Part shown: in pieces, positions 1 through 64,000 of the stretch
Numbering within the stretch: position 1 is the first letter of the stretch
Layout: every line of letters begins with the position of its first letter
Assembly: GCF_002564025.1 (NCBI RefSeq)
Contig: NZ_PDJH01000001.1
Coordinates: 62,001 to 126,000 of the forward strand
Origin: Flavimobilis soli
GTDB lineage: Bacteria > Actinomycetota > Actinomycetes > Actinomycetales > Cellulomonadaceae
DNA length: 64,000 bases
Direction: 5' to 3'
The notes under the pieces: generated by a model
Database searches by the model: none
What the model was told of the DNA's origin: nothing
Seen by the model: the letters and a program-made list of their open reading frames with translations, nothing else
Translations under genes and position numbers: made by a program

Positions 1-1
1 A

Positions 2-268
2 GCGGTGTGGTGCGCCCGGCGCCCCGCACCGGCGCGGACGGGGGCAGTGGTGGGCGCGGCGATCTCCGTGCCCCTGGTGGTCGCGGCTGTCGTGGTGCCG
101 CTGCTCAGCGGCGAAGGCTACAGCGCGGTCGAGATGGGCGTCGTCGTGATCATGCTCGTCCTGCTCATGCTCGGGCTGCCCGTCGCCGTAGCCCTGGTTC
201 TCGTGCTGCGCCAGGCGGGGGTCACCGTTCGGGGCGGTGGCGCGTACCCGGTGGCGGCTGCCGCCTGA
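2..268 (+). CDS. Small membrane protein, 5' end possibly cut off
   Basis: The frame is open to the left edge, so the true start may lie outside the window; the first start codon seen is GTG at 5. About 87 residues are visible. Two hydrophobic stretches, near residues 14-35 and 43-68, look like transmembrane helices joined by a short loop, and the tail is short. No family can be recognised. The gene runs in the same direction as dusB and stops 34 bases before its start, so the two may share a transcript. It could be a complete two-helix protein or the C-terminus of a larger one. Confidence 0.55.
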   Translation, partial: AVWCARRPAPARTGAVVGAAISVPLVVAAVVVPLLSGEGYSAVEMGVVVIMLVLLMLGLPVAVALVLVLRQAGVTVRGGGAYPVAAAA

Positions 269-302
269 GAGGCAGCCGCTGCGCGATGGGATGATGGAAC
301 CC

Positions 303-1496
303 ATGAGCACCACCGCCCTCGACCCGACGACCGCCCGCCGCCCCGGCGATCGGCTCCTCCCGCCGCTGCAGATCGGCCCGCACTCGATCGACACGCCCGT
401 CGTCCTCGCTCCCATGGCGGGAGTCACGAACGGCGCCTTCCGACGGCTGTGCCGTGAGCACGGAGCGGGCCTGTACGTCGCGGAGATGGTCACGTCGCGC
501 GCGCTCGTCGCCCGCAACGAGGAGTCCCTGCGGATCGTCACGTTCGACGAGGACGAGGAGGTGCGCTCGGCCCAGGTCTACGGCGTCGACCCGGCGACCG
601 TGGGCGCCGCGGTGAAGATCATCGCGGGGGAGGACCGTGCGGACCACGTCGACCTCAACTTCGGCTGCCCCGTCCCGAAGGTGACGCGCAAGGGTGGCGG
701 TGCCGCACTCCCGTGGAAGCGAGAGCTGTTCACGCGCATCGTCGAGGCCGCGGTCGAGGCGGCCGCGCCGTACGGCGTCCCCGTGACGGTGAAGATGCGC
801 AAGGGGATCGACGCCGAGCACCACACGTACCTCGAGGCGGGCCTGATCGCCGAGAGCCTCGGCGTCGCTGCGGTCGCGCTGCACGCGCGCACGGCCGCCG
901 AGTACTACTCCGGACACGCCGACTGGTCGGCGATCGCCGAGCTCAAGCGCACCGTGACGTCGATCCCGGTGCTCGGCAACGGCGACATCTGGAGCGCCGA
1001 GGACGCGGTCGCGATGGTCGAGCAGACGGGCTGCGACGGCGTCGTCGTCGGGCGCGGCTGCCAGGGCCGGCCGTGGCTGTTCGCGGACCTCGCCGCGGCC
1101 TTCGACGGGCGGCCCGACCGCGTGCGACCAGGCCTGCGCATGGTCGCCGAGACGATCTACCGGCACGGCGAGCTCATGGTCGAGGAGTTCGGCGACGAGG
1201 ACAAGGGCATGCGCGACCTGCGCAAGCACATGGCGTGGTATCTCAAGGGATACCCGGTCGGCGGCGACAGCCGCCGCGGCCTCGCGATGGTGTCGACCCT
1301 CGCTGAGCTGCGCGAGCTGCTCGACGCGCTCGACCTCGACCAGCCGTACCCGGGCGAGGCCGCCGAGGGGACGCGCGGTCGGCAGGGCACGCCGAAGCGG
1401 CCGCACCTCCCGGAGGGGTGGCTCGACTCGCGCGAGCTCGACGACGAGTTCCGCGCGAGGCTCGCGGAGGCGGAGCTCTCGGTCTCCGGCGGCTAG
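303..1496 (+). CDS. dusB: tRNA-dihydrouridine synthase DusB
   Basis: FMN-dependent reductase that converts uridine to 5,6-dihydrouridine in the D-loop of tRNAs in the cytoplasm. The protein of 397 residues opens the TIM barrel with PVVLAPMAGVTNGAFR. It then has AEMVTSRAL, the signature LNFGCPVPKVTRKGGGAAL with the catalytic Cys, KMRKG, LHARTAAEYYSG and GNGDIWS, which are typical of the COG0042 family. ATG codons at 291 and 294 are in frame, but the start at 303 (MSTTALD) gives the most ordinary N-terminus. The C-terminal helical domain is complete. It is convergent with the MOSC gene. Confidence 0.93.
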   Translation: MSTTALDPTTARRPGDRLLPPLQIGPHSIDTPVVLAPMAGVTNGAFRRLCREHGAGLYVAEMVTSRALVARNEESLRIVTFDEDEEVRSAQVYGVDPATVGAAVKIIAGEDRADHVDLNFGCPVPKVTRKGGGAALPWKRELFTRIVEAAVEAAAPYGVPVTVKMRKGIDAEHHTYLEAGLIAESLGVAAVALHARTAAEYYSGHADWSAIAELKRTVTSIPVLGNGDIWSAEDAVAMVEQTGCDGVVVGRGCQGRPWLFADLAAAFDGRPDRVRPGLRMVAETIYRHGELMVEEFGDEDKGMRDLRKHMAWYLKGYPVGGDSRRGLAMVSTLAELRELLDALDLDQPYPGEAAEGTRGRQGTPKRPHLPEGWLDSRELDDEFRARLAEAELSVSGG

Positions 1497-1526
1497 GCCC
1501 GCGCAGCGCCCGGCCGCGGACCGCGC

Positions 1527-2171
1527 TCAGCGCGCGAGGACCTTGGCCGCTCTCTCGACCATCTCGTCGGCGAGGCGGACAGCCCCCGACTCGTGGGCGT
1601 CGAGGAGAGCGCGCGCAGCGTCCGGCGTCTGGTTCGCGAACCACGACGCGACCGTCACCCCGTGGTCGGGCCGTGAGAGCGTCTCGATCGGGTCACCCGA
1701 ACGGACCGTCCCGGGCTGGACGACGCGGAGGTAGGCGCCGAGGAGGCCCGCCTCGGCGAAGCGACGCACCCAGCGGGGCTCGCCCATCCGTTCGGCAAAC
1801 TTCGTGCACGGGGTGCGGGGCATGGTCGCCTCGACGACGACCTCCTCGCCGATGCGCCACGTCTGCCCGATCGTCGCGGCCGACGTCTCCATGCCCGCGA
1901 CGCGGAGGTTCTCGCCGAAGAGGCCCGGCGGGACGGGTCGCCCGAGGCGGCGCGCCCACTCCTCGGCCTCGTGCTGGGCGTAGGCGTACAGGGCCTTGTC
2001 GGGTCCGCCGTGGTGCTTCCTGTCGGCCTGGGTGTCGCCCTCGAGGCCGAGCGGACCGACGGCGACCGCCTCGGTCGTCGGGAGCTTGTCGATCGCTGTC
2101 TCCTTCCCGAGAGCGGGCAGGTAGACGGTGCGGGGTGCGCGGCAGACGGCGACGAGCGTGGCGGTGGTCAC
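1527..2171 (-). CDS. MOSC domain protein (YiiM-like)
   Basis: A 214-residue protein with a MOSC (molybdenum cofactor sulfurase C-terminal) domain. Visible family motifs are GLEGDTQADRKHHGGPDKALYAY, GLFGENL and the conserved cysteine in PRTPCTKF. Relatives such as YiiM reduce N-hydroxylated compounds using molybdenum cofactor, but the substrate here cannot be read from sequence. No molybdenum cofactor genes lie nearby. It appears to be a single-gene unit convergent with dusB. Confidence 0.85.
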   Translation of the reverse strand: MTTATLVAVCRAPRTVYLPALGKETAIDKLPTTEAVAVGPLGLEGDTQADRKHHGGPDKALYAYAQHEAEEWARRLGRPVPPGLFGENLRVAGMETSAATIGQTWRIGEEVVVEATMPRTPCTKFAERMGEPRWVRRFAEAGLLGAYLRVVQPGTVRSGDPIETLSRPDHGVTVASWFANQTPDAARALLDAHESGAVRLADEMVERAAKVLAR

Positions 2172-2192
2172 TCGTCGATCCTAGGTGGGCGT

Positions 2193-2225
2193 CCGCGGGC
2201 CCGCCCGGTCCAGGCGGGCCCGCGG
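2193..2225 (-). terminator. Hairpin after the GH13 alpha-glucosidase gene
   Basis: Two perfect 13-base arms (2193-2205 and 2213-2225) enclose a 7-base loop, just beyond the stop of the minus-strand glucosidase gene. There is no U-tract. It probably ends or stabilises that transcript before the MOSC gene. Confidence 0.55.
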
Positions 2226-2233
2226 CGTGGCGC

Positions 2234-3952
2234 TCAGACGCTGGCGGGAACGGCCCAGACGGTCGTGTCGGTGGGCACGCCGTCGCCGAGCGGTCCGCTC
2301 GCTACGAGGACCTCGTAGCCGGCGGGCACCTGGACGGGCGCGTCGCCGAGGTTGGTCAGGACGAGCAGGTCGCCGTTGCGGAAAGCGACGACGGCTGGGT
2401 CGTCCGCGTACGCGTCGACCCACGCGAGGTCGCCTGCACCGAGCCCGAGGCGGCGTCGCTCGGCGAGAGCGGTGCGGTAGAGCTCGTAGGTCGAGCCGGC
2501 GACGCCGCGCTGACGGTCCGCGGCGAGCTCGCGGTAGCTGTCGGGCTGGGGGAGCCACGTCGCTCCGGTCGGGCCGAAGCCCAGGCCCGGGGCGTCGCCC
2601 TCCCACGGCATGGGGACGCGGCAGCCGTCGCGACCCGCCTCCGTGTGGCCGGTCCGGAACCATGCCGGGTCCTGGCGGAGCGAGTCGTCGAGAGTCGTGT
2701 GCTCGGGCAGACCGAGCTCCTCGCCCTGGTACAGGTACGCGGAGCCGGGCAGGGCGAGCATCTGCAGCGTCGCCGCGCGGGCGCGCCGCAGGCCGACGAC
2801 GGCGTCCGGCTGCGGCTCGTGCGCGCGGATGCCGTTCGGGCGTGCGCCGCCCGGGATGCCGAGCCGGGAGGCGTGCCGCACGACGTCGTGGTTCGACAGG
2901 ACCCACGTCGTCGGCGCCCCGACCTCGTCGTACGCCCCGAGCGACGTCGTCACGACGTCGCGCAGCGCCTTCGCGTCCCACGGCGTCGTGAGGTACGCGA
3001 AGTTGAAGGCCTGCTGCATCTCGTCGGGGCGGACGTAGCGGGCGAGAGCCGAGAGCGGCTCGACCCAGGCCTCGGCGCACAGCGCACGGTCGCCGTCGTA
3101 CTCCGCGAGGACCTTGTTCCACTCGCGGTAGATCTCGTGGACGCCCGGCTGGTCGAACATCGGGGTGAGCGCGGTGACGTTCGCGGCCTCGCCCGTCGAG
3201 CCGTCGACCATCGACGTGTTGCCGTCCCAGTCGGGCAGGCCGTCCTTCTTGACCATGCCGTGCGCGACGTCGACGCGGAAGCCGTCGACGCCCTTGTCGA
3301 GCCAGAACCGCAGGACGTCGATCATCTCCGCGCGGACCTCGGGGTTGGTCCACTCGAGGTCCGGCTGCGACGAGTCGAACATGTGCAGGTACCACTGCGT
3401 GTCCGTGACGCCCAGGCGCTCGGCGTCGGGGTGCCGGTCGACGCGCGTCCAGGCCGGGCCGCCGAAGACGGAGCCCCAGTTGTTCGGCGGCTCCTCGCCG
3501 TCGGCCTTGCCGTCGCGGAACATGTAGCGCGCGCGCTCGGGGCTGCCGGGCCCGGCGGCCAGGGCCTCCTGGAACCACCTGTGCTGGTCCGACGTGTGGT
3601 TCGGGACGAGGTCGATCACGACGCGCAGCCCGAGCGCGTGCGCGCGTCCGAGGAGCGCGTCGAAGTCCTCGAGCGTGCCGAACAGCGGGTCGACGTCGCG
3701 GTAGTCGGCGACGTCGTAGCCGCCGTCGGCCTGCGGCGAGCGGTAGAAGGGGGAGAGCCAGAGCGCGTCGACGCCGAGCGCGGCGAGGTGGTCGAGGCGC
3801 GACGTGATGCCGGCGAGGTCGCCCATGCCGTCACCGTCGGCGTCCGCGAAGGAGCGCGGGTACACCTGGTAGATCACGGCGTCGCGCCACCACTCGGCGG
3901 GCTCGGGATGGGCGGGGTGGATCGTGGTCGCGGTGACGGCGGTGTTCGTCAC
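2234..3952 (-). CDS. GH13 alpha-glucosidase (oligo-1,6-glucosidase / maltase type)
   Basis: Intracellular retaining glycosidase that releases glucose from the non-reducing end of maltose or isomalto-oligosaccharides. The 572-residue protein opens with WWRDAVIYQVYPRSF and has the GH13 regions DLVPNHTS, GFRVDVAHG (nucleophile Asp about 228), CAEAWVE (acid/base Glu about 294) and SNHD (Asp about 356). No signal peptide is seen. I chose GTG at 3952 because GAGG lies five bases upstream; an in-frame ATG at 3988 lacks this. A LacI-like palindrome lies 44 bases upstream. The gene follows the LacI gene on the same strand and faces away from the mal transporter genes, so imported maltodextrin is its likely substrate. 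Confidence 0.88.
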   Translation of the reverse strand: MTNTAVTATTIHPAHPEPAEWWRDAVIYQVYPRSFADADGDGMGDLAGITSRLDHLAALGVDALWLSPFYRSPQADGGYDVADYRDVDPLFGTLEDFDALLGRAHALGLRVVIDLVPNHTSDQHRWFQEALAAGPGSPERARYMFRDGKADGEEPPNNWGSVFGGPAWTRVDRHPDAERLGVTDTQWYLHMFDSSQPDLEWTNPEVRAEMIDVLRFWLDKGVDGFRVDVAHGMVKKDGLPDWDGNTSMVDGSTGEAANVTALTPMFDQPGVHEIYREWNKVLAEYDGDRALCAEAWVEPLSALARYVRPDEMQQAFNFAYLTTPWDAKALRDVVTTSLGAYDEVGAPTTWVLSNHDVVRHASRLGIPGGARPNGIRAHEPQPDAVVGLRRARAATLQMLALPGSAYLYQGEELGLPEHTTLDDSLRQDPAWFRTGHTEAGRDGCRVPMPWEGDAPGLGFGPTGATWLPQPDSYRELAADRQRGVAGSTYELYRTALAERRRLGLGAGDLAWVDAYADDPAVVAFRNGDLLVLTNLGDAPVQVPAGYEVLVASGPLGDGVPTDTTVWAVPASV

Positions 3953-3995
3953 GGGGGCCTCGTTTCGTCGTCGGTGTGCGCGCCGCACGGCGCTG

Positions 3996-4009
3996 TCGAA
4001 TCGATTTGA
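3996..4009. promoter_or_regulatory. LacI-family-like operator upstream of the alpha-glucosidase gene
   Basis: TCGAATCGATTTGA is a 14-base palindrome with one mismatched pair and a central CG, the usual form of LacI/GalR operators. It lies 44 bases before the glucosidase start and just after the LacI gene terminator. Control by the neighbouring LacI protein is inferred. Confidence 0.5.
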
Positions 4010-4017
4010 TCAACACT

Positions 4018-4058
4018 ACGCGCAAGGCCCCGGCGGCAACCACCGGGGCCTTGCGCGT
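4018..4058 (-). terminator. Terminator hairpin of the LacI-type gene
   Basis: Perfect 16-base arms (4018-4033 and 4043-4058) around a 9-base loop begin seven bases past the stop of the regulator gene. This separates it from the downstream glucosidase gene, which therefore probably has its own promoter. Confidence 0.65.
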
Positions 4059-4064
4059 CGAGCG

Positions 4065-5102
4065 TCAGTCGGCGGTCGGAGCCACACCCGTGGACTCGCG
4101 CACGACGAGCTCCGGGTGGAAGAGGATCTCCGAGCGGGGGATCGGGTCGCCCGCGATCTGCGACATGAGCGACGTGACCGCCGCGGTCGCCATCGCCGTG
4201 ACAGGCTGCCGGATCGTCGTGAGCGGCGGGTCCGTGAACGCGATGAGCGGCGAGTCGTCGTACCCGACGATCGAGACGTCGCGGGGGACCTTGAGGCCGC
4301 GGCTGCGTGCGGCACGCGTGGCGCCGAGAGCCATGAGGTCGGAGCCGCAGATGATGCCGGTGTGGCCACTGTCGATCAGCTCGCCTGCGGCGGCCTGGCC
4401 GCCCTCGACCGAGAAGAGCGACGTGGCGACGTGCGGCGTGACGTCCTGCTCCCCGAGGTGGCGCGCGATCGACGTCGTGAAGCCCTCGACCTTGCGACGC
4501 ACCGTGACGTACCGGTCCTGACCGATCGCGAGGCCGATCTTGCGGTGGCCGAGCGACACGAGGTGGCGGACCGACAGCTCCATCGAGTTGTAGTCGTCGT
4601 TCGAGATGAACGGCGCGTCGATGCCCTCGGCGTAACCGTTGATCATCACGAGGTGCACGCCGCGGTCACGGAGGCGGTGATAACGCTCGTGGGAGGCGGT
4701 CACGTCGGCGTGGAGGCCCGAGACGAAGATGATGCCGGCGACCCCGTGGTCGAGGAGCATCTCGATGTACTCGTCCTCGGTCGTGCCGCCGGGGGACTGG
4801 GTGCACAGGAGCGGGGTGTAGCCGTGCTCGGACAGGCGCGACTCGATCACCTGGGCGAAGGCCGGGAAGACCGGGTTGGTCAGCTCGGGGACCACGAGGC
4901 CGATGAGGCCTGCAGAGTGGCTCTTCAGCTTCTCCGGCCGCTCGTAGCCGAGCAGGTCGAGGGCGGCAAGGACCGCCTGGCGCGTCTCTCCGGACACGCC
5001 CGCCTTGCCGTTCAGCACCCGGGACACGGTCGCGGTGCTGACACCAGCCTGCGCTGCTAGATCGGAAAGACGGGTGCGCACGGGTTGCAATGTACGGGAC
5101 AA
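4065..5102 (-). CDS. malR: LacI/GalR-family regulator of the maltodextrin locus (MalR-like)
   Basis: Transcription factor with an N-terminal LacI helix-turn-helix (TRLSDLAAQAGVSTATVSRVLNGKAGVS) and a periplasmic-binding-like sugar domain: GLIGLVVPELTNPVFPAFAQ, GIIFVSGLHAD, FISNDDYNSMELSVRHLVSLGHRKIGL and VGYDDSPLIAFTDPPLTTIRQP. It is 345 residues long if it starts at TTG 5102, which has GGAGG four bases upstream. GTG 5081 is the alternative and gives 338 residues with a more usual N-terminus but no ribosome-binding site. It is divergent from malE, so it probably represses the mal genes and is released by a maltodextrin. The target is inferred from context. Confidence 0.87.
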   Translation of the reverse strand: MSRTLQPVRTRLSDLAAQAGVSTATVSRVLNGKAGVSGETRQAVLAALDLLGYERPEKLKSHSAGLIGLVVPELTNPVFPAFAQVIESRLSEHGYTPLLCTQSPGGTTEDEYIEMLLDHGVAGIIFVSGLHADVTASHERYHRLRDRGVHLVMINGYAEGIDAPFISNDDYNSMELSVRHLVSLGHRKIGLAIGQDRYVTVRRKVEGFTTSIARHLGEQDVTPHVATSLFSVEGGQAAAGELIDSGHTGIICGSDLMALGATRAARSRGLKVPRDVSIVGYDDSPLIAFTDPPLTTIRQPVTAMATAAVTSLMSQIAGDPIPRSEILFHPELVVRESTGVAPTAD

Positions 5103-5223
5103 CAGGCCTCCTTGCCATGATCCGACGCCCGCGACAGATGCGTGTCGTCGCTGACGCGCGGGCCCTCGTGTCGCCTGGTGAGCCGTTTGTCCCACCTCGG
5201 GCGACGCTCGAGTCTAGCCCCTC

Positions 5224-5251
5224 TGCAATGTTGCGTGAAAGTTACCGTAAC
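5224..5251. promoter_or_regulatory. Operator-like palindromes between malR and malE
   Basis: The 246-base divergent intergenic region holds TGCAATGTTGCG (5224-5235), an imperfect inverted repeat of the TGCAA/TTGCA type. It is followed by GTTACCGTAAC (5241-5251), a perfect odd-centred palindrome. A further TTGCA occurs at 5255. They lie about 100-125 bases upstream of malE and upstream of malR, where LacI-type binding would affect both directions. Binding is inferred. Confidence 0.45.
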
Positions 5252-5348
5252 GGCTTGCATCCGGTCGTCGTCGGGAACTACGGTCGCCCTATCAGCGCTC
5301 GCTACGGATGTCGTGGTGGGCATGGATCAACAATTTGGGAGACATGCG

Positions 5349-6608
5349 ATGCGACGGAGCATCCCCTTCGTGGCCGCGGTCGTCGGGCTCGGCCTGACGC
5401 TCACCGCGTGCGGCGGGAACAGCGGCACCGAGACGACCACCACCAAGGCGCCCGAGGCCACGACGACGTCGGAGGCCCCGAAGTTCTCCGGCGAGCTGAC
5501 CTTCTGGGTCGACGAGGAGCGCATCAAGGACTTCCCCGGCGTCGCTTCCGACTTCGAGGCCGAGTTCGGCGTCAAGGTCAACCTGGTGCAGAAGGCCAAC
5601 GCCGACATGAAGACCGACTTCCTGGCGCAGGCCCCGACCGGCAAGGGTCCGGACCTGATCGTCGGCGCGCACGACTGGGTCGGCGAGCTCGTCGCCAACG
5701 GTGCTGCTGCGCCCGTCCAGCTCGAGGACACCTCCGGCCTCTCCGCCGGCGCCCTGACCGCCTTCTCGTCCGAGGGCCAGCTCTACGGCGTGCCCTACGC
5801 GGTCGAGAACATCGCGCTCATCCGCAACAACGAGCTCGTCAAGGAGACCCCCGAGACGCTCGACGAGGTCATCGCGCAGAACGACGAGACCAAGGCCAAG
5901 TACCCGCTCGTCGTCCAGCAGGGCAAGGACGGCGACGCCTACCACCTCAACCCGCTGATGACGTCCTTCGGCATCTCGATCCTCGCGACGGACGCCGACG
6001 GCGGCTACATCGGCGAGGAGGGCATCTCGGGCACGGGCGGCGACGCCTGGGCCACGTGGCTCGCCGAGCAGGGCAAGAAGGGCTGGCTCTCGCCGGACAT
6101 CGACGGCCAGGTCGCGACCGACGCCTTCAAGAACGGTGAGACCCCGTACATCATCACGGGTCCGTGGAACGTCGTGGGTGGCGAGGGCCGCTTCGCCGAG
6201 TCGGGCATGGACGTCTCCGTCCTCCCGATCCCGTCCGCGGGTGGCGAGACCGCTCGTCCCTTCGCCGGTTACCAGGGCATCTACGTGAGCGCCGAGTCGG
6301 CCAACAAGGTCGCGGCCAACGCGTTCGTCTCCTACATCGCTCGCGGTGACGTCCAGACGAAGCTCTACAAGGAGGGTGGCCGTATCCCCGTCGCCTCCGA
6401 GGCTGCCGCCGCCGTCGACGACGAGCTCCTCAAGGGCTTCGCGATCGCTGGCCAGGACGCGGTCGCCGCTCCGGGTCTCGCCGAGATGGACTCTATCTGG
6501 GGCAACTGGGGCAAGACCCAGGTCGCGATCATCTCGGGCAAGGCCGCTAACCCGACCGACGCCTGGGCCGAGCTCGGCACCCAGATCAACGACCTCTTCA
6601 AGAAGTGA
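5349..6608 (+). CDS. malE: Maltose/maltodextrin ABC transporter substrate-binding lipoprotein
   Basis: Extracellular sugar-binding protein that delivers maltodextrin to MalFG. The 419-residue protein starts MRRSIPFVAAVVGLGLTLTACGG: a lipoprotein signal peptide with lipobox LTAC, so the mature protein is lipid-anchored. A Thr/Glu-rich linker follows, then the solute-binding fold (GELTFWVDEE, GPDLIVGAHDWVGELVANGAA, YGVPYAVENIALIRN, GPWNVVGGEGRF). ATG 5349 has GGAG seven bases upstream. It is the first gene of malE-malF-malG-amylase and is divergent from malR. A strong hairpin separates it from malF, which suggests higher expression than the permeases. Confidence 0.92.
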   Translation: MRRSIPFVAAVVGLGLTLTACGGNSGTETTTTKAPEATTTSEAPKFSGELTFWVDEERIKDFPGVASDFEAEFGVKVNLVQKANADMKTDFLAQAPTGKGPDLIVGAHDWVGELVANGAAAPVQLEDTSGLSAGALTAFSSEGQLYGVPYAVENIALIRNNELVKETPETLDEVIAQNDETKAKYPLVVQQGKDGDAYHLNPLMTSFGISILATDADGGYIGEEGISGTGGDAWATWLAEQGKKGWLSPDIDGQVATDAFKNGETPYIITGPWNVVGGEGRFAESGMDVSVLPIPSAGGETARPFAGYQGIYVSAESANKVAANAFVSYIARGDVQTKLYKEGGRIPVASEAAAAVDDELLKGFAIAGQDAVAAPGLAEMDSIWGNWGKTQVAIISGKAANPTDAWAELGTQINDLFKK

Positions 6609-6662
6609 TGACCTGCGCGGCCCGCGCTGACGAGGCCGGTGACCGCGCAGCCAGCACGAACT

Positions 6663-6701
6663 GATGTGGAGCCCTCGCCGACCTGGCGAGGGCTCCACAT
6701 C
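6663..6701 (+). terminator. Intra-operon hairpin between malE and malF
   Basis: A perfect 17-base inverted repeat (6663-6679 and 6685-6701) with a 5-base loop lies between malE and malF, without a U-tract. In binding-protein operons such hairpins usually protect or partly terminate the message, so the binding protein is made in excess. That role is inferred. Confidence 0.6.
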
Positions 6702-6765
6702 GTGAGCAGACTGAAGTGACACAACGGTGGGCGCGGTGAGGCGACACCCGACGGAGGCACCCCTA

Positions 6766-8400
6766 ATGAGTGAGCGAAGCGCCCTGTCCGAGACAGGGTC
6801 CACGGTCGCGCCAGCGCCCGACCTGACACCGGGTCGGGGCACCACGTCCCACGCCCGTGACATCGGTAAGGGCTTCCTCGTGAAGCTCATCCTCGTGATG
6901 CTCGTCGACGCCCTCGGCGTCTACGGGATCATCACCGCGTTCGGCATCGGCCACTGGCCGATCGTCATCTCCCTCGTCGTCGGCCTCGTCGTCGTCAACT
7001 GGGTCTACTTCTCGCGCCGGATGGTGCCGCTCAAGTACCTGCTCGGCGGGCTGATCTTCCTGCTCGTGTACCAGGTCTTCGTCATGGCCTACACGGGCTA
7101 CGTGGCCTTCACGAACTACGGCACCGGCCACATGCTCACCAAGGAGCAGGCGATCGAGCGCCTGCAGGAGTACAACCAGGTGCGGGTCCCCGACTCGCCC
7201 ACCTACCCGCTCACGGTCCTCCAGCGTGACGGAGAGATCTACTTCGGCATCGTCGACGAGGGCAAGGCCCTCGTCGGTAGCGCGGAGCAGCCCCTCGAGG
7301 AGGTCTCGGGCGCCGAGGTCGTCCAGGCCGGCGAGACGACGCAGCGCATCGCGTCCGCGCCGGGCTTCGAGACGATCGACTTCGCGGGCCTCCTCAACCT
7401 CGATCAGGACATCAGCACGATCCGCGTGCCGTGGAGCTCCGACCCGACGAGCGGCTCCCTGAGCACCGACTTCGGCGCGAACGGCTTCCGCAACCAGCCA
7501 GCGCTCACGTACGACGCCGACGAGGACACGATGACCCACGTCGAGACGGGCGTCATCTACTACGCGGACGACAACGGCTCGTTCACCGCCGCTGACGGCA
7601 CGACGCTGACACCGGGCTGGCGCGTCTCGGTCGGCTTCGACAACTTCAAGCGCATGATCACCGAGGAGCGCCTCTCCGGGCCGTTCTTCACGGCAGCCAC
7701 GTGGACCTTCGCGTTCGCGTTCCTCTCGGTCGCGACGACGTTCGCGCTCGGTCTCTTCATCGCCATCACCTTCAACGACGAGCGCGTCCGCGGTCGCAAG
7801 ATCTACCGGTCGCTGCTGATCCTCCCGTACGCGTTCCCGGGCTTCCTGTCCGCCCTCATCTGGGCCGGCATGCTCAACCGCTCGTACGGGTTCATCAACC
7901 AGACGCTCCTGGGCGGTGCCTACATCGACTGGCTCGGCGACCCGTGGCTGGCCAAGATCGCCATCATCGGCGTGAACCTCTGGCTCGGCTTCCCGTACAT
8001 GTTCCTCATCACGACGGGCGCGTTGCAGTCCATCCCGAGCGACATCAACGAGGCCGCACGCATCGACGGCGCCGGACCGTTCCGTGTTTTCCGCAGCCTG
8101 ACGCTGCCGCTGCTGCTCGTCTCGGTGACGCCTCTGCTGATCGCGAGCTTCGCGTTCAACTTCAACAACTTCTCGCTGATCTACATGCTCACCAAGGGTG
8201 GCCCGGTCTACGTCGGCAACGAGTACGGCCTCGGCTCGACGGACATCCTGATCTCGACCGTGTACAAGATCGCGATCGAGGGTGGCGGTGCGAAGGACTA
8301 CGGCCTTGCGAGCGCCATGTCCATCATCATCTTCCTGGTCGTGGGACTCGTCTCCTACATCGGGTTCCGCCGGACGCGCTCGCTCGAGGAGATCAACTGA
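6766..8400 (+). CDS. malF: Maltose/maltodextrin ABC transporter permease MalF
   Basis: Inner-membrane permease of the MalFGK2 importer. The 544-residue protein has an N-terminal tail, a group of N-terminal membrane helices (KLILVMLVDALGVYGIITAF onward), then a large external domain near residues 100-290 comparable to the MalF P2 loop, and finally the BPD_transp_1 domain. The cytoplasmic EAA loop reads INEAARIDGAGPFRVFRSLTLPLL, the contact for the ATPase. ATG 6766 has GGAGG eight bases upstream. malG follows one base after the stop. The ATPase is not encoded in the window. Confidence 0.93.
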   Translation: MSERSALSETGSTVAPAPDLTPGRGTTSHARDIGKGFLVKLILVMLVDALGVYGIITAFGIGHWPIVISLVVGLVVVNWVYFSRRMVPLKYLLGGLIFLLVYQVFVMAYTGYVAFTNYGTGHMLTKEQAIERLQEYNQVRVPDSPTYPLTVLQRDGEIYFGIVDEGKALVGSAEQPLEEVSGAEVVQAGETTQRIASAPGFETIDFAGLLNLDQDISTIRVPWSSDPTSGSLSTDFGANGFRNQPALTYDADEDTMTHVETGVIYYADDNGSFTAADGTTLTPGWRVSVGFDNFKRMITEERLSGPFFTAATWTFAFAFLSVATTFALGLFIAITFNDERVRGRKIYRSLLILPYAFPGFLSALIWAGMLNRSYGFINQTLLGGAYIDWLGDPWLAKIAIIGVNLWLGFPYMFLITTGALQSIPSDINEAARIDGAGPFRVFRSLTLPLLLVSVTPLLIASFAFNFNNFSLIYMLTKGGPVYVGNEYGLGSTDILISTVYKIAIEGGGAKDYGLASAMSIIIFLVVGLVSYIGFRRTRSLEEIN

Positions 8401-8401
8401 C

Positions 8402-9304
8402 ATGGCCTTCCAGACTTCAGCTCCCGACACCGTGCAGTACCGCGACACCCGACCCAAGGGTCAGCTCTGGTGGCGGCAGATCGGCTGGCGTCACGTCGTC
8501 GCCGTCGCGCTGATCATCTACGCGGTTTTCCCGCTCATCTTCGCGCTGTCGACGTCGCTCAACCCGGGCGGCTCGATCAGTGGTTCGAGCAAGCTCTTCC
8601 AGAACGTCGACCTGGCGAACTTCAAGAAGCTCTTCGCCGAGACGGACTTCCCGTCCTGGGCGATGAACTCGATCATCATCTGCACGGTCACCGCGCTCGG
8701 AACGCTCCTCATGGGTGCGTCGGCCGCATACGCGTTCTCGCGGTTCCGCTTCCGTGGACGCCACGGCGCGCTGACGTCGCTGCTGATCATCCAGATGTTC
8801 CCGCAGATGCTCGCGTTCGTCGCGATCTTCCTCCTGCTGCTGTCGCTCGGTGACGTCTTCCCGATCATCGGCCTCAACCAGATCCTCGGTCTGATCGCGA
8901 TCTACCTCGGTGGTTCGCTCGGCAGCAACACGTTCCTCATGTACGGGTTCTTCAACACGATCCCGCGTGAGCTCGACGAGGCCGCAAAGCTCGACGGCTG
9001 CACGCACGCGCAGATCTTCTGGCAGATCATCCTGCGCCTCGTGCTCCCGATCCTCACCGTGGTCGGCCTGCTGTCCTTCGTGGCGACGTACGGCGACTTC
9101 ATCATCGCCAAGGTCGTCATGCAGGCGAACGACAAGTTCACGATCGCCGTCGGCCTGTACCAGTGGGCGTCCAACCCGCGTGCCGTGCCGTGGTCGCTCT
9201 TCGCAGCGGGCGCGATCATCGCCGCCATCCCGGTCGTGATCCTGTTCCTCTTCCTGCAGAAGTACATCGTCTCCGGCCTCACTGCGGGGTCCGTCAAGGG
9301 ATGA
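8402..9304 (+). CDS. malG: Maltose/maltodextrin ABC transporter permease MalG
   Basis: Second membrane subunit of the maltodextrin importer, 300 residues with six predicted membrane helices. The EAA motif is PRELDEAAKLDGCTHAQIFWQIILRLVLP. The C-terminus AAIPVVILFLFLQKYIVSGLTAGSVKG is typical of MalG, whose tail enters the sugar path in E. coli. The start follows the malF stop after a single base. The stop overlaps the ATG of the GH13 gene (ATGA), indicating translational coupling through the operon. Confidence 0.93.
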   Translation: MAFQTSAPDTVQYRDTRPKGQLWWRQIGWRHVVAVALIIYAVFPLIFALSTSLNPGGSISGSSKLFQNVDLANFKKLFAETDFPSWAMNSIIICTVTALGTLLMGASAAYAFSRFRFRGRHGALTSLLIIQMFPQMLAFVAIFLLLLSLGDVFPIIGLNQILGLIAIYLGGSLGSNTFLMYGFFNTIPRELDEAAKLDGCTHAQIFWQIILRLVLPILTVVGLLSFVATYGDFIIAKVVMQANDKFTIAVGLYQWASNPRAVPWSLFAAGAIIAAIPVVILFLFLQKYIVSGLTAGSVKG

Positions 9305-11160
9305 CCTACTGCACCACCCGTGGTGCGGGAGCGCTCGCCGCGCTCCCGCACCACGACGGCTCCGAGATCTATGTCCAGCAAGGCCCGTACCAGCTCGGAT
9401 CCGTCATCACGGTCCGCGTGCGCGTCCCACGCGGGTACGGCGAGACCGCGGTGCTCCTGCGCTTCGTCCAGGACGCCGAACCCCGCACCGTGCGCACCGC
9501 GCTCGCGCGCGACGACGAGCACGACCGCTGGTACGAGGCGGAGCTCCCGCTCCACAACCCCGTCACGAGCTACCGCTTCGCGCTCGTCCTGCCGGACGAC
9601 GTGCACTGGCTCAACGCGCGCGGAGTCCACGACCGTGGCGTGACCGACGAGAACGACTTCCGCATCACGACGGCCGCCCCGGCGCCCGAGTGGCTGCACC
9701 ACTCGGTCGTCTACCAGGTCTTCCCCGACCGCTTCGCGCGGTCCGCCGCCGCGGACGACCGCCCGACCCCGGAGTGGGCCGAGCCCGCCGCGTGGGACGA
9801 CGAGCCCGTCGCCCACGGTGCCCGGACGGGCAAGCAGCTCTACGGCGGCGACCTGGACGGCGTCGTCGAGCATCTCGACCACATCGCCGACCTCGGCGTG
9901 ACGACCGTCTACCTCACGCCGATCTTCCCGGGGCGCTCCGCGCACCGCTACGACGCGTCGACGTTCGACGAGGTCGACCCGCTGCTCGGCGGCGACGAGG
10001 CGCTCGTCCGGCTGTCCGATGCGCTCCACGCCCGCGGCATGCGGATCATGGGTGACATCACGACGAACCACACGGGCGAGGGACACGAGTGGTTCCACCG
10101 CGCCCGCACCGACGAGAGCTGCGCCGAGCGCGACTTCTACTACTGGATCGACGGGGGACCGGGCTACGCGAGCTGGCTCGGCCACAGCAGCCTCCCGAAG
10201 CTCAACTTCGCGTCGCCCGAGCTCGGCCCGCGCCTGATCGACGGTCCTGGGTCCGTCATCGGCAAGTGGCTCCAGGCACCCTGGTCGCTCGACGGATGGC
10301 GGGTCGACGTCGCCAACATGACCGGGCGCTACGCCGACAACGACCACAACGAGGACGTCGGCCGCCGCCTGCGCGCGACCCTCGCCGCGGTGAACCCGGA
10401 CGCCGCGCTCATCAGCGAGCACTTCCACGACGCTCGCGGCGACCTGTCCGGCGAGACGTGGCACGGCAACATGAACTACACGGCGTTCTCCAACCCCGTG
10501 TGGACGTGGCTCGCCGCGCCCGGCAACGGCATCCGCTACATGGGCGTCGAGGGCCTCGCCATGCCGCGCCGCACCGGCGCGCAGATGGTCGCCGAGATGC
10601 GGGACTTCGACGCGGCCGTGCCGTGGCAGGTCCTGCTGAACCAGTGGAACATGCTCGGCTCGCACGACACCCCGCGCATCCGCACGGTCGTCGGCTCCCG
10701 CGAGATGCAGGAGGTCGCCGCCGGACTGCTGTTCACGTACCTCGGCGTCCCCGCGATGTTCGCGGGCGACGAGCTCGGCCTCACCGGCACGACGGGCGAG
10801 CACGCGCGCGTCCCCATGCCGTGGGACCGTCCCGAGCGGCGTGACGAGGTCATCCACGAGCGCTATCGAACGCTCGCACGGCTGCGCGCCGAGCACCGTG
10901 CGCTGCGCGAGGGCTCGCTGCGCTGGGTCCTCACGGAGGACGACGCCGTGGGGTACGTCCGCGAGACCGCCGACGAGGCTCTGCTCGTCGTCGTCGCGCG
11001 CGCCGCATGGCCGGGTGCCGAGCTGCGGCTCGCCGTGCCGAGCGGCATGGCGGAGACGCTCTACGGCACCGCCGACCTCACGGTCACGGAGCACGACGGC
11101 GCGACGGGCGTCGTCGTCCCGGGCGACGGCCCGACGGTCGGGGTGTGGAAGCTGCGATGA
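9301..11160 (+). CDS. GH13 maltodextrin-hydrolysing enzyme (neopullulanase/maltogenic amylase type)
   Basis: A 619-residue cytoplasmic glycosidase with an N-terminal beta-sandwich like the CBM34-type domain of cyclomaltodextrinases (about residues 1-125). The GH13 barrel follows: SVVYQVFPDRF, GDITTNHTG, GWRVDVANM (nucleophile Asp336), LISEHFHD (acid/base Glu373) and MLGSHDTPR (Asp456). The substrate is probably maltodextrin or cyclodextrin brought in by MalEFG, with products passed to the GH13 glucosidase across the locus. The start ATG overlaps the malG stop. No signal peptide is visible. The exact specificity cannot be assigned. Confidence 0.87.
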   Translation: MTYCTTRGAGALAALPHHDGSEIYVQQGPYQLGSVITVRVRVPRGYGETAVLLRFVQDAEPRTVRTALARDDEHDRWYEAELPLHNPVTSYRFALVLPDDVHWLNARGVHDRGVTDENDFRITTAAPAPEWLHHSVVYQVFPDRFARSAAADDRPTPEWAEPAAWDDEPVAHGARTGKQLYGGDLDGVVEHLDHIADLGVTTVYLTPIFPGRSAHRYDASTFDEVDPLLGGDEALVRLSDALHARGMRIMGDITTNHTGEGHEWFHRARTDESCAERDFYYWIDGGPGYASWLGHSSLPKLNFASPELGPRLIDGPGSVIGKWLQAPWSLDGWRVDVANMTGRYADNDHNEDVGRRLRATLAAVNPDAALISEHFHDARGDLSGETWHGNMNYTAFSNPVWTWLAAPGNGIRYMGVEGLAMPRRTGAQMVAEMRDFDAAVPWQVLLNQWNMLGSHDTPRIRTVVGSREMQEVAAGLLFTYLGVPAMFAGDELGLTGTTGEHARVPMPWDRPERRDEVIHERYRTLARLRAEHRALREGSLRWVLTEDDAVGYVRETADEALLVVVARAAWPGAELRLAVPSGMAETLYGTADLTVTEHDGATGVVVPGDGPTVGVWKLR

Positions 11161-11201
11161 GCAGCGCCAGGCTGCGCGGGCGGCTGGACTAGGCTTGCGC
11201 C

Positions 11202-12464
11202 GTGTCTGAACCCGCCCCGCAGCCTGGATACGCGCCTGCCGACATGGAGCGCTGGGTACCCGAGCCGCCCAAGAGCAAGGCACGTACCCCGTTCGAGCGC
11301 GACCGCGCACGGCTCGTCCACTCCGCCGCGCTGAGGCGCCTCGGTGCCAAGACGCAGGTGCTCGGCCCGTCGAGCGACGACTTCATCCGCACGCGCCTGA
11401 CGCACACCCTCGAGGTCGCGCAGGTCGGACGCGAGCTCGGCAAACAGCTCGGCTGCGACCCCGACGTCGTCGACACCGCGTGTCTCGCCCACGACCTCGG
11501 GCACCCGCCGTTCGGCCACAACGGCGAGCGCGCGCTCGCCGCCGTCGCGAAGGACATCGGCGGCTTCGAGGGCAACGCCCAGACGCTGCGGCTGCTCACG
11601 CGCCTCGAGCCGAAGGTGTTCACGGACGACGGCGAGGCGGTCGGCCTCAACCTCACGCGAGCGAGCCTCGACGCGTCGGTCAAGTACCCGTGGCGCCTCT
11701 GGGAGGGCCCGCAGGGGAAGCTGAGCCACAAGTTCGGCGTCTACCCCGACGACCTGCCCGTGTTCGAGTGGCTGCGCGAGGGCGCGCCCGAGGGGACGAA
11801 GTGCCTCGAGGCGCAGGTCATGGACCTCGCGGACGACATCTCGTACTCGGTGCACGACGTCGAGGACGCGATCGTCGGCGGCAAGGTCGACCTGTCGCTC
11901 ACGCGCGACGACGACGAGCGTTCCCGCGTCATCGAGGCGCTCACCACCTGGTACGGCACGAAGTTCACCGAGGACGAGCTCGACGCTGCGATCTCCCGAC
12001 TCGACGCCGCGGACCTGTGGCTGCACGACTTCGACGGCTCGCGCCGCTCCCTCGCTCAGCTCAAGGACGCGACGAGCCAGCTCATCGGCCGCTTCTGCGA
12101 GGCCGCCCACAGCGCGACGCGAGACAAGTACGGCGACGGCCCGCTCACCCGTTACGGCGCGAGCCTCGTCGTCCCGGACGAGACGGTCGCCGAGATCCTC
12201 GTCCTCAAGGGCGTCGCCGTCGCCTACGTCATGGCGCCGCGCGAGTCCGAGCCGCTCTACCAGGCGCAGCGTCAGCTCCTCACCTCGCTCGTCGAGGTGC
12301 TGCTCGAGCGAGCGCCGACGGCGCTCGAGCCCGCGTTCGCCGCCGACTGGCGCGAGGCAGCCGACGACGCAGCGCGGTTGCGCGTCGTCGTCGACCAGGT
12401 CGCCTCGCTCACCGACGTGAGCGCGAGCAAGTGGTACGCGCGCCTCGTGGGCCCCGCGTTCTGA
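11202..12464 (+). CDS. dgt: Deoxyguanosinetriphosphate triphosphohydrolase-like HD protein
   Basis: HD-domain enzyme predicted to hydrolyse dNTPs to deoxynucleoside and triphosphate. The metal-binding residues appear in RTRLTHTLEVAQVGRELG, ACLAHDLGHPPFGHNGE and the later MDLADDISYSVHDVED. It has 420 residues, normal for the family. The start is GTG 11202 with no clear Shine-Dalgarno sequence, so a leaderless or weakly initiated message is possible. dnaG follows 64 bases later on the same strand, an arrangement common in actinobacteria that links dNTP control with replication. Confidence 0.92.
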   Translation: MSEPAPQPGYAPADMERWVPEPPKSKARTPFERDRARLVHSAALRRLGAKTQVLGPSSDDFIRTRLTHTLEVAQVGRELGKQLGCDPDVVDTACLAHDLGHPPFGHNGERALAAVAKDIGGFEGNAQTLRLLTRLEPKVFTDDGEAVGLNLTRASLDASVKYPWRLWEGPQGKLSHKFGVYPDDLPVFEWLREGAPEGTKCLEAQVMDLADDISYSVHDVEDAIVGGKVDLSLTRDDDERSRVIEALTTWYGTKFTEDELDAAISRLDAADLWLHDFDGSRRSLAQLKDATSQLIGRFCEAAHSATRDKYGDGPLTRYGASLVVPDETVAEILVLKGVAVAYVMAPRESEPLYQAQRQLLTSLVEVLLERAPTALEPAFAADWREAADDAARLRVVVDQVASLTDVSASKWYARLVGPAF

Positions 12465-12528
12465 CCGCGGTCCGTCGAGGGCCGCTCGCACGGCCCGGAC
12501 GGTCGCGCTGACGTCCTAGACTCAGGGC

Positions 12529-14493
12529 GTGGCAGGTCTCATCAAGCGCGAGGACGTGGACGCGGTCCGCGAGCGGGCACGCATCGACGAGATCGTGGGC
12601 TCCTACGTCACGCTCAAGACGGCGGGCGTCGGCTCGATGAAGGGCCTGTGCCCCTTCCACGACGAACGCACTCCCTCCTTCCACGTGCGCCCCCAGGTCG
12701 GGCGCTGGCACTGCTTCGGCTGCAACGAGGGTGGCGACGTCATCTCGTTCGTCCAGAAGATCGACGGCCTCGGCTTCACGGAGGCGGTGGAGCACCTCGC
12801 GCAACGCGTCGGCATCCAGCTGCGCTACGAGGAGGGTGGCGGGCCGCGCCGCTCCGAGGAACCGGGCAAGCGCCAGCGCATCATCGAGGCCAACCGCAGC
12901 GCGGCGCAGTTCTACGCCGAGCAGCTCTTCTCACCGGGCGCGACGGTCGCCCGCGAGTTCCTGGCCCAGCGCAGCTTCGACCGGGCCGCGGCCGAGACGT
13001 TCGGCGTCGGCTACGCGCCGCAGGGCTGGAGCTCGTTGCTCACCTACCTGCGCTCCAAGGGGTTCTCGGAAGCGGAGCTGCTCGCGGCCGGCCTCGTCTC
13101 GCAGGGGAACCGCGGCGTCTACGACCGCTTCCGCGGCCGGCTGATCTGGCCGATCCGCGACGTGACGGGCGAGGTCATCGGCTTCGGCGCGCGGCGACTG
13201 TTCGACGACGACCAGGGCCCCAAGTACCTCAACACCCCCGAGACGGCCGTCTACAAGAAGTCGCAGGTGCTCTACGGCCTCGACCTCGCCAAGCGGGAGA
13301 TCGCGAAGACGAAGCGCGTCGTCGTCGTCGAGGGATACACCGACGTCATGGCGGCGCACCTGTCCGGGGTCGGCACCGCCGTCGCGACGTGCGGCACCGC
13401 GTTCGGCAGCGACCACGTCCGCGTCGTGCGGCGCCTCGTCGGCGACACCTCGGCCGGGTCCGGCGTCCAGCTCGCGGGCGGCGGCTCGACCGGCGGCGAG
13501 ATCATCTTCACGTTCGACGGCGACGCCGCCGGCCAGAAGGCCGCGATGCGCGCGTTCGCGGAGGACCAGCGCTTCTACGCCCAGACCTTCGTCGCGGTAG
13601 AGAAGAGCGGCATGGACCCGTGCGAGCTGCGCCTCGCGCGCGGCCCCGAGGCCGTGCGCGCGCTCGTCGACTCCCGGCAACCGCTGTTCGAGTTCGTCAT
13701 CCGCACGACGCTCGCGTCGTTCGACCTCGGCACCGCCGAGGGCCGTGTCGGGGCGCTCCGCGCCGCGGCACCCGCGGTCGCGAGCATCCGCGACTCCGCG
13801 CTCAAGCCCGAGTACACGCGCATGCTCGCCGGCTGGCTCGGCATGGACGGCGAGACCGTGCGCCGCGCCGTCGCGTCGGCGCAGCACGCCGGCCAGCGAG
13901 CCGCGCACAGCGCAGGGGAGCGGCCCGGACGGCCCGACGCCGAGCAGGCGCGCCACGCGGCCCCCTCGCGCGAGCCGTACCCCGCCGAGCGTGCCCCCGG
14001 CGCGTTCTCACGGCCCGACCGCACCGACCCGGTCGCGCGCCTCGAGCGCGAGGTGCTCGAGGCTGTGCTGCAGCACCCCGGTTCCGTCCCGCCCGAGTTC
14101 GACGAGCTCGGCGCGGACGCGTTCTCCGTGCCCGCCTGGCGTGCCGTGCACGAGGCGATCCGTGCCGCGGGCGGCGTCGGGACGACGTCGGACCCTGCAC
14201 AGTGGGTCGCGCGTGTCCTCGAGGAGGCCTCGGCACCCGTCGCGGGGATCGTCAACGAGCTCGCGGTCGCGCCGCTGCCGGAAGATCGCGAGTCGGCGGT
14301 CGAGGACTACGTGCGCGGCGTCGTCCGCTCGCTCGTCGAGATGCAGTACACGCGCCGTATCGCCAACCTGCGCTCTGCGCTGCAGCGCACCGACATGGAG
14401 TCGGACCCGGAGGGCTACCAGGCGCTCTTCGCCGAGCTGCTCGGTCTCGAGGCCCAGCGGCGCGAGCTGCGCGCCCTCGACCAGGGCGACTGA
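12529..14493 (+). CDS. dnaG: DNA primase DnaG
   Basis: Makes the RNA primers for chromosome replication. Its 654 residues include the CHC2 zinc finger with Cys41, His44, Cys62 and Cys65 (CPFHDE...CFGC) and the primase core (RGRLIWPIRDVTGEVIGFGARR). The Toprim domain has VVVEGYTDVMAAH and FTFDGDAAGQKAA. A variable linker rich in Ala, Pro and Arg (about residues 450-500) leads to the DnaB-interacting C-terminal domain. A Gly/Ser-rich insertion (SAGSGVQLAGGGSTGG) sits inside Toprim between the two acidic motifs. The start is GTG 12529. dgt lies upstream and a tRNA gene 88 bases downstream. Confidence 0.95.
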   Translation: MAGLIKREDVDAVRERARIDEIVGSYVTLKTAGVGSMKGLCPFHDERTPSFHVRPQVGRWHCFGCNEGGDVISFVQKIDGLGFTEAVEHLAQRVGIQLRYEEGGGPRRSEEPGKRQRIIEANRSAAQFYAEQLFSPGATVAREFLAQRSFDRAAAETFGVGYAPQGWSSLLTYLRSKGFSEAELLAAGLVSQGNRGVYDRFRGRLIWPIRDVTGEVIGFGARRLFDDDQGPKYLNTPETAVYKKSQVLYGLDLAKREIAKTKRVVVVEGYTDVMAAHLSGVGTAVATCGTAFGSDHVRVVRRLVGDTSAGSGVQLAGGGSTGGEIIFTFDGDAAGQKAAMRAFAEDQRFYAQTFVAVEKSGMDPCELRLARGPEAVRALVDSRQPLFEFVIRTTLASFDLGTAEGRVGALRAAAPAVASIRDSALKPEYTRMLAGWLGMDGETVRRAVASAQHAGQRAAHSAGERPGRPDAEQARHAAPSREPYPAERAPGAFSRPDRTDPVARLEREVLEAVLQHPGSVPPEFDELGADAFSVPAWRAVHEAIRAAGGVGTTSDPAQWVARVLEEASAPVAGIVNELAVAPLPEDRESAVEDYVRGVVRSLVEMQYTRRIANLRSALQRTDMESDPEGYQALFAELLGLEAQRRELRALDQGD

Positions 14494-14552
14494 CGCTGAG
14501 GCCACTGGGGCGTCGCGAGGGCGCCGGTGGGGGACAGGGCTGCGTCACCCGG

Positions 14553-14558
14553 TAGATT
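14553..14558 (+). promoter_or_regulatory. -10 box of the CAT-anticodon tRNA gene
   Basis: TAGATT preceded by GG lies 24 bases before the mature tRNA 5' end. The same GGTA form is seen before the other RNA genes in the window. No convincing -35 hexamer is visible. Confidence 0.4.
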
Positions 14559-14581
14559 GTCCCGCGGACCCGCAGGGTCCC

Positions 14582-14658
14582 GGGGCGTTAGCTCAGTCGG
14601 TCAGAGCAGCGGACTCATAATCCGTCGGTCCTGGGTTCAAGCCCCAGACGCCCCACCA
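14582..14658 (+). tRNA. tRNA with CAT anticodon (tRNA-Ile2 or elongator tRNA-Met)
   Basis: The cloverleaf folds fully: acceptor GGGGCGT pairs with ACGCCCC, the D-arm is GCTC...GAGC, and the anticodon arm GCGGA/TCCGT holds the loop CTCATAA. The T-arm carries GGTTCAA. The CCA end is encoded (14656-14658). A CAT anticodon fits elongator Met or the Ile tRNA whose C34 is changed to lysidine by TilS. The TTAGCTCAG start and GGTTCAA loop resemble Ile2, but identity cannot be settled by eye. It is not the initiator tRNA, because position 1-72 is a G-C pair. Confidence 0.9.
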
Positions 14659-14690
14659 CGTGCCCCAGCGTGGCGCGCTAGCGTGGGGCC

Positions 14691-15209
14691 ATGGGACTTC
14701 TTCGTCGCGGCCACCGGGCCGAGCACGACCGGCTCGCACACCAGCACGCCCAGGAGCGCGCCCTCGCCGGCGCGCAGGTCTCCCGCCACGGCGCGCAGGA
14801 GGGCTGGGCCGTCGCGACGGCGCACCGCCTCGTCCTCGCCTTCGGTGACGACGTCGTCGTGCGTCGCTGGTGCGACGTCGACCACGGCGCGCTCGACGCG
14901 CAGAGCGCGGAGCTGACGATCCGCTGGGTCGACGGCGCGCCCGAGACGGTCATCACGCTCACGGACGCGAAGCCCCAGGCGTTCGCGCGGACCTTCCGGG
15001 AGCGGGTGCAGTCGTCGGTCGTCCACTCGGAGACCGTGAAGCTGCCCCAGGGCGGCGTGGTGCGCGTCGTCGTCCGGCGCGACGAGGCCGACGGGCTCTT
15101 CTCCGAGGTGCTCGGTGACGGCTATGTCCGGCTCGAGGACCCGGAGACTGCCGCCCTGGTCGCAGCCGCGGAGACGCGTGTCCGTGAAGCTGTCGGCCTG
15201 CCGCTCTGA
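14691..15209 (+). CDS. Hypothetical actinobacterial protein, 172 residues
   Basis: No family is recognised with confidence. The N-terminus is basic and helical. From about residue 42 there are alternating beta-strand-like segments (GWAVATAHRLVLAFGDDVVVRRWCDVDHGALD, AELTIRWVDGAPETVITL) that suggest a small PH-like beta barrel, and the C-terminus is helical. There is no signal peptide or membrane segment. It lies alone between two tRNA genes, and codon use looks like that of its neighbours. Confidence 0.7.
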   Translation: MGLLRRGHRAEHDRLAHQHAQERALAGAQVSRHGAQEGWAVATAHRLVLAFGDDVVVRRWCDVDHGALDAQSAELTIRWVDGAPETVITLTDAKPQAFARTFRERVQSSVVHSETVKLPQGGVVRVVVRRDEADGLFSEVLGDGYVRLEDPETAALVAAAETRVREAVGLPL

Positions 15210-15237
15210 GTGGTTCGGAGCACCCTTCCGACCCTGG

Positions 15238-15243
15238 TAGAGT
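15238..15243 (+). promoter_or_regulatory. -10 box of tRNA-Asn
   Basis: TAGAGT preceded by GG, 31 bases before the mature tRNA. TTCGGA at 15214-15219 is a possible weak -35 element at 18-base spacing. Confidence 0.35.
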
Positions 15244-15273
15244 TCTTCTCGTTCGTTACGGCGAACCGCGCGA

Positions 15274-15346
<73 letters not shown>

Positions 15347-15351
15347 CGTCA

Positions 15352-15384
15352 GAAGGCCCGGAATCCCAAGGATTCCGGGCCTTC
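15352..15384 (+). terminator. Terminator hairpin after tRNA-Asn
   Basis: Perfect 15-base arms (15352-15366 and 15370-15384) enclose the triloop CAA, followed by TTCG. It also lies beyond the end of the hydrolase remnant on the other strand, so it may have served both directions. Confidence 0.7.
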
Positions 15385-15413
15385 TTCGTACCCCTGGCTC
15401 CGAGCCGGGCGCG

Positions 15414-15515
15414 CTACGCGGCGAGGGCGAGCGCCTTGAGCTCCTTGCGGAGCAGGTCGGCGTACGCGCCGACACCGGTCATGTTCGGGTGGGTGCGGTC
15501 GGTCGCCGGGCTGCG
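15414..15515 (-). pseudogene. C-terminal remnant of an SGNH/GDSL hydrolase
   Basis: Reading the minus strand to a TAG at 15414-15416 gives ATDRTHPNMTGVGAYADLLRKELKALALAA. The D-x-x-H-PN-x-x-G pattern followed by an amphipathic helix is the block V catalytic Asp/His end of SGNH hydrolases. Upstream of about 15515 the similarity stops and no start or earlier blocks are found, so about 30 codons remain of a gene normally over 200 codons long. It lies between tRNA-Asn and the SatD module, so the rest was probably lost by deletion or insertion here. Confidence 0.6.
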
Positions 15516-15541
15516 GCGACGCGACGTCCCCAGGACCTAGG

Positions 15542-15596
15542 TGCTTATATCTAGCCACTCATAAGCGATCCGCTTATAGTTGCAGGGTGATAAGCG
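15542..15596. promoter_or_regulatory. Two tandem operators upstream of the SatD-like gene
   Basis: Two copies of an inverted repeat with the same geometry are present. The first is TGCTTAT (15542-15548), 12 bases, ATAAGCG (15561-15567). The second is CGCTTAT (15571-15577), 12 bases, ATAAGCG (15590-15596). The copies are offset by exactly 29 bases, and the last half-site covers codons 2-4 of the gene. The inner half-sites also form a perfect palindrome, 15561-15577. Autoregulation by the gene's own C-terminal helix-turn-helix is inferred. Confidence 0.6.
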
Positions 15597-16231
15597 ATCG
15601 ATACGCCCTGATCGTGGACATCGTCCGGTCCCGCGACCTCCTCGACCGCGCCGCCGCACAGCGCGACATCGAGGACACCTTCGCGCGCGCCGCGCGGTAC
15701 GTGCCGCTCGAGGTGCCGCTGTGGGCGACCGTCGGCGACGAGTTCCAGGCAGTCGCCGCCCGCCTTGCCGACGCCCTCTGGACCGCCGGCGTCGTCCGCC
15801 TCCTGCTGCCCGAAGGCCTCGACGTCCGCATCGGGATCGGGCGGGGCGAGATCCGCGACGTCGCCCCCGGCGCGAGGGGCGTACCGATCCAGGACGGCTC
15901 CGCCTGGTGGGCAGCCCGCACGGCGATCGACGAGGCCCACGAACGAGCCGACGGCGACGCTCCCTACACCCGCACCTGGTACGTCGCGTCCGAGCCAGAA
16001 CCTGAGACCGACGCGCTCCTCACCTCGCAGCTCGTGCTCAGAGACCGCATGATCGACGCCATGACCTCGACCCAACGCGCGTACGCGGGCGAGAGCGCGC
16101 TCGGCCAGACCCAGGCGGAGATCGCCGCAGCGCACGGCGTCACGCAGCCCGCGGTCTCGCAGTCCCTCCGCCGCTCGGGCGGCGCCGCCGTCGCGACCTC
16201 GCTCCGGCTCCTGCAGGAGGTGGCCCGATGA
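15587..16231 (+). CDS. SatD-family protein with C-terminal helix-turn-helix
   Basis: A 214-residue protein resembling the SatD family: YALIVDIVRSRDLLDRAAAQRDIEDTF at the N-terminus, LWATVGDEFQAVAARLADAL, VRIGIGRGEIR and GSAWWAARTAIDEAHERA. This part resembles a nucleotide-cyclase-like alpha/beta fold. The last ~55 residues form a helix-turn-helix (GQTQAEIAAAHGVTQPAVSQSLRRSG), so it may sense a ligand and bind DNA. The start is GTG 15587. Its stop overlaps the start of the membrane protein gene (ATGA). Tandem operators lie over its start, suggesting self-control. The biological role of SatD proteins is poorly known. Confidence 0.72.
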   Translation: MISDRYALIVDIVRSRDLLDRAAAQRDIEDTFARAARYVPLEVPLWATVGDEFQAVAARLADALWTAGVVRLLLPEGLDVRIGIGRGEIRDVAPGARGVPIQDGSAWWAARTAIDEAHERADGDAPYTRTWYVASEPEPETDALLTSQLVLRDRMIDAMTSTQRAYAGESALGQTQAEIAAAHGVTQPAVSQSLRRSGGAAVATSLRLLQEVAR

Positions 16232-17058
16232 TCGCCGTGACCGTGCTGCTCCTCGTCGCCGTCGCGGACCTCGTCCGCAAGGTCCCCGCGGTGCAGGCTG
16301 GCCGCCGCAGCGCGTGGTGGGTCGGCGCCGCCGTCCTCGCCGCCGGCGCCGTGCTCGTCCTCGGCGCGGGTGTCCCGGTCCTCGTGACCCTCGGGTCCGC
16401 CGCCGTCGCCGGGGCGTGGACCCTCACGATGCCCGTGAGCGGGCCGGGGGAGTCGCGCCGGCTGTGGCCCGTGCTGGTCCTCGCCGCCGTCGTCGTGCTC
16501 GGAGCCCTCGCGCCTGTCCGTGATCTCACGGGACCGCTCGTGGACGCCTGGGAGCGCACCGCGCTCGGCGCGCCCGGCCCCGACGCCGTCCCTGCGGCGG
16601 TCGCGCTCGGCGTGCTCGCCGTCGTCCTCGCGCTCACCCGGACCGCGAACGTCGTGACGAGAGCCGCGCTCGCTCGCGCTCGCCGCGAGGACCCCGCGCC
16701 CGCCCGGGCCGCCGCAGGCCCCGAGCCAGGCCCCGCCGGGTGGCGGCTCAAGGTCCGTGGGCGGGACGTCGCGACGGTCGTGCCCGCGCCGTCGCGCGAC
16801 GCCGTCGCTGGCCCCCTGCTGCGCGGCGGCCGCCTGATCGGCCCCCTCGAGCGCCTGCTCGTCCTCACGCTCGGACTCGCGGGCGTCTACCCCGTCATCG
16901 CGGCGGTGCTCGCCGCGAAGGGCATCGTGAGGTTCCCCGAGATCTCGGCCGACCGTGCGCACGGCACCAAGGCAGAGGAGTTCCTCATCGGCTCCCTCGC
17001 GAGCTGGACGACGGCGGGAGCGGGCGTCCTGCTCGTGCGTCTCCTGCTGCACGGCTGA
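16228..17058 (+). CDS. DUF3307-like membrane protein, partner of SatD
   Basis: A 276-residue protein with about six to seven membrane helices. The C-terminal segment AAVLAAKGIVRFPEISADRAHGTKAEEFLIGSLASWTTAGAG matches the pattern AKS.xRF.E....AEYFLIGTLLS of DUF3307 proteins found beside SatD in other bacteria. A cytoplasmic loop near residues 145-190 is rich in Arg, Ala and Pro. It is translationally coupled to the SatD gene, so the two probably act together, with the soluble protein as sensor or regulator and the membrane protein as effector. Function is unknown. Confidence 0.68.
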   Translation: MIAVTVLLLVAVADLVRKVPAVQAGRRSAWWVGAAVLAAGAVLVLGAGVPVLVTLGSAAVAGAWTLTMPVSGPGESRRLWPVLVLAAVVVLGALAPVRDLTGPLVDAWERTALGAPGPDAVPAAVALGVLAVVLALTRTANVVTRAALARARREDPAPARAAAGPEPGPAGWRLKVRGRDVATVVPAPSRDAVAGPLLRGGRLIGPLERLLVLTLGLAGVYPVIAAVLAAKGIVRFPEISADRAHGTKAEEFLIGSLASWTTAGAGVLLVRLLLHG

Positions 17059-17135
17059 CCTGACCTGCGTCTCGCGCATCACTCCCGGCCCGCGTCTTCG
17101 CAAACCACGGGTCGATTCGTGAAAGAATCGCCCTC

Positions 17136-17624
17136 ATGGCCATGAGAGAGATCCGCATCCTTCCCGACCCCGTGCTCCGTACGCCGTGCGACCCGATCAC
17201 GACGATCGACGACCGTGTGCGGAGCCTGGTCGAGGACCTCGTGGAGACCGTCGACGACGAGGGGCGCGCCGGCCTGGCCGCGAACCAGATCGGCGTCAGC
17301 CTGCGGGCGTTCTCGTGGAACATCGACGACGAGATCGGCTACATCCTCAACCCGGTCATCGTCGACCTCTCCGAGGACGAGTATCAGGACGGCGACGAGG
17401 GCTGCCTCTCCGTGCCGGGCCTCTGGTACCCGACGAAGCGCGCCTGGTACGCGAAGGTCGAGGGCATCGACCTCGACGGCAACCCGGTCGTCGTCGAGGG
17501 CACCGAGCTCATGGCCCGCTGCCTCCAGCACGAGGTCGACCACCTCGACGGTCACCTCTACATCGACCGCCTCGAGCGCTCGGTGCGGAAGAAGGCGATG
17601 CGCGCCCTGCGCGAGCAGCTCTGA
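17136..17624 (+). CDS. def: Peptide deformylase
   Basis: Metalloenzyme that removes the formyl group from the N-terminal methionine of new proteins. All three motifs are present: GLAANQIG (motif 1, with Asn in place of the more common Pro), EGCLSVPG (Cys metal ligand) and HEVDHLDG (two His ligands and the catalytic Glu). It has 162 residues, normal for the short actinobacterial type. ATG 17136 and ATG 17142 are both possible starts. A palindrome CGATTC-GTGAAA-GAATCG lies just upstream (17113-17130). map, which acts next on the same proteins, is about 28 kb away. Confidence 0.94.
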
Positions 17625-17636
17625 CATCACGCATCC

Positions 17637-17673
17637 GAGGCCCGGCGCACCGCTCTCGCGGGTGCCGGGCCTC
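17637..17673 (+). terminator. Terminator hairpin after def
   Basis: GAGGCCCGG (17637-17645) pairs with CCGGGCCTC (17665-17673) and the inner GCACC/GGTGC extends the stem imperfectly. GCCTTTG follows. It begins twelve bases past the def stop. Confidence 0.55.
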
Positions 17674-17783
17674 GCCTTTGCCGCCGTGATGCGGCATGAT
17701 GGGAGACGCACGCCGCGCGAACACGCGTTCCTGCTGGTCAGAGGCCGTTGGGGAAGACGAACCTCGACTCTGGGAGGAACAAC

Positions 17784-18284
17784 ATGGCTGGTTCGATCAC
17801 CCGCGGTGTACTTTTCGTGCACTCAGCGCCCCGCGCGCTGGTGCCGCACATGGAGTGGGCAGCGTCCAACGTCCTCGGCACACGCGTGTCGATGGACTGG
17901 ACCGAGCAGCCCGCTGCCCCTGGCATGCTCCGCGCCGAGCACTCCTGGCAGGCGCCGTCGGGCACCGGCGCGAAGCTTGCCTCCGCGCTGCGCGGCTGGA
18001 CGCACCTGCGCTACGAGGTGACCGAGGAGGCGAGCCGCGGCGTCGACGGCTCCCGCTGGAGCCACACCCCCGAGCTGGGCATCTTCCACGCGGCGACTGA
18101 CGTGCACGGCAACATCGTCGTCCCCGAGGACCGCGTCCGTGCCGCCCTCGCCCACGCGGGCGACGCCGAGCGCATGAAGCAGGAGCTCGACCTCGCGCTC
18201 GGGCAGGCGTGGGACGACGAGCTCGAGCCGTTCCGCTTCGCCGGTGCTGGCGCGCCCGTGCGCTGGCTCCACCGCGTCGGCTGA
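17784..18284 (+). CDS. DUF3145 family protein
   Basis: A 166-residue soluble protein of the actinobacterial DUF3145 family (TRGVLFVHSAPRALVPHMEWAASNVLG, LRYEVTEEAS...WSHTPELGIFHAATDVHGNIVVPEDRVR). ATG 17784 has GGGAGGA six bases upstream; earlier in-frame codons lack this. Function is unknown. It is a single gene convergent with fabF, and the shared hairpin downstream ends both transcripts. Confidence 0.82.
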   Translation: MAGSITRGVLFVHSAPRALVPHMEWAASNVLGTRVSMDWTEQPAAPGMLRAEHSWQAPSGTGAKLASALRGWTHLRYEVTEEASRGVDGSRWSHTPELGIFHAATDVHGNIVVPEDRVRAALAHAGDAERMKQELDLALGQAWDDELEPFRFAGAGAPVRWLHRVG

Positions 18285-18312
18285 GCCGGACGCACCACCG
18301 CTTCCCAGAGCA

Positions 18313-18352
18313 CGACGAAGGGCGCCTCCCGAACGGGAGGCGCCCTTCGTCG
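18313..18352. terminator. Bidirectional terminator between the DUF3145 gene and fabF
   Basis: Perfect 19-base arms (18313-18331 and 18334-18352) around AA sit between the two convergent stops. The repeat is symmetrical, so it can act on both strands. Confidence 0.75.
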
Positions 18353-18363
18353 TCCCTGACGGA

Positions 18364-19608
18364 TCAGGCCGACGTCACGACCAGCGCGACGTTGTGGCCA
18401 CCGAAGCCGAACGAGTTGTTGATCGCCGCGACGTCGCCCTTCGGCAGCTCGCGCGGGGTGTCCCGCACGAGGTCGAGGACGAGCTCCGGGTCCGGGTCCG
18501 ACACGTTGATCGTCGGGGGAGCGGTGCGCTCGTGGACGGCGAGCAGGGTGAACACCGTCTCGAGCGCGCCAGCCCCGCCGAGGAGGTGCCCGGTCATGGA
18601 CTTCGTCGCGGACAGCGCCACGTGGTCGGCGTCTCCTCCGAGGACGCCGCGCACGGAGCGTGCCTCGATGAGGTCGCCGACGACGGTCGACGTCGCGTGT
18701 GCGTTGACGTGCACGACGTCCGCCGGGGCGACGCCCGAGTCCTCGAGCGCAGCCTTCATCGCGCGGATCTGCCCCGCGCCCGAGGGTTCGGGGGACGTGA
18801 TGTGGTAGCCGTCGGCCGTGAGGCCGAGGCCGGCGATGCGTCCGTAGACCCGCGCGCCGCGGGCAGCGGCGTGCTCCGCCGACTCGAGCACGACGACCGC
18901 CGCGCCCTCGCCGATGACGAAACCGTCACGCGCGACGTCGTACGGGCGCGACGCGCCTGCAGGGTCGTCGTTGCGCAGCGACAGCGTGCGCGACGCGGCG
19001 AAGGCGGAGATCGGCATGGGGTGGATCGTCGCCTCGGTACCGCCCGCGACAACGACGTCCGCGCGGCCCGAGCGGATCATCTCGACGCCGTAGGCGATCG
19101 CCTCGGCACCCGATGCGCACGCCGACACGAGGGCGTGGGCACCTGCGCGGGCGCCGAGCTCGAGCGAGACGAAGGCCGTCGGGGAGTTGGGCATGAGCAT
19201 GGGGACGGTCATCGGCAGGACGCGGCGTGCGCCCTTCTCGCGGAGCGTGTCCCACGCGTCGAGCGTGGTCCAGATGCCGCCGATGCCCGAGGACACGACG
19301 GACCCGAGGCGGTCGTGGTCGACGTCGGTGATGCCGGCGTCGGCCCACGCCTCGCGGGCCGCGATGATCGCGTACTGCGTGGACGGGTCCATGCGCTTGA
19401 GCTCGGGCCGCGCGAGGACCTCCTCGGGCGCGACCTTGATCGTCGCGGCGAAGCTCACGGGGATGCCGTACTTCTCGGCCCAGTCGTTCTCGAGGGTCCG
19501 TGCGCCGGACTGGCCGGCCAGGGCGGCCTGCCACGTGGAGGCCACGTCACCGCCGAGAGGCGTGGTGGCACCGAGGCCGGTGACGACGACGTCGGGAACG
19601 GTGGTCAT
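18364..19608 (-). CDS. fabF: Beta-ketoacyl-ACP synthase II
   Basis: Condensing enzyme that extends acyl-ACP with malonyl-ACP in type II fatty-acid synthesis. The 414-residue thiolase-fold protein has the active Cys in SACASGAEAIAYG (about 164), the first His in VNAHATSTVVGD, Lys in SATKSMTGH and the second His in that motif. The C-terminus FGFGGHNVALV is typical. It is the last gene of fabD-fabH-acpP-fabF, separated from acpP by about 100 bases with an internal hairpin. Mycobacterial KasA occupies the same place. Confidence 0.94.
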   Translation of the reverse strand: MTTVPDVVVTGLGATTPLGGDVASTWQAALAGQSGARTLENDWAEKYGIPVSFAATIKVAPEEVLARPELKRMDPSTQYAIIAAREAWADAGITDVDHDRLGSVVSSGIGGIWTTLDAWDTLREKGARRVLPMTVPMLMPNSPTAFVSLELGARAGAHALVSACASGAEAIAYGVEMIRSGRADVVVAGGTEATIHPMPISAFAASRTLSLRNDDPAGASRPYDVARDGFVIGEGAAVVVLESAEHAAARGARVYGRIAGLGLTADGYHITSPEPSGAGQIRAMKAALEDSGVAPADVVHVNAHATSTVVGDLIEARSVRGVLGGDADHVALSATKSMTGHLLGGAGALETVFTLLAVHERTAPPTINVSDPDPELVLDLVRDTPRELPKGDVAAINNSFGFGGHNVALVVTSA

Positions 19609-19650
19609 GGTGACTCCTGTCGGGTGGGGAGGGGCCGCGGGGCGGCGGCG

Positions 19651-19684
19651 CCGGTCGGCGGGCGCGAGCGCACGCGCCGACCGG
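19651..19684 (-). promoter_or_regulatory. Hairpin in the acpP-fabF spacer
   Basis: CCGGTCGGCG (19651-19660) pairs with CGCCGACCGG (19675-19684) in the 103-base gap between acpP and fabF. Partial termination or processing here would give more ACP than condensing enzyme. That role is inferred. Confidence 0.4.
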
Positions 19685-19711
19685 CACGGGTGTCCGGTGG
19701 GACCGGGAGGC

Positions 19712-19960
19712 TCAGGCCTGCGCGTTAGTGATGAACGAGACGGCGTCGCCCACGGTCGTGAGGTTCTTGACCTCGTCGTCGGGGATGGTGACGCCGAACT
19801 TGTCCTCGGCGTGCGTGACGATCGTCATCATCGACAGCGAGTCGATGTCGAGGTCGTCGGTGAAGGACTTCTCCGCGGTGACCGTGTCGGCGGGCAGACC
19901 CGTCTCCTCGGCGACGATCTCGGCGAGCCCGGCGAGGACCTCGTTCTCGGTGTGAGCCAT
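19712..19960 (-). CDS. acpP: Acyl carrier protein
   Basis: Small acidic carrier of the growing acyl chain, 82 residues. The phosphopantetheine attachment serine is Ser41 in DIDSLSMM, and helix II is acidic as needed for enzyme docking. The start ATG has AAGGAG upstream (minus strand GGAGAACACCC). It lies between fabH and fabF in the fatty-acid operon. The phosphopantetheinyl transferase is not in the window. Confidence 0.95.
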   Translation of the reverse strand: MAHTENEVLAGLAEIVAEETGLPADTVTAEKSFTDDLDIDSLSMMTIVTHAEDKFGVTIPDDEVKNLTTVGDAVSFITNAQA

Positions 19961-20005
19961 GGGTGTTCTCCTTGGTTGTGTGGGTGAAGCTGGGTGGACT
20001 GAGGG

Positions 20006-21007
20006 TCAGGGGACGATGACGACCTGGGCCGCGTAGACCAGGCCGGCGCCGAAGCCGATCTGGAGCAGGACGTGGCCGGTCTTGGCAGCGCCCTCCCGGA
20101 TGAGCCGTTCGGTCGCGAGCGGGATCGAGGCGGCGGACGTGTTGCCCGTGTCCTCGATGTCCCGGCCGACGACGACGTCCTCGCGGAGGCCGAGCTGCTT
20201 GATCATCTGGTCGATGATCCGCATGTTGGCCTGGTGCGGGACGAACACGTCGATGTCTGCGGGGGTGAGCCCGGCCGCCTCGATCGCGCGGAGCGCGACG
20301 GGCGCCATCTGGAACGCGGCCCACTTGAAGACGGACGGGCCGTCCTGGCGGAGCGTCGGCCATGCGGCGCCCTCGGTCGCGGCGAACTCCTGCCAGCTGA
20401 GCGTCTGGCCGATCGTCGCGGCCTTCGAGCCGTCGGAGCCCCACACCGTCGGGCCGATGCCGGGGAAGTCGGACGGGCCGACGATCGCTGCGCCTGCGCC
20501 GTCGCCGAGCAGGAACGAGATGGAACGGTCGGTCGGGTCGATGAAGTCGCTCATCTTCTCCGCGCCGATCACGAGCACATGACGAGCGGCGCCGGAGCGG
20601 ACGAGCGCGTCGGCCTGACCGATCCCGTACGAGTATCCGGCGCACGCAGCCGAGATGTCGTAGGCGGCGGCCGGGGTGGCGCCGATGCGGTCGGCGACGA
20701 TCGCGGCGCCCGCGGGGGTCTGCGCGAAGTAGGTGACGGTCGACAGGATGACCGCGTCGATGTCGGCACCGGTCAGGCCGGCCTGCGCGAGTGCTTCCTC
20801 GGCGGCGGCGGTCGCGAGGTCGAGGACGTCGGTGTCGCCGGTCGCGCGACGGCGGGTGACGATGCCGGTGCGCTGGCGGATCCACTCGTCGGACGAGTCG
20901 ATCGGGCCGGCGATGTCGTCGTTCGTGACGACGGCGTCGCCGCGCACCCCGCCGATCGCGAGGATGCGGGAGAACTGCGGTCCGGTCGCCTGCTTGAGCT
21001 GAGTCAC
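20006..21007 (-). CDS. fabH: Beta-ketoacyl-ACP synthase III
   Basis: Starts fatty-acid synthesis by condensing an acyl-CoA primer with malonyl-ACP. The 333-residue protein has the catalytic Cys122 in AACAGYSYG, His in PHQANMRI and Asn in NTSAAS, the complete FabH triad. The start is GTG 21007, which overlaps the fabD stop (GTGA), so translation is coupled. Primer preference (straight or branched) cannot be read directly, although actinobacterial FabH often accepts branched primers. Confidence 0.94.
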   Translation of the reverse strand: MTQLKQATGPQFSRILAIGGVRGDAVVTNDDIAGPIDSSDEWIRQRTGIVTRRRATGDTDVLDLATAAAEEALAQAGLTGADIDAVILSTVTYFAQTPAGAAIVADRIGATPAAAYDISAACAGYSYGIGQADALVRSGAARHVLVIGAEKMSDFIDPTDRSISFLLGDGAGAAIVGPSDFPGIGPTVWGSDGSKAATIGQTLSWQEFAATEGAAWPTLRQDGPSVFKWAAFQMAPVALRAIEAAGLTPADIDVFVPHQANMRIIDQMIKQLGLREDVVVGRDIEDTGNTSAASIPLATERLIREGAAKTGHVLLQIGFGAGLVYAAQVVIVP

Positions 21008-21993
21008 GCCGTGGTCTCCTCGGTGATGGTGGCGGTGGCGGCGGAGTGGCGCGCGACGAGGTCGCGTGCCGCGTCGAGGTCGTCGGGCGACTTGATCGCG
21101 ACCTGCTCGACGCCCTTGAGAGTGCGCTTCGCGAGGCCGGTCAGGACACCGCCGGGAGCGAGCTCGAGCACCGCGGTGACGCCGAGCTCTCCCAGCGTCT
21201 CCTGGCACAGGTCCCAGCGCACGGGGGCGACGATCTGTGCGACGAGGTGCTCGATGACGTCCGCACCGGTGCCGTGGCCGTGCGCGCCGGCGCCGCGGGA
21301 GCTGTAGGTCGTGCCGTCTGCGTTCGTGAGCAGCGGCAGCCGGGGGTCCTGGGCGGGCCAGCCGGCCGCGACGGGCTCGAACGCGTCGAGCGCGGACTGC
21401 ATGAAGGTCGTGTGGAACGCCCCGGCGACCTGCAGGGGGATGACCCGGGCGCGGGTCGGCGGGTTCTCGGCGAGCCGAGCGAGGCCGTCCGGGCACCCGG
21501 CGGCGACGACCTGGCCGCCACCGTTGACGTTGGCGGGGTAGAGGCCCGCGTCGGCGATCGCGGGGAGCACCTCGTCCGGGTCTCCGCCGACGACGGCGCT
21601 CATCCCCGTCTCGACCGCGGCGGCCGCGCTGGCCATGGCGCGAGCTCGGTGGGCGACGAGGCCGACGGCGCCGGCGTCGGTCAGGACCCCCGCGACGGCT
21701 GCGGCCGTCAGCTCGCCCACGGAGTGCCCCGCGGTCGCGTCGACGACGTCGGAGGCGACGCGGCCGGCGAGGACCTCACGGAACGCGAGCAGCGAGGTGG
21801 CGACGATGAGGGGCTGGGCGACGGCCGTGTCTCGGATCGTGTCGGCGTCGCTCACGGTGCCGTGGGCGACGAGGTCGACCTGGGCGGCCTCGGAGAGCTC
21901 GGCGAGACGGTCACCGACGCCGGGCAGCTCGAGCCACGGGGCGAGCATGCCGGGGGTCTGGGAGCCCTGTCCTGGGCACAGTACTGCGATCAC
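21004..21993 (-). CDS. fabD: Malonyl-CoA:ACP transacylase
   Basis: Moves malonyl from CoA to ACP. The 329-residue protein begins MIAVLCPGQGSQTPGM, carries the nucleophile Ser91 in AGHSVGEL and the catalytic His in AGAFHTTFM. The Arg of the malonate-binding HRAR motif is also present. It is the first gene of the fab operon. A palindrome shared with the promoter of the regulator gene lies 68-84 bases upstream. Confidence 0.95.
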   Translation of the reverse strand: MIAVLCPGQGSQTPGMLAPWLELPGVGDRLAELSEAAQVDLVAHGTVSDADTIRDTAVAQPLIVATSLLAFREVLAGRVASDVVDATAGHSVGELTAAAVAGVLTDAGAVGLVAHRARAMASAAAAVETGMSAVVGGDPDEVLPAIADAGLYPANVNGGGQVVAAGCPDGLARLAENPPTRARVIPLQVAGAFHTTFMQSALDAFEPVAAGWPAQDPRLPLLTNADGTTYSSRGAGAHGHGTGADVIEHLVAQIVAPVRWDLCQETLGELGVTAVLELAPGGVLTGLAKRTLKGVEQVAIKSPDDLDAARDLVARHSAATATITEETTA

Positions 21994-22060
21994 TCGTCAA
22001 CCTTGCCTTCCGGTGGCGACCCCGGGGCGTCACGACGCGCACGAAGCTGGGGAAACGAAC

Positions 22061-22077
22061 TTGTGGTGAACCTACAA
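22061..22077. promoter_or_regulatory. Putative FasR operator of the fab operon
   Basis: TTGTGGTGAACCTACAA lies between the regulator's stop and fabD. It is an imperfect palindrome (extended arms CTTGT and ACAAG), and 13 of its 17 bases match the copy before the regulator gene. Confidence 0.6.
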
Positions 22078-22081
22078 GGTG

Positions 22082-23311
22082 TCACGCGTGGGTGGCGTCG
22101 ACCCTGACGAGCTCGCCGAGGGCGAGCGCGACCTGCAGGACGAACGACTCGCGTGCGTCGAGCGGGTCCCAGCCGGTCAGCTCCGCGACCTTGCGCAGCC
22201 GGTACCGCACCGTGTTCGGGTGGACGTAGAGGCTGCGTGCGGCCGCCTCGAGCGAGCGGCCGGTGCCGAGGTACGCCGAGAGGGTCTCGAGCGTCGCACC
22301 GGTGCTCGCGGCGAGCGGCGTGTACGCCTGGTCGACGAGCGTGCGCCGAGCGCTCAGGTCGCCGATGAGGACACGCTCGGGGAGCAGGTCGTCAGCCTGG
22401 ACCGGACGCGGAGCCTGCGGCCACGCGGCCGCGGCCGCGAGTCCGGCGAGAGCCGCCGTCGCCGAGCGGCCGGCCTCGCCGATCCCGCCGACGACCGGGC
22501 CGAGGACGACGGGTCCGGGGCCGAAGCGCGGGACGAGCGACCGCGCCGACTCGACGAGGTCGGGCCCGCCGCCGAGGACGAGGACGATGCGGTTGGCCTG
22601 GATGCCGACGAGCGAGTCGTCGACGACGCGTCGCGTCGCCCGGCGCAGCTCTGCTGCGCGCACCTCGTCGAGCTGCTCCGTCGTGGTCCCGACCATGACC
22701 AGGACGTGCGCCGACCCCGACCAGCCGAGCGCTGCGACGCGGGAGCGCACCGCGTCGTCGGACTCGCCGCGCATGAGCGCGTCGACGACGAGCGCCTCGA
22801 GGCGCGCGTCCCACGCACCGCGCATCTCGGCGGCGCGCGCGTATACCTCGGCTGCGGAGAAGGCCACCTCGCGCGAGTACCGCAGGACGGCCTCGCGCAG
22901 GTCGCGCTCGGCGCCCGGCACCGCGAGCTCGTCGGAGTACGCCTCGACGACGTCGACGATCACGCGCACGAGCTGGAGCGTGTGCTGCAGGGAGATGGAC
23001 TGCGTGAGCTCCGGCGGCGCCGCGGAGAAGATCTCGGAGACGCCGCTCGGGACACCGGTGGGCTCCTCGTACCAGGCGACGAACGAGGCGATCGCCGACT
23101 GCACGACGAGCACGATCCACGACTTGTCCTCGGCCGGGAGGTCGCGGTACCAGGACAGCTCGGCGTCGAGCTGCTTGAGCGCGGCCTTCGTCAGCAGACC
23201 GGTCCCCGCGCGGACACGGCGAAGGTGCTCGTCCTCCTCGACGCCCGCGGCGGGCGAGGTCGCGGCCGTCGCGGGATCGGCGTGGTCCTTCGCGGGGGTG
23301 GCACGGCTCAT
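22082..23311 (-). CDS. fasR: PucR/CdaR-type regulator of fatty-acid synthesis (FasR-like)
   Basis: A 409-residue transcription factor. The C-terminal helix-turn-helix is of the PucR type: LSAYLGTGRSLEAAARSLYVHPNTVRYRLRKVAELTGWDPLDARESFVLQVAL. The rest is a helical RsbRD/GGDEF-like PucR sensor region. The place directly before fabD on the same strand matches Streptomyces FasR and Rv2242 of M. tuberculosis, which control fatty-acid synthase genes. I chose ATG 23311 (MSRATPAKD); an upstream in-frame start lies inside the operator. One 17-base operator copy lies just upstream of the gene and one before fabD, suggesting control of both. Confidence 0.85.
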   Translation of the reverse strand: MSRATPAKDHADPATAATSPAAGVEEDEHLRRVRAGTGLLTKAALKQLDAELSWYRDLPAEDKSWIVLVVQSAIASFVAWYEEPTGVPSGVSEIFSAAPPELTQSISLQHTLQLVRVIVDVVEAYSDELAVPGAERDLREAVLRYSREVAFSAAEVYARAAEMRGAWDARLEALVVDALMRGESDDAVRSRVAALGWSGSAHVLVMVGTTTEQLDEVRAAELRRATRRVVDDSLVGIQANRIVLVLGGGPDLVESARSLVPRFGPGPVVLGPVVGGIGEAGRSATAALAGLAAAAAWPQAPRPVQADDLLPERVLIGDLSARRTLVDQAYTPLAASTGATLETLSAYLGTGRSLEAAARSLYVHPNTVRYRLRKVAELTGWDPLDARESFVLQVALALGELVRVDATHA

Positions 23312-23333
23312 GGGGAGAGCATACGGCCCCAGA

Positions 23334-23350
23334 TTGTGGGGAACGCACAA
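23334..23350. promoter_or_regulatory. Putative FasR operator upstream of fasR
   Basis: TTGTGGGGAACGCACAA has perfect 5-base arms TTGTG and CACAA. With the fabD copy it gives the consensus TTGTGGNGAACNNACAA. It lies 23 bases before the fasR start, as expected for autoregulation. Confidence 0.6.
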
Positions 23351-23426
23351 ATCGCTGAAGATCTAGGAGGTATCAGGATCCGGCCCGCCGGGTGATGGAT
23401 CGTCAAGAAAAGCCTAAGGTGGATTC

Positions 23427-24128
23427 ATGAGTCTCTTGCCCAAGCTCCGCCAGCTCATGAGGAAGACGACGTCCGCGTCCACCGTGGGGACCCGTCGCCC
23501 GACGAAGGCTGCGCGCCCGGGCGACCGTCCGCACGAGGACGCTCTGCGCGCGATGCTGACCGACGACCCGAACAACGAGCGCGCGTTCCGGGCGCTCGTC
23601 GAGATCGTCCGGCAGCGCGCCGCGTCGACCGGGCACCACGAGGACCCGCTGGCGGCCGAGCAGGCCGACCAGTCCTACCAGGAGGAGCGGCGCCGGCAGG
23701 GGGACCTCGCGGTGTGGGCCCTGGCCGAGGAGCTCGCTGGCAACGCCCGGGCCTGGTACCCGCTCATCGAGCTGGCCCGCTTGTCGATCGACGAGGACTT
23801 CGAGGGTGCGATGCGCCGCCTCGCCACCGCTGCGGAGCGCGACTCGTCCGGGGAGGGCCTCGCGGCTGCGATCGTCATGCTCCGCGAGACCGGCCACGCG
23901 ACGGAGGCGAGCGGCCTGGGCGTGGGGCACTGGCGTCCGCGTGAGCACAGCGTCGAGGCGGGGCGCCAGCTCATCCTCGCCGCGCTCGACGCGGGCCGTG
24001 TGGGAGAGGCCAAGCACCACCTCGAGTCCCTGATGCTCGCCGAGGACCAGGAGGCGGTCGACCGCGTGTCCGAGGAGCTGCGCACGAAGATCGCGATGAG
24101 CGAGTCGGGCGTGGGCGGGGGAGCCTGA
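23427..24128 (+). CDS. Hypothetical helical (TPR-like) protein
   Basis: A 233-residue soluble, almost all-helical protein. Paired helices such as AVWALAEELAGNARAWYPLIELARLSIDEDFEGAMRRLATAAERD and QLILAALDAGRVGEAKHHLESLML resemble tetratricopeptide-type repeats. The N-terminal 40 residues are basic and disordered. Similar proteins are frequent next to fasR and aceE in Micrococcales, in my recollection. No function is known. It is convergent with aceE, with a very long shared hairpin. Confidence 0.68.
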   Translation: MSLLPKLRQLMRKTTSASTVGTRRPTKAARPGDRPHEDALRAMLTDDPNNERAFRALVEIVRQRAASTGHHEDPLAAEQADQSYQEERRRQGDLAVWALAEELAGNARAWYPLIELARLSIDEDFEGAMRRLATAAERDSSGEGLAAAIVMLRETGHATEASGLGVGHWRPREHSVEAGRQLILAALDAGRVGEAKHHLESLMLAEDQEAVDRVSEELRTKIAMSESGVGGGA

Positions 24129-24169
24129 CCTTCCTGCGCTCCACCTTCTGGCGAGCGCCACGAGCCTGA

Positions 24170-24217
24170 GACGACGAGACCCCGTCACCCGGAACCGGGT
24201 GACGGGGTCTCGTCGTC
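24170..24217. terminator. Bidirectional terminator between the TPR-like gene and aceE
   Basis: A perfect 23-base inverted repeat (24170-24192 and 24195-24217) with an AA loop lies between convergent genes. It is the longest perfect stem in the window. Confidence 0.8.
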
Positions 24218-24232
24218 AGTGGGGGTGACCCG

Positions 24233-26974
24233 TCAGGAGTCGCCACCTGCCGTGCCGGACGTACCGGCGCGCACGTCGTGCAGGTTGTACCGCTCGATGG
24301 CCTGGGCGGGGGCGTCGGCCGCGACCTCGCCGCGAGCGGCGAGCGACTGGAGCACGCGCACCGCCGTCGACGGACCGTCGATCTTGAAGTGGCGGCGGGC
24401 TGCGGCGCGGGTGTCGGAGAACCCGAAGCCGTCCGCGCCCAGCACCTCGTAGTCGCCCGGGACCCACTTGCGGATCTGGTCGGTCACGAGCTTGTCGTAG
24501 TCGCTCGTCGCGATGAACGGACCCTCCGCACCCTGGAGCTTGGACGTCAGGTACGCGACCTTCTTCTCCGCTCCCGGGTTGAGGAAGTTGTGCTCGTCGG
24601 CGGCGAGGCCGTCGCGGCGCAGCTCGAGCCAGCTCGTCACGGACCAGACGTCCGCCTGGACGCCCCAGTCCTCGGCGAGGATCTTGGCGGCCTCGAGCGC
24701 CCACAGCACGCCCACGCCGGACGCGAGGATCTGGGCACGCGGCCCCTCGCCCTGCGCCTGGTGGATCCGGTGGATCCCTCGCAGGATGCCCTCGACGTCC
24801 ACGTCCTCCGGCTCTGCCGGCTGAGCCATCGGCTCGTTGTAGACGGTCAGGTAGTAGATGACGTTCGGGTCGCGGTCGCCCTCGCCGTACATGCGCTCGA
24901 TGCCGTCGCGCACGATGTGGCGGATCTCGTACCCGTAGGCCGGGTCGTAGTGGACGACGTGCGACATGGTCCCGGCGAGCAGCGGCGAGTGGCCGTCAGC
25001 GTGCTGGAGGCCTTCGCCCGTGAGGGTCGTGCGGCCGGCCGTGGCTCCGATGAGGAAGCCTCGCGTGAGCTGGTCGCCCGCGGCCCAGAACTGGTCGCCG
25101 GTCCGCTGGAACCCGAACATCGAGTAGTAGAAGTAGAACGGGATGAGCGGCTGGCCGTGCGTCGCGTACGACGTGCCGACCGCCTGGAACGCGGCGGCGG
25201 AACCGGCCTCGTTGATGCCGGTGTGCATGATCTGGCCGGCCTCGGACTCCTTGTAGGAGAGCATGAGGTCGGAGTCGACCGCGCGGTAGTTCTGCCCGAG
25301 CGTGTTGAAGATCTTCGCCGTCGGGAAGATCGAGTCGAGGCCGAACGTGCGGGCCTCGTCGGGGATGATCGGCACGATGCGCTTGCCGATCTCCTTGTCC
25401 CTGACGAGGTCCTTGAACAGCCGGACGAGCGCCATCGTCGTGGCGACCTCCTGCTGGCCGGAGCCCTTCGCGAGGAGCTCGTACGTCTTGTCGCCCGGGA
25501 GGTTGAGCGGCTCGTACTTCTCGCGACGCTCGGGGACGAACCCGCCGAGCGCGCGACGGCGCTCGAGCATGTACTGGATCGTCGGGTCCTCGGGTCCCGG
25601 GTTGTAGTACGGCGGCAGGTACGGCTCGGCGTCGATCTCCTCGTCGGTGATCGGGATGTGCAGCGAGTCGCGGAGAGCCTTGAGCTCCTCGTTCTTGAGC
25701 TTCTTCATCTGGTGGGTCGCGTTGCGACCGGCGAAGCCCGAGCCGAGGCCGTAGCCCTTGATCGTGTGCGCGAGGATGACCGTCGGTTGGCCCGTGTGGG
25801 CGCGCGCCGCGGAGTACGCCGCGTAGATCTTGCGGTAGTCGTGGCCGCCGCGCTTGAGCTCCCAGATCTCGTCGTCCGTCATGTTCTCGACGAGCGCCTT
25901 GGTGCGCGGGTCGCGACCGAAGAAGTGCTCGCGGACGTACGCGCCGTCGTTGGCCTTGAACGTCTGGTAGTCGCCGTCGAGCGTCTGGTTCATGAGGTTG
26001 ACGAGCGCGCGGTCCTTGTCGGCGTTGAGCAGGACGTCCCACTCACGGCCCCAGATGACCTTGATGACGTTCCAGCCGGCGCCGCGGAACTGGGCCTCGA
26101 GCTCCTGGATGATCTTGCCGTTGCCGCGGACCGGGCCGTCGAGGCGCTGCAGGTTGCAGTTGACGACGAACGTGAGGTTGTCGAGCTGCTGCTGGGCAGC
26201 GAGCTGCAGCATGCCGCGGCTCTCGGGCTCGTCCATCTCGCCGTCGCCGAGGAACGCCCACACGTCCTGCTGCGACGTGTCCTTGATGCCGCGCTCGTGC
26301 AGGTAGCGGTTGGTCCACGCCTGGTAGATCGCCGACGCGGGGCCGAGGCCCATCGAGACCGTCGGGAACTCCCACAGCTCGGGCGCGAGGCGCGGGTGCG
26401 GGTAGGACGGCAGGCCGCCGCCCGGGTGCGACATCTCCTGGCGGAAGCCGTCCAGCTGGTGCTCGTTCAGGCGGCCCTCGAGGAGCGCGCGAGCGTAGAC
26501 GCCGGGGGAGGCGTGGCCCTGGAAGTAGACCTGGTCGCCGCCGCCCGGGTGGTCCTTGCCGCGGAAGAAGTGGTTGAGGCCGACCTCGTAGAGGGTCGCG
26601 ACGGACGCGTACGAGGAGATGTGGCCGCCGACCGCGACCGAGGGGCGCTGCGCGCGCGTCACCATGACGGCGGCGTTCCAGCGGATCCAGGAGCGGTAGC
26701 GGCGCTCCATGACCTCGTCGCCCGGGAAGTAGGGCTCCTCGTGGACGCCGATGGTGTTGACGTAGGGGGTGTTGAGCGACGTCGGGATGGCGACGTTGCG
26801 CTCACGTGCTCGCTTGAGCAGGTTGAGAAGGACGTACCGGGCGCGGGGTCCGCCGCGCTCGTCGATCAGGCCGTCCAGCGCCTCGACCCACTCACCCGTC
26901 TCGGCGGGGTCGATGTCCGGGACCTGGCTGAGCAGACCGTTGATGAGCGGTCGGGTCTCGTCGTGCGAAGCCAC
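24233..26974 (-). CDS. aceE: Pyruvate dehydrogenase E1 component, homodimeric type
   Basis: Thiamine-diphosphate enzyme that decarboxylates pyruvate and acetylates the lipoyl groups of E2. The 913-residue length matches homodimeric AceE. Visible features are [18 protein letters not shown]...[10 protein letters not shown], the ThDP motif [10 protein letters not shown]...[14 protein letters not shown] (from about residue 243) and the C-terminal transketolase-like part ([18 protein letters not shown]). GTG 26974 is preceded by AGAGG at six bases, while the upstream ATG is not. It faces away from the DUF3052-AhpE genes. E2 and E3 are not in the window, but lipA and lipB are. Confidence 0.95.
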
Positions 26975-27300
26975 CAGCAACCTCTTTATCTCGTCGTGAG
27001 CACTTTCGAGGGGGCTGGCGCCCCGGTGCTCCCAGTCCGGACCCACGGCTCGCGGCGCGGTAGCGCCGACGGGGTCCTGATGACCATTGTGTTCTCAAAG
27101 TCGCGGCAAAGTCACACCGTGTCCACCGTTCCCGGCCGTGATCCTCGTGACACCACGTGTGGGTGTCCGCGGCTGTGGTGCACTACCTTTGCCAGTGGGC
27201 GCCTCGTTGTGCAGGTGCCGGTACTGCGGGCGGCGTTGTGACACAGGTGACAACGCGGGCGGTGCCCGCTGGAGTCTTTCGGAAGGAACGGGAACCACAG
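26975..27300. promoter_or_regulatory. Divergent intergenic region aceE / DUF3052 gene
   Basis: These 326 bases have no gene I can support. They must hold the promoters of both divergent transcripts. Two inverted repeats stand out: ACACC (27150-27154) with GGTGT (27162-27166), and CGTTGT (27234-27239) with ACAACG (27250-27255). The second is near the expected promoter of the DUF3052 gene. No regulator can be named. Confidence 0.4.
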
Positions 27301-27732
27301 GTGGCCACGAGCACGGACCCCCAGGACGCGACGAGCGCCGCGGGGGCGGAGAAGCTGGGATTCGACCGGGAGATGGTCGTCCAGGAGTTCGGGTACGACG
27401 ACGACGTCGACCACGACCTGCGCTCGGCGATCGAGGACATCACGGGGACGGACCTGGTCGACGAGGACTACGACGACGTCACCGACGGTGTCATCGTCTG
27501 GTACCGCGACGGCGAGGACGACCTGACGGACCTTCTCGTCGACGTCCAGACGGTCCTCGACGACGGTGGCGCGATCTGGGTGCTGACGCCGAAGCCCGGT
27601 CGCGACGGTCACGTGGGCCACAACGACATCCAGGAGGCCGCGAGCACCGCGGGCCTGCACGTGACGAGCACCTTCTCGATCGCGCGCGACTGGTCGGCGA
27701 CGAAGCTCGGCACGCGCGGCCGCGGCCGCTGA
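27301..27732 (+). CDS. DUF3052 family protein
   Basis: A 143-residue acidic protein of the actinobacterial DUF3052 family, homologous in position to Rv2239c of M. tuberculosis. Conserved parts are EKLGFDREMVVQEFGYDDDVD, DLVDEDYDDVTDGVIVWYRDGEDDLTDLLVD and IWVLTPKPGRDGHV...ARDWSATKLGTR. GTG 27301 is the start with GGAAGGAACGGGA upstream. The stop overlaps the ATG of the peroxiredoxin gene (TGATG), so the pair is translationally coupled. Function is unknown; the link to a peroxiredoxin suggests a redox-related role. Confidence 0.85.
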   Translation: MATSTDPQDATSAAGAEKLGFDREMVVQEFGYDDDVDHDLRSAIEDITGTDLVDEDYDDVTDGVIVWYRDGEDDLTDLLVDVQTVLDDGGAIWVLTPKPGRDGHVGHNDIQEAASTAGLHVTSTFSIARDWSATKLGTRGRGR

Positions 27733-28196
27733 TGGAGACGGTGCCGCTCGTCGTCGGCGACGTCGCTCCCGACTTCACCCTGCAGGACACGCACGGCACT
27801 CCCGTGACTCTCTCGGAGCTGCGCGGCGGCCCCGTCCTGGTGGTGTTCTTCCCGTTCGCCTTCTCAGGGATCTGCACGGGTGAGCTGTGTGAGCTGCGCG
27901 ACAACCTGGCGCAGTTCGAGGACGCCCGCGTCACCCTGCTCGCGATCTCGTGCGACCCGGTCTTCACGCTCAAGGCGTGGGCCGAGCAGGAGGGCTTCGG
28001 ATTCGACCTGCTGTCGGACTTCTGGCCGCACGGCGAGGCCGCGCAGGCGTTCGGTGTGTTCGACGACGAGCACGGCCTCGCGCTGCGTGGCAGCTTCCTG
28101 ATCGACGCCGAGGGCGTCGTGAGGTGGGCGGTCGTCAACCCGCGCGGGCAGCGCCGGGACCTCGACGGCTACCGTGAGGCGCTCGCGCTCCTGTGA
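27732..28196 (+). CDS. ahpE: Peroxiredoxin, AhpE-like
   Basis: Thiol peroxidase that reduces hydroperoxides. The 154-residue thioredoxin-fold protein carries the active-site loop FFPFAFSGICTGEL with the peroxidatic Cys48. LLSDFWPHGEAAQAFGVFDDEHGLALRGSFLIDAEGVVRW is very close to mycobacterial AhpE. Unlike M. tuberculosis AhpE, which has a single Cys in this loop, a second Cys (Cys53, five residues later as in BCP/PrxQ) and a third (Cys74) are present. It is coupled to the DUF3052 gene as in mycobacteria. Confidence 0.9.
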   Translation: METVPLVVGDVAPDFTLQDTHGTPVTLSELRGGPVLVVFFPFAFSGICTGELCELRDNLAQFEDARVTLLAISCDPVFTLKAWAEQEGFGFDLLSDFWPHGEAAQAFGVFDDEHGLALRGSFLIDAEGVVRWAVVNPRGQRRDLDGYREALALL

Positions 28197-28208
28197 CGGG
28201 CGACAAGG

Positions 28209-28214
28209 TAGTCT
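28209..28214 (+). promoter_or_regulatory. -10 box of tRNA-Val
   Basis: TAGTCT preceded by GG, 20 bases before the mature tRNA, in the same form as the boxes of the other RNA genes. Confidence 0.35.
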
Positions 28215-28233
28215 GACGGCTGCCTGTTCACCA

Positions 28234-28307
28234 GGGCCTGTAGCTCAGCTGGTTAGAGCGCCACGCTTACACCGTGGATGTCGGGGGTTCGAGTCCCTCC
28301 GGGCCCA
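28234..28307 (+). tRNA. tRNA-Val (TAC)
   Basis: Acceptor GGGCCTG pairs with CGGGCCC (one T-G pair) and the discriminator is A. The anticodon arm CCACG/CGTGG holds loop CTTACAC with anticodon TAC. The T-arm has GGTTCGA. CCA is not encoded. Confidence 0.95.
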
Positions 28308-28422
28308 CCGTCGGCGCCTCGGTCGTCCGGGGCGCCGTTCTTCGTCTCACAGTTCGACAGGACAGAGCGAGGGATGCTCGGTACGGTCGGCAAGACGTCG
28401 TCGCCAACCTCTGGAGCCCTCC

Positions 28423-29055
28423 GTGACTCGTGTGTCTCGCCGCCTGTCGGCGCTCGCCATCGCTGCTTCTCTCGGTATCCCGGGCTCCGCCGCTCTCGCG
28501 ACGAGCGCTGCTGCGGTCCCGGTCCCGGCCGCTCCAGTCGCCGCGAGCGCGACGACCATCGACTGCAGCCGTGGCGGCGTGAAGCTGTCCCGGTCCTTCG
28601 GCACGTACCGGCTGAAGGGCGCGTGCGGCAAGGTCACGATCACGGGCACCGGGGTGACAGTCTCGCTGAAGTCCGTGAAGACGCTCAGCGTGAGGGGCAG
28701 CAACGCGAAGGTACGTGTCGCCAAGAACGTCGGCAAGGCGTCGGTCACCGGCACCGGCGTGAACCTCAAGGTCGGAGGTTCGCTCGGGACGCTCAAGATG
28801 GACGCGAGCAACGCGAGCGTCACCGTGAAGAACAACCTCAAGACGGCCCGCCTCGAAGGTGCGGGCACCAAGCTCCGTGCAGGCAAGACCTCGACGCTGG
28901 TCGTGCGCGGCAGCGGCAACCACGTGAAGGTGACCAGCCTGCGCAGCCTCCGAGTCGTCGGGGCGAACAACTACGTCAAGGCTGCCAAGGGCAAGGCGAA
29001 GACCGTGAAGGTCAGCGGGACCGGGAACGTCATCAAGGTGCGCACGTCGCGCTGA
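28423..29055 (+). CDS. Secreted DUF3060-type repeat protein
   Basis: A 210-residue exported protein. It has a signal peptide (RRLSALAIAASLGIPGSAALATSAAA). The rest is a run of short beta-strand repeats with G-x-G/N-x-V patterns (ITGTGVTVSLKSVKTLSVRGSNAKVRVAKNVGKASVTGTGVNLKV). This matches the right-handed beta-helix-like DUF3060 family. One Cys pair is visible (TIDCSRG and KGACGK). It is Lys-rich, with no catalytic motif. GTG 28423 has GGAG six bases upstream. Function is unknown; a structural or wall-associated role is possible. Confidence 0.75.
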   Translation: MTRVSRRLSALAIAASLGIPGSAALATSAAAVPVPAAPVAASATTIDCSRGGVKLSRSFGTYRLKGACGKVTITGTGVTVSLKSVKTLSVRGSNAKVRVAKNVGKASVTGTGVNLKVGGSLGTLKMDASNASVTVKNNLKTARLEGAGTKLRAGKTSTLVVRGSGNHVKVTSLRSLRVVGANNYVKAAKGKAKTVKVSGTGNVIKVRTSR

Positions 29056-29070
29056 CGATCGTCCGGACGT

Positions 29071-29109
29071 GGACGAGGGCCTCGCGACTCTGTCGCGAGG
29101 CCCTCGTCC
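29071..29109. terminator. Terminator hairpin after the DUF3060 gene
   Basis: Perfect 18-base arms (29071-29088 and 29092-29109) with a TCT loop lie between convergent genes. Confidence 0.7.
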
Positions 29110-29151
29110 GTCACTCCTGCTGTCGCGCGCCTGGTCGCGGTCCTGCGCTCG

Positions 29152-29580
29152 TCAGGCGCAGTTGTCGCAGATCCCCGTCGCCGGGAGCGTCATGAAGCAC
29201 GTGGGGCACATGGCCGTGGGGCGCTCGGGCTGGGCGGGTCTACGCGTCGAGGCGGGCTTCGCGGCGGGGGTGCGCTTGGGTGCGGGCGCGCGACGCGGCG
29301 CCCGTGCGGCACCGGGCTCGACGACGTCGAAGCCGCGGTTGCGCACGACCTTGATCGCTCCATCGTCGAACTCCTCGGCGAGAGCCGTCCGGCCGGTCGC
29401 ATAGCGGTGCGCGACGCCGATGACCGCGGCGCAGTCGTAGCTCGCGCCGTCGTGGACGATCGTCGGCCCTCCTGAGGCCTCGAAACCGTAGACGCCGAGG
29501 AAGTTCTCGCTCCCACGGGAGTCGTGCTCGGCGATCGCCTGGAGGATGTGCTGACGGGTCACGGAGGAGAAGGTAGCCAC
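29152..29580 (-). CDS. McrA-head-like domain protein with C-terminal zinc ribbon
   Basis: A 142-residue protein in two parts. Residues about 7-90 (TRQHILQAIAEHDSRGSENFLGVYGFEASGGPTIVHDGASYDCAAVIGVAHRYATG...GFDVVEP) resemble the N-terminal head domain of ScoMcrA-type type IV restriction enzymes of Streptomyces. The match is from memory of the family pattern (Y-D-x-K-A-I-x-G-x-A-H-like), here with CAAVIGVAH. A basic Ala/Pro linker follows, then a zinc ribbon CPTC...CDNC at the end. No HNH nuclease or SRA domain is encoded. The start is GTG 29580 or GTG 29562; neither has a strong ribosome-binding site. Confidence 0.65.
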   Translation of the reverse strand: MATFSSVTRQHILQAIAEHDSRGSENFLGVYGFEASGGPTIVHDGASYDCAAVIGVAHRYATGRTALAEEFDDGAIKVVRNRGFDVVEPGAARAPRRAPAPKRTPAAKPASTRRPAQPERPTAMCPTCFMTLPATGICDNCA

Positions 29581-29716
29581 CCCGCCAGGGTAGTCGGCGC
29601 GCACGACGACCCTCGCCGCCCAGAGGGCCCGTGTGACGAAGACGGCCCTGCTCTCGGCACCCGCCGTACGCGCGTGGCAAGGTAAGGACCAGCCCCGACC
29701 AGCAAGGAGACCCATC

Positions 29717-30553
29717 GTGGATCAGCAGACCCCGCACCGCGTCCTGAACAACGGCGTCACGATCCCGCAGCTCGGCTTCGGCACCTACAAGGTCGAGCCT
29801 GCGGACGCGGTCAGGGTCGTCAGCGAGGCCCTCGAGATCGGCTACCGGCACGTGGACACGGCCCAGATGTACGGCAACGAGCGCGAGGTCGGGCAGGCGG
29901 TCCGCGAGAGCGGTCTGCCGCGCGAGGACGTCTTCGTCACGACGAAGCTCAACAACAACCAGCTCACGTACGACGACGCGCTCGCGTCGTTCGACCGGTC
30001 GCTCGACGATCTCGGGCTCGACTTCGTCGACCTGTTCCTCATCCACTGGCCGCTGCCGACCGTGAGCGACTTCGTGCCCCGGTGGAAGGCGCTCGAGGAG
30101 ATCTACCGCTCCGGCCGCGCGCGTGCGATCGGCGTCTCGAACTTCCAGGAGAACCACCTCGTGCGGCTCATGGAGGAGACGCAGATCGTGCCCGCCGTCA
30201 ACCAGGTCGAGATCCATCCCTACCTGGTGCAGGACGAGCTGCGTGGGTTCGACGCGAAGCACGGCATCGTCACGCAGGCGTGGTCGCCGCTCGGCCGAGG
30301 AGCGGTCCTCGGCGACCCGACGATCGCGGCGATCGCGCGCCGCCACGGCGCATCACCTGCGCAGGTCATCATCCGCTGGCACGTGCAGCGCGGTGACGTC
30401 GTCTTCCCGAAGGCCTCGAGCCGCGCGCGGATCGAGGAGAACTTCCGCGCGCTGGAGCTGCACCTGGCGGACGAGGACATGACGGCGATCACGGCGCTCG
30501 ACCGCGGCGAGCGCACGGGCTCGCACCCCGACACGATGGCGTGGATCCCGTGA
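29717..30553 (+). CDS. Aldo/keto reductase (2,5-diketo-D-gluconate reductase type)
   Basis: NADPH-dependent carbonyl reductase of 278 residues. The catalytic tetrad is complete: Asp47 and Tyr52 in HVDTAQMYGNE, Lys77 in TTKLNN and His110 in FLIHWPLP. The cofactor end PKASSRARIEENF is present. It resembles the AKR5 group. GTG 29717 has AAGGAG seven bases upstream. An SDR gene follows 28 bases later on the same strand, so the two reductases may be cotranscribed. The substrate is unknown. Confidence 0.9.
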   Translation: MDQQTPHRVLNNGVTIPQLGFGTYKVEPADAVRVVSEALEIGYRHVDTAQMYGNEREVGQAVRESGLPREDVFVTTKLNNNQLTYDDALASFDRSLDDLGLDFVDLFLIHWPLPTVSDFVPRWKALEEIYRSGRARAIGVSNFQENHLVRLMEETQIVPAVNQVEIHPYLVQDELRGFDAKHGIVTQAWSPLGRGAVLGDPTIAAIARRHGASPAQVIIRWHVQRGDVVFPKASSRARIEENFRALELHLADEDMTAITALDRGERTGSHPDTMAWIP

Positions 30554-30581
30554 CCGGCACGACGACGAGGAGGACGTGCGC

Positions 30582-31433
30582 ATGAGCTTCCGCATGCAGG
30601 GTGCCCGGGTGCTGATCACGGGCGGTGCTGGCGGCATGGGCCGCATCTATGCCGAGCGCGCGTTGCGCGAGGGTGCAGCGCACGTCGCGCTGTGGGACCG
30701 CGACGGTGCGGCGCTCGCCGCGACCGTCGCCGAGCTCTCGACGGCGCACCCGCGCGCCACGGTGGCCGGGACGGAGGTCGACCTCGGCGACACCCGGTCG
30801 ATCGTCGACCGTGCGCAGGACTACCTCGCCGACGGCGGTGCCCCTCAGGTGCTCGTCAACAACGCGGGCATCGTGCGCGGCGCGCTGTTCTGGGACCACG
30901 AGGTCCGTGACATCGAGGGCACGATGCAGGTCAACGCGGTCGCGCCCATGGTCCTCACGCGCGAGCTGCTGCCCGCGATGATCGCGAGCCGCCGGCCAGC
31001 GCGCATCCTCAACATCGCCTCGGCCGCCGGAACGATCGCCAACCCGCGGATGAGCGTCTACGCCGCCTCGAAGTGGGCCATGATCGGCTGGTCGGACTCG
31101 GTGCGGCTCGAGCTCGAGCGCACCGGCAACGACCACGTGCGGGTCACGACGTTCTGCCCGAGCTACGTCTCGACCGGCATGTTCGACGGCGCCCGGGGTC
31201 CGCTGCTCACGCCGATCCTCACGCCGAAGACCGCGACGGACCGCGCCTGGCAGGCGATGCTCGCCGGGCGGCCGGTGCGCGCGACCCCGTGGACCGTCCC
31301 GCTCGGACGGGCGCTCCGCGGAGTGCTGCCCTCGCGCGTGTGGGACGTCGTCGCCGACAAGGGCTTCCGTGTCTACAACACGATGGACGAGTTCCGGGGG
31401 CGGTCCGGCGCGGGCCCGAGCCCGCGCTCCTGA
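30582..31433 (+). CDS. Short-chain dehydrogenase/reductase
   Basis: Classical SDR, 283 residues from ATG 30582, which has AGGAGG at eight bases; GTG 30576 is too close to it. The Rossmann motif is TGGAGGMGRIYAE, followed by DLGD, NNAG, the catalytic Ser in NIASAAG and the YAASK motif. The C-terminal part after about residue 200 (WTVPLGRALRGVLPSRVWDVVADKGFRVYNTMDEF) is longer than in minimal SDRs and may face a membrane or a large substrate. It probably forms a transcript with the aldo/keto reductase. Confidence 0.88.
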   Translation: MSFRMQGARVLITGGAGGMGRIYAERALREGAAHVALWDRDGAALAATVAELSTAHPRATVAGTEVDLGDTRSIVDRAQDYLADGGAPQVLVNNAGIVRGALFWDHEVRDIEGTMQVNAVAPMVLTRELLPAMIASRRPARILNIASAAGTIANPRMSVYAASKWAMIGWSDSVRLELERTGNDHVRVTTFCPSYVSTGMFDGARGPLLTPILTPKTATDRAWQAMLAGRPVRATPWTVPLGRALRGVLPSRVWDVVADKGFRVYNTMDEFRGRSGAGPSPRS

Positions 31434-31472
31434 CCGCCCCCGGTCTCGCCGCCTACCGGTCGCGCGGGGCCG

Positions 31473-32615
31473 TCACACGGCCTCGCGCGAGCTCGACGCG
31501 AGTGCGTCGCGCACGCTCACCCGCGGGCCGGTCCGCAGGAGCGAGCCCGAGTAGATCCGGGCCGCGACGGCCGTGACCGCGTAAGCCGTCGCGAGCAGGA
31601 TCACGATCGCGACGAGAGGCTCCCACCACTGCGCCTCGCCGAAGAACAGACGCACCGGCATGCCGACCGGGGCGGAGAACGGGACGTAGGACAGGATGGT
31701 CATGACGACCTCGTTCTCGTTGAGGAACACCACGAGGAAGTACGGGATCATCGTGAGCATCATGGCGGGCATGATCACCGACCCCGTGTCCTCCACCCGG
31801 GAGACGAGCGACGCACCAGCCGCGTAGATCGCAGCGAGCAGCAGGAAGCCGACCACGAGGAACGCGACGAACCACAGGATCGGCGCGCCGAGCATGCCGA
31901 GCAGCTCGTCCTGGCCCGTGATGACGAGACCGAGAACTGCCGTGGCCGCGATCGCGGCGGCCTGCCCCAGGGCCAGGACCGTGTTGCCGAGGATCTTGCC
32001 GGCGAGCAGGCTGCGCGCCGACACGGTCGCGAGCAGGATCTCGACGACGCGCGTCTGCTTCTCAGACACGGTGGACTGCGCGATCATGCCGCCCGAGCCC
32101 GCCCCGATCATCATGAAGACGATCCCGAAGGCGAGCGAGACGAGGTATCGCACCCCCTCTGTCGTCGCCGCGGGCTCGAGCTCCTCGGTCGCAGGCACGA
32201 CCGCGAGCGTCCTCATGATCTCGTCGTTGGTCCCCGTGAGGGTGACGACGAGGAGGCCCGACGGCTCGGGACCGGGCAGGACGGCCGCCTCGACGCTCTC
32301 GTCGGCGACGAGGGCGCGTGCTTCGTCCTCGGACGCGGCGACGACCGGCGCGAGCGTCGGCACGTCGCCGACCGTCTGGGAGGTCGCGGCGACGACCGCG
32401 ACCTTCGTCTTGTCGGACGGGTCGACGGGGCCGAGGGCGTCAGCCGCGTCGTCGGCGAAGAAGCTCGACGCGATGATGGATCCGAGCACCAGCACGAGCG
32501 TGACGATCGTCGAGACGATGAACGACTTGCTCGTCACCTGGCTGACGATCTCGCGCTCGGCGACGATCACCGCGGCGTTCGCGGAGCTGGGCGGGTTGGG
32601 GTGCACGGTGCTCAT
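31473..32615 (-). CDS. ABC-2 type transporter permease (NatB-like)
   Basis: Membrane subunit of an ABC exporter, 380 residues. It has an N-terminal helix (FIVSTIVTLVLVLGSIIASSFF), an external domain of about 150 residues and then five to six helices. The conserved cytoplasmic segment is QSTVSEKQTRVVEILLATVSARSLLAGKILGN. The pattern fits the NatB/ABC-2 group that exports sodium or small compounds in Bacillus. The start codon overlaps the stop of the ATP-binding gene (ATGA), so the two subunits are coupled. The substrate is unknown. Confidence 0.87.
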   Translation of the reverse strand: MSTVHPNPPSSANAAVIVAEREIVSQVTSKSFIVSTIVTLVLVLGSIIASSFFADDAADALGPVDPSDKTKVAVVAATSQTVGDVPTLAPVVAASEDEARALVADESVEAAVLPGPEPSGLLVVTLTGTNDEIMRTLAVVPATEELEPAATTEGVRYLVSLAFGIVFMMIGAGSGGMIAQSTVSEKQTRVVEILLATVSARSLLAGKILGNTVLALGQAAAIAATAVLGLVITGQDELLGMLGAPILWFVAFLVVGFLLLAAIYAAGASLVSRVEDTGSVIMPAMMLTMIPYFLVVFLNENEVVMTILSYVPFSAPVGMPVRLFFGEAQWWEPLVAIVILLATAYAVTAVAARIYSGSLLRTGPRVSVRDALASSSREAV

Positions 32616-33547
32616 CGGACGGTCTCCTCGATGCTCTGGGCGGACGTCTGCTCGGCGTGGGCGGCCTCGCTCGTGATCTCTCGGAAGATCTCGCCGAGGG
32701 TGGGGCGCAGCCTGCCGAACCGGGTGACGGACGAACGGGCGACGGCGTCGGTCAGGACGGCCTGGGCGGTCTCGGGCGTCGCATCGAAGACGGCGTCGCC
32801 GCCGGTGAACTCGACGACCTCGACGCCGGGGACGCCGCGCAGCCAGCCGATGTCCCCGCCCGTCGCGATCTCGAAGCGGCTGCCCCCGAACTCGTCGCGC
32901 AGCCCGTCGCGCGAGCCCTCGGCCTGGATCTTGCCGCCCGCGATGATGACGACGTCGTCGCACAGCCGCTCGACGACGTCGAGCTGGTGCGACGAGAAGA
33001 GCACGGGCACGCCCTGGGCAGCGCGCTCGGCGAGCGCGCGGACGACGACGTCGACGGCGATGGGGTCGAGCCCGGAGAACGGCTCGTCGAGGACGAGGAT
33101 CGTCGGATCGTGCACGAGCGCGGCGGCGATCTGGACGCGCTGCTGGTTGCCGAGCGACAGCTTCTCGAGCGGCTCGTCCGCGCGCTCGGCGAGGCCGAGG
33201 CTCTCGATGAGGTCGGTCGCGTTGCGACGCGCGGCGGTGCGGTCGTAGCCGTGCAGGCGCGCGAGGTGCACGAGCTGGTCGACGACCTTCATCTTCGGGT
33301 AGAGGCCGCGCTCCTCGGGCATGTAGCCGATCGTCTGGCGCTCGGCGGGCGTCAGGGGTGCGCCGTCGAGCGTGACGGTACCGGAGTCCGCGGCGAGGAC
33401 GCCGAGGATGATACGCATGGTGGTGGTCTTGCCGGCGCCGTTGGCACCGATGAACCCGGTCAGTCGTCCCGGGGCGACGCCGAACGACACGTCGTCCAGC
33501 GCGCGCAGGTCCCCGAAGCTTCGGTTGATGTGGTCGAGCCTCAGCAC
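32612..33547 (-). CDS. ABC transporter ATP-binding protein (NatA-like)
   Basis: 311-residue ATPase partner of the ABC-2 permease. Motifs are Walker A GANGAGKTT, Q-loop IGYMPEERGLYPKM, signature LSLGNQQR (variant of LSGGQ), Walker B ILVLDEPFSGLD and H-loop FSSHQLD. The C-terminal extension of about 90 residues is typical for DrrA/NatA proteins. A response-regulator gene lies 182 bases upstream on the same strand, so the two-component system may regulate the exporter; this is inferred from position only. Confidence 0.9.
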   Translation of the reverse strand: MLRLDHINRSFGDLRALDDVSFGVAPGRLTGFIGANGAGKTTTMRIILGVLAADSGTVTLDGAPLTPAERQTIGYMPEERGLYPKMKVVDQLVHLARLHGYDRTAARRNATDLIESLGLAERADEPLEKLSLGNQQRVQIAAALVHDPTILVLDEPFSGLDPIAVDVVVRALAERAAQGVPVLFSSHQLDVVERLCDDVVIIAGGKIQAEGSRDGLRDEFGGSRFEIATGGDIGWLRGVPGVEVVEFTGGDAVFDATPETAQAVLTDAVARSSVTRFGRLRPTLGEIFREITSEAAHAEQTSAQSIEETVR

Positions 33548-33729
33548 GTTCTCTCCCTCGTCGGTGGCGGGTCGCTTCGTCGGCGGTTCGCCTGCTTCGA
33601 GCCTAGGGAGGGGGCGGTGGCCGGGGCTTCCCCCGGGAGGCGGAACGGGCTACGCCGCAGGGATGAACGGCGCTCCGCCCCGTGCCGCGTGCCTGGTCAG
33701 GTGGGACGGCGACCGCGCGAGGATGCGGG

Positions 33730-34410
33730 TCAGCGACGGACGAGGCCGTGCTCGTGCGCGAAGACGACGGCCTGCACGCGGTCGCGCAGCCCCAGCTTCG
33801 CGAGGACGTTGGAGACGTGCGTCTTGATGGTCGCGCGCCCGAGGAAGAGCTGGGCGGCGATCTCGTCGTTGGACAGGCCCTGCGCCATGAGGTCGAGCAC
33901 CTCGAGCTCGCGCTCGGTGAGCGATGCGACCTCACGGGGGCGACCAGGCGCGGCGGCGGCCGGCTGGGCCGGGGGAGCCGTGCCGAGCACGGCGCGCTCG
34001 AGGACGGCGCGGGTCATCTCGGGGGCGAGGAGAGCATCGCCCGCGGCGACAGACCGCACGGCCTCGGCGAGCTGCGCCGGGCGTGCGTTCTTGAGGAGGA
34101 AGCCCGCGGCTCCCGCGCGCAGCGCCGCGAGGAGGTAGTCCTCGCGCTGGAAGGTCGTGAGGATGAGGACGCCGGCACGGACGGTCGGGTCGGCGACGAT
34201 GAGCCGCGTCGCCTCGAGGCCGTCCATGTCCGGCATCTGCACGTCCATGCAGACGACGTCGGGGTCCAGGCGACGGGCCTCCGCCACGCCCGCCGCGCCG
34301 TCGGCGGCCTGCCCGACCACCGTGACCCCGGGCTGCGCGTCGAGGATCGTGGCGATGCCCTCGCGGACGAGCGCCTGGTCGTCGACGATCAGGACGCGAA
34401 CCTCACTCAT
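33730..34410 (-). CDS. NarL/LuxR-family response regulator
   Basis: 226-residue regulator. The receiver domain has VLIVDDQALVREG, phosphoacceptor Asp56 in VCMDVQMPDMDG, Thr in ILTTFQ and Lys in GFLLKN. The LuxR-type DNA-binding domain reads SLTERELEVLDLMAQGLSNDEIAAQLFLGRATIKTHVSNVLAKL. Its start overlaps the end of the histidine kinase gene by 8 bases. The kinase is its obvious partner and the NatAB-like exporter downstream is a possible target. Confidence 0.93.
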   Translation of the reverse strand: MSEVRVLIVDDQALVREGIATILDAQPGVTVVGQAADGAAGVAEARRLDPDVVCMDVQMPDMDGLEATRLIVADPTVRAGVLILTTFQREDYLLAALRAGAAGFLLKNARPAQLAEAVRSVAAGDALLAPEMTRAVLERAVLGTAPPAQPAAAAPGRPREVASLTERELEVLDLMAQGLSNDEIAAQLFLGRATIKTHVSNVLAKLGLRDRVQAVVFAHEHGLVRR

Positions 34411-35773
34411 CGGAGCCTCCCGCGCTCACGCTCGCGCGCACCGCGTCGGCGGTCGAGCACTTGCGGGGCAGGAGGGCGCGGACGACGAACCCGCGCGGAA
34501 GAGCCGCGCCGACGTGGAGCGTGCCGCCCTCGGCGGCCACGCGCTCGCGCATCCCGACGATCCCGAGACCGCCCCGACCAGGGCGACGCACCACGGGTGC
34601 GCCCGCGCCGTCGTCGGACACCTCGATCTCGAGCGCGTCGTCGAGGTAGCGGAGGCGCACGTCCGCCCGCGCGGTGGCGCCCGCGTGCCGGCGCACGTTC
34701 GTCAGGGCCTCCTGGACGATCCGGTAGACGTTGAGGGACGTCACGGGCGTCAGGGGAAAGGGCGTCCCGATCACCTGGAGGTCGACCTCCGTGCCGGTGC
34801 CGCGCGTCTCCTCGACGAGCTGGGGCACGCTCCCGACGCCGAGCGACGCGAGCGCCTCGCCCGGCTCGTCCGCTGCCGCCGGATTGGTCGCCTCGTCGCG
34901 GAGGGTGCCGATGAGGGTGTGCAGCTCGTCGATCGCCTGGCGAGCCGAGTCCTCGACGTGCTCGAGCGCCGCGGTGACCTTCTCTCGGTCGGCGTCGGCC
35001 TCGAGCAGCGCGCGGGCGGCGGAGGTCTGCAGGCCCATGACGGACACGTGGTGCGCGACGGCGTCGTGCAGCTCGCGGGCGAGCTGGAGGCGCGAGATCG
35101 TCATCGCCTGCGCCTCCGAGCGGATGCGTTCGGCCTGGAGCTGGTGGTCGCGCCAGCGGTTGCGCGCCCGGTCGCGCGCGGAGCTCCACGCACGCTCGCC
35201 GAAGCTCCACGCCGCCCCGAAGTACAGGACGTTCGTGAGGATCTGGATGAGCAGGTACGCGACGAGCGGCGAGAACATGCCGCCTGCGATGCCGCCGTCC
35301 TCCTCGAACTTCTTGATCGTCTCCGGGTCGGTCGCGGCCTGGACCAGGCCGATCGCGAGCCACACGAGCATGACGACGACGACGGACCCGCGCGCCCACG
35401 TCGCGAGCCTGCGCCGCGGCTCCCACGCCCCGACCGAGTAGAAGCCGGTGAAGAGCGCGATGTTGAGGATGAGCGTCTCGGAGACCTCGAGGCTGACCGT
35501 CGCGATGAACGCGACCGACACGGCGGCGAGCACGGGGACCGGGTAGCGGCGGCGCAGCGCGAGGGGAAGCGTCGATGCCGCGAGCAGGGCAGCCGCGCCG
35601 GGGCCGGTGAGCGGGTCGTCGTACAGCCCCGCGATGGTCCACAGGACCATCGAGAGCAGGGAGCCCGCGAAGAGCGCGACGGCCGCGAAGGCGTCGCGGC
35701 GCACGTCGGCGTCGGTGACCGGGGTGCGAGCCCAGCCCGGGGCGTCAGGGTCGACCGGAGGCAGCGTTCTCAC
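34403..35773 (-). CDS. Membrane sensor histidine kinase (HisKA_3 type)
   Basis: 456-residue kinase. The N-terminal half holds four to six membrane helices with little external loop, so the signal is probably sensed in or near the membrane. The dimerisation domain has phosphoacceptor His236 in LARELHDAVAHHVSVM. The ATPase part shows NVYRIVQEALTNVRRHAGA (N box), VSDDGAG (G1) and GGLGIVGMRERVAAEGG (G2). It is the first gene of the unit with the overlapping response regulator. The signal is unknown. Confidence 0.92.
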   Translation of the reverse strand: MRTLPPVDPDAPGWARTPVTDADVRRDAFAAVALFAGSLLSMVLWTIAGLYDDPLTGPGAAALLAASTLPLALRRRYPVPVLAAVSVAFIATVSLEVSETLILNIALFTGFYSVGAWEPRRRLATWARGSVVVVMLVWLAIGLVQAATDPETIKKFEEDGGIAGGMFSPLVAYLLIQILTNVLYFGAAWSFGERAWSSARDRARNRWRDHQLQAERIRSEAQAMTISRLQLARELHDAVAHHVSVMGLQTSAARALLEADADREKVTAALEHVEDSARQAIDELHTLIGTLRDEATNPAAADEPGEALASLGVGSVPQLVEETRGTGTEVDLQVIGTPFPLTPVTSLNVYRIVQEALTNVRRHAGATARADVRLRYLDDALEIEVSDDGAGAPVVRRPGRGGLGIVGMRERVAAEGGTLHVGAALPRGFVVRALLPRKCSTADAVRASVSAGGSDE

Positions 35774-35838
35774 GTGGGCATCTTGTCACGGACGCCGTCC
35801 CCGCAGCCGGGGCCGCGGGAGGTCGATAGCCTGCTCGC

Positions 35839-37017
35839 ATGAGCTCCCAGACGCCCACGCTGTCCGACGTCGTCGCGCACCTCGAGCGCCGGTACCCGCC
35901 CGCGACCGCAGAGTCGTGGGACGCCGTCGGCCTCGTCACGGGCGACCCAGCGCAGCCGGTGCGGAAGGTCCTGTTCGCGGTCGACGCGGTCGCGGCGGTC
36001 GCCGAGGAAGCGGTCGAGTGGGGAGCAGACCTCGTCGTCGTGCACCACCCGCTGCTGCTGCGCGGTGTGCACTCGATCGCCGCGGACGAGCCCAAGGGGG
36101 CGCTCCTGCACCGGCTCGTGCGGGCGGGTTGCGCGCTCTACGCGGCGCACACGAACGCCGACTCGGCGACGCGCGGCGTCGCGGACGCCCTCGCGGACGT
36201 GCTCGGCGTCGTCGACACGCGTCCGCTCGTCCCCGCGCCTGCGGGCGGCGACCTCGACAAGCACGTCGTCCTCGTCCCGGAGGAGGACGCGGACCGGATC
36301 ATCGACGCGCTCTCCCGCGCGGGAGCGGGGGCCATCGGCGACTACGAGCGGTGCGCGTGGACGACGACGGGCACGGGCACGTTCGTGCCGCTCGACGGCG
36401 CGGACCCGGCGATCGGGACCGTCGGCGAGGTTGCGCAGGTGCGTGAGACGCGCGTCGAGATGGTCGCGCCGCGTCACCTGCGCTCCGCCGTCGTCGCGGC
36501 GATGCGCGCGGCGCACCCGTACGAGGAGCCGGCGTTCGACGTCCTCGAGCTCGCACCGCCCGCGACGAGCACGGGCCTCGGCCGGCTCGGACGGCTCGAG
36601 GCGCCGACCACGCTGCGGGCCTTCGCCGAGCGCGTCGCCCAGGTGCTGCCCGCGACACCGCAGGGCGTGCGCGTCGCGGGCGACCTCGACGCCGAGGTCG
36701 AGACCGTCGCGGTGCTCGGCGGTTCGGGCGACTCGGAGATCGCGTCCGCCCGCGCCGCGGGCGCCGACGTCTACGTGACGAGCGACCTCAAGCACCACCC
36801 GGTCTCCGACGCACGCGAGCTCGACACGCTGCGCGGCGACGGCCGGCCGTTCCTGGTCGACACCGCGCACTTCGCGAGCGAGTGGCCCTGGTTGCGGTAC
36901 GCGGCCGAGGACCTCGCGTCCGACGTCGCGGGTGCGGGGGGCGAGATCGAGGTGCGTGTCAGCACCCTGCGCACCGACCCGTGGACCGCTCGCTTCGCGA
37001 GCCCCGACCGCGACTGA
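35839..37017 (+). CDS. Nif3-like dinuclear metal centre protein
   Basis: 392-residue NIF3/YbgI family protein. The metal ligands appear in VVVHHPLLLRGVHSI, AAHTNADSA and, near the end, VDTAHFASE. A PII/CutA-like domain is inserted in the middle (about residues 140-250, DKHVVLVPEEDADRIIDALSRAGAGAIGDYERCAW), as in the long form. Members are often named GTP cyclohydrolase I type 2, but the true activity is unsettled. It is followed by the coiled-coil protein gene 116 bases later, the usual actinobacterial arrangement. Confidence 0.88.
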   Translation: MSSQTPTLSDVVAHLERRYPPATAESWDAVGLVTGDPAQPVRKVLFAVDAVAAVAEEAVEWGADLVVVHHPLLLRGVHSIAADEPKGALLHRLVRAGCALYAAHTNADSATRGVADALADVLGVVDTRPLVPAPAGGDLDKHVVLVPEEDADRIIDALSRAGAGAIGDYERCAWTTTGTGTFVPLDGADPAIGTVGEVAQVRETRVEMVAPRHLRSAVVAAMRAAHPYEEPAFDVLELAPPATSTGLGRLGRLEAPTTLRAFAERVAQVLPATPQGVRVAGDLDAEVETVAVLGGSGDSEIASARAAGADVYVTSDLKHHPVSDARELDTLRGDGRPFLVDTAHFASEWPWLRYAAEDLASDVAGAGGEIEVRVSTLRTDPWTARFASPDRD

Positions 37018-37132
37018 ACCGCTCCCTGGGCGCCGGGTCGGGGGGCCTGAGCGAGGCCCGGACCGGATACCGTGGTACCCGGGCGCGCTCCCGGGCCGCC
37101 GACAACAGCACACGATCGAGAGGCACCACCCC

Positions 37133-37873
37133 ATGGCGACTGCACCGGCTCACGACCAGCGACGTCTGCTCGACCTGCAGGCGCTGGACACCCGCCTCGA
37201 CCAGATCGCGCACCAGCGTGCGAAGCACCCCACCCTCGAGCGCCTCACGGAGCTCGACAGCCAGCTCGCCGACCTGACGACGACCCTCGTCGCGTCGCGC
37301 ACCGCCGCGAGCGACCTGCGCCGCGAGCTCACCAAGGCCGAGACCGACGTCGAGCAGGTGCGCGCCCGCGCCGAGCGTGACCAGTCCCGCCTCGACTCCG
37401 GTGCCGTGGGAGCGAAGGACGCGCAGGCGCTCGTCTCCGAGCTCGAGTCCCTCGCCAGGCGCCAGGCCGACCTCGAGGAGGTCGAGCTCGATGTCATGGA
37501 GCGCCTCGAGGCGCACGAGACGGCGCTCGCCGAGGTCGAGTCCGCGCACGAGAAGCTCGTCGCGGCCAAGGCCGAGGTCGAGGCGGAGCGGGACGCGGCG
37601 TTCGCCGAGCTCGACCGCTTGCGCGACGCCGTCGCGGAGGAGCGCGCGAAGACCGCCGTGGGGATCGACGAGGGGCTCATGGCGATCTACGAGCGCCTGC
37701 GCGCCCGTCTCGGCGGCGTGGCCGTCGCGGCGCTGCGCCACGGCCGCTCTGAGGCGTCGGGCATGCCGATCAGCCCGGCCGAGCTCTCGCGGATCAAGAC
37801 CCTCGGCGCCGACGAGATCGTCTACTGCGAGGACACGGGCCGCATCCTGGTCCGCGGCGACGACGCGTTCTGA
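37133..37873 (+). CDS. Coiled-coil protein with degenerate C4 zinc ribbon
   Basis: 246-residue protein. Residues about 8-185 form a long coiled coil of Glu/Ala/Arg heptads, as in the family described as C4-type zinc ribbon domain proteins (CT398-like). The C-terminal ribbon normally carries two CxxC pairs. Here the first pair is absent (ALRHGRSEASGMPISPAELSRI) and the second reads VYCEDTGRILV, leaving one Cys. Zinc binding is therefore unlikely. It follows the Nif3-like gene, as is common. Function is unknown. Confidence 0.8.
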   Translation: MATAPAHDQRRLLDLQALDTRLDQIAHQRAKHPTLERLTELDSQLADLTTTLVASRTAASDLRRELTKAETDVEQVRARAERDQSRLDSGAVGAKDAQALVSELESLARRQADLEEVELDVMERLEAHETALAEVESAHEKLVAAKAEVEAERDAAFAELDRLRDAVAEERAKTAVGIDEGLMAIYERLRARLGGVAVAALRHGRSEASGMPISPAELSRIKTLGADEIVYCEDTGRILVRGDDAF

Positions 37874-37949
37874 TCTCGTCAGGCGCGCGGTCGGTCAGCA
37901 CCGGCGGCGCGCCTGGGTCAGCTCTCGCGGGACGGACGCTTGAGCTCGC

Positions 37950-38732
37950 TCAGTCGGTGACCACGAGCTCGAGCGTCGAGTGCTTCTTGCCCGGCACGAG
38001 CGCGGCGTCGTACAGCTGGGAACCGACCATCTCGTCCGCGGCGTCGAGCAGCTCGGCCGCCGTGCGCGGAGGCTCCGCGGCCCTGCGCAGCAGGTGCCCG
38101 GTGAGCAGGCCGCGCGTGTGCTTCGCGTGGTGCGAGACGACCGAGCGCTTCCCGTCGAGCTCCCGCAGCACCTTGACCTGCACGTGCTCGGCCCCGGCGG
38201 GCACGCGCCACGCCGCGGCGTAGCTCGAGGACCGGCAGTCGACGACGACGTCACCCGCAGCGCGCTCGTCGAGCACGGTGAGCTCGGGGCGCCAGAACTT
38301 CGCGAGCGGGCCGATGCCCGGCAGGTCGACCGACATCGACAGCCGGTAGGCCGGCACGCGGTCGGTCGGACGCACGAGCCCCCACAGCGCCGAGAACGTG
38401 AGGACGTCCGCGAGCCGGCCGCGTGCGACGTCGTCGTCCCCGTCGAGGACTGACGCGAGGTCAGCCGCCGCGTACAGGACACCCGTGTAGACGCGCGCGC
38501 CCGGCGCTGCGGGCGCCGTCGTCAGCGCCGTGTTGCGCGCGACCTCCTCCATGAGGCTCGCGCCGACGCCGAGCACCTCGAGCGCATCGTCGTGAGCGGA
38601 GGCCTCGGCGAGCGCCTCGAGCGCCTTGCGCCGTGCCGGCGCGAGCTCCGCGTGCACGAGCGTGTCCAGGTCGACGGGCGCGCCAGAGGTCGGGGCGGTC
38701 TTGCCCTCGGACGGGGGAAGCAGGATCAGCAC
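37950..38732 (-). CDS. yaaA: Peroxide stress protein YaaA family (DUF328)
   Basis: 260-residue protein with the YaaA start MLILLPPSEGKT and the conserved ARVYTGVLYAAADL, SALWGLVRPTDRVPAYRLSM, VDCRSSSYAAAW and VVSHHAKHTRGLLTGHLL. In E. coli YaaA lowers free iron and limits peroxide damage to DNA. The length matches the family. It is a single gene divergent from rnpB. Confidence 0.9.
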   Translation of the reverse strand: MLILLPPSEGKTAPTSGAPVDLDTLVHAELAPARRKALEALAEASAHDDALEVLGVGASLMEEVARNTALTTAPAAPGARVYTGVLYAAADLASVLDGDDDVARGRLADVLTFSALWGLVRPTDRVPAYRLSMSVDLPGIGPLAKFWRPELTVLDERAAGDVVVDCRSSSYAAAWRVPAGAEHVQVKVLRELDGKRSVVSHHAKHTRGLLTGHLLRRAAEPPRTAAELLDAADEMVGSQLYDAALVPGKKHSTLELVVTD

Positions 38733-38827
38733 GCGCCAACCCTAGTCGCCGCCCGCGCCGCATCCGGGCGTCGCACGCCCGTCGTGACCGACGTCGCACC
38801 CGTGTCCGGGTCGGGCTCCCGCGACGG

Positions 38828-38833
38828 TACGAT
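38828..38833 (+). promoter_or_regulatory. -10 box of rnpB
   Basis: TACGAT preceded by GG, seven bases before the predicted RNA 5' end, the expected distance for a start at about 38841. Confidence 0.45.
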
Positions 38834-38840
38834 TGCCGAG

Positions 38841-39216
38841 CGGATGAGTCGGTCGGGCGGCCGCGTTGCACCTCCGGGTGCACCGAGGAACGTCCGGGCT
38901 CCGTAGAGCAAGGTGGTGGGTAACGCCCACCCGGGGTGACCCGCGGGAAAGTGCCACAGAGAGCAGACCGCCCGTCCTCGGACGGGTAAGGGTGAAACGG
39001 TGGTGTAAGAGACCACCAGCGCGGCGGGCGACCGTCGCGGCTAGGTAAACCCCACCTGGAGCAAGACCAGACAGGGTGCGTTCGAGGGCTGCTCGCCCGA
39101 GCACCCGGGTAGGTCGCTGGAGGCGTGCGGCAACGTACGTCGTAGATGGATGGCCGCCCATCGGAGCGAGGCAACTCGCCCGTGGACAGAACCCGGCGTA
39201 CAGACCGACTCATCCG
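38841..39216 (+). ncRNA. rnpB: RNase P RNA (type A)
   Basis: Catalytic RNA that matures the 5' ends of tRNAs, about 376 bases. The ends CGGATGAGTCGGTC (38841-38854) and GACCGACTCATCCG (39203-39216) form the closing P1 helix. The universal blocks are present: GAGGAACGTCCGGGCTCC (from 38882), AGTGCCACAGAGAGCAGACC (from 38951), GGTAAGGGTGAAACGGTG (from 38985) and GACAGAACCCGGCGTACAG (from 39185). Open frames crossing this region are not genes. An IS-like element starts 70 bases past the 3' end. Confidence 0.95.
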
Positions 39217-39234
39217 CCCTCTCGGTTACGCCGA

Positions 39235-39269
39235 ACTCCCGCAACACGGTCGAACGGTGCTGCGGGAGT
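39235..39269 (+). terminator. Terminator hairpin of rnpB
   Basis: ACTCCCGCA (39235-39243) pairs with TGCGGGAGT (39261-39269), and inner CAC/GTG pairs extend the stem. It lies 18 bases past the RNA end and before the mobile element. Confidence 0.6.
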
Positions 39270-39282
39270 CCGGTCGTAGGAG

Positions 39283-39285
39283 TTA
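39283..39285. repeat. Left target-site duplication, TTA
   Basis: TTA directly outside the left terminal repeat matches the TTA at 41896-41898 outside the right one, as expected for a short duplication made by an IS5-type transposase. Confidence 0.6.
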
Positions 39286-39303
39286 GAGCTCGCGCGGATA
39301 GGA
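39286..39303 (+). repeat. Left terminal inverted repeat of the mobile element
   Basis: GAGCTCGCGCGGATAGGA is the exact reverse complement of 41878-41895. Confidence 0.85.
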
Positions 39304-39314
39304 CGGCGTATGGA

Positions 39315-40154
39315 TCAGGGGCACCGGGCAGGACGAGAGTCCCACCGGTAGCGCTTCCAGGACTGCCGGACCAGGCGGCGGATGATGATGATCGCGCTGG
39401 CCAGCGCCACCCAGGCGTTCTGCACGCACCCTTGCCGGTCGGTCACCCTCGCCAGCGCCGAGAACCCTCTGTTGTGCCATGAGTTGGTCCGCTCGACGAC
39501 CCATCGACGAGTGTGGTTGATAGGCAGGAATACCCCCTTGGGAGTGATGTTCGGGGTGCAGCCCAGCTCGGAGAGAAGATCCCGGGTCCGAGCCGAGTCA
39601 TAGCCCGCATCCAGGTGAACCGTGATGACCTCAGGAAGCCTGAATCCGACCACGGCGAGGGTCTCTAGCGTCGGACGCAGGAGCGGAGAGTCGTTCCTGT
39701 TGGCCCCGGCCAGCACCCATCCGATCGGTATCCCGCCGCCGTCCACGAGCACCGATCTCTTGAGACCCAATTTGCCGCGGTCGACAGGGCTGCGGCCGGT
39801 GTTCTCTCCTCCGCACGGTGCCTTGACGATGCATCCGTCGACCACGAGGTTGTCCAGGTCGAGGCCGACAGCCTGGTCGTAGGCTTCCAGCGCCAGGTGG
39901 TGGAGCCGCTCGAACACGCCGGCACGGATCCACTCGTCCCGGCGGGCTCGCATCGTGGTCGCCGAGCAGGTCTCATCGGCGTGCTGCTGGTAGGTACCTC
40001 CCAGGACGAGGCGGGCCAGAAGCTTGTCAAAGACGACCCGGTCTGGGATGCGCGGGCGGTGACACCCCAAAGGGTGGTTGATGTTGCGTTCGGGCAGCAG
40101 GGCTCGGAACTGTTCCCACAGAGGGTCGGCGATGAAGCCGGGCAGGACGGGCAC
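39315..40154 (-). CDS. IS5-family DDE transposase
   Basis: 279-residue transposase. The DDE triad is Asp106 (LVVDGCIVKAPCGGENTG), Asp182 (VHLDAGYDSARTRDLL) and Glu221 in RRWVVERTNSWHNRGF, the Y/R-E-R context of the IS5 family. The N-terminal DUF4096-like part (LWEQFRALLPE...LLARLVLGGTYQQHADETCSATTMRARRDEWI) is present. A single uninterrupted frame suggests no frameshift is needed. The start is GTG at 40152-40154 (MPVLPGF) with a weak ribosome-binding site. The stop is 29 bases inside the left terminal repeat. Confidence 0.92.
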   Translation of the reverse strand: MPVLPGFIADPLWEQFRALLPERNINHPLGCHRPRIPDRVVFDKLLARLVLGGTYQQHADETCSATTMRARRDEWIRAGVFERLHHLALEAYDQAVGLDLDNLVVDGCIVKAPCGGENTGRSPVDRGKLGLKRSVLVDGGGIPIGWVLAGANRNDSPLLRPTLETLAVVGFRLPEVITVHLDAGYDSARTRDLLSELGCTPNITPKGVFLPINHTRRWVVERTNSWHNRGFSALARVTDRQGCVQNAWVALASAIIIIRRLVRQSWKRYRWDSRPARCP

Positions 40155-40189
40155 GTGGTCTTGTGATCGTCGTCGTCGAGAAGAAGGGC

Positions 40190-40233
40190 GGGGCCGCCGC
40201 GCCGTACCCGTCCGGGCGCGGTGCGGCGGCCCC
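40190..40233 (-). terminator. Hairpin between the MFS gene and the transposase gene
   Basis: GGGGCCGCCGC (40190-40200) pairs with GCGGCGGCCCC (40223-40233), eight bases past the transporter stop. It should stop transporter transcripts from running into the transposase gene. Confidence 0.6.
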
Positions 40234-40240
40234 GGTCCTG

Positions 40241-41659
40241 CTACCCGACCTGCGGCTGCCCCGCCGCGGTGGACGGCGAGCGGGAGATGACCACGGCACC
40301 GAAGACCAGCCCGATAACGGCGAGCACCGCAGCGACCACGAACGGGTCCCCGGAGTGCAGGGCCGGTGCGAACCCGAGGCCGACGTAGACGGCCACCCCG
40401 GCTGCTCCGCCGAGCTGGTCAGATGCTCGCTGGACGCCGGAGGCGATCCCGGCGTCCTCCTCGGTGGTGCCGCTGACTGCGATGTACTGCAGACCCACGA
40501 GCCCGAAGCCCATGCCCGCTGCGATCAGTAGCATCGCCGGGAGCAGCCACACCGCTCCACCATCCAGGACGGCCACGAGCGCGACCACGCCCATCGCGCC
40601 GGCAGCCGCTGCCAGGCCGACCAGCACGCAGGCGCGTGCGCCCCAGTGTCCCAGCAGCCGAGGCACGAGCACCGAGGCCACGATCAGCGCCACGGCCAGG
40701 GGCAGCATCGTCAGGCCTGCCCCCAGAGGCCCGATACCGAGCCTGTCCTGCAGGTAGAACGTGAACAGCAGGAACGAGGTCGACAACGCACCGCTGAGCA
40801 GCATCGTCGTCAGGTTCGCCCGCAGCCGGGCCCGATCGGCGAAGAAGGTCAGCGGGACCAGCGGGTTCGGCGACCTCGACTCGACCCGCACGAACCCGGC
40901 AGCAGCCAGCACCGCGCACACCAGCGCGACCCCGCTGACCCACAGGCCGGTGGCAGGCTCGCCCGCCTCGACCGCGGCGTAGACGAACAGCAGCGGGCAC
41001 GCGGTCAGCAGGAGCGAACCGGGAAGGTCCAAGCGGCACCGTCCCCCGGACGCGGGCCGGTCGGCCGGTACCAGGAGCAGCGCGGCCACGATCACGACCA
41101 GGATGAAGGGCACCGAGACCAGGAAGACCCAGCGCCAGCCCAGGTGGGCGGTGATGATCCCTGACAGGGCGAACCCGAGAACCAGGCCGCAGCTGGCCAC
41201 GGCCGCCCACACGCTCAGGGCCCGTGAGCGGCGCGGCCCCTCGGGGAAGAGCAGCACGATGGTCGCCATCGCCGCGGGCAGCGCGACAGCCTCGCCCGCG
41301 CCCTGGAGCAGGCGGGCCGCGACCAGGACCGGAAAGGACGGGGCCAGGCCAGCCAGCAGGGAGGCCGCGCCGAAGACGCTCGTGCCGACCAGGAGGGTGC
41401 GGCGGCGGCCGAGAAGGTCACCGAGCCGACCGCCGAGCATCAGCAGCCCTCCGCCGGTGATGGTGTAGCCGACCACGACCCAGGTCAGGGAGTGTCCCCC
41501 GACGCCGAGGTCCGCGCCGATCGAGGGCAGCGCGATGTTGACCACGGTCACGTCGACCGCGATGAAGAACTGCAGCATCGACATCGCGCACAGCACGAGC
41601 CATGCGCGCACAGGGGCGGGACCGATCCCGCATGAAGTGGTGGAAGTGCCTGAAAGCAT
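40241..41659 (-). CDS. MFS transporter, DHA2-type drug:H+ antiporter
   Basis: 472-residue major facilitator protein with about 12-14 membrane helices. Motifs are VDVTVVNIALPSIGADL near helix 1 (motif D1), GGRLGDLLGRRRTLLVG (motif A), RLLQGAGEAVALPAAMA (motif B) and GLVLGFALSGIITAHLGWRWVFLVSVP (motif C, the antiporter signature). It most resembles the EmrB/QacA-like DHA2 group, so export of an antibiotic or toxic compound is likely. ATG 41659 is preceded by GGAG; a TTG one codon earlier is less likely. It lies within the mobile element behind a leader with hairpin and short open frame. The substrate is unknown. Confidence 0.87.
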   Translation of the reverse strand: MLSGTSTTSCGIGPAPVRAWLVLCAMSMLQFFIAVDVTVVNIALPSIGADLGVGGHSLTWVVVGYTITGGGLLMLGGRLGDLLGRRRTLLVGTSVFGAASLLAGLAPSFPVLVAARLLQGAGEAVALPAAMATIVLLFPEGPRRSRALSVWAAVASCGLVLGFALSGIITAHLGWRWVFLVSVPFILVVIVAALLLVPADRPASGGRCRLDLPGSLLLTACPLLFVYAAVEAGEPATGLWVSGVALVCAVLAAAGFVRVESRSPNPLVPLTFFADRARLRANLTTMLLSGALSTSFLLFTFYLQDRLGIGPLGAGLTMLPLAVALIVASVLVPRLLGHWGARACVLVGLAAAAGAMGVVALVAVLDGGAVWLLPAMLLIAAGMGFGLVGLQYIAVSGTTEEDAGIASGVQRASDQLGGAAGVAVYVGLGFAPALHSGDPFVVAAVLAVIGLVFGAVVISRSPSTAAGQPQVG

Positions 41660-41761
41660 CAATTGCTCCGTCGCTCTGAAGAGTTTCCGAGCAGCACGAA
41701 GGGCCGCTCCGGTCTGATCACGAAGCGGCTGGACGTTCCAGGTGAGGTGTTGCTGTGTGCC

Positions 41762-41788
41762 GGACGTCCCGCCGCTAGCGGGACGTCC
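41762..41788 (-). promoter_or_regulatory. Leader hairpin of the MFS gene, possible attenuator
   Basis: Perfect 11-base arms GGACGTCCCGC (41762-41772) and GCGGGACGTCC (41778-41788) enclose a 5-base loop in the untranslated leader, about 100 bases before the start codon. The stop codon of an 18-codon leader frame falls exactly in the loop. Confidence 0.5.
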
Positions 41789-41831
41789 TGGTCACTGCCG
41801 CGCAAGCGGCCGAGCTCGAAGCGCCTGACAT
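41775..41831 (-). CDS. Possible leader peptide, 18 residues
   Basis: ATG at 41831 opens a frame that reads MSGASSSAACAAVTRTSR and stops at TAG 41775-41777, inside the loop of the leader hairpin. TAGCAT lies seven bases before the ATG and could be a -10 box placing the transcript start at the ATG, giving a leaderless message. This is the layout of ribosome-mediated attenuators before actinobacterial drug-resistance genes. No protein evidence is possible at this size, so it remains a proposal. Confidence 0.35.
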   Translation of the reverse strand: MSGASSSAACAAVTRTSR

Positions 41832-41877
41832 GGTACAGATGCTAGCAGCGGGGAATATTCGCCCCCGGACCTGTCCC

Positions 41878-41895
41878 TCCTATCCGCGCGAGCTC
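41878..41895 (-). repeat. Right terminal inverted repeat of the mobile element
   Basis: TCCTATCCGCGCGAGCTC is the exact reverse complement of the left end, followed directly by TTA. Confidence 0.85.
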
Positions 41896-42135
41896 TTAGT
41901 CGGTGGGCTTGCCCGCACGAGCCCGCAGCGTGGCGCCGGCGAGCTTCATGGCGAGCGGCCAGCAGACCATGGTCAGGCAGAAGGCGATGGGCCAGGCGAT
42001 GACGAGCTGGAGCGGCCAGCTGCGGAGCCACTCCATCGTCGGGCCGGCGTGGAAGAGGCTCATGAGGCCGGACATCGAGGCGGCCATCATGAAGGTCATG
42101 AAGATCTGAGCGAGCAGGGCGAATCGCTTGTTCAC
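41896..42135 (-). CDS. DUF2798 small membrane protein
   Basis: 79-residue protein with two membrane helices (LAQIFMTFMMAASMSGLMSLFH and LVIAWPIAFCLTMVCWPLAMKLAG), the DUF2798 pattern. GTG 42135 has AAGGA seven bases upstream. Its TAA stop codon is exactly the TTA duplicated by the mobile element, so the insertion hit the last codon without changing the protein. Function is unknown. Confidence 0.8.
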   Translation of the reverse strand: MNKRFALLAQIFMTFMMAASMSGLMSLFHAGPTMEWLRSWPLQLVIAWPIAFCLTMVCWPLAMKLAGATLRARAGKPTD

Positions 42136-42374
42136 GGAGTGTTCCTTGTCTGCGACGACGGCACCGTCTCCCGGCGCCGCCACCGCTCATCGAGGGGGAG
42201 GGGCGCCATGGGTTCGCAACAGGACACGACTTCATCTCGGCTGGTGCGCCGAGTGCCGGAATAACCACACCGGCCAGGATCTTCTTGGCGCTCAGAGGGT
42301 AGCAAGAACGAAGCGGGGCTGCCGTGGCCCGTGCTGAGCCCGGAGCCGTACGAGAAGCGCTGTGCGCGGGACAA

Positions 42375-42940
42375 TCAGCCCTTCGCGGACGCCTTGGCGG
42401 CGCGCTTGTATTCGCGGACCTTGGTGAGGCTCTCGGGCGAGACGATGTCCGCGACGCTGCGGTATGAGCCCTCCTCGCCGTACGGGGCGCTCGCCTCGCG
42501 CCAGCCCTCGCCGTCGAAGCCGCACTGCTTGCCGAGCAACGCCAGGAAGATCTTCGCCTTCTGCTCCCGAAGCCCGGAAGCGCCTTGAGGCGCTTGAGCA
42601 CGTCCTTGCCGCTCGGCGAGCCTGCTGTCCAGATCGCTGCGGCGTCGCCGCCGTGGTCGCGGACGATCGCCGCGCAGAGCTGCTGCACCCGTCCAGCCAT
42701 CGAGCCCGGGAAGCGGTGCACCGCTGGAGGCGTCCTGAAGACGTCGGCGAACGCCTCGGGGTCGTACTCCGCGATCGTTCTCGCCTCGATCGACCCGATG
42801 CGCTGCACGATCTTGAGCGGGCCCGCGAACGCCGTCTCCATGGCGACCTGCTGGTCGAGCAGCATGCCGATGAGGAGCGCGAGCGGGTCGCGGGAGAGAA
42901 GGTCGTCCGCTGCCGCGTCGGCAGTGATGTTCAGTGCCAT
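42375..42940 (-). pseudogene. HhH-GPD base-excision repair family gene with a frameshift
   Basis: The gene encodes a protein of the HhH-GPD base-excision DNA repair family (MALNITADAAADDLLSRDPLALLIGMLLDQQVAMETAFAGPLKIVQRIG). It is split into two frames. The first part ends at KRLKALPGFG; the rest, EQKAKIFLALLGKQCGFDGEGWREASAPYGEEGSYRSVADIVSPESLTKVREYKRAAKASAKG, is in another frame. One missing G in the run at 42566-42568 explains the shift; adding it gives 188 residues, the family's usual length. The start is ATG 42940. It may be a recent mutation or a sequencing error. Confidence 0.82.
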
Positions 42941-43167
42941 GCCCCCATCGTGGACGCGCCTGCGCCCGACCGCTAGCGTCCCCGTCGCTCCTCTTTGGTG
43001 TGCCCGACATCGCGCGTGCTCCGGCCGTGCCGGTTGAAGCAACCTGGCGCACAGGTCTCAGGTCGAGCACCCTGAGACCCGATGTCACGGGTGGAGATTC
43101 ATCTGCGGACCCGCGTCGGCGCCGAGCAACGGTCGCCGGCCTGCGCCGCACTCGACGAGGAGCTGTC
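42941..43167. other. Intergenic region with no gene recognised
   Basis: These 227 bases separate the divergent HhH-GPD and secreted-protein genes. They presumably hold both promoters. I see no RNA gene, repeat or clear operator. Confidence 0.4.
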
Positions 43168-44064
43168 ATGAAGAAAGCACGGTCTGCCGCCACTGCGTTG
43201 GTGTTGTCCGCCGCCTTTCTCCTGTCGGGCGTCGCGGTGGCTCCCACCGCGAGCGCGGCCGGGGACTCGGTCTCTATCGGGAAGATCTCCCAGGCCAAGG
43301 CGCCGTACGGCAAGAAGGCGACGGTCAAGCCCAAGGTGAAGAAGTCGGGCAAGGTCAAGGTCCTGTCCAAGACGTTGACCGTGAAGCAGCGCGGCAAGAC
43401 GGTCGCGAAGAACCGGAAGTCCGCGAAGCTCAAGCCCGGTACCTATCGCGTCACGACGAAGGTGAAGTACCGCTCGTACAAGGTCGTCAAGACGACCAAG
43501 ACCGTGAGGAAGCGCGTGGTCAGCGTGCCGGCGTGGGATGAGACGTACGTTTCGTGCACCGCGAGGAACGTTGTCGCGGGCTACGCCACTGCGGAGTTCG
43601 ACGCGGTCTGCACCGGACGGGACTACGACGGCACGCTGACTCTGGTGGACGTCTTCGTCGTCGGGTCCGACGGCGATTACACGGGTTTCGCTGACGACGC
43701 GACGCTCAGCTTTACGAGCCTTCCTGACGAAGGGGCCACGTTTACCGCTTGGCTCGAGCCGGCGGACGACCTCTACCAGGTTCGCCAGATCAAGGAGACG
43801 ACGAGCCGGAAGGTGTGGTCGAAGACCAAGACCAAGACCCGCACCCAGAGCCTGACGGTCAAGGCTGCGCAGCGCCCGAGCCGGACGACGCCGAACTCCT
43901 GGGGTGAGTGCCCAAGCTGGGCGCCCATCAAGGGCAACCGTGGCAGCTACGCCTGGATCTATCACGTGCCGGGAAGCACGTACTACTCGCGCACCATCGC
44001 CGAGGAGTGCTTCAGCACGACGACCGCCGCCCGGCGCGCTGGCTACCGGGCGCCCCTGCGCTAG
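43168..44064 (+). CDS. Secreted basic protein with C-terminal YHVPG motif
   Basis: 298 residues. It has a signal peptide KKARSAATALVLSAAFLLSGVAVAPTASAA. A Lys-rich beta-type region follows (about 30-125, KKATVKPKVKKSGKVKVLSKTLTVKQRGKTVAKN), then a middle domain with two Cys (CTARN, VCTGRD) and another basic stretch. The C-terminal domain, CPSWAPIKGNRG...IYHVPGSTYYSRTIAEECFSTTTAARRAGYR, is a short motif found at the end of various exported actinobacterial proteins. ATG 43168 has GAGGAG five bases upstream. Function is unknown; binding to the cell surface is plausible. Confidence 0.72.
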   Translation: MKKARSAATALVLSAAFLLSGVAVAPTASAAGDSVSIGKISQAKAPYGKKATVKPKVKKSGKVKVLSKTLTVKQRGKTVAKNRKSAKLKPGTYRVTTKVKYRSYKVVKTTKTVRKRVVSVPAWDETYVSCTARNVVAGYATAEFDAVCTGRDYDGTLTLVDVFVVGSDGDYTGFADDATLSFTSLPDEGATFTAWLEPADDLYQVRQIKETTSRKVWSKTKTKTRTQSLTVKAAQRPSRTTPNSWGECPSWAPIKGNRGSYAWIYHVPGSTYYSRTIAEECFSTTTAARRAGYRAPLR

Positions 44065-44247
44065 CCCCGCGTCGCGGACTCAGGGACGCATCACGATGCG
44101 ACCGGAACGCCCCGACCGCCCGCTTTGTGACGTTCACGTAACTGTAAAGGCTAAGTCGTGCGGCCTTCCTGGGGGTGTGTCACAGTGGTTCTCGGTCGTG
44201 GCCGTGGCTTTGCGGTGCGCAATCGGAACGAGAGGGGCGCGTCATGA

Positions 44248-44628
44248 GTGACGAACACGGTGGTCAGAGCGGTGACGCCGTCGGGGGGGATCAGCATGGA
44301 GGTCTCCGAGGACAAGAGTCGCGTCGTGCTGTGGGGCGAGATCGACGGCGCCCTGCGGACCGAGGCGAGTGGGGTTCTCGCGAGCGCTCTCGAGCGCGAG
44401 CTCCCGGTCGTCATCGACCTCGAGTCGGTGACCTTCATGGACTCCACCGGCATCGCATTCCTCGTTCAGTTCTGCACGATCGGCGCGGACGAGGGCATCG
44501 AGGTCGTCGTCCGCAAGCCACCGCAGCTCGTCCGTGACGTCATCGAGATGCTCGGCATCACCGAGCTGCTCGGTCTGACTAACGACCCGGAGCCGGCCCC
44601 CGAGGGCCGCACCCCCCTCGCTAGCTGA
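44248..44628 (+). CDS. STAS-domain protein (anti-sigma factor antagonist-like)
   Basis: 126 residues with a STAS fold: SRVVLWGEIDGALRTEASGVLASALERELPVVIDLESVTFMDSTGIAFLVQFCTIGADEGIEVVVRKPP. The phosphorylatable Ser of anti-sigma antagonists lies in MDSTGIAFL, so partner switching with a serine kinase is possible. No sigma factor or kinase gene is next to it. GTG 44248 follows GAGAGGGG; ATG 44296 with a G-run upstream is an alternative. An upstream AT-richer stretch (44130-44160) may hold the promoter. Confidence 0.82.
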   Translation: MTNTVVRAVTPSGGISMEVSEDKSRVVLWGEIDGALRTEASGVLASALERELPVVIDLESVTFMDSTGIAFLVQFCTIGADEGIEVVVRKPPQLVRDVIEMLGITELLGLTNDPEPAPEGRTPLAS

Positions 44629-44637
44629 CACAGACGC

Positions 44638-44678
44638 ACGAGAGGGCGCCCGCCGAAGATCGGCGGGCGCCCTCTCGT
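44638..44678. terminator. Bidirectional terminator between the STAS gene and ppgK
   Basis: A near-perfect stem of about 19 base pairs with an AGA loop lies between two convergent genes. Confidence 0.7.
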
Positions 44679-44695
44679 CGTCCTCCGGGGCTCGC

Positions 44696-45463
44696 TTACA
44701 GGTCGCGCCCTGCGGCGAGCGCGGCCGCACCCACGATGCCCGCGCGGTTACGCAGCTTCGCCGGCACGATCGGGGCGCTCAGCTCGAGCAGCGGCAAGAA
44801 CTTCTCGTGGTGCTTCGACACGCCGCCACCCACGACGATGAGGTCGGGGGAGAAGAGCATCTCCACCGCCTCGTAGTACCGCTGCAAGCGCTCGGCCCAC
44901 TGCGGGAAGGACAGGTCCTCACGAGTGCGCGCCGAGTCGGCAGCCCGCGACTCCGCGTCGAAGCCGTCGATCTCGATGTGGCCCAGCTCCGTGTTCGGCA
45001 GCAGGTGGCCGTCGACGATGATCGCCGACCCGATGCCCGTGCCGAGCGTCGTCACGAGGATCGTGCCCTTCGCGCCTGCGGCGGCGCCGTAGAGCGCCTC
45101 GCCGAAGCCCGCTGCGTCGGCGTCGTTGACCGATCGGATCGGCCGGCCCAGCTCCTGCGACAGCAGGTTGTCGAGGTCGATGCCTGCCCACGACTCGTCG
45201 AGGTTCGCGATGAAGCGGATACGACCGTGGTGGATCGGCCCAGGGAACGCGACGCCGACAGGCGTTGCGGCAGGAAGGTCGAAGTGGTCGACGAGCTCGC
45301 GGACCACCGCGGTGACGGCTGCTGGCGTCGAGACGCCCGGCGTCGGGATGCGCAGCCGCTCCGCCGTGAACTCGCCCGTGCGTAGGTCGACCGGGGCGCC
45401 CTTGATGCCGCTGCCGCCGATGTCGATGCCGAACGCGATCTCGTGCTCGAGGTCTGTGCTCAT
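44696..45463 (-). CDS. ppgK: Polyphosphate glucokinase
   Basis: Phosphorylates glucose with polyphosphate (or ATP), typical of actinobacteria. The 255-residue ROK-family protein has the phosphate motif [16 protein letters not shown], the sugar-binding [22 protein letters not shown] and [13 protein letters not shown], and the adenosine-site [17 protein letters not shown] 45463 overlaps the map stop (ATGA). It can use glucose released by the two GH13 enzymes of the mal locus. Confidence 0.92.
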
Positions 45464-46335
45464 GGGAGAGTCAGGATCTCCGTTCCGGTCTCGGTGACGA
45501 GGAGGGTGTGCTCGAACTGCGCCGTACGGGACCCGTCCTTCGTGAGGACGGTCCAGCCGTCGTCCCACATGACCCATTCGTGCGTCCCGAGAGTGAGCAT
45601 AGGCTCGATCGTGAAAACCATGCCGGGCTCGATCACGGTCGAGTACTCGGGCGCCGAGTCGTAGTGCGGGATGATCAGGCCTGAGTGGAACGACTCGCCG
45701 ACCCCGTGCCCCGTGAAGTCCCGGACCACGCCGTAGCCGAACCGCGCTGCGTACTTCTCGATCACACGACCGATGATGTTGACCTCGCGGCCCGGCTTGA
45801 CCGCGGCGATGCCGCGGGCGAGCGCCTCGCGCGTGCGTTCGATCAGGTCGGCGTCCTCCTGCGCGATCTCCCCGACGGCGAACGTCGCGTTGTTGTCGCC
45901 GTGGACGCCGCCGATGAACGCCGTGATGTCGATGTTGACGATGTCACCCTCGGCGAGGACCGTGCTGTCCGGGATGCCGTGGCAGATCACCTCGTTGAGC
46001 GAGGTGCACAACGACTTCGGGAAGCCCCGGTAGCCGAGCGTCGACGGGTACGCGCCGTGGTCGAGGAGGAACTCGTGCCCGATCCGGTCGAGCTCGTCCG
46101 TCGTGACGCCGGGGGCGACCGCCTCACCGACCGTCTGCAGCGCTTGCGCGGCGAGACGCGCGGCGACACGGATCCGCTCGATCGTCTCGGGCGTCTTGAT
46201 CTCCGACCCGGAGAACGGCGTCGGCCCCGGACGACCCACGTACTCCGGACGCGGGATGCTCGCGGGCACCGCGCGCGGGCCGCTGACCACCCCCGGCTGC
46301 AACGGGTCTCGGGTGTGGCGCGTCGTCGTGGACAT
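45460..46335 (-). CDS. map: Type I methionine aminopeptidase
   Basis: Removes the initiator methionine after deformylation. 291 residues with all five metal ligands: the two Asp in [20 protein letters not shown], His in GHGVGESFH, Glu in FTIEPML and Glu in [15 protein letters not shown] carries the substrate-binding His. An N-terminal extension of about 40 residues with Pro-rich sequence is typical of the actinobacterial MapB type. Its stop overlaps the ppgK start. It is divergent from a small SPOR-like gene. Confidence 0.94.
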
Positions 46336-46392
46336 GGTTGAAGTGTACTTTTGTCGCGACCGAGTTCGTGCCGGGGAGCCGAAGGAGATGTG

Positions 46393-46593
46393 GTGGCCGA
46401 CGACGGCGAGTACTACTTCGACACCGCTACCGGACAGGTGACGCAGGGCAAGCAGGGCGCCTGGTCGACGCGGATGGGACCGTACAAGACCCGCGAGGAG
46501 GCGGAGCACGCGCTCGAGAAGGCGCGCGCGAAGTCAGACGCGTGGGACGCAGAAGACCGCCGTGAGGCGGCGGAACGAGAAGGCGATGCCTGA
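46393..46593 (+). CDS. Small SPOR-like protein, 66 residues
   Basis: [58 protein letters not shown] resembles short actinobacterial SPOR-like proteins: Y-Y-x-D-x-x-T-G-x-V, then [17 protein letters not shown] 46393 has AAGGAG five bases upstream; the preceding GTG is too close. The end overlaps the next gene by eight bases. Function is unknown; peptidoglycan binding is known only for larger SPOR proteins. Confidence 0.72.
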
Positions 46594-47551
46594 CACCCTG
46601 ACCCGTGGCCCACGCCCGGCGGAGCCCCGCGCCGTCGTGCCGCGCGGGCCGAGCCCGATCGTCGCGACAGCTGTGTTCCTCACGGCGCTCGTCGTCGTGG
46701 TCTGCATCGTCGTGGCGGCCGTCCTGGTCTGGCGCGCACCGCGTGACACGGACGCTGCCGCGCCCGCAGCCCCCGCCTCCGAGTCGGCAGCCGAGGGCGT
46801 CGAGGCTGTCGCCGACGCCGCGACCGCGCTCGGCGCGGAGGCGAGCGACCTCGACGCCGCCATCGGTGCGGCCCAGGGCCACGCGCAGGCGAGCGCGTGC
46901 AACGCGGCCTCGGCCGACGGTCAGGCGATCATCAGCCTTGCCACCGCCGCCCTCACCCCGGACCGTTGGATCGCCGACGGCGCGGTCGAGCCGCTCGTCG
47001 GAACCCCGTTCGAGGACCTCGCCGTGCGCTGCGGCTCGGTCTACGCGTCCGAGGCGCTCGCCGCGACGACCGTGCCCTCCGCAGTCATGGGCGTGATCGA
47101 GGCGCACGTGCGCAACGGTGGCTTGCGGTCCGAGGTCGACGCCGCGCAGGAGCGCGACGCCCTCGCCGCCTCCGTCCCGCCCGAGCTGCTCGTCGGCGAC
47201 ACCGCGACGTCGGACGTGTCTGCGTTCGCGCTCCCCTCGGGGAACGTCGTGTGCTCGATCGGCGGAGGTCAGGCGCGGTGCGACATCGCGCAGGCGGCGT
47301 ACGACCGCAGCGACGCCCCTGAAGGGTGCGACGACGGCTGGGCCCTCGCGATGCAGGTCACCCCGAGCGGCGCGCAGGCCGTGTGCGCGGGGGACCGGGA
47401 GATGCCCGAGACGACCATCTCCCTGGCCTACGGCGAGAGCACCCGCGTAGGCGGTTACTCGTGCGCCGCGTCGACCCAGGGCGTCGCGTGCCGCGAGGAC
47501 GTTAGCGGCCACGGGTTCTGGCTCCGCGCCGAGGCGTACGTCCTCTTCTGA
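46586..47551 (+). CDS. Membrane-anchored protein with C-terminal DUF6636-like domain
   Basis: 321 residues. A basic N-terminus is followed by one helix (IVATAVFLTALVVVVCIVVAAVLVW) and a mostly external part. The middle is Ala-rich with NAASADGQAI. The C-terminal domain FALPSGNVVCSIGGGQARCDIA...GWALAMQV...AVCAGD...YGESTRVGGYSCAASTQGVACREDVSGHGFWLRAEAYVLF has conserved Cys pairs like the DUF6636 exported domain. ATG 46586 has GAGAAGG nearby and overlaps the SPOR-like gene, so the two are coupled. Function is unknown. Confidence 0.72.
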   Translation: MPDTLTRGPRPAEPRAVVPRGPSPIVATAVFLTALVVVVCIVVAAVLVWRAPRDTDAAAPAAPASESAAEGVEAVADAATALGAEASDLDAAIGAAQGHAQASACNAASADGQAIISLATAALTPDRWIADGAVEPLVGTPFEDLAVRCGSVYASEALAATTVPSAVMGVIEAHVRNGGLRSEVDAAQERDALAASVPPELLVGDTATSDVSAFALPSGNVVCSIGGGQARCDIAQAAYDRSDAPEGCDDGWALAMQVTPSGAQAVCAGDREMPETTISLAYGESTRVGGYSCAASTQGVACREDVSGHGFWLRAEAYVLF

Positions 47552-47563
47552 CCGCAAGCACAG

Positions 47564-47608
47564 ACGCCGACGGCGCGGCCCCCGAAGGTGGGGCCGCGCC
47601 GTCGGCGT
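47564..47608. terminator. Bidirectional terminator between the anchored-protein gene and panB
   Basis: Perfect 19-base arms (47564-47582 and 47590-47608) around a 7-base loop lie between convergent genes. Confidence 0.75.
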
Positions 47609-47620
47609 TCGCGGAGCTCG

Positions 47621-48466
47621 TCAGCTGTCGTACGAGTGCTCCGCCGTCGGGAACGCGCCCGACTGCACCTCGGAGACGAAGCTCGCCGCGGCGTCGTGCA
47701 GAGCCTTGCCGACCTCGCCGAAACGACGGGAGAAGCGAGGCGACCAGTCGCCCATGCCCGCCATGTCCGTCCACACGAGCACCTGCCCGTCGCACTGCGG
47801 GCCCGCACCGATACCGATCGTGGGGACCGAGAGGATCTCCGTGATCGCGGCCGCGACCGGCGCAGGGATCATCTCGAGGACGATCGCGACAGCTCCGGCG
47901 TCCTGGAGCGCGAGAGCGTCCTCCTTGAGGCGCTCGGCAGCGTCGTGGCCACGTCCCTGGATGCGCTTGCCGCCGAGCATGTTCTCCGACTGCGGCGTGA
48001 AGCCCAGGTGACCCACGACGGGGATGCCGGCGCCGGTCAGGAGCTCCACCTGCGGGGCGACACGGCGGCCGCCCTCGAACTTCACGGCGTGCGCACCGGC
48101 CTCCTTGAGCATGCGCACCGCGGTCGCGTGCGCCTGCGCGGGGGACGCCTCGTACGAGCCGAACGGCAGGTCGGCGACGACCATCGCGCGCGACGTCGCG
48201 CGGGCGACCGAGCGCGTCGCCACGACCAGCTCGTCGACAGTCACGGGGATCGTCGTCGCGTGGCCGAGCATGTTGTCGCCGATCGAGTCGCCGACGAGCA
48301 GCATGTCGACGCCAGCGGCGTCGAAGATCCGGGCCGTCGGGCCGTCGTACGCCGTCAGCATCGTGAGCTGGCGGCCCGCCGACTTGGCCTCGCGGAGGTG
48401 GTGGACGCGCACGCGGCGGGGTGCGGCCGCGGTCTGCGCCTGCTCGGCAGGGGGGTGGTTGGTCAT
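47621..48466 (-). CDS. panB: 3-methyl-2-oxobutanoate hydroxymethyltransferase
   Basis: First step of pantothenate synthesis: transfers hydroxymethyl from methylene-tetrahydrofolate to ketoisovalerate. 281 residues with LTAYDGPTARIFDAAGVDMLLVGDSIGDNMLGH (metal-binding Asp), DLPFGSYEASP, AVKFEGG, VVGHLGFTPQS and VLEMIPA (catalytic Glu). ATG 48466 has GAGGAG eight bases upstream. panC and panD are not in the window. nadE lies upstream on the same strand, so two cofactor genes may be transcribed together. Confidence 0.94.
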   Translation of the reverse strand: MTNHPPAEQAQTAAAPRRVRVHHLREAKSAGRQLTMLTAYDGPTARIFDAAGVDMLLVGDSIGDNMLGHATTIPVTVDELVVATRSVARATSRAMVVADLPFGSYEASPAQAHATAVRMLKEAGAHAVKFEGGRRVAPQVELLTGAGIPVVGHLGFTPQSENMLGGKRIQGRGHDAAERLKEDALALQDAGAVAIVLEMIPAPVAAAITEILSVPTIGIGAGPQCDGQVLVWTDMAGMGDWSPRFSRRFGEVGKALHDAAASFVSEVQSGAFPTAEHSYDS

Positions 48467-48524
48467 CCTGTGTGCTCCTCGGTCGTTCGGCTTGCAGGCG
48501 TGCTGGGACGGGGTTCCGGTGGCG

Positions 48525-50165
48525 TCACACTGCGGGTTCGCGCCACCGGTTCGTGACCGGCAGACGGCGGTCACGGCCGAACGCCACCCCCGTCACCTTG
48601 GGCCCCGGCGGGTACTGCCGACGCTTCCACTCGGCGCGGTCGACGAGCGACACGACCCGGTCGACGACCTCGGGGTCGAAGCCGCGCGCGAGCAGCTCGG
48701 CACGGCCCTCGCTGCGCTCGACGTACGCGTCGATCACCTCGTCGAGGAGGTGGTACGGCGGCAGGGAGTCCTGGTCGACCTGACCGGGACGCAGCTCGGC
48801 CGACGGCGGCTTCGTGATCGAGCTCTCGGGGATGGGCGGGATCTCGCCGCGGTCGATCGCGTGGTTGTTGCGCCAGCGCGAGAGCGCCCACACGCGTGAC
48901 TTGTCGACGTCCTTGATCGGCGCGAACCCGCCGACGGCGTCGCCGTAGATCGTCGAGTAGCCGACAGCGAGCTCCGACTTGTTGCCCGTCGCCAGCACGA
49001 GGTGGCCCTCCATGTTGGACAGCGCCATGAGCGTCACGCCGCGCATGCGCGCCTGGAGGTTCTCGGCGGCGACGCCTTCGAGGTGGAGGTTGCTCTCGAA
49101 CGCGTCGACCATCGGGGCGATCGGCACGACCCGGTAGTCCGCGCCGATGCGCTTGGCGGTGTCGGCGGCGTCGTCCTTCGAGTGGTCCGAGGAGTAGCGC
49201 GACGGCATACCGACGCCGACGACGTTCTCGCCGCCGATCGCGTCGGCCGCGATGGCGGCGACGAGCGCCGAGTCGATGCCGCCCGACAGTCCGAGCACGA
49301 CCGACGTGAAGCCGTTCTTGCGGACGTAGCCGGTAAGGCCCGTGACGAGGGCGCGGTAGACCTCCTCGTCGGCGTCGAGGGTCTGCGCCTGCGGTCCGGG
49401 CCGCTGGGCGCCGCCCGTCGTCGCGTCCCACACGAGCATGTGCTCGACGAACTGCGGAGCGCTCGCCAGGACGGTCCCGTCGGCGTCGAGGACGAACGAG
49501 CCGCCGTCGAACACGAGGTCGTCCTGGCCGCCGACCATGTTCACGTACGCGAGGGGAGCGGAGACCTGCGCGGCGCGCGCGGCCGCGCTCTCGAGCCGGA
49601 GGTGGGTCTTGCCCTCCTCGTACGGCGAGCCGTTGATGACGAGGAGCAGGTCGACGCCGTGCGCCGCGAGCTGCTCGACGGTGCCGCCCTCGCGCCAGAT
49701 GTCCTCGCAGATCGCGAGGCCGACGCGCACGCCGTCGACGTCGACGACCGCCGGCTGGTCGCCGGGCACGAAGATGCGGGCCTCGTCGAACACGCCGTAG
49801 TTCGGCAGGTGGTGCTTGTCGTAGTGCGCGATCACCTCACCGCCGCGCAGCACGACCGCGCGGTTCGTCGGACGGCTGCCGCCGCCCGTGCCGACCGAGC
49901 CGACGACGACGGTCACGTCGCCCAGCCCTGCCGTCGCGAGGTCGGCCGCGAGAGCGCGCACGGCGCTGTCGGCGGCGCGCTGGAAGGACGCGCGCAGGGC
50001 CAGGTCCTCGATCGGGTAGCCCGTCAGGGTCATCTCCGGGAACGCGACGAGCCGGGCGCCCGCGTCCGCGGCCTTCCGGGTCCAGGCGGCGACCGCCTCC
50101 GCGTTGCCGGTCAGGTCGCCGACGCACGTGTCGATCTGTGCGAGGGCGATACGCAGTTCAGCCAT
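48525..50165 (-). CDS. nadE: Glutamine-dependent NAD+ synthetase
   Basis: Amidates nicotinic acid adenine dinucleotide to NAD. The 546-residue protein fuses a nitrilase-type glutaminase (Glu44 in FPEMTLTGYP, Lys117 in YDKHHLPNYGVFDE, Cys153 in LAICEDIW) with an ATP-binding synthetase domain (LGLSGGIDSALVAAI, residues 292-306, and LATGNKSELAVGY). It is the shorter fused type, not the ~680-residue mycobacterial type. It is divergent from glnA2, 95 bases away. Confidence 0.95.
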   Translation of the reverse strand: MAELRIALAQIDTCVGDLTGNAEAVAAWTRKAADAGARLVAFPEMTLTGYPIEDLALRASFQRAADSAVRALAADLATAGLGDVTVVVGSVGTGGGSRPTNRAVVLRGGEVIAHYDKHHLPNYGVFDEARIFVPGDQPAVVDVDGVRVGLAICEDIWREGGTVEQLAAHGVDLLLVINGSPYEEGKTHLRLESAAARAAQVSAPLAYVNMVGGQDDLVFDGGSFVLDADGTVLASAPQFVEHMLVWDATTGGAQRPGPQAQTLDADEEVYRALVTGLTGYVRKNGFTSVVLGLSGGIDSALVAAIAADAIGGENVVGVGMPSRYSSDHSKDDAADTAKRIGADYRVVPIAPMVDAFESNLHLEGVAAENLQARMRGVTLMALSNMEGHLVLATGNKSELAVGYSTIYGDAVGGFAPIKDVDKSRVWALSRWRNNHAIDRGEIPPIPESSITKPPSAELRPGQVDQDSLPPYHLLDEVIDAYVERSEGRAELLARGFDPEVVDRVVSLVDRAEWKRRQYPPGPKVTGVAFGRDRRLPVTNRWREPAV

Positions 50166-50221
50166 AACTTCAGCCTAGAGTGTTCGCACGTGGGTGCGAG
50201 CTCGTGCCGACACCCGAGCAG

Positions 50222-50237
50222 GTCATCCGGATGAAAC
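50222..50237 (+). promoter_or_regulatory. GlnR-like half-box upstream of glnA2
   Basis: GTCAT, six bases, GAAAC differs from the actinobacterial GlnR pattern gTnAc-n6-GaAAc at one base. It lies 24-39 bases before the glnA2 start. Weak evidence. Confidence 0.3.
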
Positions 50238-50260
50238 AAGAGTTCAGGCAGGATAGGTCC

Positions 50261-51598
50261 ATGGACAAGCAGCAGGACTTCGTGCTCCGCACCGTCGAGG
50301 AGCGAGACATCCGGTTCATCCGCCTCTGGTTCACCGACGTGCTGGGCATGCTCAAGTCCGTCGCTATCGCGCCGGCGGAGCTCGAGCAGGCGTTCGCCGA
50401 GGGCATCGGGTTCGACGGCAGCGCCATCGAGGGCCTGACGCGCGTCTACGAGGCCGACATGATCGCGCGCCCCGACCCCTCGACGTTCCAGGTGCTGCCC
50501 TGGCGCGGCGAGCGCAACGGCACCGCGCGCATGTTCTGCGACCTGCTCAACCCGGACGGCACGCACTCGCTCGCCGACTCGCGTTTCGTCCTCAAGCGCG
50601 CGATGGACCGAGCGGCCGACAAGGGCTTCACCTTCTACACGCACCCCGAGGTCGAGTTCTACCTGTTCCGTCCGCAGTCCTCGCCGACGGACCCGCTCGT
50701 CCCCGTCGACCAGGCGGGTTACTTCGACCACGTCGCGCGCGGGAACGCGCACGACTTCCGTCGCGCCGCGATCCAGATGCTCGAGTCGATGGGGATCTCC
50801 GTCGAGTTCTCGCACCACGAGGCCGGTCCCGGCCAGAACGAGATCGACCTGCGCTACGCGGACGCCCTGACGACCGCGGACAACCTCATGACGTTCCGGA
50901 CGGTCATCAAGGAGGTCGCGCTCGAGCAGGGCGTGTTCGCGTCCTTCATGCCGAAGCCGATGGCGGAGCACCCGGGCTCGGGCATGCACACGCACCTGTC
51001 GCTGTTCGAGGGCGACCGCAACGCGTTCCACGAGCCGGGCGCGCAGTACGAGCTGTCCCGCACGGGCCGCTCGTTCATCGCCGGCCTGCTCACGCACGCC
51101 GCCGAGATCACGGCCGTGACCAACCAGTACGTGAACTCGTACAAGCGCCTGTGGGGCGGTGCCGAGGCGCCGAGCTACATCTGCTGGGGCCACAACAACC
51201 GTTCGTCGCTCGTGCGCGTGCCGATGTACAAGCCGGGCAAGACGAACTCGTCGCGCGTCGAGTACCGCGCGCTCGACGCCGCCACGAACCCCTACCTGTC
51301 GTTCGCGCTGCTGCTCGCCGCGGGCCTCAAGGGCATCGAGGAGGGCTACGAGCTCCCCGAGGGGTCGGAGGAGGACGTCTGGGAGCTGACCGACGCCGAG
51401 CGCAAGGCCGCCGGCATCAAGCCGCTCCCGCAGTCGCTCGACAAGGCGATCGAGCTCATGGAGCAGTCCGAGCTCGTCGCCGAGACGCTCGGCGAGCACG
51501 TGTTCGACTACGTCCTGCGCAACAAGCGCCAGGAGTGGGACGCGTACCGCTCGCAGGTCACGCCGTTCGAGCTGGACCGGTTCCTGCCGGTCCTGTGA
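50261..51598 (+). CDS. glnA2: Glutamine synthetase, GlnA2 type
   Basis: 445-residue type I glutamine synthetase. Visible motifs are GFDGSAIEG, the metal-binding PEVEFYLF, GQNEIDLRY, PGSGMHTHLSLF and NRSSLVRVP...RVEYRALDAATNPYL. The DLYELPPEE adenylylation site of GlnA1 is absent; the corresponding stretch reads EDVWELTDAERKA, so GlnE probably does not modify it. ATG 50261 has an AGGATAGG sequence upstream. glnE follows 16 bases after the stop, the same order as in M. tuberculosis. Confidence 0.93.
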   Translation: MDKQQDFVLRTVEERDIRFIRLWFTDVLGMLKSVAIAPAELEQAFAEGIGFDGSAIEGLTRVYEADMIARPDPSTFQVLPWRGERNGTARMFCDLLNPDGTHSLADSRFVLKRAMDRAADKGFTFYTHPEVEFYLFRPQSSPTDPLVPVDQAGYFDHVARGNAHDFRRAAIQMLESMGISVEFSHHEAGPGQNEIDLRYADALTTADNLMTFRTVIKEVALEQGVFASFMPKPMAEHPGSGMHTHLSLFEGDRNAFHEPGAQYELSRTGRSFIAGLLTHAAEITAVTNQYVNSYKRLWGGAEAPSYICWGHNNRSSLVRVPMYKPGKTNSSRVEYRALDAATNPYLSFALLLAAGLKGIEEGYELPEGSEEDVWELTDAERKAAGIKPLPQSLDKAIELMEQSELVAETLGEHVFDYVLRNKRQEWDAYRSQVTPFELDRFLPVL

Positions 51599-51614
51599 CC
51601 CGGCTGTTCTCTCG

Positions 51615-54600
51615 ATGACCTCGGTGCAGCCTCCCGCAGGGCCCGGTCCGCGCTCAGCCCGTACCGAGTCGGCGAGCACCAGGCTGCGACGCCTGGGGTT
51701 CATCGACACGGCGCGCGCCCAGAAGCTCCTCGAGGACAAGGACCTCGTCGAGGTCCTGGGCGCCGTCGGCCCGACGTCGCCGCTCGTCTCCGCCGCGGGA
51801 ACCGCCGCGGACCCGGACCTCGCGCTGCTCGCGCTCGTCCGCCTGTGCTCGACGGTCCGGGACACGGTTCGTGCGACGACGCTCGCGGCCCTCGTCTCGG
51901 AGCCGGGCCCTGGTCTGACGCGGCTCGCGGCGGTGCTCGGCGCGTCGGCGGCGCTCGGCGACGAGATCATCCGCCATCCCGAGCTCGTCGACGTCGTCGC
52001 GGACCTCACGCCCGGGATCGGCGTCGACGCCAGCGACGTGCGTGCGGAGCTGCTCCGCGCCGTCCAGGCCGATCCTGACGCGGACGTGCCCGTCGCGGGC
52101 ATGCCGGTCACCGACGCGACCGACGCGATGCGCCGCGCCTACCGCGCGCGGCTCCTGCGGATCGCGGCGTCGGACCTGACCTCCACCGAGCCGCTGTCGA
52201 TCCTTCCCGCCGTCGGCGCTGCGCTCGCCGACCTCGCTGCCGCCTCGCTCGAGGCGGGGCTCGCGATCGCTCGCGCGGGCACCGAGGGTCACGGTCTCGA
52301 GGTGCGGCTCGCCGTCCTCGGCATGGGCAAGTGCGGCGGCCGCGAGCTCAACTACGTGAGCGACGTCGACGTCGTCTACGTCGCGGAGCCTGCTGAAGGC
52401 GTCGAGGAGTCGGTCGCGATGCGAGTCGGCGCCAAGCTCGTCACGGGCCTGACCCGCGCGTGCTCGGCACCGTCGAACGAGCCGCCGCTGTGGCCCGTCG
52501 ATGCCGCGCTGCGCCCCGAGGGCAAGGACGGCCCGATCGTCCGGACGCTCGCGAGCCACCGCGCGTACTACGAGCGCTGGGCCAAGACCTGGGAGTTCCA
52601 GGCGCTCCTCAAGGCCCGCGTCGTCGCGGGGGACCGCGCGCTCGGGGCCGCATACCTCGACGCCGTCGGACCCATGGTCTGGCAGGCCGTCACACGCGAG
52701 AACTTCGTCGCCGACTCGCAGGCGATGCGCCGTCGTGTCGAGGACCACGTCCCGGCCGCCGAGGCCGACCGTCAGCTCAAGCTCGGCAAGGGCGGGCTCC
52801 GGGACGTCGAGTTCACGGTCCAGCTCCTGCAGCTCGTGCACGGCCGCACCGACGAGTCGATCCGCAGCCCGCACACGCTCACGGCCCTTGCCGCCCTGAC
52901 GGCCGGCGGCTACGTCGCGCGCGACGACGCCGCCCGCATGGCCGTCGCCTACCGGTTCCTGCGGGTGCTCGAGCACCGCATCCAGATGTTCCGCCTCGAG
53001 CGCACCCACCTCTTGCCGACCGAGGAGGCGGACCTGCGCCGTCTCGCCCGTACGGCGGGAATGCGCGAGGAGGGCGCCGAAGGGCTGCTCGAGCGCTGGA
53101 AGGAGACTCGTCGCAGCGTCCGGAGCATGCACGAGGCGCTCTACTACCGTCCGTTGCTCCCCGCGGTCGCGCAGCTCTCGCGTGCCGAGGCGAGCCTGAG
53201 CCCCGAGAACCAGCAGGCGCGCCTCGCGGCGATCGGCTACCGCGACCCGCGCGGCGCGGTCCGGCACATCGCGGCGCTCACGGAGGGCGTCTCGCGGCGT
53301 GCCGCGATCCAGCGCCAGCTCTTGCCCGTCCTCCTCGGCTGGTTCGGCGAGGGGGCCGACCCTGACGCGGCGCTGCTCGCGTTCCGGCGTCTCTCCGAGA
53401 CGCTCGGCACGACGCACTGGTACCTCAAGATGCTGCGCGACTCCGGCTCCGCCGCGCAGCGCCTCGCGCGACTGCTGTCGTCGTCGCGCTTCGCCGCCGA
53501 CGCGCTCGCGCTCTCGCCCGAGTCGGTGTCCTGGCTCGCGGAGGACGCGGAGCTGCAGCCGCTCGGCGCCGAGCGGCTTAGGCGCGAGGTCGGCGCGATG
53601 CTCACCCGGTCCGACGACGTCGAGCAGGCGACCCAGCTCCTGCGGGCGCTGCGCCGCCGCGAGCTTGCACGCACCGCCGTCGGCGAGGTGCTGAGCATCA
53701 GCGACCCTGTCCGCGCCGCCCAGGCGATCAGTGCCGCCACGGACGCGACGCTCGAAGGCGCGCTGCGGCTCGCCGAGGCCGCCGTGCAGCGTGAGCGCGG
53801 CCTCGCCGAGCCTCCCGCTCACCTGGCGATCGTCGCGATGGGCCGCCTCGGCGGCCGTGAAGCCGGCTACGGCTCCGATGCCGACGTCATGTTCGTCCAC
53901 CGCGCCGTTCCTGGCGCGTCGGACGCGGACGCCGGCGGCTACTCGCTCGCGGTCGCGACGAGACTGCGCTCTCTCCTGGGGGACATGGGCCCCGAGCCTG
54001 CGCTCCAGGTCGATGCCGATCTGCGCCCGGAAGGTCGACAGGGCCCGCTCGTGCGTTCGCTCGACTCGTACGCGGAGTACTACGAGCGCTGGTCGGAGGT
54101 CTGGGAGGCGCAGGCGCTCCTGCGGGCGCGCACCGTCGCCGGCGACGACGCGCTGTGCGCGGACATGACCGCTCTGATCGACTCGGTGCGCTACCCGGCA
54201 GAGCTGACGACCGCACAGGTGCGCGAGGTTCGGCGCATCAAGGCGCGCGTCGAGTCGGAGCGCATGCCGCGCGGCGTCGACCCGGCCCGGCACGTCAAGC
54301 TCGGCCGCGGCGGCATCAGCGACGTCGAGTGGACCGTCCAGCTGCTCCAGCTGCAGCACGCCCACGAGATCGAGACGCTCCGGACGACGTCGACGCTCGA
54401 GGCGCTCGACGCCCTCGCCGAGGCCGAGCTCCTCACGCGCGGGGACGCCGAGGTGCTCCGGGAGGCGTGGGTGCTCGCGTCGGGCATCCGTAACGCCGTC
54501 GTGCTGTGGTCCGGACGCGTCGACGGGTCGCACGGCGACATGCTGCCGAGCGACCGGCTCGACCTCGCGGGCGTCTCACGGATCCTCGACTACCCGGCGG

Positions 54601-54686
54601 GGGAGGCGTCCGCCCTCGAGGAGGACTACCTCCGGGCGTCGCGTCGCTGCCGCCAGGTCGTCGAGCGCGTGTTCTACGACTCCTGA
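51615..54686 (+). CDS. glnE: Bifunctional glutamine synthetase adenylyltransferase/deadenylylase
   Basis: Attaches and removes AMP on the GlnA1 tyrosine according to nitrogen state. The 1023-residue protein has two nucleotidyltransferase domains. The first is around residues 236-256 (LGMGKCGGRELNYVSDVDVVYV) and the second around 739-760 (AMGRLGGREAGYGSDADVMFV), each followed by the LGKGGLRDVEFTVQLLQL / LGRGGISDVEWTVQLLQL helices. It probably shares a transcript with glnA2. Its 3' end overlaps the end of the convergent AI-2E gene by 13 bases. Confidence 0.95.
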   Translation: MTSVQPPAGPGPRSARTESASTRLRRLGFIDTARAQKLLEDKDLVEVLGAVGPTSPLVSAAGTAADPDLALLALVRLCSTVRDTVRATTLAALVSEPGPGLTRLAAVLGASAALGDEIIRHPELVDVVADLTPGIGVDASDVRAELLRAVQADPDADVPVAGMPVTDATDAMRRAYRARLLRIAASDLTSTEPLSILPAVGAALADLAAASLEAGLAIARAGTEGHGLEVRLAVLGMGKCGGRELNYVSDVDVVYVAEPAEGVEESVAMRVGAKLVTGLTRACSAPSNEPPLWPVDAALRPEGKDGPIVRTLASHRAYYERWAKTWEFQALLKARVVAGDRALGAAYLDAVGPMVWQAVTRENFVADSQAMRRRVEDHVPAAEADRQLKLGKGGLRDVEFTVQLLQLVHGRTDESIRSPHTLTALAALTAGGYVARDDAARMAVAYRFLRVLEHRIQMFRLERTHLLPTEEADLRRLARTAGMREEGAEGLLERWKETRRSVRSMHEALYYRPLLPAVAQLSRAEASLSPENQQARLAAIGYRDPRGAVRHIAALTEGVSRRAAIQRQLLPVLLGWFGEGADPDAALLAFRRLSETLGTTHWYLKMLRDSGSAAQRLARLLSSSRFAADALALSPESVSWLAEDAELQPLGAERLRREVGAMLTRSDDVEQATQLLRALRRRELARTAVGEVLSISDPVRAAQAISAATDATLEGALRLAEAAVQRERGLAEPPAHLAIVAMGRLGGREAGYGSDADVMFVHRAVPGASDADAGGYSLAVATRLRSLLGDMGPEPALQVDADLRPEGRQGPLVRSLDSYAEYYERWSEVWEAQALLRARTVAGDDALCADMTALIDSVRYPAELTTAQVREVRRIKARVESERMPRGVDPARHVKLGRGGISDVEWTVQLLQLQHAHEIETLRTTSTLEALDALAEAELLTRGDAEVLREAWVLASGIRNAVVLWSGRVDGSHGDMLPSDRLDLAGVSRILDYPAGEASALEEDYLRASRRCRQVVERVFYDS

Positions 54687-55831
54687 GCGGCGTCGGCCGC
54701 AGGGGTGGTGGGCTCGGTCTCGGGCGCGACGGCCTGGGACTCGTCGAGCAGGGTCTCGTCGATGAGCTCGTGCCGCTGCAGGTAGGTCGACATGACCGCC
54801 TGGATCGTCGCGGCGACCGGTAGCGCGAGGAAGGCACCGAGCGCCCCGAAGACCGCGCCGAAACCGAGCACGACGACGAACGCGACGGCGGGGTTCATCT
54901 CGAGCGCCTTCTCGGAGATCTTGGGCGCGAAGATGTAGTTCTCGATCTGCTGGTACGCGACGATGAAGATCAGCACCGCAAGAGCCTTGACGGGGCTCTC
55001 GGCGAGCGCCAGCAGGACCGGCAGCGCGCCACCGATATACGTACCGATCGTGGGGACGAACTGCGACACGATGCCCGTGAACAGGGCGAGCGGCAGCGAG
55101 TACGGGATCTTCAGGATCATCAGGAAGATGAGCGTGAAGATCGTCGACAGGAAGGCGAGCACGAGGCGCGAGTTGATGAACGCCGAGACCTTGGCCTGCG
55201 TGATGTCCCACAGCGACAGGACGGTCGCCTGGTTCTTCGGCGCGAGCCAGCGGCAGATCGACGCGCGGAAGCGGGGCCCGGCCGCGCACAGGTAGTAGAC
55301 GACGAGGCCGATCGTCATGACCGCGAAGATGCCGCCGAGCAGCGACGACCCGACGCCGAGAACCCCCTGGGCGACGTCGTCGCCCCACCCGTCGAGCGCC
55401 TGGCCGACGAGCTTCTTCTGGTCGGGCAGCTCGGTGTCGAACGTCTTCTCGACCCAGGCACGGATGTCCTCGTAGAGCGCCGGGATGTTCTTGCCGAACT
55501 CGATGACCTGCTGGACGAACATCGTCCCGAACATCGCGATCATGCCGACGATCGCGACGAACGCGCCGCCCATCACGGCGCCGGTGGCGAGCCCGCGCTT
55601 CCAGCCGCGACGCACGAGCCAGACGATCATCGGCTCGAGCGTGAGCGAGATGAACAGGGCGATCACGAGGTTCGTGATCAGGCTCGTGAGCATCCCGAGC
55701 GAGCGCCACACGAAGATCCCCACGAAAGCCGTGACGACCGCCATGACGAAGGCCTTCGGCAGCCAGCGTGGTGGCTTCGTGGCAGGGTCCGGCCCGGCGG
55801 GCTGGGCGTGGTGGAGCTCCTGCGTGGTCAC
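54674..55831 (-). CDS. AI-2E family membrane permease
   Basis: 385-residue membrane protein with about eight helices of the AI-2E/PerM family: VWRSLGMLTSLITNLVIALFISLTLEPMI, IGLVVYYLCAAGPRF, SQFVPTIGTYIGGALPVLLAL and QQIENYIFAPKISEKALEMNPAVAFVVVLGFGAVFGALGAFLALPVAATIQAV. The family includes TqsA and a sodium/proton antiporter, so the substrate cannot be assigned. GTG 55831 has AGGAGG four bases upstream. The acidic C-terminal tail overlaps glnE. Confidence 0.87.
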   Translation of the reverse strand: MTTQELHHAQPAGPDPATKPPRWLPKAFVMAVVTAFVGIFVWRSLGMLTSLITNLVIALFISLTLEPMIVWLVRRGWKRGLATGAVMGGAFVAIVGMIAMFGTMFVQQVIEFGKNIPALYEDIRAWVEKTFDTELPDQKKLVGQALDGWGDDVAQGVLGVGSSLLGGIFAVMTIGLVVYYLCAAGPRFRASICRWLAPKNQATVLSLWDITQAKVSAFINSRLVLAFLSTIFTLIFLMILKIPYSLPLALFTGIVSQFVPTIGTYIGGALPVLLALAESPVKALAVLIFIVAYQQIENYIFAPKISEKALEMNPAVAFVVVLGFGAVFGALGAFLALPVAATIQAVMSTYLQRHELIDETLLDESQAVAPETEPTTPAADAAQES

Positions 55832-55915
55832 TGTGCCTCCTGCGGTCCGTGGTCGAGCATGGTGCAACTTATCTCATGGGTCCAGCAGCCCGCCGACGCA
55901 CCCGCCGCAGACGCA

Positions 55916-55948
55916 CGGAGGCCCGTGCGCACAGCGCACGGGCCTCCG
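55916..55948. terminator. Terminator hairpin of glnA1
   Basis: Perfect 15-base arms (55916-55930 and 55934-55948) with an ACA loop begin 15 bases past the glnA1 stop. Confidence 0.7.
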
Positions 55949-55962
55949 GTCGAGTGCTGGTG

Positions 55963-57387
55963 TCAGCAGTCGAAGTACAGGTCGAACTCGTGGGGGGTCG
56001 GGCGCAGCTGGACCGGCTCGATCTCCTTGGAGCGCTTGTAGTCGATCCACGTCTCGATGAGGTCGGGGGTGAACACACCGCCGACGGTCAGGAAGTCGTG
56101 GTCCTTCTCGAGCGCGTCGAGGGCCTCGTTGAGCGAGCCCGGGACCTGCTGGATGAGCGCGTGCTCCTCCGGCGGCAGCTCGTAGAGGTCCTTGTCGATG
56201 GGCTCCGGCGGCTCGATGCGGTTCTTGATGCCGTCGATGCCGGCGAGGAGCTGGGCCGCGAAGGCGAGGTACGGGTTCGCCGACGGGTCCGGCACGCGGA
56301 ACTCGACGCGCTTGGCCTTCGGGTTCGAGCCCGTGATCGGGATGCGGATGCACGCCGAGCGGTTACGGGCCGAGTAGACCAGGTTGACCGGGGCCTCGTA
56401 GCCGGGCACGAGGCGGCGGTACGAGTTGACGGACGGGTTGGTGAACGCGAGCAGCGCGGGAGCGTGCTTGAGCAGACCACCGATGTACCAGCGCGCGATG
56501 TCCGAGAGGCCGCCGTAGCCTGCCTCGTCGTAGAAGAGCGGCTTGCCGTCCTTCCAGAGGGACTGGTGCGAGTGCATGCCCGAGCCGTTGTCGCCGAAGA
56601 GCGGCTTCGGCATGAAGGTCACGGTCTTGCCGGCCTGCCACGCGACGTTCTTGATGACGTACTTGAACTTCATCAGGTCGTCAGCAGCGGCGGTCAGCGT
56701 GTTGAAGCGGTAGTTGATCTCCTGCTGGCCCGAGGTGCCAACCTCGTGGTGCGCGCGCTCGACGTCCAGGCCGACCTCGCCGAGGACGGCGCACATCTCG
56801 TCGCGCAGGTCGGCCATCTGGTCGTTGGGGGAGACTGGGAAGTAGCCGCCCTTGTAGCGGGTCTTGTAGCCGAGGTTGCCACCCTCCTCCTCGCGGCCGG
56901 TGTTCCACGCGGCCTCCTTGGAGTCGAGCGAGTAGAACGCCGAGTGCTGGGTCGTCTCGAAGCGCACGTCGTCGAAGATGTAGAACTCCGCCTCGGGGGC
57001 GAAGAAGGCGGTGTCGGCGATGCCCGTGCTGCGCAGGTAGGCCTCGGCCTTGAACGCGATGTTGCGCGGGTCGCGCGAGTAGGACTCGTCGGTGAACGGG
57101 TCGACGATCGAGAAGTTCACGACGAGCGTCTTGCGCTTGCGGAACGGGTCGATGTACGCGGTCGTGACGTCCGGGATCAGCTTCATGTCGGACTCGTGGA
57201 TCGCCTGGAAACCACGGATCGACGAGCCGTCGAACATCATGCCGTCCGTGAAGGCGGACTCCTCGAACTGCGCGATGGGGATGTTGAAGTGCTGCATCAC
57301 TCCAGGCAGGTCGCAGAATCGCACGTCGACGAACTCGACGCCCTCGTCGCGAGTGAAGGCGATTGCCTCCTCGGCGGTCTTGAACAT
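55963..57387 (-). CDS. glnA1: Glutamine synthetase type I, adenylylation-controlled
   Basis: Main ammonium-assimilating enzyme. 474 residues with [57 protein letters not shown] and the adenylylation site [10 protein letters not shown] with Tyr402. The length and the Tyr loop mark the GSI-beta type. ATG 57387 has AAGGAG six bases upstream. A perfect GlnR-type box lies 83-98 bases upstream, so expression is probably controlled by nitrogen as well as by GlnE. Confidence 0.96.
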
Positions 57388-57469
57388 CCGTTGCTCCTTG
57401 GTCGGGTGGGTCCTCGAATCGGACTACGACAAGGCTAGGGGAGGGCGATTTCCCGACCATGTACCAATT

Positions 57470-57485
57470 GTTTCGGTCGTGTTAC
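57470..57485 (-). promoter_or_regulatory. GlnR box of glnA1
   Basis: On the minus strand it reads GTAAC, ACGACC, GAAAC, an exact match to gTnAc-n6-GaAAc, the GlnR site known from Streptomyces and mycobacteria. A weaker second pair (GTACA, six bases, GGAAA) follows after five bases. Confidence 0.6.
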
Positions 57486-57572
57486 GTTCGCCGGTCGTGC
57501 GTGACGGCTGAGAGTCATGAGCCTGGGAGGCCGATGAACGGCACCGTGCGCGGCGGCCTCTAGGCTGGTGCC

Positions 57573-58007
57573 GTGGTCGACAGAAAAGACATCAGCTCCT
57601 GGCTCGACGGCGGCGTGCGCCCCGACGGCGACGATTCGCGCCTCGGTCTCCCGGCATCGGGCCCCGGCTCGCGCGCGACCCTGGGGCGCCGCATCCCCGC
57701 CCTGTTCGTCGACTGGTTCGCCTCGATGGGAGTCTCGTACCTCTTCTTCGACGGCAGCTCGTGGGCGACGCTCGGCGTGTTCGCCCTCGAGAACCTGCTC
57801 CTGGTCGCCACGCTCGGCTCGACGCTCGGGCACCGGCTCCTCGGGCTTGTCGTGCGACGGCTCGGAGACGACCGGCCGTTCGTCGGCCTCGGCCCGGCGG
57901 CCCTGCGGGCCGCGCTGCTGTGCCTCGTGATCCCCGCGGTGATCTGGGACCGTGACGGCCGTGGCCTGCACGACAAGGCCGCGCGGACGGTGCTCGTCCG
58001 CCGCTGA
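57573..58007 (+). CDS. RDD family membrane protein
   Basis: 144 residues. An Asp-rich N-terminal tail is followed by LGRRIPALFVDWFASMGVSYLFF, which carries the R..D pattern of the RDD domain. A second helix pair contains LVATLGSTLGHRLLGLVVRRL and the end is KAARTVLVRR, also typical. Related proteins may transport ions; no substrate is known. GTG 57573 is the start. In many actinobacteria the gene sits between glnA and lipA/lipB, as here. Confidence 0.82.
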   Translation: MVDRKDISSWLDGGVRPDGDDSRLGLPASGPGSRATLGRRIPALFVDWFASMGVSYLFFDGSSWATLGVFALENLLLVATLGSTLGHRLLGLVVRRLGDDRPFVGLGPAALRAALLCLVIPAVIWDRDGRGLHDKAARTVLVRR

Positions 58008-58064
58008 CGCGGCGACCACCGCGAGCAGCGGCGCCGCACCGGCGTGGCACAGGCCCGACAGACG

Positions 58065-58096
58065 ACGAGGGCGCGACCATCAGGTCGCGCCCTCGT
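58065..58096. terminator. Bidirectional terminator between the RDD and DUF4191 genes
   Basis: Perfect 14-base arms (58065-58078 and 58083-58096) around ATCA lie between convergent genes. Confidence 0.7.
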
Positions 58097-58118
58097 GGCG
58101 TTCTCGGGAGATGCCGGA

Positions 58119-58865
58119 TCAGCGGCCGCGCATGCCCTTGCGGTCGGGACGCGCCCGCATCGGGTCGACGCCCTTCGGGATCGGCAGTTTCGCGCCGCCG
58201 AGCGCGGTGAGACGCTTCATGACGACGGCGACCTCGTGCTTCTTGAGGACCGGCTTGAGCTTCTGGATCTTCTTCGTCAGCTCGGGGAGCGGGACCTGGC
58301 CGGGCTCGCGGCCCACGTGGATCACCGTGACGGGCACGCCCTGGACGACGCGCTGCGTGCGCTTGCGCTCGAGCTCGGCGAGCTTGCGCACGCGGCCCAG
58401 CGGACCCTCGGTCATGAGGACGACGCCAGCGCGCCCGACGCCGCGAAAGACCATGTCCTGCGAGCGGGGCTCGATCGCGACCGGAGTCTCGTCGAACGTC
58501 CAGCCGCGGCGGATCGTGCCGACGGCGGCGAGCGTCGCGCCCTTCTCGCCCTCGATGCGGGCATAGGCAGCCTTCTCTGCGCGCCGGGCGAGCACGAACA
58601 TCGCACCCAGGATCGCGGTGGGCAGACCGAGGACCGTGAGGTAGATCGGGTGGCCCCAGATGAAACCGATGCCGACAGCGATCCCGAGGATCACCACGAA
58701 CGTCCCGAGGATCCACCAGACGACCGCCGGGTCCTGCTGACGCGTCATCTTGTACGCGTCCCAGACCTGGTGGTACCAGCGGCGCTTCTTAGGCTTCCGG
58801 GTCTTCTTGGTCTTCGCCGTCACAGCGCCTGCGGGCACGGCGGCGTCATCGTTCTTGCGGGCCAT
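58119..58865 (-). CDS. DUF4191 membrane protein
   Basis: 248 residues. A Lys-rich N-terminus (TKKTRKPKKRRWYHQVWDAYKMTRQQDP) is followed by two helices (WILGTFVVILGIAVGIGFIWG and YLTVLGLPTAILGAMFVLARR). The cytoplasmic domain has AVGTIRRGWTFDETPVAIEPRSQDMVFRGVGRAGVVLMTEGP. This is the DUF4191 pattern. It follows lipA by 20 bases and forms lipB-lipA-DUF4191, a conserved actinobacterial group. Function is unknown. Confidence 0.85.
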   Translation of the reverse strand: MARKNDDAAVPAGAVTAKTKKTRKPKKRRWYHQVWDAYKMTRQQDPAVVWWILGTFVVILGIAVGIGFIWGHPIYLTVLGLPTAILGAMFVLARRAEKAAYARIEGEKGATLAAVGTIRRGWTFDETPVAIEPRSQDMVFRGVGRAGVVLMTEGPLGRVRKLAELERKRTQRVVQGVPVTVIHVGREPGQVPLPELTKKIQKLKPVLKKHEVAVVMKRLTALGGAKLPIPKGVDPMRARPDRKGMRGR

Positions 58866-58885
58866 GGGGATGAGTCTAGTGCCCG

Positions 58886-59887
58886 TCAGCGGACCAGAAG
58901 GCTCGCGGCCTCCTGGCGTGACGTCGTCGGCTCGGCGAGGTGGGCGAGGGCCGCGGGGATCTCCTGACCGCGGCGGGTCATCGCCTGACCCCACAGTCGT
59001 CCGGCGCGGTAGGACGAGCGCACGAGCGGCCCCGACATGACCCCGAGGAAGCCGAGGTTCTCGGCGAACTCGGACAGGTGCACGAACTCCTCGGGGCGCG
59101 CCCACCGGTCGACCGGGTGGTGGCGCGGCGAGGGGCGCAGGTACTGCGTGATCGTCACGAGGTCGCAGCCGGCCTCGTGCAGGTCGCGGAGCGCGTCCTC
59201 GGCCTCCTCCGTCGTCTCGCCCATTCCGAGAATGATGTTCGACTTGGTGACGAGGCCCGCGTCGCGCGCCGCCGTGATCACGGAGAGCGAGCGGTCGTAC
59301 CGGAAGCCGGGGCGGATCGCCTTGAACACGCGAGGGACCGTCTCGAGGTTGTGGGCGAGCACCTCGGGCCGCGACGAGAAGACCTCGGCGAGCTGGTCGG
59401 GGTCGGCGTTGAAGTCGGGGATGAGCAGCTCGACGCCGGTGCCTGGCGTGACCGCGTGGATCTGGCGGACGGTCTCCGCGTAGAGCCAGGCGCCGCCGTC
59501 GGGCAGGTCGTCACGGGCGACGCCCGTGATCGTCGAGTACTTCAGGCCCATCTGACGCACGGACTCCGCGACGCGGCGGGGCTCGTCGGCGTCGAACGCC
59601 GCCGGCTTGCCCGTGTCGATCTGGCAGAAGTCGCAGCGGCGCGTGCACTGGTCGCCACCGATGAGGAACGTCGCCTCACGGTCCTCCCAGCACTCGAAGA
59701 TGTTGGGGCAGCCCGCCTCCTCGCACACGGTGTGCAGCCCGCCGGAGCGCACGAGGCTCTTGAGCTCGGTGTACTCGGGGCCCATCGTCGCGCGAGTCTT
59801 GATCCACTCGGGCTTCTTCTCGATCGGCACCGCTGCGTTGCGTGCCTCGATCCGCAGCATGCGGCGGCCTTCTGGTGCGATCGTCAC
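58886..59887 (-). CDS. lipA: Lipoyl synthase
   Basis: Radical SAM enzyme that inserts two sulfurs into octanoyl groups on lipoyl domains, such as the E2 partner of AceE. 333 residues with the auxiliary cluster ligands Cys55, Cys60 and Cys66 ([12 protein letters not shown]) and the radical SAM cluster Cys81, Cys85, Cys88 (CTRRCDFC). The C-terminal RSSYRA serine motif is present. GTG 59887 has GAGGGAG seven bases upstream. lipB lies 129 bases upstream on the same strand. Confidence 0.96.
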
Positions 59888-60016
59888 GTGTCTGCTCCCT
59901 CGTGGACGGTTTGTCCTCACCCTATGTCGGAAGTCCTGCAGGTCGAACCGGGGGCCCGCCAGCCGGATGTGACGTCGGTCATGGCGCGCCACCCTTGGGT
60001 CGCGTACCCGCGACGG

Positions 60017-60688
60017 TCAGGACGCGATCGTCGACGGCTCCGTCTGCGCCGCAGCCGTCATCGGACCGATGTGGGCCCGCAGCAGGTCGCCGAGCCCGTC
60101 GGCGATGTCGACGGGCGTGATCGTGCGGCCGAGCTCGGCGGACAGTGACGTGACGTCGGCGTCGCTGATGCCGCACGGCACGATCCGGTCAAACGCGGCG
60201 AGGTCGGGGCAGGCGTTGACCGCGACACCGTGCATCGTGACGCCCTTCGCGACGCGGCAGCCGATCGCGGCGACCTTCGCCGCGCGCCGCGTCTCCGAGG
60301 CGGGCACCCACACGCCGGAGCGTCCCTCGACGCGCTCGGTCGCGAGGCCGAGGTCGGCGCACAGCTCGATCACCGCGGACTCGATCGCCCGGACGAATGC
60401 CACGACGTCGACCGGGTCCGCGAGACGCACGATCGGGTAGGCGACGAGCTGGCCGGGACCGTGCCACGTGATCTTGCCGCCGCGGTCCACGTCCACGACG
60501 CGCGTACCGTCGGTCGGGCGGTCCGCGCGGTTCGTGCGGCGCCCCGCCGTGTAGACGTCCGCGTGCTCGAGCAGCAGCACGCGGTCGGGTCCACCCTCGA
60601 GCACCTCGGCGTGCACGCGACGTTGCAGGTCCCACGTCTCCTCGTAGTCGAGGTAGGCGCGGCCCAGGTCGAGGGGAAGCAGCTCCAT
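60017..60688 (-). CDS. lipB: Octanoyl-ACP:protein octanoyltransferase
   Basis: Transfers octanoyl from ACP to lipoyl domains, giving the substrate for LipA. 223 residues with RGGKITWHGPGQLVAYPI, the catalytic Lys138 in KVAAIG and Cys172 in IVPCGI, and His154 in MHGVAVN. ATG 60688 has TGAGG three bases upstream. It draws on the same ACP pool that the fab operon supplies. Confidence 0.95.
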   Translation of the reverse strand: MELLPLDLGRAYLDYEETWDLQRRVHAEVLEGGPDRVLLLEHADVYTAGRRTNRADRPTDGTRVVDVDRGGKITWHGPGQLVAYPIVRLADPVDVVAFVRAIESAVIELCADLGLATERVEGRSGVWVPASETRRAAKVAAIGCRVAKGVTMHGVAVNACPDLAAFDRIVPCGISDADVTSLSAELGRTITPVDIADGLGDLLRAHIGPMTAAAQTEPSTIAS

Positions 60689-60721
60689 GGGCCTCAGGCT
60701 AACTCCGGTTAGGTTGGACGC

Positions 60722-61771
60722 ATGACGGACGCCCACGGGTCGCACGACGACCTGCGCATCGGACTGGTCGGTTACGGCGGAGCAGGTCGCGGTATCCACG
60801 CGCGCCTCCTGCGCGAGGCGGGGATGGCGGTGCACCACGTCGTCGTCCGGGACCCTGCGCGGCGAGCCGCCGCGGCCGAGGACTGGCCCGGGGTGGGCCT
60901 CCACGACACGCTCGAGCAGATGCTCGACGCCGCCGAGCTCGACCTCGTCGTCGTCGCGAGCCCCAGCGGGCTCCACGAGGAGCACGCGGCTGCGGTCGTC
61001 GCCGCGGGCGTGCCGGTCGTGCTCGACAAGCCGATCGCGCGCACCGCCGACGCCGCGCAGACGGTCGTCGAGTCCGCCGAGGGCGCCGGCGTGCCGCTGA
61101 CCGTGTTCCAGAACCGGCGCTGGGATCCCGAGCAGCTCACTCTCGCCTCCGTGCTCCCGCGCCTGGGGCGCGTGCACCGCTTCGAGCGCCGCTGGGAGCG
61201 GTGGCGGCCCGTACCGCAGCAGCGGTGGAAGGAGAACGACCTCGACGGAGGAGGGCTGCTGCTCGACCTCGGTCCGCACCTGGTCGACAGCGCGACCCAG
61301 CTCTTCGGACGGGTCACGTCCGTCTACGCGGAGCTGCGCACGCTCACGACTCCGACTGAGGACGACGTCTTCCTCTCGCTCCGGCACGAACCTTCCGGCG
61401 CGGACGGGCGCGCCGACGGCGTCGTCTCGCACCTGTGGGCAGGCTCGCTCGCCGGAGCTCCCGGGCCGCGCACGCGCGTGCTCGGTGACCGGGGCGCGTT
61501 CCTCGTGACGACCTTCGAGGCGGACGCGTCACCGTTCGAACGCCTCGACGACGACGCCCCCGAGGGAAGCCTCGGCTGGATCTCCACGGGTCGTGATCTC
61601 GAACCGGTGCCGCAGGCGCCCGGCGGGCACGCGGACTTCTACCGCGCCGTCGCGCGGTGGCTCACCGAGGACGGGCCCGTGCCCGTCGACCCGTGGGACG
61701 CGGTGCGCACGGCGCGCGTCCTCGACGCCGCGCGCGAGAGCGCGAGGACGGGGGTGCGCGTCGACCTCTGA
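60722..61771 (+). CDS. Gfo/Idh/MocA family oxidoreductase
   Basis: 349-residue NAD(P)-dependent dehydrogenase. The Rossmann motif is RIGLVGYGGAGRGIHARLL. The segment VVVASPSGLHEEHAAAVVAAGVPVVLDKPIARTADAA carries the family's catalytic Lys in DKPIA. GGGLLLDLGPHLVDSATQLFG is the C-domain His motif. It is close to the proteins labelled YdgJ-like or scyllo-inositol dehydrogenases, but the substrate is not determined. It is divergent from lipB with 33 bases between the starts. Confidence 0.88.
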   Translation: MTDAHGSHDDLRIGLVGYGGAGRGIHARLLREAGMAVHHVVVRDPARRAAAAEDWPGVGLHDTLEQMLDAAELDLVVVASPSGLHEEHAAAVVAAGVPVVLDKPIARTADAAQTVVESAEGAGVPLTVFQNRRWDPEQLTLASVLPRLGRVHRFERRWERWRPVPQQRWKENDLDGGGLLLDLGPHLVDSATQLFGRVTSVYAELRTLTTPTEDDVFLSLRHEPSGADGRADGVVSHLWAGSLAGAPGPRTRVLGDRGAFLVTTFEADASPFERLDDDAPEGSLGWISTGRDLEPVPQAPGGHADFYRAVARWLTEDGPVPVDPWDAVRTARVLDAARESARTGVRVDL

Positions 61772-61843
61772 CGTCGAGCAGCATTCGAGAACCCGGGTTG
61801 TGGACAACGTCCACGGGGCCTTCCGCTCGGCTTCCATGGACGG

Positions 61844-63463
61844 GTGGACCAGCAGACCCAGCCTCCGACCGACGGCCCTGACCTCTCGGCCGACGACGAC
61901 GCACGTGCACTCCCGCCGCTCGACGACGTCGCGCGCGCGCTCGGGCCGCTCGGGCTGACGATCGTCGCGACCACCCCGAGCGGGTGGGAGGCAGAGGCCG
62001 ACGGCGACCGGTTCGCCGTGACGTACGTGGCCGTGACACCTGAGGTGCCCTGGGAGACCTTGCGCGACCGGGTGACCCGCCTGATGACGGTCGAGCACGA
62101 GCACGTGGTGCCGCTCCTCGGCGCCGCCCCGGTCCCCGGGAGCGACGCGGAGAGGCCGCGCGGCGTCCTGCTCGTGTGGGAGGAGCCCGGTGTGCGGCTC
62201 GACGACCTCTCACGTCGCGCTGACCTCGCTCTCGGGCACGTCGTCGGGGCGCTCGTCGCCGCGGGCCGCGCACTCGCGGCGCTGCACGCCCACGACCTCG
62301 CCGCGGGGACGGGCGATGTGCTCGCCGCCCTGCGGGTCCGGGCCGACGGTGACGTGCGGATCCTCGCCGACGACGGGCTCAGCGTCGCCGGCGACCTCCT
62401 CGACCCGAGCGGACGGCGCGAGGCCGTGCGGGCGCTCGCCCGCGCAGGGCACGGGCTGCTCGCGCGATCCGTCGAGCCCGACGGCGCGGCACGCGACCTC
62501 GCCCACCTCCTTGCCACGACAGGGCTCGACCCGCAGACCGAGCCACCCGCACCGGGCACGCTCGCGGCGATGTGCCTCGAGATCCACCTCCCTGCGCTCG
62601 CCGCCGACTGGGCGCGGATCGTCGCCCCGCCGCCTGAGCCGGAGCCGACCGCCCCGCTCGTCACCCCGCCTGTCGAGGCGGCCCTGACCCTTGACCGCGT
62701 CGACGCGTCTGCCCGGACGTGGCGCGAGCACATCGAGCAGCAACCTGCGCCGGCGCAGGGGCGCAGGCGTGCGGTCGCGCCCGGCGCGACCCGCTCGCGA
62801 CGCGCTCACCCGGCAGCTCCGTCGCGGACACCTGCCGCGGCAGGTGTCGGGTCCCTCCGTGTCATGCTGCCGGCGCAGCCGGACCGTCGACGCTCACGCC
62901 ACAGGGTCCTCGCGGGCGCCGCCGCGGCGCTCGTCGTCGGGACCGCCGTCGGGGTGATCCAGCTCCGCGGATCAGTGCCCGCCGACGGCGTCGCCGTTGC
63001 CCAGGCTGCCCCCGGGGTATCTGGTGCAGCACCCGCCAGGCCGCAGAAGGCGGAGGAAGCCGATCAGGCGCCGGCTCGTCCCGACCCTGGGGCAGCGGCG
63101 GCCGCGCTGACGACCCGGAGGGCCGAGCTGCTCGCCGGGGTGCGCACCGTCGCGCCGGACGAGCTGGCCGCTCGGCGGGCCGAGCTCGTCACCGCGCTCC
63201 GCAGCGTCCACACGGACGGCCCCTCCCTCGCGGCTGACCTCGCGCTCGTCGACAAGCTGCTCGACGGGCAGAGCACCATGCCGGACGTCACGACCGAGGT
63301 CGTCGGGACGACGGTCGTGCAGTCGACGACGAGCGCGGCAGCGGTCGACGTCGACTACCGGATCGTCGACGCGTGGGGGACAGCGCAGCAGCGGGTCGTA
63401 CGGCTGACGCTCGTCTGGGAGGACGGTGCCTGGCTCGCCGACACTGTCAGCGCGGCGGGATGA
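61844..63463 (+). CDS. Protein-kinase-like (pseudokinase) protein with one membrane helix
   Basis: 539 residues. The first ~260 have the order of a kinase: a beta-rich start, LMTVEHEHVVPLLG like the region after helix C, GVLLVWEEPGVRLDDL like the hinge, and AALHAHDLAAGTGDVLAALRVRADGDVRILADDG like the catalytic loop and beyond. The HRD and DFG residues and the ATP-site Lys are missing, so activity is unlikely. A disordered Pro/Arg linker and one helix (about 353-375) follow, then an external Ala-rich helical part and a beta-rich end. It resembles MviN-linked pseudokinases only in outline. Confidence 0.6.
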   Translation: MDQQTQPPTDGPDLSADDDARALPPLDDVARALGPLGLTIVATTPSGWEAEADGDRFAVTYVAVTPEVPWETLRDRVTRLMTVEHEHVVPLLGAAPVPGSDAERPRGVLLVWEEPGVRLDDLSRRADLALGHVVGALVAAGRALAALHAHDLAAGTGDVLAALRVRADGDVRILADDGLSVAGDLLDPSGRREAVRALARAGHGLLARSVEPDGAARDLAHLLATTGLDPQTEPPAPGTLAAMCLEIHLPALAADWARIVAPPPEPEPTAPLVTPPVEAALTLDRVDASARTWREHIEQQPAPAQGRRRAVAPGATRSRRAHPAAPSRTPAAAGVGSLRVMLPAQPDRRRSRHRVLAGAAAALVVGTAVGVIQLRGSVPADGVAVAQAAPGVSGAAPARPQKAEEADQAPARPDPGAAAAALTTRRAELLAGVRTVAPDELAARRAELVTALRSVHTDGPSLAADLALVDKLLDGQSTMPDVTTEVVGTTVVQSTTSAAAVDVDYRIVDAWGTAQQRVVRLTLVWEDGAWLADTVSAAG

Positions 63464-64000
63464 GCCACCGGATCACGCTGTCCAGGTCCGGGTGCTCGAA
63501 CTCGAACCCGGAGGCGAGCAGCGCTGCGGGGAGGACGTTGCGCGACGCCAACAGCTCGGAGGCGAAGCCGCCGAGAGCGAGCCGCAGCCCCCACGCGGGA
63601 GCCCGGACCGCCGCAGGGCGGCCGAGAGCGCGGGCGAGCGCCCGCGTCAGCTCGGCGTTCGTCGCGGGGGAGGGCGCGACCAGGTTGGCGGGACCCTCGA
63701 GGTCAGAGTCGATCAGGTGGGTCAGCGCGCGGATCTCGTCGACCATCGTGATCCAGGCCCACAGCTGCTTCCCTGAGCTCATCGGGCCGCCGAGACCGAG
63801 CCGCAGCAGGCGCAGGAGCGGCGGGACGGCCCCGCCGTCGGGGGTCAGCACGATCCCCGTGCGTGCGAACGCGACGCGGGCGCCGGCACGACGCGCAGGA
63901 GTCGCGGCCGACTCCCAGGTCTGGACGACGTGCCCGAGGAAAGACTCGTCGACGGGTGCCGACTCGTCGATCGGGTCGGCCCCGCTGTCGGGATACCGGC
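63447..64000 (-). CDS. TIGR01777-family NAD(P)-binding epimerase, 5' part outside the window
   Basis: The frame is open to the right edge, so the N-terminal Rossmann part is missing; about 184 residues are visible. PDSGADPIDESAPVDESFLGHVVQTWESAATPARRAGARVAFARTGIVLTPDGGAVPPLLRLLRLGLGGPMSSGKQLWAWITMVDEIRALTHLI is the C-terminal half of the YfcH/TIGR01777 group (RTGIVL, GGPMGSGRQ, WIHxxD). DUF1731 follows at the end (RAPAWGLRLALGGFASELLASRNVLPAALLASGFEF). It overlaps the end of the convergent pseudokinase gene by 17 bases. Confidence 0.88.
   Translation of the reverse strand, partial: RYPDSGADPIDESAPVDESFLGHVVQTWESAATPARRAGARVAFARTGIVLTPDGGAVPPLLRLLRLGLGGPMSSGKQLWAWITMVDEIRALTHLIDSDLEGPANLVAPSPATNAELTRALARALGRPAAVRAPAWGLRLALGGFASELLASRNVLPAALLASGFEFEHPDLDSVIRWLIPPR

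What the first reader, a model, noticed from the sequence alone, without database searches (positions are those of the whole stretch)
39286..41895. IS5-like element that carries a drug-exporter gene between its own ends
Seen: perfect 18-base terminal inverted repeats enclose one full-length IS5-family transposase and one complete DHA2-type MFS gene, with TTA on both outer sides. Known: IS5-group elements normally contain only the transposase. Inference: a self-mobile unit that spreads an efflux pump without composite IS ends. It sits 70 bases from rnpB, a safe site.
Basis: partly seen in the sequence, partly recalled or inferred. Interest (0 to 1): 0.75.

Follow-up and report, generated by a model that had tools for sequence, protein, structure and literature searches.

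The report
Jumping gene carrying a drug pump
This is a small bacterial jumping gene that carries a drug-exporter gene together with that gene's own built-in control region, and near-identical copies sit at unrelated places in different kinds of actinobacteria, so pump and switch appear to travel as one self-contained package.

Summary
Window 39286-41895 is a 2610-bp unit with perfect 18-bp terminal inverted repeats (TIRs) and a TTA target-site duplication (TSD), enclosing an intact IS5-family transposase and a complete DHA2-type MFS exporter (nearest NCBIfam model LmrA, below its cut-off). This genome has one copy. The unit moves whole: Promicromonospora citrea has it, 2 differences, at an unrelated site with its own TAA duplication; Brevibacterium renqingii and an Intrasporangiaceae MAG share a 2600-bp version (99.8%) at different sites. 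With the window I found 7 TSD-flanked units, plus 3 with both TIRs but unmatched flanks. A TIR remains beside 20 of 56 related MFS genes, 0.08 expected. Transposase and MFS divergence correlate (r=0.86, n=12), suggesting one old association. So it is a "transporter IS", a known class; my 8 paper searches showed no description of this lineage. Transposition, substrate and induction are untested.

The parts
39283..39285 (.). left copy of the TTA target-site duplication
   Evidence: TTA/TAA duplications also flank L012, L019, L021, L023, L055 and L145
39286..39303 (+). left terminal inverted repeat, 18 bp
39315..40154 (-). IS5-family DDE transposase, 279 aa, intact, GTG start
   Evidence: D106, D182 and E221 present
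40189..40234 (-). strong GC-rich hairpin between the MFS stop and the transposase start, probable terminator
   Evidence: I4; a hairpin also folds upstream of the transposase in the other 5 elements looked at (no shuffle control); the T-run terminator scan found none
40241..41659 (-). DHA2-type MFS exporter gene, ATG start (listed from a TTG at 41662)
41660..41774 (-). leader RNA downstream of the leader ORF; with the 3' part of that ORF it holds hairpins 1:2, 3:4, 5:6 or the alternative 2:3, 4:5
41775..41831 (-). leader ORF, 18 codons and stop, MSGASSSAACAAVTRTSR
   Evidence: related leader ORF at 49 of 56 MFS-homologue loci
41839..41844 (-). -10-like box TAGCAT, preceded by TGC, 7 nt before the leader ATG
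   Evidence: TANNNT exactly 7 nt before the ATG in 49 of 49, preceded by TGN in 39 of 49
41878..41895 (-). right terminal inverted repeat, 18 bp
   Evidence: a TIR at the corresponding place in 20 of 56 MFS-homologue loci
41896..41898 (.). right copy of the TTA duplication; it is also the stop codon of the neighbouring DUF2798 ORF 41896-42183(-)

Best explanation
A single-IS (non-composite) transposon of the transporter-IS kind. An IS5-family transposase recognises the two 18-bp TIRs and moves everything between them into TWA targets, making 3-bp duplications. The cargo is a DHA2 MFS exporter with its own promoter, leader ORF, attenuator and terminator, so it should be expressed wherever the element lands. 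Likely control: transcription starts at or just before the leader ATG. With no drug, ribosomes finish the leader and arms 1:2, 3:4 and 5:6 pair, the last hiding the exporter's ribosome-binding site. A drug-stalled ribosome near the end of the leader covers arm 1, so 2:3 and 4:5 pair and the site opens. The exporter then removes a ribosome-targeting drug. SHOWN by sequence: both ends, TSDs, intact genes, copies at unrelated sites, conserved leader ORF and both pairing sets. INFERRED: active transposition, start site, drug stalling, substrate, direction of export.
For: Ends and TSD. Seven TSD-flanked units including the window. P. citrea copy: 2 differences (1 a gap) at a different site. L019 against L021: 99.8% over 2600 bp, 5 mismatches, different hosts, flanks and TSDs. 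TIR (4 or fewer mismatches of 18) at the expected place in 20 of 56 MFS-homologue loci, 0.08 expected from shuffles. Transposase and MFS DNA identity to the window correlate across 12 loci: Pearson 0.86, Spearman 0.84. Similarity to sister ISs without the MFS stops at the transposase start codon, element position about 870: (H14, H15). Leader ORF in 49 of 56 loci, box spacing 7 nt in 49 of 49. Drug-off pairing 88.1% of cells, 50 double-change cells against 18.3 in shuffles; drug-on pairing 90.0%, 39 against 11.1; slid controls at most 47.6% and 40.9% paired. In the window's leader the ribosome-binding site is 0.50 unpaired when bases up to the leader stop codon are covered and 0.04-0.23 for the other edges tried.
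Against: No transposition was observed and no empty site found. Of the 7 TSD-flanked units three have damage: L012 transposase frameshifted, L023 transposase partly deleted, L055 MFS interrupted by about 1 kb; the genes of L145 were not checked for intactness. Three units with both TIRs (L040, L044, L054) have no matching TSD. Most MFS homologues have no TIR (36 of 56). The attenuator simulation over 46 leaders is weak: 14 of 46 above 0.4 unpaired at the stop-codon edge against 2 of 46 with no ribosome, means 0.36 and 0.13. The measures least fooled by relatedness are not striking: pairs with double changes reached in 193 of 500 (off) and 44 of 500 (on) shuffles. One search's free consensus fold mixes the two states. 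The MFS scores below the LmrA cut-off, so the substrate is unknown.
Confidence: 0.85

Rival explanations
1. A chromosomal exporter gene next to an ordinary IS, with a chance second inverted repeat.
For: Exact 18-bp inverted pairs occur by chance twice elsewhere in this GC-rich window; 36 of 56 MFS homologues have no recognisable TIR.
Against: The same two ends enclose both genes at unrelated, TSD-flanked sites in other genera; TIR beside 20 of 56 homologues against 0.08 expected.
Confidence: 0.02
2. Remnant of a composite transposon: two IS copies once flanked the MFS gene and one has decayed to a single end.
For: Explains how a gene came to lie between a transposase and a distant TIR; in relative G014 a complete sister IS lies directly beside a passenger-bearing unit (L111).
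Against: Only the terminal repeat is present on the right, no IS remnant beyond it, and no inner TIR; the whole-unit state is shared by diverged copies. It may describe the origin but not the present unit.
Confidence: 0.08
3. The leader ORF is under another control, for example a transcription attenuator (hairpin 3:4 as terminator) or an amino-acid or general translation-stress sensor, not occlusion of the ribosome-binding site by a drug-responsive switch.
For: Published actinobacterial cases (lmrC and ARE5 genes) are described as using premature terminators switched by a leader ORF (passages of PMC8546547 and PMC12421871); the simulated opening of the binding site is weak across leaders.
Against: Hairpin 3:4 has no T-run, although T-poor terminators are used by actinobacteria (recalled); arm 6 contains the ribosome-binding site.
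Confidence: 0.35

Closest known systems
Transporter IS (tIS): IS elements with a passenger gene (PMC9330008, PMC7986276, PMC10132070; passages only)
   Same: One set of IS ends, one transposase, plus a gene with no evident role in transposition.
   Different: The cited passages mention tIS with hypothetical or unknown passengers (ISDsp3; ISKpn21, ISKpn65, ISRel10). Here the passenger is an exporter with a complete control region, and the association is old enough to have diverged across actinobacterial families.
Simple actinobacterial IS5-family elements (sister copies L111:934-1933 and L112:1199-2164; a transposase row named ISCgl6 family)
   Same: Closely similar TIRs, same transposase family; L111's transposase ORF is in the same tree.
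   Different: About 1.0 kb with the transposase alone; both sister copies have TAA on one side and TTA on the other, not a matching TSD.
LmrA lincomycin exporter of Streptomyces lincolnensis
   Same: Nearest NCBIfam model, 458.3 bits; a DHA2-type MFS.
   Different: Below the model's 850-bit cut-off; passages of PMC8546547 place lmrA under GlnR, not an attenuator.
Ribosome-mediated attenuators of lmrC, tiaA and are5sc (PMC8546547, PMC12421871; passages)
   Same: Leader ORF followed by mutually exclusive hairpins upstream of a resistance-type gene in actinobacteria.
   Different: Those precede ABCF genes and have other leader peptides; the leader found here gave 0 papers and no Rfam match at gathering threshold.

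Membership tests
IS5 family | transposase of the family | tested here: met
   NF033580, 150.4 bits against 110
IS5 family | terminal inverted repeats and short target duplication | tested here: met
   18-bp perfect TIRs, 3-bp TTA; the TNA target as an IS1031-subgroup mark is recalled, not tested
IS5 family | DDE triad with the Y-(2)-R-(3)-E-(6)-K signature (recalled) | tested here: inconclusive
   D106, D182, E221 present and R217-(3)-E221; H in place of Y and N in place of K by reading the sequence; no solved-structure comparison
Transporter IS (tIS) | passenger gene inside the ends of one IS, not between two IS copies | tested here: met
Transporter IS (tIS) | passenger moves with the element | tested here: met
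   by comparison only: TSD-flanked units in different genomes and sites; not by experiment
Composite transposon | two IS copies flank the cargo | tested here: not met
   one transposase, two TIRs, no inner TIR; one full-length element in the genome
Lmr(A) lincomycin exporter (NF000031) | score above the curated cut-off | tested here: not met
   458.3 against 850 bits
Ribosome-mediated attenuator | conserved leader ORF and mutually exclusive pairings | tested here: met
   49 of 56 loci; off and on pairings; simulation weak
Ribosome-mediated attenuator | induction by ribosome-binding drugs through stalling on the leader | not testable with these tools
   needs reporter and toeprint assays

The most novel reading that the evidence does not exclude
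An ancient, actinobacteria-wide IS lineage that has carried, as one co-diverging unit, an exporter together with an undescribed drug sensor: a leader peptide (consensus near MSxASCxAACAAVTRTSR) translated from a leaderless transcript and a six-arm RNA switch, so that an inducible resistance circuit, not just a resistance gene, is the transposable thing. The same IS lineage can hold other cargo in the same slot (L111, second unit).
Probability: 0.5. Interest if true: 0.7.

Novelty: new variant of a known kind. Interest (0 to 1): 0.55.

Why it matters
Resistance-type genes are usually thought to need two IS copies or a large transposon to move; here a 2.6-kb single-IS unit carries an exporter, its promoter, its switch and its terminator and has recently entered different genera. 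Annotation pipelines list its parts as an ordinary transposase and an MFS gene, so such units can be overlooked; the TIR given here lets others search for them. The leader switch, if confirmed, is a new actinobacterial antibiotic sensor shared by a large exporter family, most of whose members found here lie outside recognisable elements.

Tried and rejected
Empty site: the joined window flanks match all five congeners' rnpB side only up to the rnpB end and do not cross the junction; the DUF2798 gene was found in 1 of 6 congeneric genomes, the window's own. Flank searches in 57 Brevibacterium genomes (self plus 3 trivial matches) and 81 Micromonospora genomes (self, one 68% match not reaching the junction, 2 trivial) gave no empty site. 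P. citrea's flank was not searched because one search failed.

Wider copies: 1 of 59 relatives plus self - only the window's own genome - has the linked element; 10 of 394 class genomes match the element at E<=1e-100, but only the window's own match includes the transposase; 24 of 392 Streptomyces genomes match at E<=1e-80, of which 2 span both genes (G447, G838), 1 spans part of both (G952), and 1 (G835) shows the transposase end alone. Plasmids: 89 records match, none covers 80% of the query. None of 10 carrier genomes showed a second linked copy.

Drug-induced transposition by read-through from the MFS gene was considered: both genes point the same way, but a strong hairpin lies before the transposase in the 6 elements looked at, so I do not favour it. 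The PADLOC scan gave nothing. The other two inverted pairs of the window are ordinary coding DNA. In one search locus L043 was marked as a TSD match with a 5-mismatch end 3 kb away; I dropped it as spurious. A first drug-off structure given to the pair counter had one helix in the wrong columns; one search replaces it.

Partial or failed scripts: one search stopped with an error after L062, so the last, weaker loci were not printed; one search covers all 56. One search built the transposase tree but stopped before printing all catalytic motifs; its L044 row held a stop and was dropped, and its L112 row was a 44-residue fragment, so little weight is put on that tree: the 5 MFS-linked rows needed 4 label changes, not better than chance (93 of 500 shuffles as low), the context of the other close rows being unknown. 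The correlation used only loci with at least 150 transposase and 900 MFS bases aligned and left out L001, L002 and L012; the loci are related, so n=12 overstates independence. The leader-ORF count uses a fixed rule; L039, scored as without, shows a like peptide further upstream.

Paper searches on this; library limited to open-licence PMC papers, ISfinder not searchable here. Supplementary files were not read.

Full report
What is there. Reading 39286-41895 confirms perfect 18-bp inverted ends with TTA on both outer sides, an intact 279-aa IS5-family transposase and a complete MFS gene, both on the minus strand. The next-best copies of the end within 38001-43000 have 5 or more mismatches and none lies between the genes. 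The element lies 69 bp from rnpB and its right TTA is also the stop codon of a DUF2798 ORF, so the insertion leaves both neighbours whole. This genome has one full-length copy.

Does it move as one piece? Yes, by comparison. P. citrea (L012) has the same element with 2 differences, one of them a gap that frameshifts the transposase, between unrelated flanks and with its own TAA duplication. L019 (Brevibacterium renqingii) and L021 (Intrasporangiaceae MAG) share a 2600-bp version, 5 mismatches, at different sites with TTA and TAA duplications. L023 (Nonomuraea; transposase partly deleted), L055 (Micromonospora craterilacus; MFS interrupted) and L145 (a Streptomyces; 72% identity over 21-2559, genes not checked) also have both ends and matching duplications. 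That makes 7 with the window. L040, L044 and L054 have both ends but unmatched flanks. L054 has no recognisable transposase.

How old is the association? Among 56 loci of the genome collection with an MFS at least 60% identical (from the 80 loci kept by the capped search), 20 keep a TIR at the promoter side with 4 or fewer mismatches, against 0.08 expected. On the MFS tree (54 rows) the TIR label needs 9 changes against 16.6 in shuffles, none of 500 as low: clustered, with repeated loss or gain. Related MFS genes fall in places that disagree with host taxonomy, for example Brevibacterium in several positions. Transposase and MFS identities to the window rise and fall together over 12 loci (r=0.86). 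Sister ISs without an MFS align to the element only to about position 870, the transposase start codon, so the cargo sits exactly between that codon and the far TIR. In relative G014 a unit of 2692 bp with a TTA duplication holds a different 364-aa ORF, no Pfam match, in that same slot.

The cargo's own control region. Upstream of the MFS gene a leader ORF, MSGASSSAACAAVTRTSR in the window, has relatives at 49 of 56 loci, including many without TIRs, so it belongs to the exporter and came along with it. A TANNNT box lies exactly 7 nt before its ATG in 49 of 49, with TGN before it in 39 of 49: the transcript probably begins at or next to the ATG. No standard -35/-10 promoter was found by the scan. 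The leader RNA can form arms 1:2, 3:4, 5:6 or alternatively 2:3 and 4:5. Both sets are kept in 47 leaders: 88.1% and 90.0% of cells paired, slid controls at most 47.6% and 40.9%, double-change cells 50 against 18.3 and 39 against 11.1 in shuffles. The counts of pairs and pair types do not clearly exceed shuffles (193 and 44, 80 and 159 of 500 as high), and shuffles do not allow for relatedness. Covering bases up to the leader stop codon opens the ribosome-binding site of the window's leader to 0.50 unpaired; over 46 leaders the effect is weak. I therefore hold the attenuator reading at about 0.65 and its exact mechanism lower.

What it exports. NCBIfam puts LmrA first but below cut-off; the nearest solved structures by sequence are EfpA and QacA-type exporters. 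A ribosome-targeting substrate is inferred from LmrA kinship and the leader.

Comparison with the known. Transporter ISs are an accepted class (passages of PMC9330008, PMC7986276, PMC10132070). In eight searches of the open-licence PMC library I saw no report of this lineage, and the leader peptide words gave no paper. ISfinder could not be searched, so a named relative may exist there. Hence: new variant of a known kind.

Noticed in passing
L111:1937-4628 (G014): A second passenger-bearing unit of the same IS lineage: TIRs, TTA on both sides, transposase 3649-4602 and a 364-aa ORF 2178-3272 without a Pfam match; a simple sister IS lies directly beside it at 934-1933.
   Followed up: partly
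L100:1887-3227 (E. coli IncQ1 plasmid NZ_CP010245.1) and hits H9-H12: Small E. coli and Salmonella plasmids carry an MFS gene 68-70% identical in DNA to this one over 45-47% of the element; in L100 the conserved leader ORF was not seen.
   Followed up: partly
L099:5168-6502 (Rhodococcus gordoniae plasmid pDND3B): A related MFS gene with the leader ORF MSGASCSAACAAVTWSSR sits beside transfer genes on a mobilizable plasmid.
   Followed up: partly
L055:7008-8081: About 1.07 kb of other DNA interrupts the MFS gene of the Micromonospora craterilacus element; nature not determined.
   Followed up: partly
L054:5764-7654: A 1891-bp derivative with both TIRs and the MFS but no recognisable transposase, without a matching TSD; possibly a non-autonomous form.
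   Followed up: no
window 10983/11902 and 62428/63628: Two further exact 18-bp inverted pairs in ordinary coding DNA, showing that such pairs arise by chance in this GC-rich window.
   Followed up: yes
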